DNA of 36,588 nucleotides from an uncultured Methylococcaceae bacterium (GTDB taxonomy: Bacteria > Pseudomonadota > Gammaproteobacteria > Methylococcales > Methylomonadaceae). Both the position numbers and the translations under genes were made by a program. The notes beneath the pieces were generated by a model. The model saw nothing but the letters and a program-made list of their open reading frames with translations. It had not been told where the DNA came from and did not search any database. Location of the stretch: contig CAIPDT010000011.1 of NCBI GenBank assembly GCA_903863905.1, forward strand, positions 1 through 36,588, read 5' to 3'. Numbering within the stretch: the first letter of the stretch is position 1; each line of letters starts with the position of its first letter. Below, piece by piece: positions 1 to 36,588 of the stretch.

Positions 1-641
1 ACGCAGTCAACTTAAGTCTCGTAACAGCAAGTGCCAACGGGTTTAACATTACCATTACAGGCAATCAAACTACTTTAACGGGTTCTTCAAAGGCAGATTT
101 GATTACCGGTGGGATTGGTGGTGACATCTTGCTTGGTGGTGCTGGCAATGACAAATTAACGGGTGGAAAAGGTGCTGATATTTTAACAGGTGGCGCAGGA
201 TCAGATACCTTCAAATTTGCAAAAGGTGACAGTGGTCTATTAAGCACCAACCACGACACTATTTCTGACTTCGGTAAAGGTCTTGTAGGTACGGGCGATT
301 TGATTGACTATACGGCTAACTTAACCAAAGGTGGCAGTAGTGCCGCTGCAACGAATTCTCAAGCCTCGATTAATGCCACAACAGGTGTTGCTACTTTTGC
401 AGCAGGATCGGGTACCACATTAGCAGATGCCTTAGGTGATATCACAGCTCGAATGACTGCAGCAGGTGATACTGCCGGTGAATTTGCCTTCTTTAAGGTT
501 AATAACACGGGCGATGAATATTTATTTATTTCAAACGGTGTTGCTGGTGCCGGCGCTGGTGATGAATTAATTCAATTGACGGGCCTTACCTCTGTTAACA
601 CTATTAATTTAACAGCAGGTAATCTAACGATTACTTCTTAA
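1..641 (+). CDS. RTX-repeat type I secreted protein, C-terminal part (5' end outside window)
   Basis: The frame is open from the first bases of the window (first full codon at base 3) to the TAA at 639-641, so this is the tail of a larger gene; the first in-window start-like codon, a TTG at 99, is internal. The visible part has glycine/aspartate nonapeptide repeats (GGIGGDILLGGAGNDKLTGG and onward) that form calcium-binding beta-rolls in RTX proteins. A Ser/Thr/Ala-rich region follows, then a tail with FISNGVAGAGAGDELIQLTG and a hydrophobic/Thr-rich end without cysteine, as in C-terminal type I secretion signals of surface proteins. Likely exported by an ABC/TolC-type machine as a surface-layer or adhesin-like protein. 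The N-terminal function cannot be seen. A strong terminator follows. Confidence 0.8.
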   Translation, partial: AVNLSLVTASANGFNITITGNQTTLTGSSKADLITGGIGGDILLGGAGNDKLTGGKGADILTGGAGSDTFKFAKGDSGLLSTNHDTISDFGKGLVGTGDLIDYTANLTKGGSSAAATNSQASINATTGVATFAAGSGTTLADALGDITARMTAAGDTAGEFAFFKVNNTGDEYLFISNGVAGAGAGDELIQLTGLTSVNTINLTAGNLTITS

Positions 642-698
642 TACCACTGGGCAATATAAGTTGTTGACTATCTTCATTGATACAACAATTTAATGAGT

Positions 699-733
699 AA
701 AAAAGAAGGGGGCTTACGCCCCCTTCTTTTTGT
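699..733 (+). terminator. Rho-independent terminator of the RTX gene
   Basis: A perfect 13-bp stem (701-713 with 718-730, arm AAAAGAAGGGGGC) has a TTAC tetraloop and continues into a T-tract. It lies about 60 bases after the RTX stop. The A-run before the stem also makes it usable from the other side, and rhlE converges on it. Confidence 0.9.
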
Positions 734-855
734 CTATCCAAAACATATTAATAGCTGACACAAACAAATTTTTATATCCGAACCATTAAAATAAATTAAC
801 AAAACTTGTTAACTCGTCTTCATATCAAATCGATATTTATTCCAGCACAATTAAC

Positions 856-2121
856 TTATCGACTTGCCGATACATTTATCTTGTTTTTAGCAGGATTCTT
901 TTTAGCCCCAGTATTTTTAACAATTGTATTTCTAGGTGGCCTTGGTGCACGAGGCGCTTCTACAGGCATCGGTGGTGCAATAGCAGACGCCTCATAACCA
1001 ACGACTTGATCACGTTGAATAACCCCGCCCATCAACTTTTCAATCACCCGCAAAGCCCCAACCTCATCATGTGACACCAACGATATGGCCTGCCCTTCTT
1101 CCCCCGCTCGACCCGTACGGCCAATTCTATGCACATAGTCCGCTGGAGCACGTGGCAATTCATAATTAACTACATAGGGTAATAAGGCAATATCAATCCC
1201 TCGCGCCGCCACATCCGTTGCCACCAACACCCGAATGGTTCCGGCTTTAAAACCCGACAAGGCAGTTGTTCTAGCGCCTTGACTTTTATTACCATGAATA
1301 GCTGCAGCATGAATATCAATTTTATTAAGCTTTTCTGTCAAGCGATTCGCGCCATGCTTAGTGCTGGTAAACACTAACACTTGTTGCCAACTCTCGGTTT
1401 TAATTAAATGACACAACAAATCAGCTTTACTGGCTTTATTACATAAATACGCAATCTGTTTAACCGTTTCTGCAGCTGTATTGCGCGGCGCCACTTCAAT
1501 TTTAATAGGATTAGTCAGCAGACCTGTTGTAAGTTTACGAATTTCATCAGAAAAGGTCGCTGAAAATAATAAGTTTTGGCGCTTCTTAGGTAACAACGCA
1601 ATTATTTTACGAATATCACGAATAAACCCCATATCCAACATGCGATCCGCTTCATCTAATACCAATGTTTCTACTTTATCTAATTTAACTGCATTTTGAT
1701 TCACTAAATCAAGCAAGCGCCCAGGTGTAGCAACCAAAATATCCGCCCCCCCCCTTAAACGCATCATCTGCGGATTTATTTTTACACCCCCAAAGACCAC
1801 CTCGGTTTTAAGTTTAGGATGTAAATGGGCACCATATTGTGCAACTGACTCACCCACCTGAGCCGCTAACTCACGCGTAGGCGTTAGTATTAACACCCGA
1901 ATAGGTCTATTTGCACCATAACTCCGCTGAGATAATCGATGTAATAAAGGCAAGGCAAAACCCGCCGTTTTTCCCGTTCCAGTTTGTGCGGCAGCGAGTA
2001 AATCATGCCCATCTAAAACCGCGGGAATAGCTTGTATCTGTATTGGTGATGGCGTAGCGTATCCCGCTTCAGCAATCGCTTGTAAAAGGGGGGCCGATAA
2101 GCCGAGTTTTGAAAATGGCAT
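856..2121 (-). CDS. rhlE: ATP-dependent DEAD-box RNA helicase, RhlE type
   Basis: A 421-residue DEAD-box helicase that would unwind RNA duplexes in ribosome assembly or RNA turnover in the cytoplasm. Motifs appear in order: Q-motif glutamine near residue 28, Walker A AQTGTGKT at 45-52, PTRELAAQ near 81, ATPGR near 131, DEAD at 156-159, SAT near 188, and [10 protein letters not shown] in the second RecA-like domain. The last 40 or so residues are Pro/Lys/Arg/Asn-rich, the usual basic RNA-binding tail of RhlE. The ATG at 2119-2121 starts directly at the family-typical PFSKLGLS. It stands alone, converging on the RTX gene. The RhlE rather than SrmB or DbpA assignment rests on length and the short basic tail. 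Confidence 0.9.
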
Positions 2122-2582
2122 GATATTGATCTCAATTGATGGCTGCGATTAATGAACATAAACGTTGCAGCAAGATATGAAAATGATGTGAAACTGATTG
2201 TAAACAAGCAGATAACGATAATACGATGTCACAAGTCTTATGATAATGTGATCGTTAGATAGAAAAATACACCCACGTCCTAAAATACAACGTTATCATC
2301 AGTGAAAATCGACACCTAAGCATCAATATTTGTATTTAATAAGTTAAGACATGATACCATGAAGCACAGTAGGACTATAAAATTATCACATCAATTTTGT
2401 ATACCCAATGTGGTAATAATTTTATTGATATTCTAATTTTATTACGTTACGATAAATCCCTAATTAATTTTTATTAATAGCAAGAAAATTAAATAATACT
2501 AGTAATAGTATTATTCAAAACTTGAGAAAATTAATAATATCTGTCTACTCTTTATTTTCCGGATCAAGTACAAAAATATACA
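2122..2582. other. 461-bp AT-rich intergenic region
   Basis: This lies between the divergent rhlE and phosphatase genes and must hold both promoters. It is very AT-rich. I see no credible gene; a short open frame on the minus strand near the rhlE end lacks any coding signature. The one clear structure is the perfect palindrome at 2492-2515. Confidence 0.6.
2492..2515. repeat. Perfect 10-bp inverted repeat upstream of the phosphatase gene
   Basis: AATAATACTA (2492-2501) and its exact complement TAGTATTATT (2506-2515) flank a GTAA centre, 67 bases before the GTG start of the phosphatase gene. No T-tract follows, so a terminator is unlikely. It could be an operator or a 5'-leader hairpin. In such AT-rich DNA a chance palindrome is possible. 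Confidence 0.4.
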
Positions 2583-3368
2583 GTGAAAAGTCTACTGAAA
2601 AAACTTTTTAAATCCTCTCCAGTTGTTCCACAGGATCCAGCGACATTACCAGACAACCACAGAATTTATTGTATTGGTGATATTCATGGTAGAGTCGATT
2701 TATTAAAACAATTGCACGATAAAATAAAGTTAGATAGCGATACGTTTAGTGGCCACAAAACAATCATTTATTTGGGTGATTATATTGATAGAGGACCTGA
2801 TTCTAAACGCGTCATAGATTGTATCCTAAACGAAAAATTAACAGATTTTACAGAAGTTTTTTTGCTAGGTAATCATGAGCAAGTTTTGTTACAATTTGTA
2901 TTAAGTGAAGACCCTTCTATTGCAAATGACTGGTTTAAATTTGGCGGCTTATCGACTCTCGCTAGTTATGGTGTAGAAATTAGAGGCATACCAACACTCA
3001 AAGATTTATCTCGATTACGTACTGAATTTACTGAAAAACTACCCAACACACATTTTGAGTTTTTCAAGGATCTAACCTTAAGTTTCGAATGTGGCGATTA
3101 TTTTTTTGCACACGCAGGTATAAATCCTAAGATCAATTTATCCAATCAAAGACCAGAAGATTTACTTTGGATACGTGAAGATTTTATAAATAGTACGTTA
3201 TTTCACAAAAAAATTATCGTTCATGGGCACACCGTTACCAGTGAACCAGAACAGTTGTTCAATCGAATTGGTATTGATACCGGTGCTTATAGTACTGGAA
3301 GACTAACCTGTGCAGTATTTGAAGAAACAGAATGTCGTTTTCTACAAACTAAAAACAATTTCTTATAA
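2583..3368 (+). CDS. PP1-like serine/threonine protein phosphatase (metallophosphoesterase)
   Basis: A 261-residue calcineurin-like phosphoesterase with the dinuclear-metal signature of bacterial PPP phosphatases: GDIHGR at 32-37, GDYIDRG at 65-71, GNHE at 96-99, HAGI near 176 and HGHT near 214. These motifs match PrpA/PrpB-like enzymes that dephosphorylate Ser/Thr or Tyr residues, although some relatives act on diadenosine tetraphosphate. The start is the GTG at 2583, followed by a short basic lead (KSLLKKLFKSS) before the catalytic core. It reads in the same direction as the WecA-like gene 131 bases downstream, so a link with envelope polysaccharide control is conceivable but only inferred. 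No cognate kinase is adjacent. Confidence 0.8.
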   Translation: MKSLLKKLFKSSPVVPQDPATLPDNHRIYCIGDIHGRVDLLKQLHDKIKLDSDTFSGHKTIIYLGDYIDRGPDSKRVIDCILNEKLTDFTEVFLLGNHEQVLLQFVLSEDPSIANDWFKFGGLSTLASYGVEIRGIPTLKDLSRLRTEFTEKLPNTHFEFFKDLTLSFECGDYFFAHAGINPKINLSNQRPEDLLWIREDFINSTLFHKKIIVHGHTVTSEPEQLFNRIGIDTGAYSTGRLTCAVFEETECRFLQTKNNFL

Positions 3369-3499
3369 AATTATTTTAAAATTTTAACCTAAATAACTTT
3401 ATAACTGAGTGTGACTTAAATTTTTAAACACCAATAACTCACGATAGTTTAATTAATTTCACTCATATTTCTACTTACCTTTTTACTGAGTCATCAATT

Positions 3500-4528
3500 A
3501 TGTTATTTGGTTTATTTTTTCTTCCACTAATCGCCACCATTATTTTAATATTAGCCATATTTCCCTATGCTATCAAGTTTGGCTTTATTGATCATCCTAG
3601 CGCTAGAAAAAAACACGATAAACCAACCCCACCTATTGGTGGCCTAGCTATATTTTTAGGTACCTTGCTGACCCTAAGCATTTATGACATACAAATGCCT
3701 CACCAAGGTGCTTTTATTCTTGCACTTACCTTACTCGTTGTTGTGGGTGCAATTGATGATTACAGAGAACTTAACGTGAAACTCAGACTCGCTGCCCAAA
3801 TTTGCGCAGGCCTTATCATGACTGAGTTTGCTGATATTAAAATAAATGATATGGGTGATTTACTAGGATATGGGACCCTACATTTAGGACACTATTCAAC
3901 TGCTCTTACCGTATTTGCAGTGGTTGGAGGAATTAATGCTTTTAATATGATTGATGGAATTGATGGCCTTTCCAGCAGCTCTTCGCTTATCTCTATTGGT
4001 TTAGTCGCGTTACTTGCATTTGCTTTCAATAACCCATTATTATTAAACTTAAGCATCATCTTTATGGGTGCCATTATTGCTTTCTTATTATTTAACTTGC
4101 GAATCTTTGGACGAAGTAAAGGCCTTATCTTCTTAGGAGATTCTGGTAGTACGCTTTTAGGCTTCACAATATGCTGGCTGATTATACAAGGCTCACAACA
4201 TCCTAATCCTATCATGACCCCTACTCTAGTTTTATGGGTCATAGCACTTCCTTTATATGATTCAATCTGTATCATGATGCGACGTATACACAAAGGTAAG
4301 TCCCCTTTTGCACCCGATCGTGAACATTTACATCATGTACTCCCTATGAAAGGCTTTAGTATTAATGAAACCTTATTAATTATCCTAGCATCCTCTTTAT
4401 TACTCGCAGGCACAGCCATTGTTTCAAGTGTCATTTTTAAAGTGGCTGATAATATATTATTTTTCGCTTTCTTAATTTGCTTTGCTTCATTTTATGCGTT
4501 TATGCATAACACAATAGAAAAAGATTAA
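3500..4528 (+). CDS. WecA-like undecaprenyl-phosphate glycosyl-1-phosphate transferase (MraY/WecA family)
   Basis: A 342-residue polytopic membrane protein of the polyprenyl-phosphate HexNAc-1-phosphate transferase family. Signature segments are the PTPPIGG loop near residue 45, the DD of AIDDYREL near 90, the catalytic NAFNMIDGIDGL near 150, FLGDSGS near 214 and the cytosolic REHLHH loop near 277 that marks the WecA branch rather than MraY. About ten hydrophobic helices are visible. Such enzymes load GlcNAc-1-P (or a related sugar) on undecaprenyl phosphate to start O-antigen, common antigen or exopolysaccharide synthesis. No glycosyltransferase cluster surrounds it. The donor sugar cannot be told from sequence alone, so no gene symbol is assigned. 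Confidence 0.85.
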   Translation: MLFGLFFLPLIATIILILAIFPYAIKFGFIDHPSARKKHDKPTPPIGGLAIFLGTLLTLSIYDIQMPHQGAFILALTLLVVVGAIDDYRELNVKLRLAAQICAGLIMTEFADIKINDMGDLLGYGTLHLGHYSTALTVFAVVGGINAFNMIDGIDGLSSSSSLISIGLVALLAFAFNNPLLLNLSIIFMGAIIAFLLFNLRIFGRSKGLIFLGDSGSTLLGFTICWLIIQGSQHPNPIMTPTLVLWVIALPLYDSICIMMRRIHKGKSPFAPDREHLHHVLPMKGFSINETLLIILASSLLLAGTAIVSSVIFKVADNILFFAFLICFASFYAFMHNTIEKD

Positions 4529-4535
4529 AAGACCA

Positions 4536-5327
4536 TTAACTCCATAATAGCTTAATTGCCATCACAAATAATAAGATAGAAAAATATCGCTTAAGTTTTT
4601 TGGCGGGTAATTTATAGGCTAATTTTGCACCTAAAGGTGCCGTTAAGACACTTGATAATCCAGTGCCTATAAACACAGGTATATACACATAGCCTAAACT
4701 CCACTCAGGAAGAGTTGGAGTCTGCCTACCCATCAATATATAACTAAGTGTGCCAGTTAAAGCAATTGGCAATCCACAGGCACTTGAAACGGCAACCGCA
4801 TTTCTCATTAACATCCGCCCTTTAACCAAATAAGGCACCGTGATTGTACCGCCGCCAATTCCCACAATAGCAGAAACAGATCCTATAAGAATCGCCACAC
4901 TAGAATCGACTATCCTAGACTGATTTATTGAAGTCTCTTTAGGTGCAACTTGTAAAGCCATTTGCAGACCCACATACACTAAAAACACCACTAATAGCAT
5001 TCTTAATGAATCCGCACTGATATATTGAGCAAGCATTGCTCCTACCCCAGTACCTAACATAATACCGGGACTCAATCTCACTACTTTGGACCAAATAACA
5101 GAACCTAAACGATGATGAGCAATAATGGATGAAATAGATGTTAGCGAAATAACCGCTAAAGAAGTCGCTACCGCCATTAACATAATCAATTCACTTGGAA
5201 AAGCGAGGTTCTTAAAGACAATCGCTAATACAGGCACAATGACTAATCCTCCCCCTATACCGAATAACCCTGCTAATACACCTGACACCATTCCTAATAC
5301 AATACTTATCCAAAAAATATCCAACAT
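4536..5327 (-). CDS. TauE/SafE-family (TSUP) membrane permease
   Basis: A 263-residue integral membrane protein with about eight hydrophobic segments and the duplicated glycine-rich signature of the TauE/SafE family: GLFGIGGGLVIVPVL near residue 22 in the first half and VGIGGGTITVPYL near 155 in the second. Family members move sulfite, sulfoacetate or other organosulfur anions across the inner membrane, and many have unknown substrates. It stands alone, converging on the WecA-like gene with only 7 bases between the two stops. No sulfur-oxidation gene is near, so the substrate is unassigned. Confidence 0.85.
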   Translation of the reverse strand: MLDIFWISIVLGMVSGVLAGLFGIGGGLVIVPVLAIVFKNLAFPSELIMLMAVATSLAVISLTSISSIIAHHRLGSVIWSKVVRLSPGIMLGTGVGAMLAQYISADSLRMLLVVFLVYVGLQMALQVAPKETSINQSRIVDSSVAILIGSVSAIVGIGGGTITVPYLVKGRMLMRNAVAVSSACGLPIALTGTLSYILMGRQTPTLPEWSLGYVYIPVFIGTGLSSVLTAPLGAKLAYKLPAKKLKRYFSILLFVMAIKLLWS

Positions 5328-5665
5328 ACCTTCTCCAATAAAAACCTACCCACTGAATTATAAAGCTTTAACTCAGCACTCATTTAACATAACTTACAGA
5401 GTGTTCACATAAACACATCTCAAATCAAAATTCCCCTGATGAGTTGTTACTATCGCTAATCCCCCCACAATTATTTCATCACGCAAGAATTACCCTCTTA
5501 TGCTATTCTAAGACCAATTTAGGGATGAGCACGATATAACTAGATCAAGTTAATGCTTCAACCAACCCAACACGAAAAGTATGTGAGCTCAAAGTTGCTC
5601 AAATTAATCATGCACGTTACTTAGCTCGTTTTTTTCAACCCTTTTTCATTCCCAATAAATAATTA
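5328..5665. other. 338-bp intergenic region before cca
   Basis: This separates the divergent TauE/SafE and cca genes. A 40-codon open stretch (5540-5662) reads up to the cca start but has no ATG, GTG or TTG, so it is not called as a gene. It may be a remnant or chance. No clear terminator, repeat or strong consensus promoter is seen. Confidence 0.5.
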
Positions 5666-6898
5666 ATGAAATCATATCTTGTAGGCGGTGCTGTTCGAGA
5701 TCAACTATTAGGTCTCCCTATTACAGAAAGAGACTGGGTTGTCTTAGGTGAGACCCCCGATTCTATGCTTAGCCAAGGCTTTCGACAGGTTGGAAAAGAT
5801 TTCCCCGTATTTTTACACCCTAAAAGCCAAGAAGAATATGCGCTTGCCAGAACCGAAAGAAAAACGGCCCCCGGCTATACTGGCTTTATCCTTCACGCTA
5901 CCCCAGAAGTCACTTTAGAAGAAGATTTATTACGTCGTGATTTAACGATAAACGCGATTGCCATGGCACCTGATGGTCAACTGATTGATCCTTTCGGCGG
6001 TCAACAAGATCTAAACAACAGAGTTTTCAGACATATTTCTCCGGCATTTTCTGAAGATCCGGTCCGTATTTTACGTATCGCACGGTTTGCAGCCCGATTT
6101 AAGCATTTAGGATTTACTATTGCAAAAGAAACCCAAGCTTTAATGGCAGACATGGTAAAAAGTGGCGAAGTAGATGCCTTAGTGCCTGAAAGAATCTGGG
6201 CAGAACTCTTTAAAGCCCTCAAAGAACCGTCTCCTGCGGCTTTTTTTCATACCTTAAGAGCATGCAATGCCCTTGAACGAATCATCCCTGAAATTAACGC
6301 GTTGTTTGGTGTTCCTCAACCCGAGAAATATCATCCTGAAATTGACACGGGAATCCATAGCTTACTTTGTATAGATCAAGCAACGATATTATCAAATACA
6401 CCCGAAATTAGATTTGCCGCCTTAACCCATGATTTAGGTAAAGCATTAAGCCCTAAAGAAAATTGGCCTAGTCATCATGGGCATGAAAAAAATGGCCTCC
6501 CCATTCTTCAAAGTTTATGTGAGCGCCTACGTGTTCCCAATACTTTTAAAAAGTTGGCACTTCACGTGATGGAATATCATACTCATTGTCATAAAGCCTT
6601 TGAATTAAAACCCTCTACCCTCGTTGATCTATTAACGCACTTAGACGCCTTCAAACCGAATAGTAATCTCCCTGCCTTTGTTTTAGCCTGTGAAGCGGAT
6701 GCTAAAGGTCGCACGGGGCTTGAACATATTCCTTATTTACAAGCAAACTTTCTGTTACAAATAGCCACGGTAGCCTCTTCAATAGATACGTCAGCAATTC
6801 TAAGTAGTTCCTTAAAGGGTGCCGATATTAGTATAGCTATTCGAAATTTAAGAATTAAAGCCGTTACAGAGGTTATCAATCACTACAAACCCATGTAA
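5666..6898 (+). CDS. cca: Multifunctional CCA tRNA nucleotidyltransferase / phosphohydrolase
   Basis: Adds or repairs the 3' CCA end of tRNAs using CTP and ATP without a template. The 410-residue protein starts with the class II nucleotidyltransferase signature (YLVGGAVRDQLLG at 4-16, then ERDWVVLG with metal-binding acidic residues) and has RRDLTINAIA near 96 and the base-recognition segment EDPVRILRIARFAARF near 130. The C-terminal half carries an HD-type phosphohydrolase domain (ALTHDLGKA near 253, then HHGHE), giving the phosphatase and phosphodiesterase activities known for the E. coli enzyme. Length matches the long gammaproteobacterial form. yajQ follows 34 bases later on the same strand. 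Confidence 0.95.
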   Translation: MKSYLVGGAVRDQLLGLPITERDWVVLGETPDSMLSQGFRQVGKDFPVFLHPKSQEEYALARTERKTAPGYTGFILHATPEVTLEEDLLRRDLTINAIAMAPDGQLIDPFGGQQDLNNRVFRHISPAFSEDPVRILRIARFAARFKHLGFTIAKETQALMADMVKSGEVDALVPERIWAELFKALKEPSPAAFFHTLRACNALERIIPEINALFGVPQPEKYHPEIDTGIHSLLCIDQATILSNTPEIRFAALTHDLGKALSPKENWPSHHGHEKNGLPILQSLCERLRVPNTFKKLALHVMEYHTHCHKAFELKPSTLVDLLTHLDAFKPNSNLPAFVLACEADAKGRTGLEHIPYLQANFLLQIATVASSIDTSAILSSSLKGADISIAIRNLRIKAVTEVINHYKPM

Positions 6899-6932
6899 AA
6901 TAGCATCATTTAACTAAATCCAATTTTAACGT

Positions 6933-7415
6933 ATGCCTTCATTTGATATTATTTCAGAATTCGACACGCACGAAGTAAAAAATGCGATTGATCAAGCCAC
7001 TAAAGAAGTCACGACTCGTTTTGACTTTAAAGGCACCAATTCCAGCTTTGAACTCACTGATGATAATTTAGTGATGACGTCAGAATCCACCTTTCAATTA
7101 CAACAAATGTTTAGTGTTGTGTGTTCAAAACTCAGCAGACGAGGGGTTGACGTGGGCTGTATGGAAGTAGGTGAACCCAAAGGCAGTGGAAAACTAATGC
7201 GTCAAGAGATCACGCTTAAACAAGGCTTGGATTCTACTCTGGCCAAAAAGATCGTCAAATTAATTAAAGACAAAAAACTCAAAGTACAAGCGGCCATTCA
7301 AGGTGATAAAGTTCGCGTTACCGGAAAGAAACGTGATGACCTTCAAGAAGTTATTCAAATGCTTCGCGATGAAAAACTTGAAATGCCTCTACAATATGAA
7401 AACTTTAGGGATTAA
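6933..7415 (+). CDS. yajQ: YajQ-family nucleotide-binding protein
   Basis: A 160-residue protein that fits the UPF0234/YajQ family end to end: MPSFDIISEFD start, EVKNAIDQATKEV, RFDFKGT, EITLKQGLD and the closing LQYENFRD. Family members bind nucleotides and RNA, and some homologues in Xanthomonas and Pseudomonas bind cyclic di-GMP and modulate transcription factors. It lies 34 bases after cca and probably shares its transcript. Its stop overlaps the stop of the convergent CPBP gene by 4 bases. Confidence 0.93.
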   Translation: MPSFDIISEFDTHEVKNAIDQATKEVTTRFDFKGTNSSFELTDDNLVMTSESTFQLQQMFSVVCSKLSRRGVDVGCMEVGEPKGSGKLMRQEITLKQGLDSTLAKKIVKLIKDKKLKVQAAIQGDKVRVTGKKRDDLQEVIQMLRDEKLEMPLQYENFRD

Positions 7416-8293
7416 TGTTTAGTTTTGTTTATATACTGATAAGCAAAATAACCTATCAGAATCAATGTTAACCACACTGAAACGAAAGGCCCAATAACAC
7501 CGTCATAATGGCTGACCAAATAGTGATACTGAACATTAAAATCCGTATTAAAGAGCTTTTTACTCATTTTAATTTGCCAGACCCAACTGGTATGACAACC
7601 TATACATAAGCCTAAGCTAACGTCGACTTGAGTCCTTAACACACCTAAAAAAACCCCTACCATTAATAAAGCCATAAAGGCGCTAAAATGCTGGGGATCG
7701 ACGACATTATTAAAAGCCTCACCCAGCAATTGAAAACCGGTCCATAAAGTCACATCTTGCATAACAGGATTGGTCTTAGCACTTAAAAAGTGTAACCCAG
7801 CGTAATAAATAGACGTCAATAAAATGGCGATAAGTACAGGTAATTTTTTCTTTAACCCTACCAAGACAATCCCTCTAAATAACGACTCTTCGATAACAGA
7901 AATTAACAAGGCCACACCTAAAGTTATAGCCATATATTTAGCTAATAACCCAACAGTCCAATGCTGTGTTTCATCAATAACGTTAACATCTAAAACAAAC
8001 AACACGCCAAAAACTGGCAATAACACCAAAAGACCTAAGCCAAACCCTTGAAGTAATTGTTTAAAAAATTGTCCCCGTGGCGCAAAACCTAACTCTGCTT
8101 TATTAATCCTTAAATAAGCCATAAAAGGAAAAATACTCAGTAATAAAAACACTTGTGTCACTCGGGTGATGATTTGTCTAAACTCACTCGCATCGCCCAA
8201 ACCTATCACCACACCATACGCAATGACGGCCGATAATGATAAAGCCATCAACAGTACTAAAAAAGGCACTAGGCAATAAAAAACATAACGCAT
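7412..8293 (-). CDS. CPBP-family intramembrane metalloprotease
   Basis: A 293-residue membrane protein with about eight hydrophobic helices. It carries the CPBP/CAAX-protease motifs: the EExxxR box in VIEESLFRG near residue 135, the second motif histidine in YYAGLHFLS near 165, and a third with CIGCHTSW near 235. Relatives are intramembrane endopeptidases related to Rce1 and to bacteriocin-immunity proteins, but the bacterial substrates are mostly unknown. Its ATG (8291-8293) shares a base with the TAA of rsmE, so translation is likely coupled and it is the last gene of the bioA-rsmE-CPBP run. Function beyond family is not known. Confidence 0.85.
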   Translation of the reverse strand: MRYVFYCLVPFLVLLMALSLSAVIAYGVVIGLGDASEFRQIITRVTQVFLLLSIFPFMAYLRINKAELGFAPRGQFFKQLLQGFGLGLLVLLPVFGVLFVLDVNVIDETQHWTVGLLAKYMAITLGVALLISVIEESLFRGIVLVGLKKKLPVLIAILLTSIYYAGLHFLSAKTNPVMQDVTLWTGFQLLGEAFNNVVDPQHFSAFMALLMVGVFLGVLRTQVDVSLGLCIGCHTSWVWQIKMSKKLFNTDFNVQYHYLVSHYDGVIGPFVSVWLTLILIGYFAYQYINKTKH

Positions 8294-9063
8294 TAGACAA
8301 TCTCTCTAACTATAGTTGAACTTGGGGCCTCTACAATTCCAAAATCACCCCATAAAACTTGTACCGCCGCCAAAGCCGCTAAGGAAGCTGTTTCAGTTCT
8401 GAGTATTCGTGCACCCATCCGCACCGGAATAAATCCAGCCGCTTTAGCAATATCTCGCTCTACTGCCGAAAACCCACCTTCTGGCCCCGTTAATAAAGTC
8501 ACATGACCCTCAATTGGAGTTAAATCATTTAAGCTTTTATCGGCATAAGGATCTAAGAAAACCTTCAAACCTTTTTGCTGTCCGACCCACTGTGTTAAAT
8601 GCTCAATATTATTCAAGATCGGTAAACAGGTGCGACCACTTTGCTCCGTTGCATGTTGAGCAATCTTTTGCCAATGCAATAAACGCTGCACCTTTTTCTC
8701 ACCCTTAATTTGTACTTGGCAACGCTCGGTGATTAAAGGCGTCATGGCATTAACACCTAATTCAACCGCCTTCTGAACTGAAAAATCCATTCGATCTCCT
8801 CGAGCAATACCTAAGCCGAGGGTCACCTTTAAGTGTGATTCAACACTACGATCTGTCCAAACCGTCATGGTAATCAAAACCGATTTTCGACTCACCTCAT
8901 CTATCTTACCTAAATATTCACCACCCAAGCCATTAAACAAAATAACTTCAGCGCTTTGTCTTAAGCGTAAAACCGTTCTAACATAATGCGCATTGTCTTC
9001 ATCTAGCGCCACCTGTTGCCCAACGGCTAAAGAAAACGACACATATAATCTAGATACTCGCAT
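8293..9063 (-). CDS. rsmE: 16S rRNA (uracil(1498)-N(3))-methyltransferase RsmE
   Basis: Methylates N3 of U1498 in 16S rRNA of the assembled small subunit, using S-adenosylmethionine. The 256-residue protein has an N-terminal PUA-like half (MRVSRLYV, DEDNAHYVRTVLRLR) and a SPOUT/trefoil-knot half with VQKAVELGV near 107, ERCQV, the LLTGPEGGFS loop near 189 and GARILRTETASLAAL near 218, all diagnostic of RsmE. It is packed between bioA (one base upstream) and the CPBP gene (one-base overlap), so the three are probably one transcript. Using SAM ties it loosely to the adjacent metK, ahcY and bioA. Confidence 0.95.
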   Translation of the reverse strand: MRVSRLYVSFSLAVGQQVALDEDNAHYVRTVLRLRQSAEVILFNGLGGEYLGKIDEVSRKSVLITMTVWTDRSVESHLKVTLGLGIARGDRMDFSVQKAVELGVNAMTPLITERCQVQIKGEKKVQRLLHWQKIAQHATEQSGRTCLPILNNIEHLTQWVGQQKGLKVFLDPYADKSLNDLTPIEGHVTLLTGPEGGFSAVERDIAKAAGFIPVRMGARILRTETASLAALAAVQVLWGDFGIVEAPSSTIVREIV

Positions 9064-9064
9064 A

Positions 9065-10420
9065 TTAATCCTTTATCGCTTGATTGATAGCGTCAAAAGC
9101 AACCTCAACAAGCATGATTAATTGCTCTTCTGTGATGACATAAGGTGGCATAAAATAAATAACATTCCCTAGAGGACGTAACAATACACCTTTTGATAAG
9201 GCATACTGATACACTTTTTGGCCACGCCGCTCTTGCCATGGATAGGGCTCTTTAGTGTATTTGTTTTTTACTAATTCAATGGCCACCACCATACCCGTTT
9301 GTCTGACTTCGGCTATATGTAAATGCTCATTAAAGCGCACGACTAACCTAGACATGATAGCGGCCAGACGTTTATTATTTTCCAAAATGGGCTGTTGCTG
9401 AAAAATGTCTAAAGTCGCCACTCCAGCTCTACACGCCAACGCATTACCCGTATAACTGTGGGAATGTAAAAACGCAGTTAATTTCTGATAATCATCATAA
9501 AAGGCCTGATAAATAGCATCCGTCGTTAAGACCGCAGAAAGTGGTAAATACCCCCCCGTAAGGCCTTTTGATAAACACATAAAATCGGGGCTAATATCCG
9601 CCTGCTCACAGGCAAATAAGGTTCCTGTCCGACCAAAGCCCACGGCAATTTCATCGGCAATGAGGTGTACCTGATATTTATCACACGCCGCACGTAGCAA
9701 GGTTAAATAAATGGGATCATACATGCGCATCTGACCGGCACATTGAATTAATGGCTCTATGATCACTGCACAGGCTGAATCTGCATAACGCTGTAAGGTC
9801 TCTTCCATCAAAGAAAACCGACGCACTGAATAATCAAACCATGATTCACCTGTCTCCCGATAATAACAATCAGGGCCTGGCACCGTAATCACATCCATCA
9901 ATAAAGGCGCATAGGTTTCTTTATATAAAGGCACATTACCCACCGCGAGTGCCCCTAAAGTTTCACCGTGATAACTATTTTCTAAGGTAATAAATTTAGT
10001 TTTCTGTGTATAGCCTTTATTTCGCCAATAATGAAAGCTCATTTTAAGCGCCACTTCTACGGCTGCCGAACCATTATCGGCATAAAAGCATCTAACTAAG
10101 CCTTCAGGACTTAGCTCAACCAGTTTTTCTGCCAACTGAATAGCCGGCTCATGTGTAAAACCAGCAAAGATAACGTGCTCTAAAGTATCAATTTGATCCT
10201 TTAAGGCGGCATTAATATGAGGGTTTGCATGACCAAATAGATTCACCCACCAAGAACTAATGGCATCAAGATAGTGATTACCATCCATATCTTCTAACCA
10301 AACACCGTGGGCTTTTTTGATCGGAATAATTGCGGAGGTTTCGTGATCTTTCATTTGTGTACACGGATGCCACAGTACTAAAAGATCTCTTTTTTCAAAC
10401 CGTTGATTAGCGGTTATCAT
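9065..10420 (-). CDS. bioA: Adenosylmethionine-8-amino-7-oxononanoate aminotransferase (DAPA synthase)
   Basis: Catalyses the biotin-pathway transamination of KAPA to DAPA with S-adenosylmethionine as amino donor. The 451-residue PLP class III aminotransferase has WHPCTQMKDHE at 17-27 and DAISSWWVNLFGH near 52, both characteristic of BioA rather than other omega-aminotransferases. It also has NGSAAVEVALKM near 115, SYHGETLG near 149, the DEIAVGFGRTG motif near 255, and the PLP lysine in LSKGLTGGYLPL near 283. Other bio genes are absent here. It is the first of three tightly spaced minus-strand genes and follows metF by 74 bases, so it may belong to the SAM-cycle neighbourhood. Confidence 0.95.
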   Translation of the reverse strand: MITANQRFEKRDLLVLWHPCTQMKDHETSAIIPIKKAHGVWLEDMDGNHYLDAISSWWVNLFGHANPHINAALKDQIDTLEHVIFAGFTHEPAIQLAEKLVELSPEGLVRCFYADNGSAAVEVALKMSFHYWRNKGYTQKTKFITLENSYHGETLGALAVGNVPLYKETYAPLLMDVITVPGPDCYYRETGESWFDYSVRRFSLMEETLQRYADSACAVIIEPLIQCAGQMRMYDPIYLTLLRAACDKYQVHLIADEIAVGFGRTGTLFACEQADISPDFMCLSKGLTGGYLPLSAVLTTDAIYQAFYDDYQKLTAFLHSHSYTGNALACRAGVATLDIFQQQPILENNKRLAAIMSRLVVRFNEHLHIAEVRQTGMVVAIELVKNKYTKEPYPWQERRGQKVYQYALSKGVLLRPLGNVIYFMPPYVITEEQLIMLVEVAFDAINQAIKD

Positions 10421-10494
10421 GATTTATAAACATTACGGTAATTTTTAAAAGAACACCGGCTATTCTAAAAAGACCACTGCCTTAATCAATCTTA

Positions 10495-11343
10495 TTATTT
10501 AAGATGTAGTCTTTCTATAATAGATAAAGTCAAACTCGCTTGGTTCATAGTATAAAAATGCAAACCAGGCGCACCATTATCTAATAAGCGCTGACAAAGA
10601 TCACTGACTAAATCTAACCCAAAGGCCTGAACAGACGCCCTATCATCGCCAAAACCTTCCAAACGTTTTCTCATCCAGCGTGGAATATCTGCACCACACA
10701 TTTCAGAAAAACGGAATAATTGCGTATATTGAGTAATTGGCATAATTCCAGGAACAACTGGAATATCTATACCATTTTTCTCACAGGCTTCCATAAAATA
10801 AAAATAAGCATCGGCATTATAAAAATACTGCGTAATGGCCGCATTAGCGCCCGCCTCTACTTTTCGTTTAAAGTTTTTAAAGTCTTCTGCCGCATTCGCT
10901 GCTTGGGGATGTACTTCTGGGTAGGCTGCCACATGAATTTGAAAATAATCACCCGTTTCTTGACGGATAAATTCAACTAACTCATTGGCATATCGAAACT
11001 CACCGGCTGATAACGTGCCCGAAGGTAAATCACCTCTTAACGCAACGACACGAGAAATATCTTTATCCACATAATTATTCAAAATGGCTCGAATATTTTC
11101 TTTAGTCGATGCCACACAAGATAAATGCGGAGCCGCTGCTATACCATGCGCCTGAATATCAATCACGGTTTCAAGAGTTTTATCACGCGTTGATCCACCC
11201 GCACCAAACGTGACAGAAAAAAATTCCGGATTAAGTGCGGCTAATTGTTTATGAACGCCCTGTAAATTTATAACCCCTTCTTCTGTTTTAGGTGGGTAAA
11301 ATTCAAAGCTAAACAATTGCTGGGGGTTTTGAAGTGACTGCAT
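10495..11343 (-). CDS. metF: 5,10-methylenetetrahydrofolate reductase
   Basis: FAD- and NADH-dependent reduction of methylene-THF to methyl-THF, the methyl donor for methionine synthesis. The 282-residue TIM-barrel protein has FEFYPPKTEEG near residue 14, SVTFGAGGSTRDKT near 43, PHLSCV near 72, VALRGDLP near 99 and a C-terminal GAPGLHFYTMNQ, all typical of MetF. Length equals the bacterial form without the eukaryotic regulatory domain. It lies 148 bases downstream of ahcY with two hairpins between, so it may be transcribed partly from its own promoter. With ahcY and metK it forms most of the activated-methyl cycle. Confidence 0.95.
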   Translation of the reverse strand: MQSLQNPQQLFSFEFYPPKTEEGVINLQGVHKQLAALNPEFFSVTFGAGGSTRDKTLETVIDIQAHGIAAAPHLSCVASTKENIRAILNNYVDKDISRVVALRGDLPSGTLSAGEFRYANELVEFIRQETGDYFQIHVAAYPEVHPQAANAAEDFKNFKRKVEAGANAAITQYFYNADAYFYFMEACEKNGIDIPVVPGIMPITQYTQLFRFSEMCGADIPRWMRKRLEGFGDDRASVQAFGLDLVSDLCQRLLDNGAPGLHFYTMNQASLTLSIIERLHLK

Positions 11344-11423
11344 GCTGATCTCACAAGAGGAGGTATAAAGCGTGTCCGCTTAAGATATTGATGAAAATAG
11401 ACCTATTTTCTTTCAGAATCTTA

Positions 11424-11455
11424 TATAGAGATACCTTATAAAAGATATCTCTATA
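11424..11455. repeat. Perfect inverted repeat between metF and ahcY (hairpin 1)
   Basis: TATAGAGATA (11424-11433) and its exact complement (11446-11455) are separated by 12 bases, 80 bases before the metF start. Read on the minus strand it is the second of two hairpins downstream of ahcY. It is AT-rich with no run of T directly after it, so it could be a weak terminator, a processing site or a metF leader element. Confidence 0.5.
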
Positions 11456-11461
11456 CCAGAC

Positions 11462-11485
11462 TAATCTAAATATCGATTTAGATTA
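11462..11485 (-). terminator. Perfect 10-bp stem-loop just after ahcY (hairpin 2)
   Basis: TAATCTAAAT (11462-11471) and ATTTAGATTA (11476-11485) pair exactly around a 4-base loop, ending 6 bases from the ahcY stop. The position suggests a 3'-end structure for the metK-ahcY transcript. The stem is AT-rich and lacks a classic U-tract, so it may act as an mRNA-end or processing hairpin instead of a true intrinsic terminator. Confidence 0.5.
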
Positions 11486-11491
11486 TTTCCA

Positions 11492-12784
11492 TTAATAGCG
11501 ATAATGATCCGCTTTATAAGGACCTTCAACAGGAACATTAATATATTTAGCTTGCGCTTCAGTTAAGGTCGTTAAATTAACACCAATCTGTTGCAAGTGT
11601 GATCTTGCTACTTTTTCATCTAAGATTTTAGGTAAGATATAAACTTTATTTTCGTAATTGTCCGCGTTTTTCCATAACTCAATTTGAGCTAACACTTGAT
11701 TACAAAAAGAATTAGACATAACAAAGCTAGGATGCCCCGTTGCACAACCTAAGTTAACTAAGCGACCTTCTGCTAAGATAATTAAACGTTTGCCATCAGG
11801 GAAAATAACATGATCCACTTGTGGTTTAATGTTTTCCCATTCGTATTGGCGTAAGGATGCAATTTCAATTTCAGCATCAAAATGACCAATATTACAAACG
11901 ATCGCTTGATCACGCATCGCTAACAAATGTGCGTGCGTAATAATACTAAAGTTACCGGTTGCTGTGACAAAGATATTAGCTATTGGTGCAGCCTCTTCCA
12001 TGGTCACCACACGATAACCTTCCATCGCCGCTTGTAAGGCACAAATCGGATCAATTTCAGTGATTAAAACCGTCGCACCTAAACCGCGTAATGATTGTGC
12101 ACAGCCTTTACCAACGTCACCGTAACCACAGACCACGGCAATTTTACCGGCAATCATTACGTCAGTAGCGCGTTTAATACCATCGACTAAAGACTCACGG
12201 CAACCATATAAGTTATCAAACTTTGATTTAGTCACCGAATCATTTACATTAAACGCAGGAACTTTTAAGGTTCCATTGGTCACCATTTCATACAAACGTA
12301 ACACGCCTGTAGTGGTTTCTTCTGATAAGCCTTTTACATCCGCCATTAATTCAGGATACTTATCATGCATCATCGTGGTTAAATCACCACCATCATCCAG
12401 AATCATATTAGGACGCCAGCCATCAAGACCGTCTATCGTTTGAGCAATACACCATTCTGCTTCTTCTTCGGTTTCACCTTTCCAAGCAAACACGGGAATA
12501 CCTGCCGCAGCAATCGCTGCCGCCGCATGATCTTGTGTAGAAAAGATATTGCACGATGACCAACGCACTTCTGCACCTAACGCAGTTAATGTTTCAATCA
12601 ACACCGCTGTTTGAATAGTCATGTGCAAACAACCTGCAATACGCGCATCTTTTAACGGTTGCTCTTGACCAAATTCTTGGCGCAATGCCATTAAGCCTGG
12701 CATTTCAGTTTCAGCGATATTAATTTCTTTACGGCCCCATGCCGCTAAAGCGATATCTGCAATTTTATAATCGTGTTGACTCAT
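11492..12784 (-). CDS. ahcY: Adenosylhomocysteinase (S-adenosyl-L-homocysteine hydrolase)
   Basis: NAD-dependent hydrolysis of S-adenosylhomocysteine to homocysteine and adenosine, removing the product inhibitor of SAM methyltransferases. The 430-residue protein shows [16 protein letters not shown] near 46, [16 protein letters not shown] near 75, DDGGDLT near 130, the substrate region [14 protein letters not shown] near 178, the NAD-binding [12 protein letters not shown] near 218, and the canonical C-terminal [10 protein letters not shown]. The length matches the shorter bacterial form lacking the internal insertion. AGGAAG precedes the ATG by 4 bases. It follows metK by 24 bases, so metK-ahcY is almost certainly an operon: synthesis of SAM and recycling of its product made together. 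Confidence 0.96.
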
Positions 12785-12808
12785 CGTGCTTCCTGTCTAT
12801 GTTGTTTA

Positions 12809-13969
12809 TTAAAGGCCCGCCGCATCTCTTAATGCGTCAACTTTATCAGTTTTTTCCCAGCTAAATGACTCTTCTGTACGACCAAAATGACCATAAGACG
12901 CCGTTATTTGATAAATAGGTTTCAATAAACCCAATTGGTTAATCAAACCTTTAGGTCTTAAGTCAAAATGATCTCTAACGATTTGCACTAAACGATCTTC
13001 GCTTAGTTTGCTAGTACCAAAGGTTTCTACGGTGATTGATGTGGGCTCTGCAACGCCAATCGCATAAGAGACTTGAATCTCACAACGCTCAGCTAAACCT
13101 GCCGCCACAATGTTCTTAGCCACGTATCTAGCCATATAGGCCGCAGAACGATCTACTTTTGAAGGATCTTTTCCAGAGAAAGCGCCACCACCGTGTCTTG
13201 CCATGCCACCATAAGAATCTACTATGATTTTACGACCTGTCAAGCCGCAATCACCCACTGGACCACCAATAATGAATTGACCGGTTGGGTTAATGAAATA
13301 TTTAGTGTCTTTATGTAACCATTCTTTAGGTAAAACCGGCAGGATAATTTCATCCATAACCGCTTCATGTAAGGCTTTGTTACTGATATCTGGAGAATGT
13401 TGAGTTGATAAAACCACTGCATCAATAGCAACAGGTTTATTATTCTCATATCGGAAAGTAATTTGGCTTTTTGCATCCGGACGCAACCAAGGCAAAGCGC
13501 CACTTTTACGAACTTCTGCTTGGCGTTTAACCAATAAATGCGAATAAGTAATCGGAGCAGGCATCAATACATCCGTTTCGTTACTTGCATAACCAAACAT
13601 TAAGCCTTGATCGCCTGCGCCTTGCTCATGATTTTCATCTTCATCAACGCCCATGGCGATATCAGAAGACTGCTTACCAATCGCATTTAAGACCGCACAA
13701 CTTTGGCCATCAAAACCAATGTCACCATGATCGTAACCAATATCACACACGACTTTTCTGACCAGTGCTTCTAAATCAACCCACGCATTCGTAGTGACTT
13801 CACCGGCAAGAATAACCATACCTGTTTTAACCAATGTTTCACACGCAACTCTCGAACGTGGATCTTGCTCTAATAGAGCATCTAATACCGCATCGGAAAT
13901 TTGATCTGCAACCTTATCTGGATGTCCTTCTGAAACTGATTCTGATGTAAAACTGAAGTTATTGCTCAC
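12809..13969 (-). CDS. metK: S-adenosylmethionine synthetase
   Basis: Makes SAM from methionine and ATP. The 386-residue protein has [18 protein letters not shown] near 11, [12 protein letters not shown] near 117, [20 protein letters not shown] near 250 (the glycine-rich phosphate-binding loop) and [14 protein letters not shown] near 272. The start is the GTG at 13967-13969, with AAGGTGG 5-10 bases upstream, giving the usual MetK N-terminus a few residues before [13 protein letters not shown]. Only 30 bases separate it from the terminator behind the upstream tRNA. I find no room for a SAM riboswitch there, so the promoter must lie in or before the tRNA/terminator, or expression depends on read-through from rpoD. 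Confidence 0.96.
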
Positions 13970-13999
13970 GTCACCACCTTTTTAATGTAAAAGCTAAAT

Positions 14000-14024
14000 A
14001 CACAAAAGGCTGCAAAAGCAGCCT
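14000..14024 (-). terminator. Rho-independent terminator behind the tRNA (minus strand)
   Basis: AGGCTGC (14007-14013) and GCAGCCT (14018-14024) pair exactly around a 4-base loop. Read on the minus strand the stem runs into TTTTGTGT. It lies 11 bases after the tRNA CCA end and would end the rpoD-tRNA transcript just before metK. Confidence 0.8.
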
Positions 14025-14035
14025 ATTTATTTAAA

Positions 14036-14112
14036 TGGTGGGCCCTGTAGGACTTGAACCTACGACCTGCCGATTATGAGTCGGACGCTCTAACCAACTG
14101 AGCTCAGGGCCC
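14036..14112 (-). tRNA. tRNA with CAT anticodon, probably tRNA-Ile2 (lysidine-modified)
   Basis: A 77-base cloverleaf with encoded CCA. The acceptor GGGCCCT pairs with AGGGCCC, the D-arm is GCTC/GAGC, the anticodon loop CTCATAA gives CAT, and the T-stem GTAGG/CCTAC encloses TTCAAGT. The acceptor and T-arm (TTCAAGTCC) look like E. coli ileX, which also sits near rpoD, so tRNA-Ile2 (CAT read as k2CAU by TilS) is favoured over elongator Met. Initiator Met is excluded by the paired first acceptor base. Position 8, nearly always T, is G here, and the outermost anticodon-stem pair is T-C. It begins 10 bases after the rpoD stop and is probably cut from the rpoD transcript. Confidence 0.85.
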
Positions 14113-14122
14113 TTATTACTAT

Positions 14123-15937
14123 TTATTCACCATCTAGAAAACATCTTAATTGTTCTGATCTAGACGGATGTCTTAATTTTCTTAACGCTTTGGCTTCAAT
14201 CTGACGAATACGTTCGCGTGTGACATCAAACTGTTTGCCTACTTCTTCTAACGTATGATCGGTATTCATGTTAATACCAAAACGCATCCGTAATACTTTT
14301 GCTTCTCTAGCGGTTAATCCTGCCAACACATTTTGCGTTGATTCACGTAATCCAGCTATCGTTGCGGCCTCAACCGGTGATAAGACTTTTGCATCTTCAA
14401 TGAAATCCCCTAAATGAGAGTCTTCATCATCACCAATGGGCGTTTCCATTGAAATCGGTTCTTTTGCAATCTTCAATACCTTACGAACTTTGTCTTCAGG
14501 CATCTCCATTCGCTCTGCTAACTCTTCAGGTGTTGCTTCACGCCCCATCTCCTGAAGAATCTGTCTCGAAATACGATTTAACTTGTTTATGGTTTCAATC
14601 ATGTGCACGGGTATACGAATTGTTCTAGCTTGATCTGCGATTGAACGCGTAATAGCCTGTCTAATCCACCAAGTCGCATAAGTAGAAAACTTATATCCAC
14701 GGCGATATTCAAATTTATCAACCGCTTTCATCAGGCCAATATTACCTTCCTGAATCAAATCAAGAAATTGTAAGCCCCGATTAGTATATTTTTTGGCAAT
14801 CGAAATAACGAGCCTTAAGTTGGCTTCGATCATTTCTTTTTTTGCACGTCTCGCTTTAGCTTCGCTAATTGACATACGGCGATTAATATCTTTTAAGCTG
14901 TTAATCGTTAAACCATATTCAGATTCAATATCAGCTAAGGTTTTTTGCGCTTTTCTTAATTCTTTTTCACGAGGCTTCAACACGTCTGAATAGCTATGTC
15001 CGCCATTAAGCTGTTGATCTAACCACTCACTACTTGATTCGTGCTCTGTAAAAGAAGTAATAAACTCTTTACGAGCCATTGCACCTTCTTTAACAAAAAC
15101 ATCCAAAATTAACTTTTCTTGTTCACGTACAGCAGCAACGCCATTAGGAATAATGTTGGTTAATTTTTTTAAATACTGAGGAGCCCATTTAAACTCCATA
15201 AACAATTCAGCCAATACTTCAAAAGCACCTTCTGTTTTTTCATTGGTATAACCGTACTTTTTGATAGATGATGAAGCTACTTTTAATTGCTTTCTGAGTG
15301 CATCAACTTTTTCTTGCACTTCTTCGGTATTTATACCTTTTAATTCGTCTTCAACCGCTACAACTTCTTCAGCATTATCAGTTAATGGCAAGCTAGCAAC
15401 TAAATCTTCCGCTTCACTTAAATCAACAAAACCAGAAATTAAATCAACTAAACGAACACCGCCGTCTTCACTGGAGATGCTGTCATAGGACTTTATAAAA
15501 TCTTCAACAACGAAGCACGATCGAGAGATAGATTTTACCAGTTGTTGCTGACCTTCTTCAATACGTTTAGCAATTTTTAATTCGTCAGCACGTGTCAATA
15601 ACTCAACAGAACCCATCTCACGCATATACATACGCACTGGATCTGTTGTTCTACCAAACTCACTATCAACAGACGCCAAAGCAGCTACTTCTTCTGCATC
15701 TTCGTCATCCGTGGTCACGGCTGCTGAATCATTAATGAGAGAGTCTTCATCAGGTGCAGATTCATAGACCTGAATACCCATCTCATTGATCATGCTAATG
15801 ATGTCTTCAATTTGCTCAGGATCAACAATATCACTAGGCAAATGATCGTTAACCTCGGCATAAGTCAGGTATCCCTGCATTTTGCCTTTAGCTATCAATT
15901 GTTTAAGCTGCGACTGTTGTTGTTCTTGATTCATCAT
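14123..15937 (-). CDS. rpoD: RNA polymerase sigma factor RpoD (sigma-70)
   Basis: The primary sigma factor, directing RNA polymerase to housekeeping promoters. The 604-residue protein shows region 1.1 at the N-terminus ([20 protein letters not shown]), an acidic linker, region 1.2 ([18 protein letters not shown] near 101), the non-conserved domain, and regions 2.1-2.4 ([20 protein letters not shown], then [15 protein letters not shown]). Region 3 and region 4.2 ([20 protein letters not shown]) follow, ending in LRCFLDGE. It is downstream of dnaG with 81 bases between, in which a separate promoter is visible. A tRNA follows after 10 bases with no terminator between. Confidence 0.97.
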
Positions 15938-15951
15938 TTACTCACTAAATA

Positions 15952-15993
15952 CTCTGTTCACTACAGAGCGGTCAAACTTAACGGGTGATTATA
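15952..15993 (-). promoter_or_regulatory. rpoD promoter -10 and leader hairpin
   Basis: In the dnaG-rpoD gap the minus strand has a perfect TATAAT (15988-15993) with only a weak AT-rich -35 region. Downstream, in the presumed leader, CTCTGT and ACAGAG (15952-15957, 15963-15968) form a 6-bp hairpin with a 5-base loop. This resembles the internal rpoD promoters known within the macromolecular-synthesis operon of E. coli. The hairpin has no T-tract, so it is not an obvious terminator. Confidence 0.5.
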
Positions 15994-16018
15994 CTATAAA
16001 CATTTAAAATTAATTAAA

Positions 16019-17749
16019 TTATTTTATAGACAACATTCGAAGAAGCAGTGATAACTCTTCCTTATCCAAACCTTGAGCCTGTGCTTTAGCTTGAAGTCGT
16101 GCAATACTCGTCTCACTCGCCTGCTTAAGCAAGCCACTTAATGCATCTGAAAAAACATCCTCTATTTTATCTTCAGGAACAAACACATCCAACAACGCCA
16201 ACGCTTTGACTGATTTTTCTTGAGGTGTATTACGATAATGTTCAATCAACACAGCCGTATTAACCGCTCCTTTGGCCAATATCACATCTAAAACACTTCT
16301 AAATAACTCAACCCCTCTAAACTCCAACCCATCCCACTCTATTTCTTTTTGCTCAACACACTCTGCCAAACGCGGATTCTGCAATAATAAGGCTAGAGCG
16401 ACTCGGGCAGATGACAATCGATTTAAATCTTGGGCACGTAACTTTGGAGCCACATCCATCACGAAGTTTTTATCAGTATTCACCAAACCTGACATACCTG
16501 ACAACAACTGAAGTCTCTCAAACATCATGTCTTTAAAAGCGCCTTCAGTCAATTTATCTAGATAAGGCTTCGCCTTACTAAAAAATAACGCCCGCCCCTC
16601 AACCTCAGAAAGATTTAATCCAGAAGCCAGCTTATCAAAAAAATAATCCGACAAAGCCTGCGCACTTTGAACACGCTGAGTAAAACTCTCAACGCCTTCT
16701 TCACGCACCAGAGAATCAGGATCATGCTGCTGAGGCAACAGCATAATTCGACAAGAGCGCCCATCTTTTAAACTTAAAAAGGCGGCGTCCATCACTCGCC
16801 AAGCCGCTTCACGCCCGGCTTTATCACCATCAAAACAAAAAACCAGTTCTGACGAAAAGCGAAATAATAAATCAAGATGAGCCGATGAACTGGCCGTTCC
16901 CAACGCCGCCACGGCATAATGAATACCAAACTGAGCTAAAGCAATCACGTCCATATAACCCTCAACGATCAATATTCGCTGAGGCTTTGAGTTTTTCCCT
17001 AATAACTCATGCAAACCGTAAACTTCTTTTCCTTTATGAAATAAAGTCGTTTCCGGTGAGTTTAAATATTTAGGCATTGAATCGTCTAGTACTCGACCAC
17101 CAAAACCAATAATCCGAGCCCGCCTATCACGAATAGGAAAGACAATTCTTGCGCGAAAACGATCATAAACGAGGCCATCATCCTTAACAACAACCAACCC
17201 GGCCTCGACCAATAACTTCTGATCAAAATGCTCCGATAAAACACTCCATTTATCAGGCGCATAACCCAATAAAAAATCCCTAGCCACCTCACCTTTAACC
17301 TGCCGAGCCTTTAGATAATCAATAGCCTTAGGATTCACTCGTAACTGCTCTACATAAAAAGCCGCCACTTGTTCCATTAATTGATAAAGATTATTTAAAT
17401 CCCCTTTAGTGGACGACTCTGCTGAACTGGCGACTGAATTGGCTACTGACTCCCTTCTAACACTGACACCAGCAAACGCCGCCAGATCTTCAACCGCTTC
17501 AACAAAATCGAGATGACTAAAATCCATCAAGAAACCAATCGCATTACCACTCGCACCACAACCAAAACAATGAAAAAACTGTTTTGCGCGATTAACCGAA
17601 AAACTAGGCGATTTTTCTGTATGGAAAGGACAGCGGGCCACATAATTTGCACCCGTTTTTTTTAGAGGGACGTGCGAATCGATTAAATCGACTATATCAA
17701 CCCGCACCAAAAGCTCATCAATAAACTCTTTAGAGATTCTACCGGACAC
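16019..17749 (-). CDS. dnaG: DNA primase
   Basis: Synthesises RNA primers at the replication fork. The N-terminal CHC2 zinc domain is clear (YVARCPFHTEKSPSFSVN, then FFHCFGCGASGNAIGFLM), followed by the TOPRIM core with FGGRVLDDSMPKYLNSPET, ILIVEGYMDVIAL and the acidic FCFDGDKAGREAA, and a C-terminal region for helicase contact. The frame can start at a TTG (17762-17764), but homologues begin M(S/A)GRIP-like, which matches the GTG at 17747-17749 (VSGRISKEFIDELL); I use that start, giving 576 residues. It lies 19 bases after yqeY by this start, within rpsU-yqeY-dnaG-rpoD. Confidence 0.93.
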   Translation of the reverse strand: MSGRISKEFIDELLVRVDIVDLIDSHVPLKKTGANYVARCPFHTEKSPSFSVNRAKQFFHCFGCGASGNAIGFLMDFSHLDFVEAVEDLAAFAGVSVRRESVANSVASSAESSTKGDLNNLYQLMEQVAAFYVEQLRVNPKAIDYLKARQVKGEVARDFLLGYAPDKWSVLSEHFDQKLLVEAGLVVVKDDGLVYDRFRARIVFPIRDRRARIIGFGGRVLDDSMPKYLNSPETTLFHKGKEVYGLHELLGKNSKPQRILIVEGYMDVIALAQFGIHYAVAALGTASSSAHLDLLFRFSSELVFCFDGDKAGREAAWRVMDAAFLSLKDGRSCRIMLLPQQHDPDSLVREEGVESFTQRVQSAQALSDYFFDKLASGLNLSEVEGRALFFSKAKPYLDKLTEGAFKDMMFERLQLLSGMSGLVNTDKNFVMDVAPKLRAQDLNRLSSARVALALLLQNPRLAECVEQKEIEWDGLEFRGVELFRSVLDVILAKGAVNTAVLIEHYRNTPQEKSVKALALLDVFVPEDKIEDVFSDALSGLLKQASETSIARLQAKAQAQGLDKEELSLLLRMLSIK

Positions 17750-17768
17750 TTTACCGGAACCCAAAAAG

Positions 17769-18218
17769 TTATCCAGCTAACGCAGCCTTAATCTTAACAC
17801 TGACCACAGACATGTCAGCTCGGCCTTGCATCTTTGTTTTTAACAAAGCCATGACCTTACCCATATCTTTAACCGCTTCAGCACCGGACTCAGTCACTGC
17901 GTCTTTAACCATAACATCGATTTCTTCTTCACTTAACGCCTGCGGCAAAAAGTCTTGAATCACTTTAACCTCAGCTTCTTCAATAGCCACTAGGTCATCC
18001 CTACCTGCCTCTGAAAACAACCGAATTGATTCACGACGCTGCTTAAGCATTTTATCAAGCGTTAATATTGTCCGATCATTATCAAGCTCAATGCGCTCAT
18101 CTACTTCAATCTGCTTAACAGCCGCTAAAATTAAACGAATCACCCCAAGTCTTGCTTTGTCCCCCCCTTTCATGGAGGCCTTCATATCTTCCTTGATACG
18201 ATCTGTTAACAAATCCAT
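17769..18218 (-). CDS. yqeY: GatB/YqeY domain protein
   Basis: A 149-residue stand-alone YqeY-domain protein, mostly helical, homologous to the tRNA-binding tail of GatB. Typical segments are DLLTDRIKEDMKASMKGGDK, ARLGVIRLILAAVKQIE, MLKQRRESIRLF and the C-terminal KDMGKVMALLKTKMQGRADM. The exact role is unknown, though it is usually linked to translation or tRNA. It sits between rpsU and dnaG, a common gammaproteobacterial arrangement. The ATG at 18216-18218 is chosen; a GTG one codon upstream (18219-18221) is equally possible, since AGG lies 5-8 bases before either. rpsU ends 15 bases upstream. Confidence 0.9.
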   Translation of the reverse strand: MDLLTDRIKEDMKASMKGGDKARLGVIRLILAAVKQIEVDERIELDNDRTILTLDKMLKQRRESIRLFSEAGRDDLVAIEEAEVKVIQDFLPQALSEEEIDVMVKDAVTESGAEAVKDMGKVMALLKTKMQGRADMSVVSVKIKAALAG

Positions 18219-18233
18219 CACATTAACCTAATG

Positions 18234-18467
18234 TTAAAGTACAGGACGTCCACGACGTAAGTTTTTCAATGCATAACGCTCACGAGCCAATTTTTTCAAA
18301 TGACGCTTAACCGCTGCAGCACCTTTACGTTTACGTTCAGCAGTTGGTTTTTCATAAAACTCACGACGACGTACTTCTGCTAAGACACCTGCTTTCTCAC
18401 AAGCACGTTTAAAACGACGAATTGCGATATCAAATGGTTCGTTTTCTTTAATTTTTACTGATGGCAT
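18234..18467 (-). CDS. rpsU: 30S ribosomal protein bS21
   Basis: A 77-residue basic protein matching bS21, [20 protein letters not shown] at the start, the [12 protein letters not shown] helix and the Arg/Lys-rich C-terminus. It contacts 16S rRNA near the anti-Shine-Dalgarno region and helps initiation on natural mRNAs. First gene of the rpsU-yqeY-dnaG-rpoD operon, transcribed divergently from tsaD. A near-consensus promoter is visible about 70 bases upstream. Confidence 0.97.
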
Positions 18468-18539
18468 TATATGATTCCAGTTATGTTAATATTGTGTGTA
18501 TGAGGACATTTACTATCCACTGAACAAACAGAACCCGTA

Positions 18540-18567
18540 ATTATACATTCACTTTCAAATTTTTCAA
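18540..18567 (-). promoter_or_regulatory. rpsU operon promoter (sigma-70 type)
   Basis: On the minus strand TTGAAA (18562-18567) and a perfect TATAAT (18540-18545) are spaced by 16 bases. The start would be about 65 bases before the rpsU ATG. The -35 abuts the start of the divergent tsaD gene at 18574, so the tsaD promoter must overlap this one. Confidence 0.7.
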
Positions 18568-18573
18568 AAATCA

Positions 18574-19578
18574 ATGTACGTTTTAGGCATAGAAACTTCT
18601 TGCGACGAAACCGGTGTCGCTATTTATCATTCAAAAAAAGGCCTAATAACACATGCTTTATATAGCCAAGTTGACATGCACAGTGAATACGGCGGAGTCG
18701 TACCAGAACTGGCCTCACGGGATCATATCCGTAAATTAGCCCCCCTAATCAAGCAAACACTGAACGACAGTAAACTACAACCTTCAGACATTAACGGCAT
18801 AGCCTATACCGCAGGCCCAGGACTGATGGGAGCACTGCTAGTGGGCGCAACCACGGCGAGAAGTTTGGCATGGACTTGGCAAATTCCAGCCATTGCAGTC
18901 CATCACATGGAAGGACATTTACTGGCACCCATGCTAGAAGACACCCCTCCAGCGTTTCCATTTATTGCCCTATTAATTTCTGGAGGACACACCCAATTAG
19001 TCAAAGTGACCGGGGTTGGGCAATATGAATTATTAGGTCAATCTCTGGACGATGCGGCCGGTGAAGCTTTCGATAAAACCGCAAAACTGCTCGACTTAGG
19101 CTATCCAGGCGGCCCTCGCTTATCCGCTTTAGCCGAACAAGGCACGCCTCTGATAAGGTTTCCTCGCCCCATGACTGACCGACCCGGCTTAGATTTTAGT
19201 TTTAGCGGTTTAAAAACCTTCGCCCTTAATACCGTTAATGCCTCGGAAAAAACAGCTCAAGATAAAGCTAATATAGCCGCGTCTTTTCAAGAAGCCGTTG
19301 CCGACACACTGAGTATCAAATGCAAACGCGCCTTACAACAAACCGGTTTAAAAAGACTCGTTGTGGCCGGCGGGGTCAGCGCTAACAAACAAATTAGAGC
19401 CTCTTTAACTGAAATGGTGACGAAGGAACACGTTCAAATATATTTCCCAAGACTTGAGTTTTGCACCGATAACGGCGCCATGATTGCTTACGCAGGCTGT
19501 CAACGTTTACTCAACGGACAACACCAAAACCTAGAAATATTTGCGCGTCCACGCTGGCCCATGAACGAACTTTCTTAA
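18574..19578 (+). CDS. tsaD: tRNA threonylcarbamoyladenosine transferase subunit TsaD
   Basis: Works with TsaB and TsaE to transfer the threonylcarbamoyl group onto A37 of ANN-decoding tRNAs. The 334-residue Kae1/Qri7-family protein starts [18 protein letters not shown] and has [11 protein letters not shown] with [15 protein letters not shown]. The metal-binding [10 protein letters not shown] is near residue 110, with [10 protein letters not shown] near 132, [20 protein letters not shown] near 157 and NGAMIAYAG near 305. Length is normal. It is alone on the plus strand, divergent from rpsU, the usual gammaproteobacterial arrangement. No Shine-Dalgarno is evident before the ATG, and the start is fixed by homology. 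Confidence 0.96.
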
Positions 19579-19607
19579 GTTCCAAAGCCCAACAAGCACC
19601 CAACCAC

Positions 19608-20177
19608 TTACTCTTCGCCGTTAATTAATCGCTGAATATTACTTTTATGACGCCACAATAAAAATACCATCATAAACACAGCGGCGCCCACCACATAATA
19701 ATCGCCCACTAAAAACCAAGCATAAACAGGCGAAATAACAGAGGCAAACAAGGCCGACAATGACGAAATCTTACCTACCTTATAAATCAACAACCAGGTC
19801 GCCACAAACGCTAAACCCAAAGGCCATGAAAAACCCAGCAACACACCAATAGAAGTGGCTACCCCTTTTCCGCCTTCAAACTTAAAAAACAGGGGATACA
19901 GATGCCCTAGAAAAGCCGCCAATCCAGTTAATGCCAACAACTCTACCGACACGCCCATCACTTTAGCCAAATAAACCGGCAACAAACCTTTTAACAAATC
20001 ACCTAATAAAGTAATTGCCGCCGCTTTCTTACCCCCTATTCGCATCACATTAGTCGCCCCAGGATTACCAGACCCCTGCTCTCTGGGATCAGGCAAGCCC
20101 ATTAAGCGACAAATTATAATTGCACTAGAAATAGAGCCTATCAGATAGGCAGCAGGAACAAACAACCATTCAATCAT
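19608..20177 (-). CDS. plsY: Acyl-phosphate:glycerol-3-phosphate acyltransferase PlsY
   Basis: Inner-membrane enzyme that acylates glycerol 3-phosphate from acyl-phosphate, the first step of phospholipid synthesis with PlsX. The 189-residue protein has about five hydrophobic helices and the PlsY motifs: AYLIGSISSAIIICRL, the motif 2 loop GSGNPGATNVMRIGGKKAA near 36 and FKFEGGKGVATSIGVLLG near 102. It converges with tsaD (29 bases between stops) and diverges from folB. This tsaD-plsY-folB-folK neighbourhood is common in gammaproteobacteria. Confidence 0.95.
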   Translation of the reverse strand: MIEWLFVPAAYLIGSISSAIIICRLMGLPDPREQGSGNPGATNVMRIGGKKAAAITLLGDLLKGLLPVYLAKVMGVSVELLALTGLAAFLGHLYPLFFKFEGGKGVATSIGVLLGFSWPLGLAFVATWLLIYKVGKISSLSALFASVISPVYAWFLVGDYYVVGAAVFMMVFLLWRHKSNIQRLINGEE

Positions 20178-20268
20178 GTAACCCTTTCCTCATTCAGAAC
20201 TTGTAAGCGGGACATATTTCCCTGATACTTACTACTTTTTAAAACGCACATCATAACCGGAAACAACT

Positions 20269-20622
20269 ATGGACATCATCTTTTTAGGCGGGCTTGAAAT
20301 TGAAACAATCATCGGCATCTATGATTGGGAAAGAGAAACCAAACAAACTGTTGTGCTTGATATTGAAATGGCTTTTGACATTCAAAAAGCCGCAGAAACC
20401 GATGATATTCAATATGCACTGGATTACAAAACCGTTTCCAAACGAATTATTTCGTTTGTTGAAACGAGCGAATTCTTATTAGTTGAACGCTTAATTTCAG
20501 AAATAGCCGATATTATTCGTCATGAATTCAATGTCCCTTGGGTAAGAATCACGCTTAACAAAAGAGGTGCTATTCGGGGCGCCCAAGGCGTAGGCATCAT
20601 TATTGAAAGAGGCGAAAAATAA
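20269..20622 (+). CDS. folB: Dihydroneopterin aldolase
   Basis: Splits 7,8-dihydroneopterin to 6-hydroxymethyl-dihydropterin and glycolaldehyde in folate synthesis. The 117-residue protein matches FolB throughout: MDIIFLGGLEIETIIGIYDW with the substrate-side residues, VVLDIEMAFDI, the LDYKTVSKRI segment, LVERLISEIADII with the catalytic-region Glu, and the closing VRITLNKRGAIRGAQGVGI. It ends 3 bases before folK, which uses its product, so the two are co-transcribed. Confidence 0.95.
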   Translation: MDIIFLGGLEIETIIGIYDWERETKQTVVLDIEMAFDIQKAAETDDIQYALDYKTVSKRIISFVETSEFLLVERLISEIADIIRHEFNVPWVRITLNKRGAIRGAQGVGIIIERGEK

Positions 20623-20625
20623 GCC

Positions 20626-21114
20626 ATGCATATTGGTTACATTAGCATTGGTAGCAATATAGACAAAGAGTTACACATACCCGCCAGCCTAACAGCCCTT
20701 GAATCTTATTTTGGCTCACTCACCTGCTCAAGCATCTATGAATCCGATGCGGTTGGTTTTGAAGGCGATAGTTTTTATAATCTGATTGTAGGCTTTCATT
20801 CAGATCTGGGTGTTAAAGAAGTGGCCAAATTATTACGCCAAATAGAATTAGACAATGGTCGCGAACGTAATAGTCAAAAGTTTTCACCTCGCACACTCGA
20901 CTTAGACTTGATTCTCTATGATGACCTCATCATCAATGATGGCCGCCTGCAAATACCCCGTGATGAAATTGAGCGCTATGCTTTTGTGCTTGAACCCTTA
21001 GCAGAAATAGCCCCTGATTTAAAACACCCCATTAGCCAATTAAGCTATGGCGAAATATGGCATAACTTTGATAAAGGTAATCTTAAGCAACAGGTTGTAA
21101 CGCCGATTTGGTGA
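20626..21114 (+). CDS. folK: 2-amino-4-hydroxy-6-hydroxymethyldihydropteridine pyrophosphokinase
   Basis: Transfers pyrophosphate from ATP to 6-hydroxymethyl-dihydropterin, the step after FolB. The 162-residue HPPK has YISIGSNIDKE at the start, SSIYESDAVGFEGDSFYNLI, the metal-binding FSPRTLDLDLILYDD near 87, and the IPRDEIERYAFVLEPLAEIAP loop in which HPPKs normally show a histidine (xPHPR) and this protein shows RDEIERY. It follows folB by 3 bases and is followed by a good terminator. The replacement of the usual PHPR loop is a mild departure from the E. coli sequence but is found in a known subgroup. Confidence 0.93.
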   Translation: MHIGYISIGSNIDKELHIPASLTALESYFGSLTCSSIYESDAVGFEGDSFYNLIVGFHSDLGVKEVAKLLRQIELDNGRERNSQKFSPRTLDLDLILYDDLIINDGRLQIPRDEIERYAFVLEPLAEIAPDLKHPISQLSYGEIWHNFDKGNLKQQVVTPIW

Positions 21115-21206
21115 TCTGAAACTGACAGACTTAGAAACAGGGTTAGCTGATCATTCTTAAAATGACCCGCCTCGATATCCACTGAAACTTCATCTCAAAT
21201 AAATCT

Positions 21207-21235
21207 AAAGGCCTTAATCGATCAAGGCCTTTTTT
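21207..21235 (+). terminator. Rho-independent terminator after folB-folK
   Basis: AAAGGCCTT (21207-21215) pairs with AAGGCCTTT (21224-21232) around an 8-base loop and continues as a T-run to 21235. It lies 93 bases after the folK stop. Confidence 0.85.
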
Positions 21236-21420
21236 ATGCCTGCTCCCAATCTAGCCATCAAAATCTTTTAGCCGATCAATGAACACGGACAGAACGACTT
21301 TACGCATTTACCAACGAATTCTTCCGATAGACCCATAACAGCAAACATGGCGCTAAACCGTAGCTAGGTTATAATGCAACTTTATTTTTCCGCTTCTCGA
21401 CCGTACCGAGTTAGTTCTAC
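21236..21420. other. Intergenic DNA before the cassette-like gene, with a possible -10 box
   Basis: Together with 21115-21206 this gives more than 300 bases without a gene. The last 40 bases before the GTTGGGC core (ACCGAGTTAGTTCTAC directly before it) could be the 3' half of an older attC or attI-type site, although no complementary left half is visible upstream. A TATAAT at 21370-21375 without a good -35 could start transcription toward the cassette gene. No open frame with coding character is seen. Confidence 0.4.
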
Positions 21421-21427
21421 GTTGGGC
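21421..21427 (+). mobile_element. GTTRRRY-type recombination core (5' boundary of a cassette-like unit)
   Basis: GTTGGGC fits the GTTRRRY core at which integron integrases join cassettes. The extended sequence GTTGGGCATC (21421-21430) is the reverse complement, 9 of 10 bases, of GATGCCCAAT at 21854-21863 across the stop of the next gene. That is the relation expected between the first bases of an integrated cassette and the R'' box of its own attC. Confidence 0.5.
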
Positions 21428-21453
21428 ATCTTATTATGAACAGGAACTCACAA

Positions 21454-21855
21454 ATGCACATTAAAATCATCCTTCGCGCGCTCATTCCCGTACTTTCAAT
21501 AATGTTCTCCGTGCCAACCTTCGCACAGCCGTCCCTTAAAAATCGGCTGTTTAAACTTGCGATTGAAGCCATAAAGTGTGAAGAAACTCCCAATAATGGG
21601 CGCTATTGCACCTACAAATTTGATAAGGTTCTTGAAATAGGTATTCAGGATGTCGGCGGCTCAGATACGGTCGTTGGCTTTCACAACTCGAATATCAATA
21701 ACGAGTTGTACGCTGTGCTGTACTTTGGCTGCGTAGCTATAGTTCCCGGACACGCTCACCCCAAAAAACACGACCTAGATTACGGCGCGCTCATCTCCCC
21801 TAAAACCGGATATATTTACCGCACATCTTCTGAGTGCCGGGCTTCATTAAAGTGA
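21454..21855 (+). CDS. Small exported protein of unknown function on a cassette-like unit
   Basis: I do not recognise a family. The frame can begin at 21436, but the ATG at 21454 has AGGA 8 bases upstream and starts directly with a signal peptide (MHIKIILRALIPVLS, cleavage likely after VPTFA), giving 133 residues. The mature part of about 110 residues has cysteines in IKCEE, RYCTY, FGCVA and SECRA, suggesting one or two disulfides in the periplasm or outside. A repeated-looking acidic/aromatic pattern is not seen. By hand count the gene is about 46% GC, against about 37% in the first 100 bases of nearby folB. Its TGA overlaps the GATGCCCAAT of the presumed attC, and its start lies just after the GTTGGGC core, the tight packing typical of integron cassettes. 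Confidence 0.7.
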   Translation: MHIKIILRALIPVLSIMFSVPTFAQPSLKNRLFKLAIEAIKCEETPNNGRYCTYKFDKVLEIGIQDVGGSDTVVGFHNSNINNELYAVLYFGCVAIVPGHAHPKKHDLDYGALISPKTGYIYRTSSECRASLK

Positions 21856-21856
21856 T

Positions 21857-21918
21857 GCCCAATCTGGAACTCAAGGGGGACTGCACAAAAACGCGCAGCC
21901 CAGTAGACTGCTTGTGCC
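21857..21918 (+). mobile_element. Degenerate attC-like site (left half intact, right half lost)
   Basis: Directly after the stop lie GCCCAAT (R''-like, consensus RYYYAAC with the last base changed), a 6-base spacer, and CTCAAGGGGGACTG, which resembles the L''-and-following part of Vibrio VCR sites (CTCAAGAGGGACTG, from memory). GCACAA (21883-21888) can pair with TTGTGC (21912-21917) as the outer stem. The expected CTTGAG and GTTRRRY on the far side are missing: the next bases are AT-rich and lead into the convergent folM end. This is read as a relic site that has lost its right arm. Confidence 0.45.
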
Positions 21919-21947
21919 ATTTACACAAAATAAAATACCCGCTAAGA

Positions 21948-22679
21948 CTAATAAAATAAAGTCCGCCCACCATCTACCGTTAATACTTGACCCGTCATAT
22001 AATTCGCATCATAAATCAAGAACCGCACGGCCTTAGCAATATCTTCAGCCTGGCCTTGCCGTTTTAAAACCACCCGCTGCAAAATCTCTTGTTGCTGCTC
22101 TTGTGATTCTAAAGTTTCTGGCCAAATAATAGCCCCTGGCGCAATCGCATTCACTCGTACAACAGGCCCTAATTCTTTAGCCAATACCTTAGTCATCGCC
22201 ACTAAACCGGCTTTAGCAATACTATAAACGGGATAGCCTTTTAAACCCCGCTCCGCATGAATATCAACAATATTAACCACACAACCCTTATTTTTAAGCA
22301 AAGTATCCGCTAATAAGGTCGTTAAAAAGAAAGGCGCTTTTAAATTACTGCCCATTAATTCATCCCATTGAACTTCTGTCACCTCTACAAGCGGTGTAGG
22401 ATAAAAAGCAGAGGCATTATTAACCAAGACATCAATCCCGCCCCAAGCTACAGCGGCTTGCTCCGCCAGCCTTTTTAACTGCTGACTATCCAATAAATCG
22501 GCCTGTATTAACTGCGCAGAATTGGCGCGCAATAAATTGAATGCCTCACACAAAGCCACCGCCTGTTCTTTAGAGTCTCGATAATGCAGCAGAATATTAC
22601 AACCCTCCTTATGCAGTAATCTTGCACAATCAGCTCCAATACGCTTCGCAGCCCCCGTAATTAATACATTTCTTTGCAT
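21948..22679 (-). CDS. folM: Pteridine reductase / FolM-like short-chain dehydrogenase
   Basis: A 243-residue short-chain dehydrogenase/reductase, probably reducing dihydropteridines or dihydrofolate with NADPH. Visible features are the cofactor loop ITGAAKRIGADCARLL at the N-terminus, NNASAFYPTPL near 80 (typical of pteridine reductases in place of the usual NNAG), the NIVDIHAERGLKGYPVYSIAKAG region containing the YxxxK pair, and the end GQVLTVDGGRTLFY. The frame could extend upstream to 22721, but the ATG at 22677-22679 has AAGGTGAG 5 bases before it and begins right at the Rossmann strand, so it is preferred. It converges on folB-folK with the cassette-like unit between; the shared folate theme supports the assignment. 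Confidence 0.85.
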   Translation of the reverse strand: MQRNVLITGAAKRIGADCARLLHKEGCNILLHYRDSKEQAVALCEAFNLLRANSAQLIQADLLDSQQLKRLAEQAAVAWGGIDVLVNNASAFYPTPLVEVTEVQWDELMGSNLKAPFFLTTLLADTLLKNKGCVVNIVDIHAERGLKGYPVYSIAKAGLVAMTKVLAKELGPVVRVNAIAPGAIIWPETLESQEQQQEILQRVVLKRQGQAEDIAKAVRFLIYDANYMTGQVLTVDGGRTLFY

Positions 22680-22938
22680 ATCACTCACCTTTACCTTGTA
22701 AAAACTGCCATACATAACCATAACATAAACAAGTTATTGCCAGGAATTATTAATCGAAACTTTAAAACAACTATGGACATCTTACCGAATCTAGCCTAAA
22801 TTAATTTGCTCGGTCACGGTTGATAAAAAATAACTACAAAGAAACAACCCCTATTAAACCGAAAATACGCTTATTATTGAGTTACTCGCTAGAAGTAACC
22901 GCATTAATAACTATGTCAACTTACAGAAGGAGATAAAA

Positions 22939-23529
22939 ATGAACGAACTCACCAAAAAATTATTAAACTATTTCTTGATAGGAACATTCTCAGTTATTCC
23001 TATTGTGGTCGTCTTACAAATTATATTTTTTGTAAAAGACCTCATTTCTGATCTATTTAGCGTTGTCTATGAATTTTCTGATAACTACGTTTATACCGGC
23101 TTATTTTTTATCTTTAGTTTTGCTTTATTAATCTGGATCGGTAGCACCATTGCAGAAAAAGGTCGCTCTTGGATCATTCATATCTTTGACCTAATGATCG
23201 GAAAAATTCCTTTCATAAGAACTGTTTATCGAGTCATTAAAAAAGTAATCAACATGTTTTCATCGCATGAACAAACCATTGCCAAAGAAGTTGTGTATGT
23301 TGAATATCCAAAAGATGGGATATGGGTTCCTGCGTATGTGACTAATCGCTATGAAAATAAATATGTGCTCTTTATCCCCACGTCACCCAACCCTACGTCA
23401 GGCTTTACGGTTATCGTTGATAAATCAAAACTTATAAAATCTGACATGGATATTGAAGAAGCGACTAGCTTTATCGTCAGTGTAGGGGTTGATTTTAATA
23501 AATCAGCTGAAACGCTTAACCTACTTTAA
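22939..23529 (+). CDS. DUF502 family membrane protein
   Basis: A 196-residue protein of the DUF502 family (COG2928), present in many bacteria and plants (LAZ1-like CCP proteins are distant relatives). Two hydrophobic helices lie in the first 80 residues (NYFLIGTFSVIPIVVVLQII and LFFIFSFALLIWIGSTIAE). The family signature GKIPFIRTVYRVIKKVINMF follows near 95 and a soluble beta-rich domain with IPTSPNPTSGFTVIVDKS near 150. Function is unknown. AGGAGA stands 6 bases before the ATG. It is a single gene, converging on fbp across a 15-bp hairpin. Confidence 0.88.
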   Translation: MNELTKKLLNYFLIGTFSVIPIVVVLQIIFFVKDLISDLFSVVYEFSDNYVYTGLFFIFSFALLIWIGSTIAEKGRSWIIHIFDLMIGKIPFIRTVYRVIKKVINMFSSHEQTIAKEVVYVEYPKDGIWVPAYVTNRYENKYVLFIPTSPNPTSGFTVIVDKSKLIKSDMDIEEATSFIVSVGVDFNKSAETLNLL

Positions 23530-23558
23530 TAAGCCACGTTTAGTTTGATTGACATCTT

Positions 23559-23600
23559 GATCAATAACAACCTCGGTTTACAATAGAGGTGTTATTGATC
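23559..23600. terminator. Bidirectional stem-loop between DUF502 gene and fbp
   Basis: A 15-bp stem (23559-23574 with 23586-23600) has one bulged A in the left arm and an 11-base loop. It lies between the convergent DUF502 and fbp stops. Only short T-runs follow on either side, so it is a likely but not textbook terminator. Confidence 0.6.
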
Positions 23601-23649
23601 TGATCGTATTGTTTTATAAAGCGGGCAACGTCTAAAAAGCGCTTAAGCC

Positions 23650-24654
23650 CTAAGACTCTAAATGATACGCCACGACCCGCTCTACTTCTGCCTTTGAGCC
23701 TAAGACTAAAGGCACGCGTTGGTGGATGGCGCTCGGCTTAATATCTAATATACGCTCACGCCCTGTAGAACACGCTCCACCGGCTTGTTCAATAATAAAC
23801 GCCATAGGGTTTGCTTCATACATCAATCTTAAGCGCCCCGCCTTAGTGGGGTCTTTAAAATCATAAGGATACATAAAGAGGCCGCCACGCGTTAAAATTC
23901 TATAAACCTCAGCCACTAACGACGCCAACCAACGCATATTAAAATTCTTTCCTCGTGGACCTTCCACGCCTTGCAAACACTCTTCAACATAACGTTGTAC
24001 CGGCTTTTCCCAAAAGCGCTGATTCGACATATTAATAGCAAACTCACTGGTCTGCTCAGGAATCATCATTGCCGGATGCGTTAAAATAAACTCCCCGATC
24101 TCTTGATCTAAAGTAAAGCCATTAACGCCATGCCCTGTTGTTAAAATCATCATCGTAGAAGGCCCATACAACACAAATCCGGCACAGACTTGTTCATGAC
24201 CAGGTCTTAAAAAATCCTCATGGGTTGGCTCAAGCCCTTCCTGACAACGCAAAATTGAAAAGATAGTCCCTACGGTTAAATTAACATCAATATTAGAAGA
24301 GCCATCCAAGGGATCAAACAAAACCAAATACTTGCCCTTAGGATACTGACCAGGAATAGAGATGGTTTCGTCAATCTCTTCTGAAGCCATACCGGCTAAG
24401 CAACCGGTCCAATTGAGCGACCTAACCATAATGTCGTGGGTAATAATATCTAATTTCTTTTGCTCTTCGCCTTGAATATTTTCTGATTCAGCACTTCCCA
24501 ACACGCCCACTAAAGCGCCTTGATTCACTAAATGGGATATTTCTTTGCAAGCCGTAGCAATATTATTAAGCAACACACTAAAGGTGCCAGAGGCATTCTG
24601 TAACTCTCTTTGATGCTCAATAATAAACTGAGTTAACGTGACTTTATTTGTCAT
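23650..24654 (-). CDS. fbp: Fructose-1,6-bisphosphatase, class I
   Basis: Hydrolyses fructose 1,6-bisphosphate to fructose 6-phosphate in gluconeogenesis or in the sugar-phosphate cycles of autotrophs and methylotrophs. The 334-residue protein has ASEEIDETI (metal-binding Glu pair), [20 protein letters not shown] near 112, the family [10 protein letters not shown] near 260 and [20 protein letters not shown] near 287. Length and motifs are those of the class I (FBPase I) enzyme. It is downstream of the SemiSWEET and nadE genes on the same strand with 79 bases between, so it probably has its own promoter. Its presence fits a cell that runs carbon upward from C1 or C3 units. Confidence 0.95.
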
Positions 24655-24733
24655 TATCTAAATTCTCTCATCGCTCAATACCTAAAGAGGCTTGAGCAAA
24701 AAACGTCTCTTGTTAAAAGGATAAGCTATTCCG

Positions 24734-25003
24734 CTATTTCTTAAAAAAACTATTATAAATTTTGTAAGACAATATGATGATTGCCAAAAGCAACGTAATG
24801 GCATTGGCAACAATAATCGCTTCATCCAAGATTTGGATACCGTAAATAAGCCAAAACAACACCCCAAGGGCAAACAAGCTGTACATGCCCAAAGATAAGC
24901 CATCGGTATCTTTGGTTTTAATGGTCAAAATCGCTTGGGGTAAAAACGACACCGTCGTTAATGTAGCGGCCACATAACTCACAATCTCTTTTGTTTCCAT
25001 CAT
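24734..25003 (-). CDS. SemiSWEET-type sugar transporter (PQ-loop, MtN3 family)
   Basis: An 89-residue membrane protein with three hydrophobic helices and the PQ motif (SFLPQ, residues 19-23). It also has GLSLGMYSLFALGVLFWLIY, where SWEETs place the binding-pocket Trp, and VANAITLLLA with the conserved Asn. This is one three-helix unit; homologues dimerise to transport sugars such as sucrose or glucose. It sits between nadE (40 bases upstream) and fbp (79 bases downstream) on one strand. The substrate is unknown. The start could be either of two adjacent ATG codons. Confidence 0.85.
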   Translation of the reverse strand: MMETKEIVSYVAATLTTVSFLPQAILTIKTKDTDGLSLGMYSLFALGVLFWLIYGIQILDEAIIVANAITLLLAIIILSYKIYNSFFKK

Positions 25004-25043
25004 TTGATTTTACCGTACCAAAAAGTGAATAATAAGGTGTGCA

Positions 25044-26654
25044 TTAAACACCTCGATAACCGGAAGTGATGGGGTAGCGCCTATCACGCCCAAACGCCCG
25101 ACTGGTAATACGAATCCCCGGCGGTGATTGCCGACGCTTATATTCATTTCTATCCACCAAACTAATCGCCCTCACCACCTCTTCACGCTTAAAACCGGCG
25201 GCGATAATGTCTCCTGCCGATTGATCCAATTCAACATAACGTTCTAAAATAGGATCTAAATTTTCATAGGGCGGTAAGGAATCTGCATCGACTTGATCAG
25301 GTGCCAATTCAGCAGAAGGCGGTCGGGTAATGACTCGTTCTGGAATGACTTCAGCTAAACTATTTCGATACCGCGCTAAAGCATACACCAATAACTTGGG
25401 CACATCTTTAATCGGCGCAAAACCACCCGCCATATCGCCATATAAGGTGGCATAACCCACACTCATTTCACTTTTATTGCCGGTGGTTAATAAAAGTTTG
25501 CCTTTCTTATTCGACATCGCCATTAAAATAACGCCACGACAACGCGCTTGGATATTTTCTTCAGTCGTATCCTTCGTCGTACCGGCAAAGACTTCAGCTA
25601 ACATGCCCGTAAAAGCCTGAACCGCTGGCGCAATCGGTATGACATGATACTGAACCCCTAAGGCGTCTGCCTCTAATACCGCATCTTCATTACTCATATC
25701 TTGGGTATATTGAGACGGCATTAACACCACCTCCACTTTATCCGCCCCGAGAGCATCCACCGCTAAAGCCAACACTAGGGCCGAATCAATCCCCCCCGAT
25801 AAACCTAATAAAGCGCCCTGAAAACCATTTTTACGCACATAATCTTTAATACCTAGCACCAAGGCCTGATAGTCACTCGAAATCGGCTGATAATGTGGCG
25901 CACAGGTGGTTAATAGGGGATTAGTCCCATCATATTCAACCACACTAATTTGTTCTTTAAATTCTGCCGCCCGAAACACAACCTCCCCGTGCGAATTAAG
26001 CACAAACGAAGCCCCATCAAAAATGAGTTCATCTTGCCCGCCCACTTGATTCACATAAACCAGCGGTAACGCAGCGGCTTTAACTTGGTCACCAATAATG
26101 GTTTCACGTTGATGAATTTTTTCAGCATTAAACGGCGAAGCATTCAGCGTTAACATTAACTCTGCCCCAGATTGCTTATAGGTTTCAATAATGCCGGGGC
26201 GCCACACATCTTCACAAATGCTTAAACCCATAAACACCCCGTTAAATTCAAAGACACACGGTTTATGACCGGCGGTAAAATAACGTTGCTCATCAAAGAC
26301 GCCATAATTAGGTAAAGCCTGTTTGCGATAGCACGCCAAGACCACCCCTTGATATAACACCACCGCGCTATTGTAAAGTACGCCCTCCGCTTGTTCAGGA
26401 AAGCCGATAACCATCGCAATACCCTCAACACGCTCGGCGACTTCATAAACCGCATTATTAGCAGTCTCAATAAAGTCAGCTCTCAATAATAAATCTTCAG
26501 CCGGATAACCGGTTATCGTTAATTCAGGAAAAACCACAATATCTGCGTGTAACTGATCACGCGCATACTCGGCGGCCGCGATAATATTATCAACATTAGC
26601 GGCTATATGACCCACCACAAAATTAATTTGCGCCAGTGCAACTTTTAATGACAT
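25044..26654 (-). CDS. nadE: NAD(+) synthase, glutamine-hydrolysing
   Basis: Amidates nicotinic acid adenine dinucleotide to NAD, drawing ammonia from glutamine. The 536-residue protein joins an N-terminal nitrilase-type glutaminase with its triad E44 (VVFPELT), K111 (CYRKQALPN) and C147 (LSICEDVW) to a C-terminal synthetase with the ATP-pyrophosphatase loop GLSGGIDSALVLAL near 284, TTGNKSEMSVGYATLYGDMA near 400 and RPPSAELAPDQVD near 450. It thus differs from the short ammonia-dependent NadE of E. coli. It is transcribed divergently from the B12-type regulator and is first in a nadE-SemiSWEET-fbp series. Confidence 0.95.
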   Translation of the reverse strand: MSLKVALAQINFVVGHIAANVDNIIAAAEYARDQLHADIVVFPELTITGYPAEDLLLRADFIETANNAVYEVAERVEGIAMVIGFPEQAEGVLYNSAVVLYQGVVLACYRKQALPNYGVFDEQRYFTAGHKPCVFEFNGVFMGLSICEDVWRPGIIETYKQSGAELMLTLNASPFNAEKIHQRETIIGDQVKAAALPLVYVNQVGGQDELIFDGASFVLNSHGEVVFRAAEFKEQISVVEYDGTNPLLTTCAPHYQPISSDYQALVLGIKDYVRKNGFQGALLGLSGGIDSALVLALAVDALGADKVEVVLMPSQYTQDMSNEDAVLEADALGVQYHVIPIAPAVQAFTGMLAEVFAGTTKDTTEENIQARCRGVILMAMSNKKGKLLLTTGNKSEMSVGYATLYGDMAGGFAPIKDVPKLLVYALARYRNSLAEVIPERVITRPPSAELAPDQVDADSLPPYENLDPILERYVELDQSAGDIIAAGFKREEVVRAISLVDRNEYKRRQSPPGIRITSRAFGRDRRYPITSGYRGV

Positions 26655-26704
26655 AAGACTACTCTACCGTTAATACTAAAATAATAAATCAAGAAATGAG
26701 CTCT

Positions 26705-26710
26705 ATTATA
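26705..26710 (-). promoter_or_regulatory. Probable nadE -10 box
   Basis: A perfect TATAAT on the minus strand stands about 50 bases before the nadE ATG. The -35 region (around 26728-26733) is a poor match. The CarH-like operator lies just upstream of it, so the regulator could also touch nadE. Confidence 0.5.
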
Positions 26711-26742
26711 CTGATTTTTTTGACCCTTTAAATCCACATAGT

Positions 26743-26776
26743 TTCTACGTCAAATTTTTGTCAATGTTTTGTAAAG
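26743..26776 (-). promoter_or_regulatory. Three 11-bp direct repeats, probable operator of the CarH/LitR-like regulator
   Basis: Read on the minus strand, TTTACAAAACA (26765-26775), TTGACAAAAAT (26754-26764) and TTGACGTAGAA (26743-26753) follow each other without gap, an exact 11-base period. Two fit the nTnnACAn element known for CarH operators (CTTTACAA, ATTGACAA) and the third differs by one base (TTTGACGT). The array ends 8 bases before the putative -10 of the adjacent MerR-type gene and so covers its -35 region, the position from which CarH-type proteins repress. Confidence 0.65.
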
Positions 26777-26781
26777 GTTTG

Positions 26782-26790
26782 TGATAGTAT
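26782..26790 (+). promoter_or_regulatory. Extended -10 promoter of the CarH/LitR-like gene
   Basis: TGATAGTAT is an extended -10 (TG, one base, TAGTAT at 26785-26790), 32 bases before the ATG at 26823. No good -35 is present at the usual spacing; that zone is occupied by the 11-bp repeats. Confidence 0.55.
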
Positions 26791-26822
26791 AAGCCTTTTC
26801 AATTTGATGCAAAGAAGCAACT

Positions 26823-27848
26823 ATGACTGTAATTAATGATGACTCAGCGCAATATTTAATTAGAACAGTATCAAAAAGATCCGGTGTTAAATCTGATCTC
26901 GTTAGAGCTTGGGAGCGGCGCTACCAAGCAGTAACGCCAACGCGCACATCCGGTGGTCATCGCGTTTATACGGACCAAGATATTGCGCGCTTAAAACTTC
27001 TTAATGAAGCGACTAGCCACGGCCATAGTATCAGCCAAATTGCGCAACTGTCTTTAGATGACCTTAAAAGCTTATTAAAAACAGAAACCAACGCCCCCGC
27101 TCTTTCTTCTTCAAGTAACAACACGCACGCTGTTGCCCAAATTAGAGATAAGAAGTATCTTGCTGACGAATATACCGATAAATGCTACGCCTCTGTACTG
27201 GCCTTTGATGCTCAGGAACTTGAATCTCATTTTGAAAATGCCATTGTAGAATTGGGCGCCGAAGCCTTTATAGAGTTTCTATTAACACCGTTACTCACCA
27301 AAATTGGAGAACGTTGGAAAACAGGCGAACTTAGACCTGTTCATGAACACATGACCTCTTCCGTCATTCGTTCCTTAACCTATATCTTACGCAACAACAA
27401 TCCTTGCGCCCCTAATGCACCTAGAATGATTGTCAGCACGCCCATTGGACAACTACACGAATTAGGCGCCTTACTGGCCGCTATTATGGCCGAACTGTAT
27501 GGCTGGCAAGTCACTTATTTAGGTGCTAATCTCCCAGCGGAAGAAATTGCTGCTGCCGTTAAATATACCAAAGCCTGCGCACTGACATTAAGCATCAGCT
27601 TTGCCACCGAAGATCATATTGTCGCTAAAGAATTACGCCGCTTAAAAAAGCTCATTGGTAATAACGTCAGCCTGATTGTCGGCGGACGTGCCGCAGGACA
27701 TTTTAATGCCGTATTAACGGAAGTGGGTGTTATCAACATACAAAGCTACGCCCATTTTAAAACGCTCCTTAAACAATTGATGATAGAGTATCAAACCCAA
27801 AATACGCCGTCTGAACTCAATACCCCTAATTCAACACGACCTAACTGA
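26823..27848 (+). CDS. MerR-family regulator with cobalamin-binding domain, CarH/LitR-like light-responsive repressor
   Basis: A 341-residue regulator. Residues 11-80 are a MerR-type winged helix (LIRTVSKRSGVKSDLVRAWE, SGGHRVYTDQDIARL). A Ser/Asn linker near 88-105 leads to a four-helix cap with the adenosylcobalamin signature Wx9EH (W165, E175, H176). The Rossmann B12-binding domain follows with H212 in GQLHELGAL as candidate lower axial ligand. These residues match those that let CarH hold AdoCbl, tetramerise on DNA in the dark and release DNA on illumination; E. coli MlrA/BluF relatives lack them. Three 11-bp repeats precede the gene, implying autorepression. ycgN follows after 13 bases. 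Light response is inferred, and targets outside this locus are unknown. Confidence 0.85.
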   Translation: MTVINDDSAQYLIRTVSKRSGVKSDLVRAWERRYQAVTPTRTSGGHRVYTDQDIARLKLLNEATSHGHSISQIAQLSLDDLKSLLKTETNAPALSSSSNNTHAVAQIRDKKYLADEYTDKCYASVLAFDAQELESHFENAIVELGAEAFIEFLLTPLLTKIGERWKTGELRPVHEHMTSSVIRSLTYILRNNNPCAPNAPRMIVSTPIGQLHELGALLAAIMAELYGWQVTYLGANLPAEEIAAAVKYTKACALTLSISFATEDHIVAKELRRLKKLIGNNVSLIVGGRAAGHFNAVLTEVGVINIQSYAHFKTLLKQLMIEYQTQNTPSELNTPNSTRPN

Positions 27849-27861
27849 TTAATCTGACACT

Positions 27862-28290
27862 ATGCGCTTTTGGGAAACAAAAAAATTAACAGAAATGAAC
27901 CCCGAAGAATGGGAGTCATTATGTGATGGCTGCGGAAAATGTTGCCTGCATAAATTAGAAAATGATAAAACAGGCAAAATAGCCTTTACCAATGTTGCGT
28001 GTAAACTGCTTAAACTTAATACCTGTCGCTGCTCTCGCTATGACGACCGCACCACCTTAATAGCCAACTGCTTAGATTTAAAAAAACTCGAAACTACCCA
28101 ATACCATTGGCTTCCGTCTACCTGCGCCTACCGTTTACTCGAAGCTAACCAACCCTTACCTGGTTGGCATCCTTTAATATCGGGAAATACTGCCAGCGTA
28201 AAACGTGCAGGGGTTTCAATCAGTAGCTATGCAATAACAGAAAAAGACGCTAGAAACCTCGAAGACCATATTATCCCAGGCTTAAACTAA
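27862..28290 (+). CDS. ycgN: YcgN-family cysteine-cluster protein (UPF0260)
   Basis: A 142-residue protein matching the YcgN/UPF0260 family along its whole length: MRFWETKKLTEMNPEEWESL, the cluster CDGCGKCCLHKLE near 22, FTNVACKLLKLNTCRCSRY near 46, and STCAYRLLEANQPLPGWHPL near 93. The conserved cysteines suggest binding of zinc or iron, as in the related YkgJ family, but no activity is established. It is 13 bases after the CarH/LitR-like gene and is probably co-transcribed with it. The convergent small exported-protein gene ends 7 bases away. Confidence 0.9.
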   Translation: MRFWETKKLTEMNPEEWESLCDGCGKCCLHKLENDKTGKIAFTNVACKLLKLNTCRCSRYDDRTTLIANCLDLKKLETTQYHWLPSTCAYRLLEANQPLPGWHPLISGNTASVKRAGVSISSYAITEKDARNLEDHIIPGLN

Positions 28291-28297
28291 ACGAATA

Positions 28298-28765
28298 TTA
28301 AGGTTTGACATTAATAACAATCCCCGCCCCATCGACGGTTTTCTTTCTTTCTGCTTCAGGCTCGGGCGACATCAAAAAGTTACCCTTTAATTCTAAACCT
28401 TGAGGAGACCTTCTCTTCTTAGGATCAAAAATATCATTCGAATTACCTAAATCAGACTCTGATTGCCTCTTATTAAAATCTAAGGGATCGTCACTTAAAA
28501 AAGGTACTGATAAATCTAAAGGCTTACCTAAGACACTGGGATCAATTAACCCAATGGACGCTTCAGGCTCAATGACCGGGAGTTTTCTTTTTTTAAGTCG
28601 TTTTTTAACCACGACTGAAGGCACTTGAATCTGAGTTAAATCAGATGGCGAGCTTACTTGCTGAACAGAGTCGGCCACAACACCCGCATTAGAATTCTTT
28701 AACCCACCTAAAAAAAGCCATAAAACCCCTAGAAAACCACATAAAAATATACGATAAACTATCAT
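28298..28765 (-). CDS. Small exported or membrane-anchored protein of unknown function
   Basis: A 155-residue protein I cannot assign. The first 25 residues are a hydrophobic signal or anchor (MIVYRIFLCGFLGVLWLFLG). The rest is low-complexity and hydrophilic: a basic patch VVVKKRLKKRKLP near 51, Pro/Asp/Leu-rich linkers (DPSVLGKPLDLSVPFLSDDP) and a C-terminus ending GIVINVKP. No catalytic motif, cysteine pair or repeat is apparent. The hydrophobic segment is followed by Asn/Ala/Gly residues where a signal peptidase could cut. It lies between the DUF5765-like gene and ycgN. Expression is uncertain because no strong ribosome site is seen. Confidence 0.6.
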   Translation of the reverse strand: MIVYRIFLCGFLGVLWLFLGGLKNSNAGVVADSVQQVSSPSDLTQIQVPSVVVKKRLKKRKLPVIEPEASIGLIDPSVLGKPLDLSVPFLSDDPLDFNKRQSESDLGNSNDIFDPKKRRSPQGLELKGNFLMSPEPEAERKKTVDGAGIVINVKP

Positions 28766-28835
28766 CTTAGTTTTTTACTCTCGTTAAAGAAGAGTTATAA
28801 AAAGCAACCTCTATAAGTATTCATCACACCTAAGT

Positions 28836-28871
28836 AAAGGACACAAAGCCACTAACGTCTTTATGTCCTTT
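28836..28871 (-). terminator. Stem-loop after the DUF5765-like gene
   Basis: AAAGGACACAAAG (28836-28848) pairs with CTTTATGTCCTTT (28859-28871), 12 of 13 positions, with a 10-base loop, 8 bases past the stop of the DUF5765-like gene. Only a short T-run follows on the minus strand, but the position fits a terminator. Confidence 0.65.
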
Positions 28872-28878
28872 GTCTCAG

Positions 28879-29631
28879 TTAAAGCGAATCGCCTACTTCT
28901 GTTTTATAAAAAGGCCAGCTTTTAACATGTAAATACTTTCTAATCGGTGTTTTAATAACCGACACACACAACGCAATTGAGAATAAACACCAAACCGCCG
29001 CGTATTCATTGGGATCAGTGGTCGTTAAATCAGAAATAAAAGGTCCAATTAAATAATGGAAACCCACAAAACGCCAAGAACCGTACATCAACGGCATATA
29101 AAATGCCACCACGATATAGGTAAAGGCATGTAAGCCCCAATTAAAGCCAAACAACCATTTAACCGGATCAGACATTAAACCATTTAAAGGCATTTGCCAC
29201 GCAATATGCCATGCTCCCGAGGTTGAACAAACACTCGGTCCGCAGAAACCTTCTACCCCAATATTACAGGTTCCAGCCCAAGCGAATGGATACATTTTAA
29301 TTAACATGGTAATCGTACCAATCGCACAAATCGTATAAACCGTGGTCCGGATTTTTAATTTAACGCTATTAGGAATAAAGTACATTGCCACCATATTGAC
29401 AAAAAATGGTTGAAAAGCCACATGTAAATAGCCAAGCATCGTCAAAATTTGATTATTTGGATTATCACATAAATCAATATAAACGTAAGTCGCTGCCTGC
29501 AACAACTCCATTAAAGCAAAATAAGTTAATGGAATCCAAAGTTCTTTAGACTCCCCCTTGAGCGCAACATACGTTGCCGTACTTAGACCTGCGATGGCTA
29601 AAACACCTGACGCTTCACCGCTCCAACACAT
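28879..29631 (-). CDS. DUF5765-like polytopic membrane protein
   Basis: A 250-residue integral membrane protein with about seven hydrophobic helices, starting MCWSGEASGVLAIAGLSTAT and resembling, from memory, the DUF5765 family found in some gammaproteobacteria including methanotrophs. Several cysteines (C2, then DLCDNP, AGTCNIGV, EGFCGPSVC) lie at helix ends or in a loop, which might bind metal or form disulfides. A Trp/His-rich stretch SGAWHIAWQMPLN follows that loop. A perfect AGGAGGT stands 9 bases before the ATG, implying strong translation. Function is unknown. It is a single gene between two stem-loop-bounded intergenic stretches. Confidence 0.75.
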   Translation of the reverse strand: MCWSGEASGVLAIAGLSTATYVALKGESKELWIPLTYFALMELLQAATYVYIDLCDNPNNQILTMLGYLHVAFQPFFVNMVAMYFIPNSVKLKIRTTVYTICAIGTITMLIKMYPFAWAGTCNIGVEGFCGPSVCSTSGAWHIAWQMPLNGLMSDPVKWLFGFNWGLHAFTYIVVAFYMPLMYGSWRFVGFHYLIGPFISDLTTTDPNEYAAVWCLFSIALCVSVIKTPIRKYLHVKSWPFYKTEVGDSL

Positions 29632-29721
29632 AAAAATGTACCTCCTTTCTTATAATTATTAAATTGAGAAAACCTCAAACACTCCGCTATTGTATTACAA
29701 GCACAGCCATTTGAGAAAAGC

Positions 29722-30798
29722 TTATCCAAGTGACAAAGGTAATGCCGAAAAAGCATCTAAATCTTTAACGGCCGCCGCTGTTCGAATAATAAGCTCATGA
29801 TTACTCTTAAGATCCATCATATCGCCAATAGCCAACGTCACTAACATCGCTTCAAAAGGATAAATTAAATGAGCTCGATAGCGCTCAAATAACCCGTCAA
29901 CATCAACACGCTCAACACCCAACGATTTAAGACATTGACCATAATAGTCGACTAACTCCACCTCATGAAGACATCGTATTTCAGGGGCTAAAGCCGTTGC
30001 CAAAAAATAAGCAATATCACTGACACCCTCACCAAAACGCACTAATTGCCAATCCAGAAATCCAGGTTGAGTATCATTCCAAAACAAATTACCCGGATGA
30101 CAATCATGATGAACCAACGTTTGAGGCGCTTCTTGTAAAAAGCGCATCACCTGTTTACGGTTTCGAGCATAATGCACCGCATGACCGTGCAATTCTTTAG
30201 GCACCCGGACAGAGGCTTTACGCAAGCCTCGCTTCATTAAAGGCACTGCCAAAGCAGACCCTAAAAAATCTTCAAGTTTCCTTACAGGCCCAGCTAACCA
30301 ACGATAACGCTTAACTAAATGCGGTTTATTCCAATAATGCGCATGTAACGTGGCTAACTGCTCAATCACCTGCCGCGCTTGCGATGTACTTAAGGTATCA
30401 TTAGGAGAGCCTGGCACAAAGCCACGCTCAGTTAAATCAGACAACACTAAAACCGAACCTTTACCAAACTGACTTTGTCCCACTAAAAAATCGGGAACCG
30501 TCAACGCCGCTGGGTATTCGACTTCATTATAAAAACGCACTTCTGTGTGTAATAACCGAGGCAAGGCTGTGATTAACTTAGCTTGCCACGCCAAGGAGGG
30601 CAATTTAACAAACCACTGCCCCGGAAAACGAGTCGGGGCATTATGCTCTACTTCCAATCGCACTCGCGTGGTAGTCCCAATATCCACAGAAGCCACTGTC
30701 ACTTGACTGACCGTAATATCAGTATGATGATGATTTAATACCTGCTGCGCCCAAGCAACGTTCAAGTCGCTGGGTTTAGAAACAAGAATAGATGACAT
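29722..30798 (-). CDS. APH-fold small-molecule kinase (aminoglycoside-phosphotransferase / EcKinase-like)
   Basis: A 358-residue protein of the protein-kinase-like APH superfamily. The N-terminal lobe has WFVKLP (ATP-lysine candidate) and TEVRFYNEV. The catalytic Brenner-type motif is LVHHDCHPGNLFW near 232 and the metal-binding segment GFLDWQLVRFGEGVSDIAYF near 250. This arrangement is closer to EcKinase and uncharacterised phosphotransferases than to true antibiotic kinases. It is 19 bases downstream of pgl on the same strand, so it may be the last gene of a gnd-zwf-pgl-kinase unit; a sugar or polyol substrate would suit the context, but that is inference. No resistance role is implied. Confidence 0.75.
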   Translation of the reverse strand: MSSILVSKPSDLNVAWAQQVLNHHHTDITVSQVTVASVDIGTTTRVRLEVEHNAPTRFPGQWFVKLPSLAWQAKLITALPRLLHTEVRFYNEVEYPAALTVPDFLVGQSQFGKGSVLVLSDLTERGFVPGSPNDTLSTSQARQVIEQLATLHAHYWNKPHLVKRYRWLAGPVRKLEDFLGSALAVPLMKRGLRKASVRVPKELHGHAVHYARNRKQVMRFLQEAPQTLVHHDCHPGNLFWNDTQPGFLDWQLVRFGEGVSDIAYFLATALAPEIRCLHEVELVDYYGQCLKSLGVERVDVDGLFERYRAHLIYPFEAMLVTLAIGDMMDLKSNHELIIRTAAAVKDLDAFSALPLSLG

Positions 30799-30817
30799 TA
30801 ACGGATCACTTTAATTA

Positions 30818-31501
30818 TTAAATTGCATTAGCATCTTGATCAATATAAACATCAATTCCAGACTTAGGCACTATTGTTGCCACTGGCAAAGACTCGCCAG
30901 TACGCCAACCGTTTACCGCGTCTTGCTTATTTACACCGGTAATTAAGAACAGCACTTCGGTTGAATCACTCAGGGCTTTGGCACTGATAGAAACGCGTTC
31001 TGGGGGTGGCTTAGGTGAGTTATAAACCGCATGGGTTAAATCCTCTTCGACATGAACATGTCCCGGAAATAAACTCGCCGTATGACCGTCTTCCCCCATC
31101 CCTAATAACACCATATCAAAGGGCAAAGCCTGAGCCACAACATCGTAATACGCTTTAGCCGCTAAATCAGGCCCTAACTCGGCGGGCATCGTAAAAATCT
31201 GCGCCGCAGGAATAGCCACCTGACTTAAAAAACTCTCAACTGCCATCACACTATTTCTATCGGCATGATCAACCGGTAAACAACGCTCATCGCCGTAATA
31301 GATAAACCATTTTGACCAATCAGCATCGGCTTTTGTCAATAAGCGATACACTTTTTCAGGGGTACTGCCCCCGGCTAACACTAATTTAAATTGGCCCTTT
31401 ACCGCAATCGCTTGTTCAGCCGATTTAAGAATATGATCATAAACCGCCAAAGCGACTTGTTCAGCATTTTCTAACGTATGCCAACGACTATAACTCTGCA
31501 T
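30818..31501 (-). CDS. pgl: 6-phosphogluconolactonase (DevB type)
   Basis: Hydrolyses 6-phosphogluconolactone to 6-phosphogluconate. The 227-residue protein is the DevB/NagB-fold form: KLVLAGGSTPEKVYRLL near 40, WFIYYGDERCLPVDHADRNS near 66 and MVLLGMGEDGHTASLFPGH near 130, with RVSISAKAL in the C-terminal part. Its ATG touches the TAA of zwf with no bases between, so the enzyme that makes the lactone and the one that opens it are translated in coupled fashion. The kinase gene follows after 19 bases. Confidence 0.95.
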   Translation of the reverse strand: MQSYSRWHTLENAEQVALAVYDHILKSAEQAIAVKGQFKLVLAGGSTPEKVYRLLTKADADWSKWFIYYGDERCLPVDHADRNSVMAVESFLSQVAIPAAQIFTMPAELGPDLAAKAYYDVVAQALPFDMVLLGMGEDGHTASLFPGHVHVEEDLTHAVYNSPKPPPERVSISAKALSDSTEVLFLITGVNKQDAVNGWRTGESLPVATIVPKSGIDVYIDQDANAI

Positions 31502-32986
31502 TTATTTACACTCCGGTGTTAAAGAACTCCGCCACGTATGGGCGCTTTTTTCAAATAAACGACTATCTTCAGGTCCCCAAGAACCTGCCGGATAAGTCGC
31601 AATATAATCACGCTCATCCGCCCAGGTTTGTACAATAGGATCCACAATACGCCACGCATATTCCACTTCATCAAAACGCAAAAATAAAGACCGATCACCT
31701 TTTAAGACATCCAACAATAAATCCTCATACGCATCAATTGCCTTCTCATCCTCATTTCTAAAGCTGGCATCTAAACTACTCGTGCGCGTCTTCATCTCTA
31801 AACCAGGCTCTTTTACAGTCATCTCGATTCGAATACACTCTTCTGGTTGAATACCTAATAATATCCAATTTTGATCCACGCAATGTACCGAGGTATCTCT
31901 AAAAAATTGTAACGGAGGATGTTTAAAACAAATCGAAATGGTTGATTGGGCTTTAGCCATCCGCTTACCCGTCCGTAAATAAATAGGCACCCCGCGCCAA
32001 CGCCAATTATCAATATTCAGCTTCATAGACGCATAGGTTTCGGTCATGCTATCAGCGGGAATATTATCTTCTTGCAAATAACCGTTCACCTTTGCACCTT
32101 TAACATGGCCCGATGCATACTGCCCTCTAAAGGCATGACCATGCACGGCCTCTCTTGGAATAGGTCGAATCGATTTTAAAACCTTTACCTTTTCATCACG
32201 CAACGATTCAGCTTCCATTGAAGCCGGTGGCTCCATGGTGACCAAGGTTAATAATTGTAATAAGTGACTTTGCAACATATCTCGCAACGCGCCCGCACTG
32301 TTGTAGTAATCGCCTCGCCCTTCTATCCCTAATTCTTCAGAATGAGTAATTTGAATATGGTCAATATAATTACGATTCCAAATAGGTTCTAACATGACAT
32401 TAGCAAAGCGGAACACTAATACATTTTGCACCATACCCTTACCGAGATAATGATCTATACGATAGATTTGTTCTTCGGTTAGATAATGACTGATGCGTTT
32501 TTGCAAGGCTCTCGCACTGTCTAAATCATACCCAAACGGTTTTTCGATAATAACGCGACGCCAACCTTCATCTTCATTAAACAAGTGATTATTACTTAAT
32601 AACTCCATTACCCTGCCAAAATCAGCCGGACTAATCGACAGATAAAAAGCAATATTACGGGCAAACTTAGTTTTATCACTTAACACCTCAGCCAAAGAGG
32701 AATAACAAGCAGGATCAACAATATCGCCTTGATGATATTGCAAACGCTCGGCAAAGCGCTTAAATACTACTTCATCAAAGTCATCCTTGGCTTTAGCAAC
32801 CACCATATCTCTTACTTCAGACAACCATTTTTCTTGGTCCCAGGGTCTTCTACCCAAAGCCAAAATTCGAGTACCTGATGGCAATTGATTAGCCACATCT
32901 AAATGATAGAGTGCAGGCATTAATTTAATTCGGGATAAATTTCCCGTCGCACCAAAAATTACGTACGTACAAGGTTCAGCATTCAT
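31502..32986 (-). CDS. zwf: Glucose-6-phosphate 1-dehydrogenase
   Basis: Oxidises glucose 6-phosphate to 6-phosphogluconolactone, reducing NADP (or NAD in some methylotroph isozymes). Signatures are VIFGATGNLSRIKLMPALYH at the N-terminus, the active-site IDHYLGKGMVQNVLVFRFAN near 178, and a regular C-terminal half ending WRSSLTPECK. The frame stays open upstream to 33055, but the extra 23 codons are read from the arm of the gnd-zwf hairpin and resemble no Zwf. I place the start at the ATG 32984-32986, giving 494 residues, the usual size. It is flanked by gnd upstream and pgl immediately downstream, forming an oxidative pentose-phosphate operon. Confidence 0.93.
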   Translation of the reverse strand: MNAEPCTYVIFGATGNLSRIKLMPALYHLDVANQLPSGTRILALGRRPWDQEKWLSEVRDMVVAKAKDDFDEVVFKRFAERLQYHQGDIVDPACYSSLAEVLSDKTKFARNIAFYLSISPADFGRVMELLSNNHLFNEDEGWRRVIIEKPFGYDLDSARALQKRISHYLTEEQIYRIDHYLGKGMVQNVLVFRFANVMLEPIWNRNYIDHIQITHSEELGIEGRGDYYNSAGALRDMLQSHLLQLLTLVTMEPPASMEAESLRDEKVKVLKSIRPIPREAVHGHAFRGQYASGHVKGAKVNGYLQEDNIPADSMTETYASMKLNIDNWRWRGVPIYLRTGKRMAKAQSTISICFKHPPLQFFRDTSVHCVDQNWILLGIQPEECIRIEMTVKEPGLEMKTRTSSLDASFRNEDEKAIDAYEDLLLDVLKGDRSLFLRFDEVEYAWRIVDPIVQTWADERDYIATYPAGSWGPEDSRLFEKSAHTWRSSLTPECK

Positions 32987-33010
32987 AATGAAAAACTCAG
33001 TCAATAATAG

Positions 33011-33053
33011 GCCTGACTGTTTAGCATTTATAATCCATGCTAAGCAGTCAGGC
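33011..33053. repeat. 17-bp inverted repeat between gnd and zwf
   Basis: GCCTGACTGTTTAGCAT (33011-33027) pairs with ATGCTAAGCAGTCAGGC (33037-33053), 16 of 17 positions, with a 9-base loop. In the minus-strand RNA the one exception is a C-A mismatch. There is no T-tract, so it is unlikely to stop transcription fully. It lies in the 99-base gap between gnd and zwf and could protect the gnd mRNA end, partly attenuate, or set relative enzyme amounts. Confidence 0.7.
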
Positions 33054-33085
33054 ACACATTAGGGGGTTAAATAATGAGAGATGAC

Positions 33086-34531
33086 TTAAACTGTATAAGT
33101 AGTAGACGCCGTTTTACCGCCGTGTCCAGTCCAATCGGTATGAAAAAACTCACCACGGGGCTTATCAGTACGCTCATAAGTATGCGCTCCAAAATAATCC
33201 CGCTGCGCTTGCAATAAATTAGCAGGCAATCTTTCGGTACGATAACCATCGTAATAAGCCAGCGCAGAAGAAAATGCCGGCGTCGGGATACCTAATTCAA
33301 CCCCTAAAATGACGCCTTTACGCCAACCGGCATCAGCCGTCTTCATCGCCTCTATAAAGAAATCAGCCAATAATAAGTTTTCTAGCTCTGGATTAGCATC
33401 GTAAGCTTGCTTAATGTCATTTAAGAACTGACTACGGATAATACAACCGCCTCGCCACATTAAAGCAATTTCACCATAATTTAATGACAAGTTATATTCT
33501 TTAGACGCTTCACGCATTAAACGGAAACCTTGTGCATACGAAATGATCTTAGCGGCATATAAGGCATCCCGAATTGCGGTAATCATCGCAGATTTATCAC
33601 CTGAGAACGCTTCAATATGTTTTGGCAATACCTGTGCCGCTCTAACGCGCTCTGCTTTTTGAGCGGATAAACAACGCGCAAAGACAGACTCACCAATTAA
33701 GGTTAAAGGAATGCCTAAATCTAGGGCATTTATCCCCGTCCATTTTCCGGTCCCTTTTTGGCCCGCAGTGTCTAATATTTTATCAACTAAAGGCAGTCCA
33801 TCTTCATCTTTATACGCCAAGATATTTGAGGTAATCTCAATCAAATAAGAGCTTAATTCGCCTTGATTCCATTCCGTAAAAATATCGTGCATTTCATCGG
33901 CACTTAAACCTAAACCTTCTGATAGCAATTGATAGGCTTCACAAATCAACTGCATATCGCCGTATTCAATCCCGTTATGGACCATCTTAACGTAATGACC
34001 GGCGCCATTATCTCCGACCCATTCACAGCAAGGATCACCCTCAACGTGGGCACTGATTGCTTGAAAAATGGGCTTTACAGTGTCCCATGCCTCTTGATTT
34101 CCACCGGGCATTATTGAAGGTCCATGACGAGCCCCCTCTTCGCCACCTGATACACCTGCGCCGATATAATTAATATTTTGCGCCTTAAGCGCCGCCGTGC
34201 GACGATTAGTATCGGTAAATAATGAATTACCACCATCAACAATAATGTCGCCCACCGACAAAAGTGGCACTAACTTATCGATATATTGATCAACCACGTC
34301 ACCGGCTTTCACCATTAACATCACGATACGTGGACTGGCCAAACTATCTACTAATTCTTCTAAAGAATGTGTACCTACCACCAAAGTATCTTTTGCTGGC
34401 CCGTCTAAAAACTCATCAACTGTACTCGTGGTACGGTTATAAACAGCGACCTTAAAACCATGGTCATTCATATTTAAAACCAAGTTTTGTCCCATTACTG
34501 CCAAACCAATTAAACCAATATTTGCTTTCAT
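33086..34531 (-). CDS. gnd: 6-phosphogluconate dehydrogenase, decarboxylating
   Basis: Oxidative decarboxylation of 6-phosphogluconate to ribulose 5-phosphate with NADP. The 481-residue protein has the Rossmann start IGLIGLAVMGQNLVLNMND, VDGGNSLFTDTNRR near 96, the substrate loop GAGVSGGEEGARHGPSIMPG near 125, DNGAGHYVKMVHNGIEYGDM near 178 (with catalytic Lys and Glu), KGTGKWTGINALDLGIPLTL near 260 and a C-terminal tail closing over the site. This is the long, dimeric NADP-type enzyme. It is first in gnd-zwf-pgl on the minus strand. In a methylotroph the set would feed a dissimilatory hexulose/ribulose monophosphate cycle and NADPH supply. Confidence 0.96.
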   Translation of the reverse strand: MKANIGLIGLAVMGQNLVLNMNDHGFKVAVYNRTTSTVDEFLDGPAKDTLVVGTHSLEELVDSLASPRIVMLMVKAGDVVDQYIDKLVPLLSVGDIIVDGGNSLFTDTNRRTAALKAQNINYIGAGVSGGEEGARHGPSIMPGGNQEAWDTVKPIFQAISAHVEGDPCCEWVGDNGAGHYVKMVHNGIEYGDMQLICEAYQLLSEGLGLSADEMHDIFTEWNQGELSSYLIEITSNILAYKDEDGLPLVDKILDTAGQKGTGKWTGINALDLGIPLTLIGESVFARCLSAQKAERVRAAQVLPKHIEAFSGDKSAMITAIRDALYAAKIISYAQGFRLMREASKEYNLSLNYGEIALMWRGGCIIRSQFLNDIKQAYDANPELENLLLADFFIEAMKTADAGWRKGVILGVELGIPTPAFSSALAYYDGYRTERLPANLLQAQRDYFGAHTYERTDKPRGEFFHTDWTGHGGKTASTTYTV

Positions 34532-34700
34532 GTTAGTGCCCTATGCAATGACTTTAGTGCGAAATATTACCATACTTTAATCAGGAGATCAGTGACAGGT
34601 TAATATTAAACAAAACAGCCCGGCCTCGCTAATTAAATGCCCGATCGTCCGGTTAATGAAGCAAGGATGTTAAGAATTAAATTAAATTTTCAATTTACTA

Positions 34701-34729
34701 TTGACTAATCACAGATAATCGAGTCTAAT
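34701..34729 (+). promoter_or_regulatory. tRNA-Phe promoter
   Basis: TTGACT (34701-34706) and TCTAAT (34724-34729) are spaced by exactly 17 bases, about 20 bases before the first tRNA-Phe. This is the best sigma-70 promoter in the 217-base gap between gnd and the tRNA genes. Confidence 0.7.
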
Positions 34730-34748
34730 GACCCTCTTTTGTAGTGAC

Positions 34749-34824
<76 letters not shown>

Positions 34825-34852
34825 TCTTCAAGAGAATATAACACTATAAAAA

Positions 34853-34922
<70 letters not shown>

Positions 34923-34928
<6 letters not shown>

Positions 34929-34976
34929 TGAATTCTAAAGGCTCCTTCTCATAGGGGCCTTTTTTATGCCTGACGG
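34923..34976. repeat. 54-bp imperfect direct repeat, left copy (tRNA-Phe 3' end plus terminator)
   Basis: It begins with the tRNA terminal GCACCA, continues TGAATTC and through the terminator stem, and ends ACGG. By hand alignment it matches 35711-35764 at 47 of 54 positions without gaps. The two copies bracket the DUF4160/DUF2442 pair. Confidence 0.75.
34937..34965 (+). terminator. Rho-independent terminator of the tRNA-Phe pair
   Basis: AAAGGCTCC (34937-34945) pairs with GGGGCCTTT (34954-34962), one T-G wobble, and runs into a T-tract. It stands 8 bases after the second tRNA. Confidence 0.85.
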
Positions 34977-35225
34977 TTTTGGGTTACGGGGGATTATTCC
35001 GGCCTTACCCAAGCAAAAAATCCCACACCCATCAACCATCTGCAGTCAGTGTCCCCAATTTATATCTTCAATTTAGCTCTTTAGATTCTCTGATCTACTA
35101 AAGGGCTAACATTACCCATATTTATTGTAATTTAATCCAATTAATTCTAAGGATGTAATGCTTAGCCAATTTGACTATGCTAATATGAGTTTCGAATAAT
35201 GTAAAAAAGAATATCACTGTAAAAC
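34977..35225. other. Intergenic stretch between tRNA-Phe and the DUF4160 gene
   Basis: About 250 bases with no gene. The part from 34980 to 35060 is more GC-rich than the rest and includes a short TTGGGT/ACCCAA inverted pair; it may be debris of an older insertion. The second half is AT-rich and holds the promoter at 35171. Confidence 0.4.
35171..35200 (+). promoter_or_regulatory. Candidate promoter of the DUF4160/DUF2442 pair
   Basis: TTGACT (35171-35176) and AATAAT (35195-35200) are spaced by 18 bases, 25 bases before the DUF4160 ATG. Confidence 0.45.
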
Positions 35226-35453
35226 ATGCCAACTTTACTGATTTACGAAGGGCTTAAGTTTTTCTTTTATGCAAATGAACATGAGCCAAAGCATATCCAT
35301 GTAATGAAAGGTGGCGACTTTGCTAAAATTGAATTAACTACTTTTAAAGTTATCGATTGTTATATGAAACCAAAAGATGTCAAAAAAGCATTAATGGTTT
35401 TAGAAATTCATAATTCTGAGTTTGAAAGGAAATGGGATGAGTATTTTAATTAA
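35226..35453 (+). CDS. DUF4160 domain protein (possible toxin-antitoxin component)
   Basis: A 75-residue protein matching DUF4160: MPTLLIYEGLKFFFYANEH, then EPKHIHVMKGGDFAKIEL with the conserved His pair, and a helical C-terminus (PKDVKKALMVLEIHNSEF) ending KWDEYFN. Such proteins are usually paired with a DUF2442 protein, and the pair is often predicted to be a toxin-antitoxin module, but I know of no firm biochemical proof. Its stop lies 17 bases inside the following gene, so the two are translationally coupled. The pair sits between two copies of a tRNA-Phe-derived repeat. Confidence 0.85.
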   Translation: MPTLLIYEGLKFFFYANEHEPKHIHVMKGGDFAKIELTTFKVIDCYMKPKDVKKALMVLEIHNSEFERKWDEYFN

Positions 35454-35682
35454 AGGTAAAACAGTGCATTTTGATGACCGTTACTTACATGTTGAACTTG
35501 AAGATGGTCGAATCATATTAACACCCATGTCTTGGTACAAAGATCTCCAATCGGCAACGTTTAAACAATTGACCCATTATCAATTTATTTGTCAGGGTAC
35601 GGGCATAGAATGGCCTGAATTGGATTACCATTTAAATATCGAAAGCATGTTGTTGTCACAGATAAAAGAAAAAGCCGCATAA
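35437..35682 (+). CDS. DUF2442 domain protein (partner of DUF4160)
   Basis: An 81-residue protein with the DUF2442 pattern: a strand-rich N-terminus (VHFDDRYLHVELEDGRIILT), the PMSWYKDLQSATFKQL segment and GTGIEWPELDYHLNIESMLL near the end. The frame can start at a TTG at 35422, but the ATG at 35437 has AGGA 6 bases upstream and gives the usual N-terminus. It overlaps the DUF4160 gene. Proteins of this family are thought to bind DNA or the partner protein; the exact role is unknown. Confidence 0.85.
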   Translation: MSILIKGKTVHFDDRYLHVELEDGRIILTPMSWYKDLQSATFKQLTHYQFICQGTGIEWPELDYHLNIESMLLSQIKEKAA

Positions 35683-35710
35683 TCTTAATTTTAAGCAAAC
35701 TGATATTAAA

Positions 35711-35764
35711 GCACCATGAATTCCAAAGACTCCTTCTTATAGGGGCATTTTTTATACCCGAAGG
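35711..35764. repeat. 54-bp imperfect direct repeat, right copy
   Basis: GCACCATGAATTC followed by a decayed terminator (stem weakened by C-to-A and G-to-A changes) ending GAAGG. It matches 34923-34976 at 47 of 54 positions. No tRNA body precedes it: the bases before GCACCA are AT-rich. It lies 28 bases after the DUF2442 stop and may still end that transcript. Confidence 0.75.
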
Positions 35765-35910
35765 ATTAACAAGTAATAATTTACAAAGGAAAATCGCCTC
35801 AGAACCAGTTACAACATATCGAGTGTGATGGCGGGGGCGATCAATGAACCGAAATTAGGCAATTCGAGAAACGTGGGTGTTGGGCTTTAGATCGTTTGGT
35901 TTGGATGCAA

Positions 35911-35943
35911 AACAGAGGCCTCAATATAAAAGCCTCCTTTTGT
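35911..35943. terminator. Weak bidirectional terminator near the PEP-CTERM gene end
   Basis: GAGGC (35915-35919) pairs with GCCTC (35932-35936) around a 12-base loop, with CTTTTGTG on the plus side and TGTTTTGC on the minus side. It is 14-20 bases from the stop of the PEP-CTERM gene, whose transcript it would end. Confidence 0.5.
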
Positions 35944-35956
35944 GTTTTGATTGGGA

Positions 35957-36588
35957 TTAAGCGGTTTTATTGCGACGTTTCAAGCCCATAAAACCGATCA
36001 GCCCAGAAAAGAATAACCAGATTGCACTGGGGAGCGGAACGACGGCAACATCACCCGGACGAACAGGCCATGCGTAGAGCGGGCCAACCTTCCAGTTGTA
36101 GTCCTGGGTGCCAATGCTGGTATAGAAGTACCACGCGGTGCTTGGATCGGGCGCGTACTCACTACCCGACCAGTACAAATAGCTCTGCACATTAGAAAAT
36201 AGATTGTAATTGGCATTATGGGTTTTGGTAATTTCAGTACCCGCTACACCACCGAGTTGGTTATAAAATAAATCGCCCATTTGGCTAGTATCGATGTTAT
36301 AGCCCCAATTGTCTGGGTTGGCTGCATCTGCTGTCGAGGGTAATGTCCAACCCGTTACTCCACCTAAGCTTAAGTTGTTTGCCCACGCTTGTGCGCCCCA
36401 CCACGTCATGGCACCGGAACTGGTATTAAAGTCTGCAGTAGTCAGTGTGTATGTGCCATGATCATAATTATTTGGCGTATCATGAATCACCCCGCCATTC
36501 GCCGCGATAATCTCACTGACTAGATTGGGATTACTCGCCGCTTGGGTTTGAAATAATTTGGCATCAGAAGCCCAAGTGATGTTATTTA
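35957..36588 (-). CDS. PEP-CTERM exported protein with Lcl/DUF1566-like domain, C-terminal part (5' end outside window)
   Basis: The minus-strand frame is open to the window edge, so the 177 residues from the GTG at 36490 are only part of it; the residues before that GTG (WASDAKLFQTQAASNPNLVS and on) clearly belong to the same domain. The visible region has the DUF1566/Lcl pattern: WWGAQAWANNLSLGG, GWTLPST, YLYWSGSEY and a Trp/Tyr-rich end. It closes with VPLPSAIWLFFSG, a hydrophobic helix and KRR, the VPLP variant of the PEP-CTERM sorting signal. The protein would be exported, recognised by an exosortase and processed or anchored at the envelope. No exosortase gene is in the window. Confidence 0.85.
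   Translation of the reverse strand, partial: NNITWASDAKLFQTQAASNPNLVSEIIAANGGVIHDTPNNYDHGTYTLTTADFNTSSGAMTWWGAQAWANNLSLGGVTGWTLPSTADAANPDNWGYNIDTSQMGDLFYNQLGGVAGTEITKTHNANYNLFSNVQSYLYWSGSEYAPDPSTAWYFYTSIGTQDYNWKVGPLYAWPVRPGDVAVVPLPSAIWLFFSGLIGFMGLKRRNKTA

Follow-up and report, generated by a model that had tools for sequence, protein, structure and literature searches.

A putative B12-dependent LitR/CarH-type repressor with a conserved 11-bp repeat operator in gammaproteobacterial methanotrophs and its possible link to an RpoD-like sigma factor

The window analysed here, a stretch of 36,588 nucleotides from an uncultured Methylococcaceae bacterium (GenBank assembly GCA_903863905.1, contig CAIPDT010000011.1), very probably encodes an autorepressor of the class I LitR/CarH type, judging from the sequences of the protein and of its promoter. 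The gene, called litR below, occupies positions 26823-27848 of the forward strand and encodes 341 amino acids. The explanation that we favour as a whole is that LitR, in addition to repressing itself, probably gates the promoters of an RpoD-like sigma factor gene and of a divergent yfcH/membrane-protein gene pair, and we consider this reasonably probable. The protein and its operator belong to a known class, and the new part is the proposed link from LitR to the RpoD-like sigma factor. Stated for the gammaproteobacterial methanotrophs, the reading is a two-tier B12-dependent light response, in which LitR would repress itself together with a dedicated RpoD-like sigma factor and the promoter of yfcH and the membrane protein, until light frees the sigma factor to reprogramme the cell; we see this wider reading as evenly poised between right and wrong.

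Results

An earlier note, made from the letters of the window, had read the gene as CarH/LitR-like, and its domains, residues, fold and conservation in different genera now support this identity well. The MerR_1 (PF13411), B12-binding_2 (PF02607) and B12-binding (PF02310) domains all score above their Pfam cut-offs, the last with 44.5 bits against 32.1. The protein thus has the N-terminal MerR domain and both B12-binding domains of class I, and the presence of PF02310 sets it apart from class II LitR, which is without the second, Rossmann, B12 domain. Its score for the NCBIfam CarH equivalog NF052513 is 118 bits, far under the cut-off of 400 bits, and we therefore name it class I LitR/CarH-type and not a CarH equivalog. 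The closest solved structures by sequence are those of CarH/LitR of Thermus thermophilus (3whp, E 1.1e-26; 5c8d, E 1.4e-26). A Foldseek search with a structure model of the protein (pLDDT 81.8) placed full-length TtCarH at ranks 1-12, with 5c8f at the top (E 6.7e-16, about 25% identity in the structural alignment). The predicted model has the TtCarH fold, with an rmsd of 3.2 A to 8c31 for the B12 part alone; the full-length rmsd values are large (11.7-20.7) because of the placement of the domains.

The signature of adenosylcobalamin (AdoCbl) binding, W-x9-E-H plus an axial histidine, is complete in the protein sequence, and all the residues that the earlier note had named (W165, E175, H176 and H212) were located. 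All four motifs that are given in an excerpt of PMC11796333 for light-responsive B12 domains (GxxW, EH, GxxH and GxxxP) are also present. The window and 68 further loci, gathered by a scan with two exact peptides that is not a census, formed a comparison set of 69, in which 67 sequences could be assessed for the signature and two are cut off ahead of it. Of the 67, all have E175 and H176, 64 have W165, 66 have H212, 60 have G209 and 62 have P238. The genome of the window (G000) encodes a corrinoid adenosyltransferase family protein (PF02572). We infer from these features that the protein binds AdoCbl and responds to light.

The host is a methanotroph of the Methylobacter type. The named carriers of litR include Methylobacter psychrophilus, Methylovulum psychrotolerans, Methylovulum miyakonense, Methyloglobulus morosus, Methylocucumis oryzae and Ca. 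Methylobacter favarea, and the two-peptide scan also found the gene in many Methylococcales MAGs. In a separate search, 32 of 61 genomes had litR at E<1e-100, all of them from the genus of the window or G035; because most relatives among the 61 genomes come from one genus, such genome counts are not independent events.

Upstream of litR, three 11-bp units stand at 26748-26775 of the forward strand: CGTCAA (26748-26753, with one change), TGTCAA (26759-26764) and TGTAAA (26770-26775). Read on the complementary strand, CTTTACAA and ATTGACAA fit nTnnACAn exactly and TTTGACGT with one change, so that the repeats and coordinates described in the earlier note hold. A probable extended -10 element, recognized by eye and conserved in the alignment, follows at 26782-26790 (TG at 26782-26783, TAGTAT at 26785-26790), and relatives have a conserved TGATAGTAT-like stretch 3' of the repeats that, again by eye, resembles such an element. 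The consensus promoter scan, which requires a -35 box, did not list it. With the extended -10 in this position, the repeats fall over the -35 region. Within the window the pair pattern occurred three times against 1.82 expected, and the triplet allowing one mismatch once against 0.39 expected; these counts are near expectation, so the single sequence alone is not significant.

The relatives decide the matter. Two in-phase units were present in 62 of the 69 litR promoters, which were aligned on the pair. As each row was aligned on its best pair match, the fixed letters of the pair are not independent evidence, but the unscored columns and the register of the third unit are: +3 C, +8 T and +10 T are invariant across the 62 promoters, and a third unit, xGTxxA, stands at exactly -11 in 37 of them, whereas every register between -33 and -12 has it in 0-5 of the 62. 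Among the seven dropped rows, L043, L074, L076, L083 and L098 have in-phase units by eye, L090 is degraded and L054 has only 18 bases upstream. A search of the 68 further loci (2.05 million bases, both strands counted) gave 58 occurrences of the strict core TGT..A.GT.TTGT..A; 51 of these lie at most 140 bases upstream of litR, one at -166 (L043), three belong to the paired sites taken up later (L073, L085 and L097) and three are others. The repeats, near chance in the window, are clearly real across the relatives, and the tandem 11-bp operator of class I LitR/CarH is recognized by sequence and conservation.

The divergent neighbour nadE (NAD+ synthase, 25044-26654, reverse strand) was considered as a target of the operator and rejected, as the gap varies and nadE has its own promoter-like site at 26732-26705.

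Three loci of the comparison set, L054, L070 and L071, have arginine at the signature tryptophan, and L070 has in addition tyrosine at the position of H212. The operator pair is retained in L070 and L071. According to their sequences, these proteins could be natural B12-independent variants.

The earlier note had proposed a genome scan for targets with 11-bp phasing, and such a scan led to sites outside the window. A profile built from the litR operator (R1) was searched over 26 genomes, and a second, built from the sites at the sigma and yfcH genes (R2), was run on 15; given these origins, the scores of R1 at litR and of R2 at the sigma and yfcH sites are not independent evidence. R1 ranked the litR promoter first in all 18 searched genomes with a litR match. 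Of 18 stretches around its weaker matches, eight lie at the promoter of an RpoD-like sigma factor gene and three at the yfcH/membrane-protein promoter; the other seven do not recur and were set aside, five of them within genes (L147, L153, L159, L160 and L162) and two at other genes (L163 and L164). R2 found two strong sites in each of nine genomes and one in G035, and no strong site in G036, G045, G038, G060 and G042 (in G045 none at E<=5). In the genome of the window the next match after the two strong sites had an E value of 0.3.

The sigma factor has about 465 amino acids, and in the genome of the window (G000:C142) it exceeds the cut-offs of Sigma70 regions 2, 3 and 4 and stays under the equivalog cut-offs of RpoD (218.3 against 555), RpoS (181 against 378.7) and RpoH (110.2 against 323.1). 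An exact pair precedes it in 27 of 30 loci, the exceptions being one stretch of 103 bases, G010 and G027. Its N-terminus was matched in 94 of 237 genomes of the family, and upstream stretches from 36 of the 94 (G018, G020 and G035 included) showed an exact pair followed by TTGAC in 27, spanning 12 genera. There was no exact pair at the sigma relatives of the genera g22 (6 of 6) and g15 (2 of 2) and in G117. The litR gene and the sigma pair appear to occur together in the same genome in Methylovulum miyakonense (G189), G198 and G069.

Paired repeats were also present between the yfcH-like gene and the divergent gene of a 145-aa membrane protein. The pair stands before yfcH, on the strand facing the membrane-protein gene, in 25 of 30 loci; it was not found within 450 bases in G034, G021, G027, G010 and G040, but in G034 a pair lies farther away. 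L073 and L085 have the membrane-protein gene, with the paired site in front of it, at a distance of about 4 kb from litR. The 145-aa protein itself (L148, 3230-3667), divergent from yfcH and behind the conserved paired site, has no Pfam or NCBIfam match.

Binding of LitR to the sigma and yfcH sites is, in our view, the weakest step of the reading. The consensus of these sites, TTGTWCATGTTTTGTNNAACTATAnTTTGACAA, differs from the litR operator in that there is no third unit upstream and TTGACA follows, and so another protein could bind them. LitR would then control only its own operon, and a different regulator with a similar 11-bp-phased repeat would serve the sigma and yfcH/membrane-protein promoters. 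The eight sigma relatives of g22 and g15 without a site agree with such a division, as does the sigma pair that persists in G021, where litR is gone from its locus. However, both kinds of site share the TGTnnA units, the 11-bp phase and letters of the spacer, and in G021 the yfcH pair was not found within 450 bases. A second LitR-size MerR paralogue as the binder was rejected for the genome of the window, since the other two places found by the MerR_1 search are frames of 119 and 214 aa. The apparent absence of litR in G010, G013 and G024 does not help the two-regulator case either, because G010 and G013 are without nadE too and in G024 no more than the last half of nadE was found, and we read these absences as assembly gaps. 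For this reason we withdrew both a joint loss of litR and ycgN in these three genomes and the argument against LitR that G013 and G024 had seemed to offer by keeping the sigma and yfcH sites.

A further point against a separate regulator comes from another family of the order (G045), where a LitR-like gene, its product with W-x9-EH, and an RpoD-like sigma gene are transcribed divergently. The product of the former has MerR_1 and B12-binding_2, not PF02310; the sigma factor is 40% identical over regions 2-4, and a pair plus TTTGACA lies between the two genes. A further pair stands before a run of amine oxidase, DUF1365 and CMAS genes, and the pairs of G045 were found by pattern only, not by R2. 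Looser links come from four genomes with a MerR gene close by: in G042 and G053 it is near yfcH, in G055 and G058 near a distant homolog of the membrane protein (25-27% identity). These MerR genes are without W-x9-EH, and we label them LitR-like only by their DNA-binding part and their neighbours. Weighing this evidence, we hold it rather unlikely that LitR controls only its own operon, and we lean slightly towards LitR also gating the RpoD-like sigma factor gene.

In G042, a cluster (L251, 1343-7172) contains, by eye, genes for a lipocalin, a photolyase, MerR, RudS, yfcH and ferrochelatase, with RudS and MerR confirmed by Pfam. Photolyase as a direct target was rejected, as there was no exact pair at eight loci in six genomes.

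The ycgN gene (27862-28290, forward strand, 142 aa) begins 13 bases (27849-27861) behind litR, as the earlier note had stated, and its product scores 191.3 bits for the YcgN family NF003507 (cut-off 170 bits). It is probably co-transcribed with litR. The earlier note had asked whether the two are neighbours in related genomes and had suggested YcgN as a light- or B12-controlled partner; one may go further and take ycgN as the main target, with YcgN a dedicated light- or B12-response protein. The neighbourhood is frequent: ycgN adjoins litR in 44 of the 64 assessable loci (five of the 69 end too soon) and in 27 of 30 loci from the 61-genome search, which overlap that set, and the two frames overlap by four bases in some loci. 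In G021 (L113, 2950-3800), nadE and the litR operator are followed by ycgN without litR between them, the operator standing directly before ycgN, and no litR match was found elsewhere in this genome (79% complete). However, ycgN is not adjacent in the other 20 of the 64 loci; the 9-9.5 kb around the displaced ycgN of G031, G035 and G001, which have litR, contained no exact repeat pair; G036 has ycgN and nadE with no litR match; and the papers listed for YcgN gave no function for it. The neighbour counts and the displaced genes without a pair indicate that many species have ycgN on the litR promoter, although the partnership is not a fixed one. The suggestion that YcgN is a light- or B12-controlled partner is weak and only partly supported, and ycgN as the main target seems to us quite improbable.

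litR also has other neighbours. In L092 (8975-14847), it stands divergent to a BLUF-PsiE gene and has CobS-type, aminotransferase and CobQ-type genes behind it, so that a single locus combines B12 synthesis with two kinds of light input. RudS and an epimerase gene neighbour litR in L070 and L073, and in L073 a photolyase gene, by eye, is also near; RudS genes are reported in light-responsive operons in a portion of PMC11417400. That LitR senses AdoCbl as a metabolite and acts as a repressor responding to B12 status is very improbable: cobalamin genes do follow litR in L092 and a light response is not visible in sequence, but the light-responsive B12-domain signature is complete in the protein of the window, and relatives of the gene or of the site adjoin RudS, BLUF or photolyase genes.

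Discussion

We suggest the following course of events for LitR as an autorepressor that also gates the sigma factor. In the dark, AdoCbl-bound LitR would sit on the 11-bp repeats over the -35 region and block RNA polymerase at litR, with the repression extending, in this genome, to ycgN behind it. In the light, photolysis of AdoCbl would release LitR and the operon would be transcribed. LitR probably also represses the sigma and yfcH/membrane-protein promoters through the pairs upstream of the TTGAC -35-like box, and the RpoD-like sigma factor freed by light may then read further genes as a second tier.

The nearest known systems are the AdoCbl-based class I CarH/LitR of Thermus thermophilus and CarH of Bacillus megaterium, with which the protein of the window shares the domain order, W-x9-EH, the axial histidine and the fold. 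Their operators are of the kind outlined in a section of PMC9304148, that is, tandem 11-bp nnnnTnnACAn repeats that overlap promoter elements near -35 and tolerate degenerate units. The differences are that litR of the window is followed by ycgN and not by carotenoid genes, and that identity in the structural alignment is only about 25%. The CarH and CarA proteins of Myxococcus xanthus and other myxobacteria also act on full and degenerate 11-bp units mixed, as the same section describes. Unlike the system in the window, they control a carotenoid operon, and CarA is B12-independent. In the window TnnACA is on the strand opposite to litR transcription, whereas in the Myxococcus promoter the -35 TTGACA lies inside a sense-strand repeat (PMC9304148, same section).

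A light-sensing LitR upstream of a sigma factor is described for Streptomyces coelicolor in an extract of PMC12705666. There, however, the sigma factor LitS belongs to the ECF group and LitR is said to promote litS transcription, whereas the candidate of the methanotrophs is RpoD-like and its control would be by repression. The class II LitR proteins of Pseudomonas (PplR/PmlR2), as presented in part of PMC9758184, are likewise MerR-type regulators that repress light-inducible genes, with half sites of the TGTACA type, but they have the helix-bundle B12 domain only and use TGTACA-N12-TGTACA, in contrast to the two B12 domains and 11-bp phasing found here.

Among the open-licence papers listed by our searches, no title or start of an abstract describes a link from LitR/CarH to a sigma factor in methanotrophs. 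If our reading is true, these microbes would have a LitR-sigma cascade whose sigma factor is RpoD-like and not of the ECF type, and the two-tier response might be relevant to the light inhibition of methanotrophy reported for lakes, which is discussed in a passage of PMC12211021. The regulon that we predict is small. With its readable operator and its candidate sigma target, the putative B12 light sensor may offer a genetic handle on the light response of methanotrophs.

Two further genes lie beyond ycgN in the window, both on the reverse strand. A 155-aa reading frame at 28301-28765 has no Pfam or NCBIfam match and is beside ycgN in most loci of the 61-genome search, with about 31-56% identity. 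The DUF5765 protein at 28882-29631 is 90-94% identical in the relatives matched, far above its neighbours.
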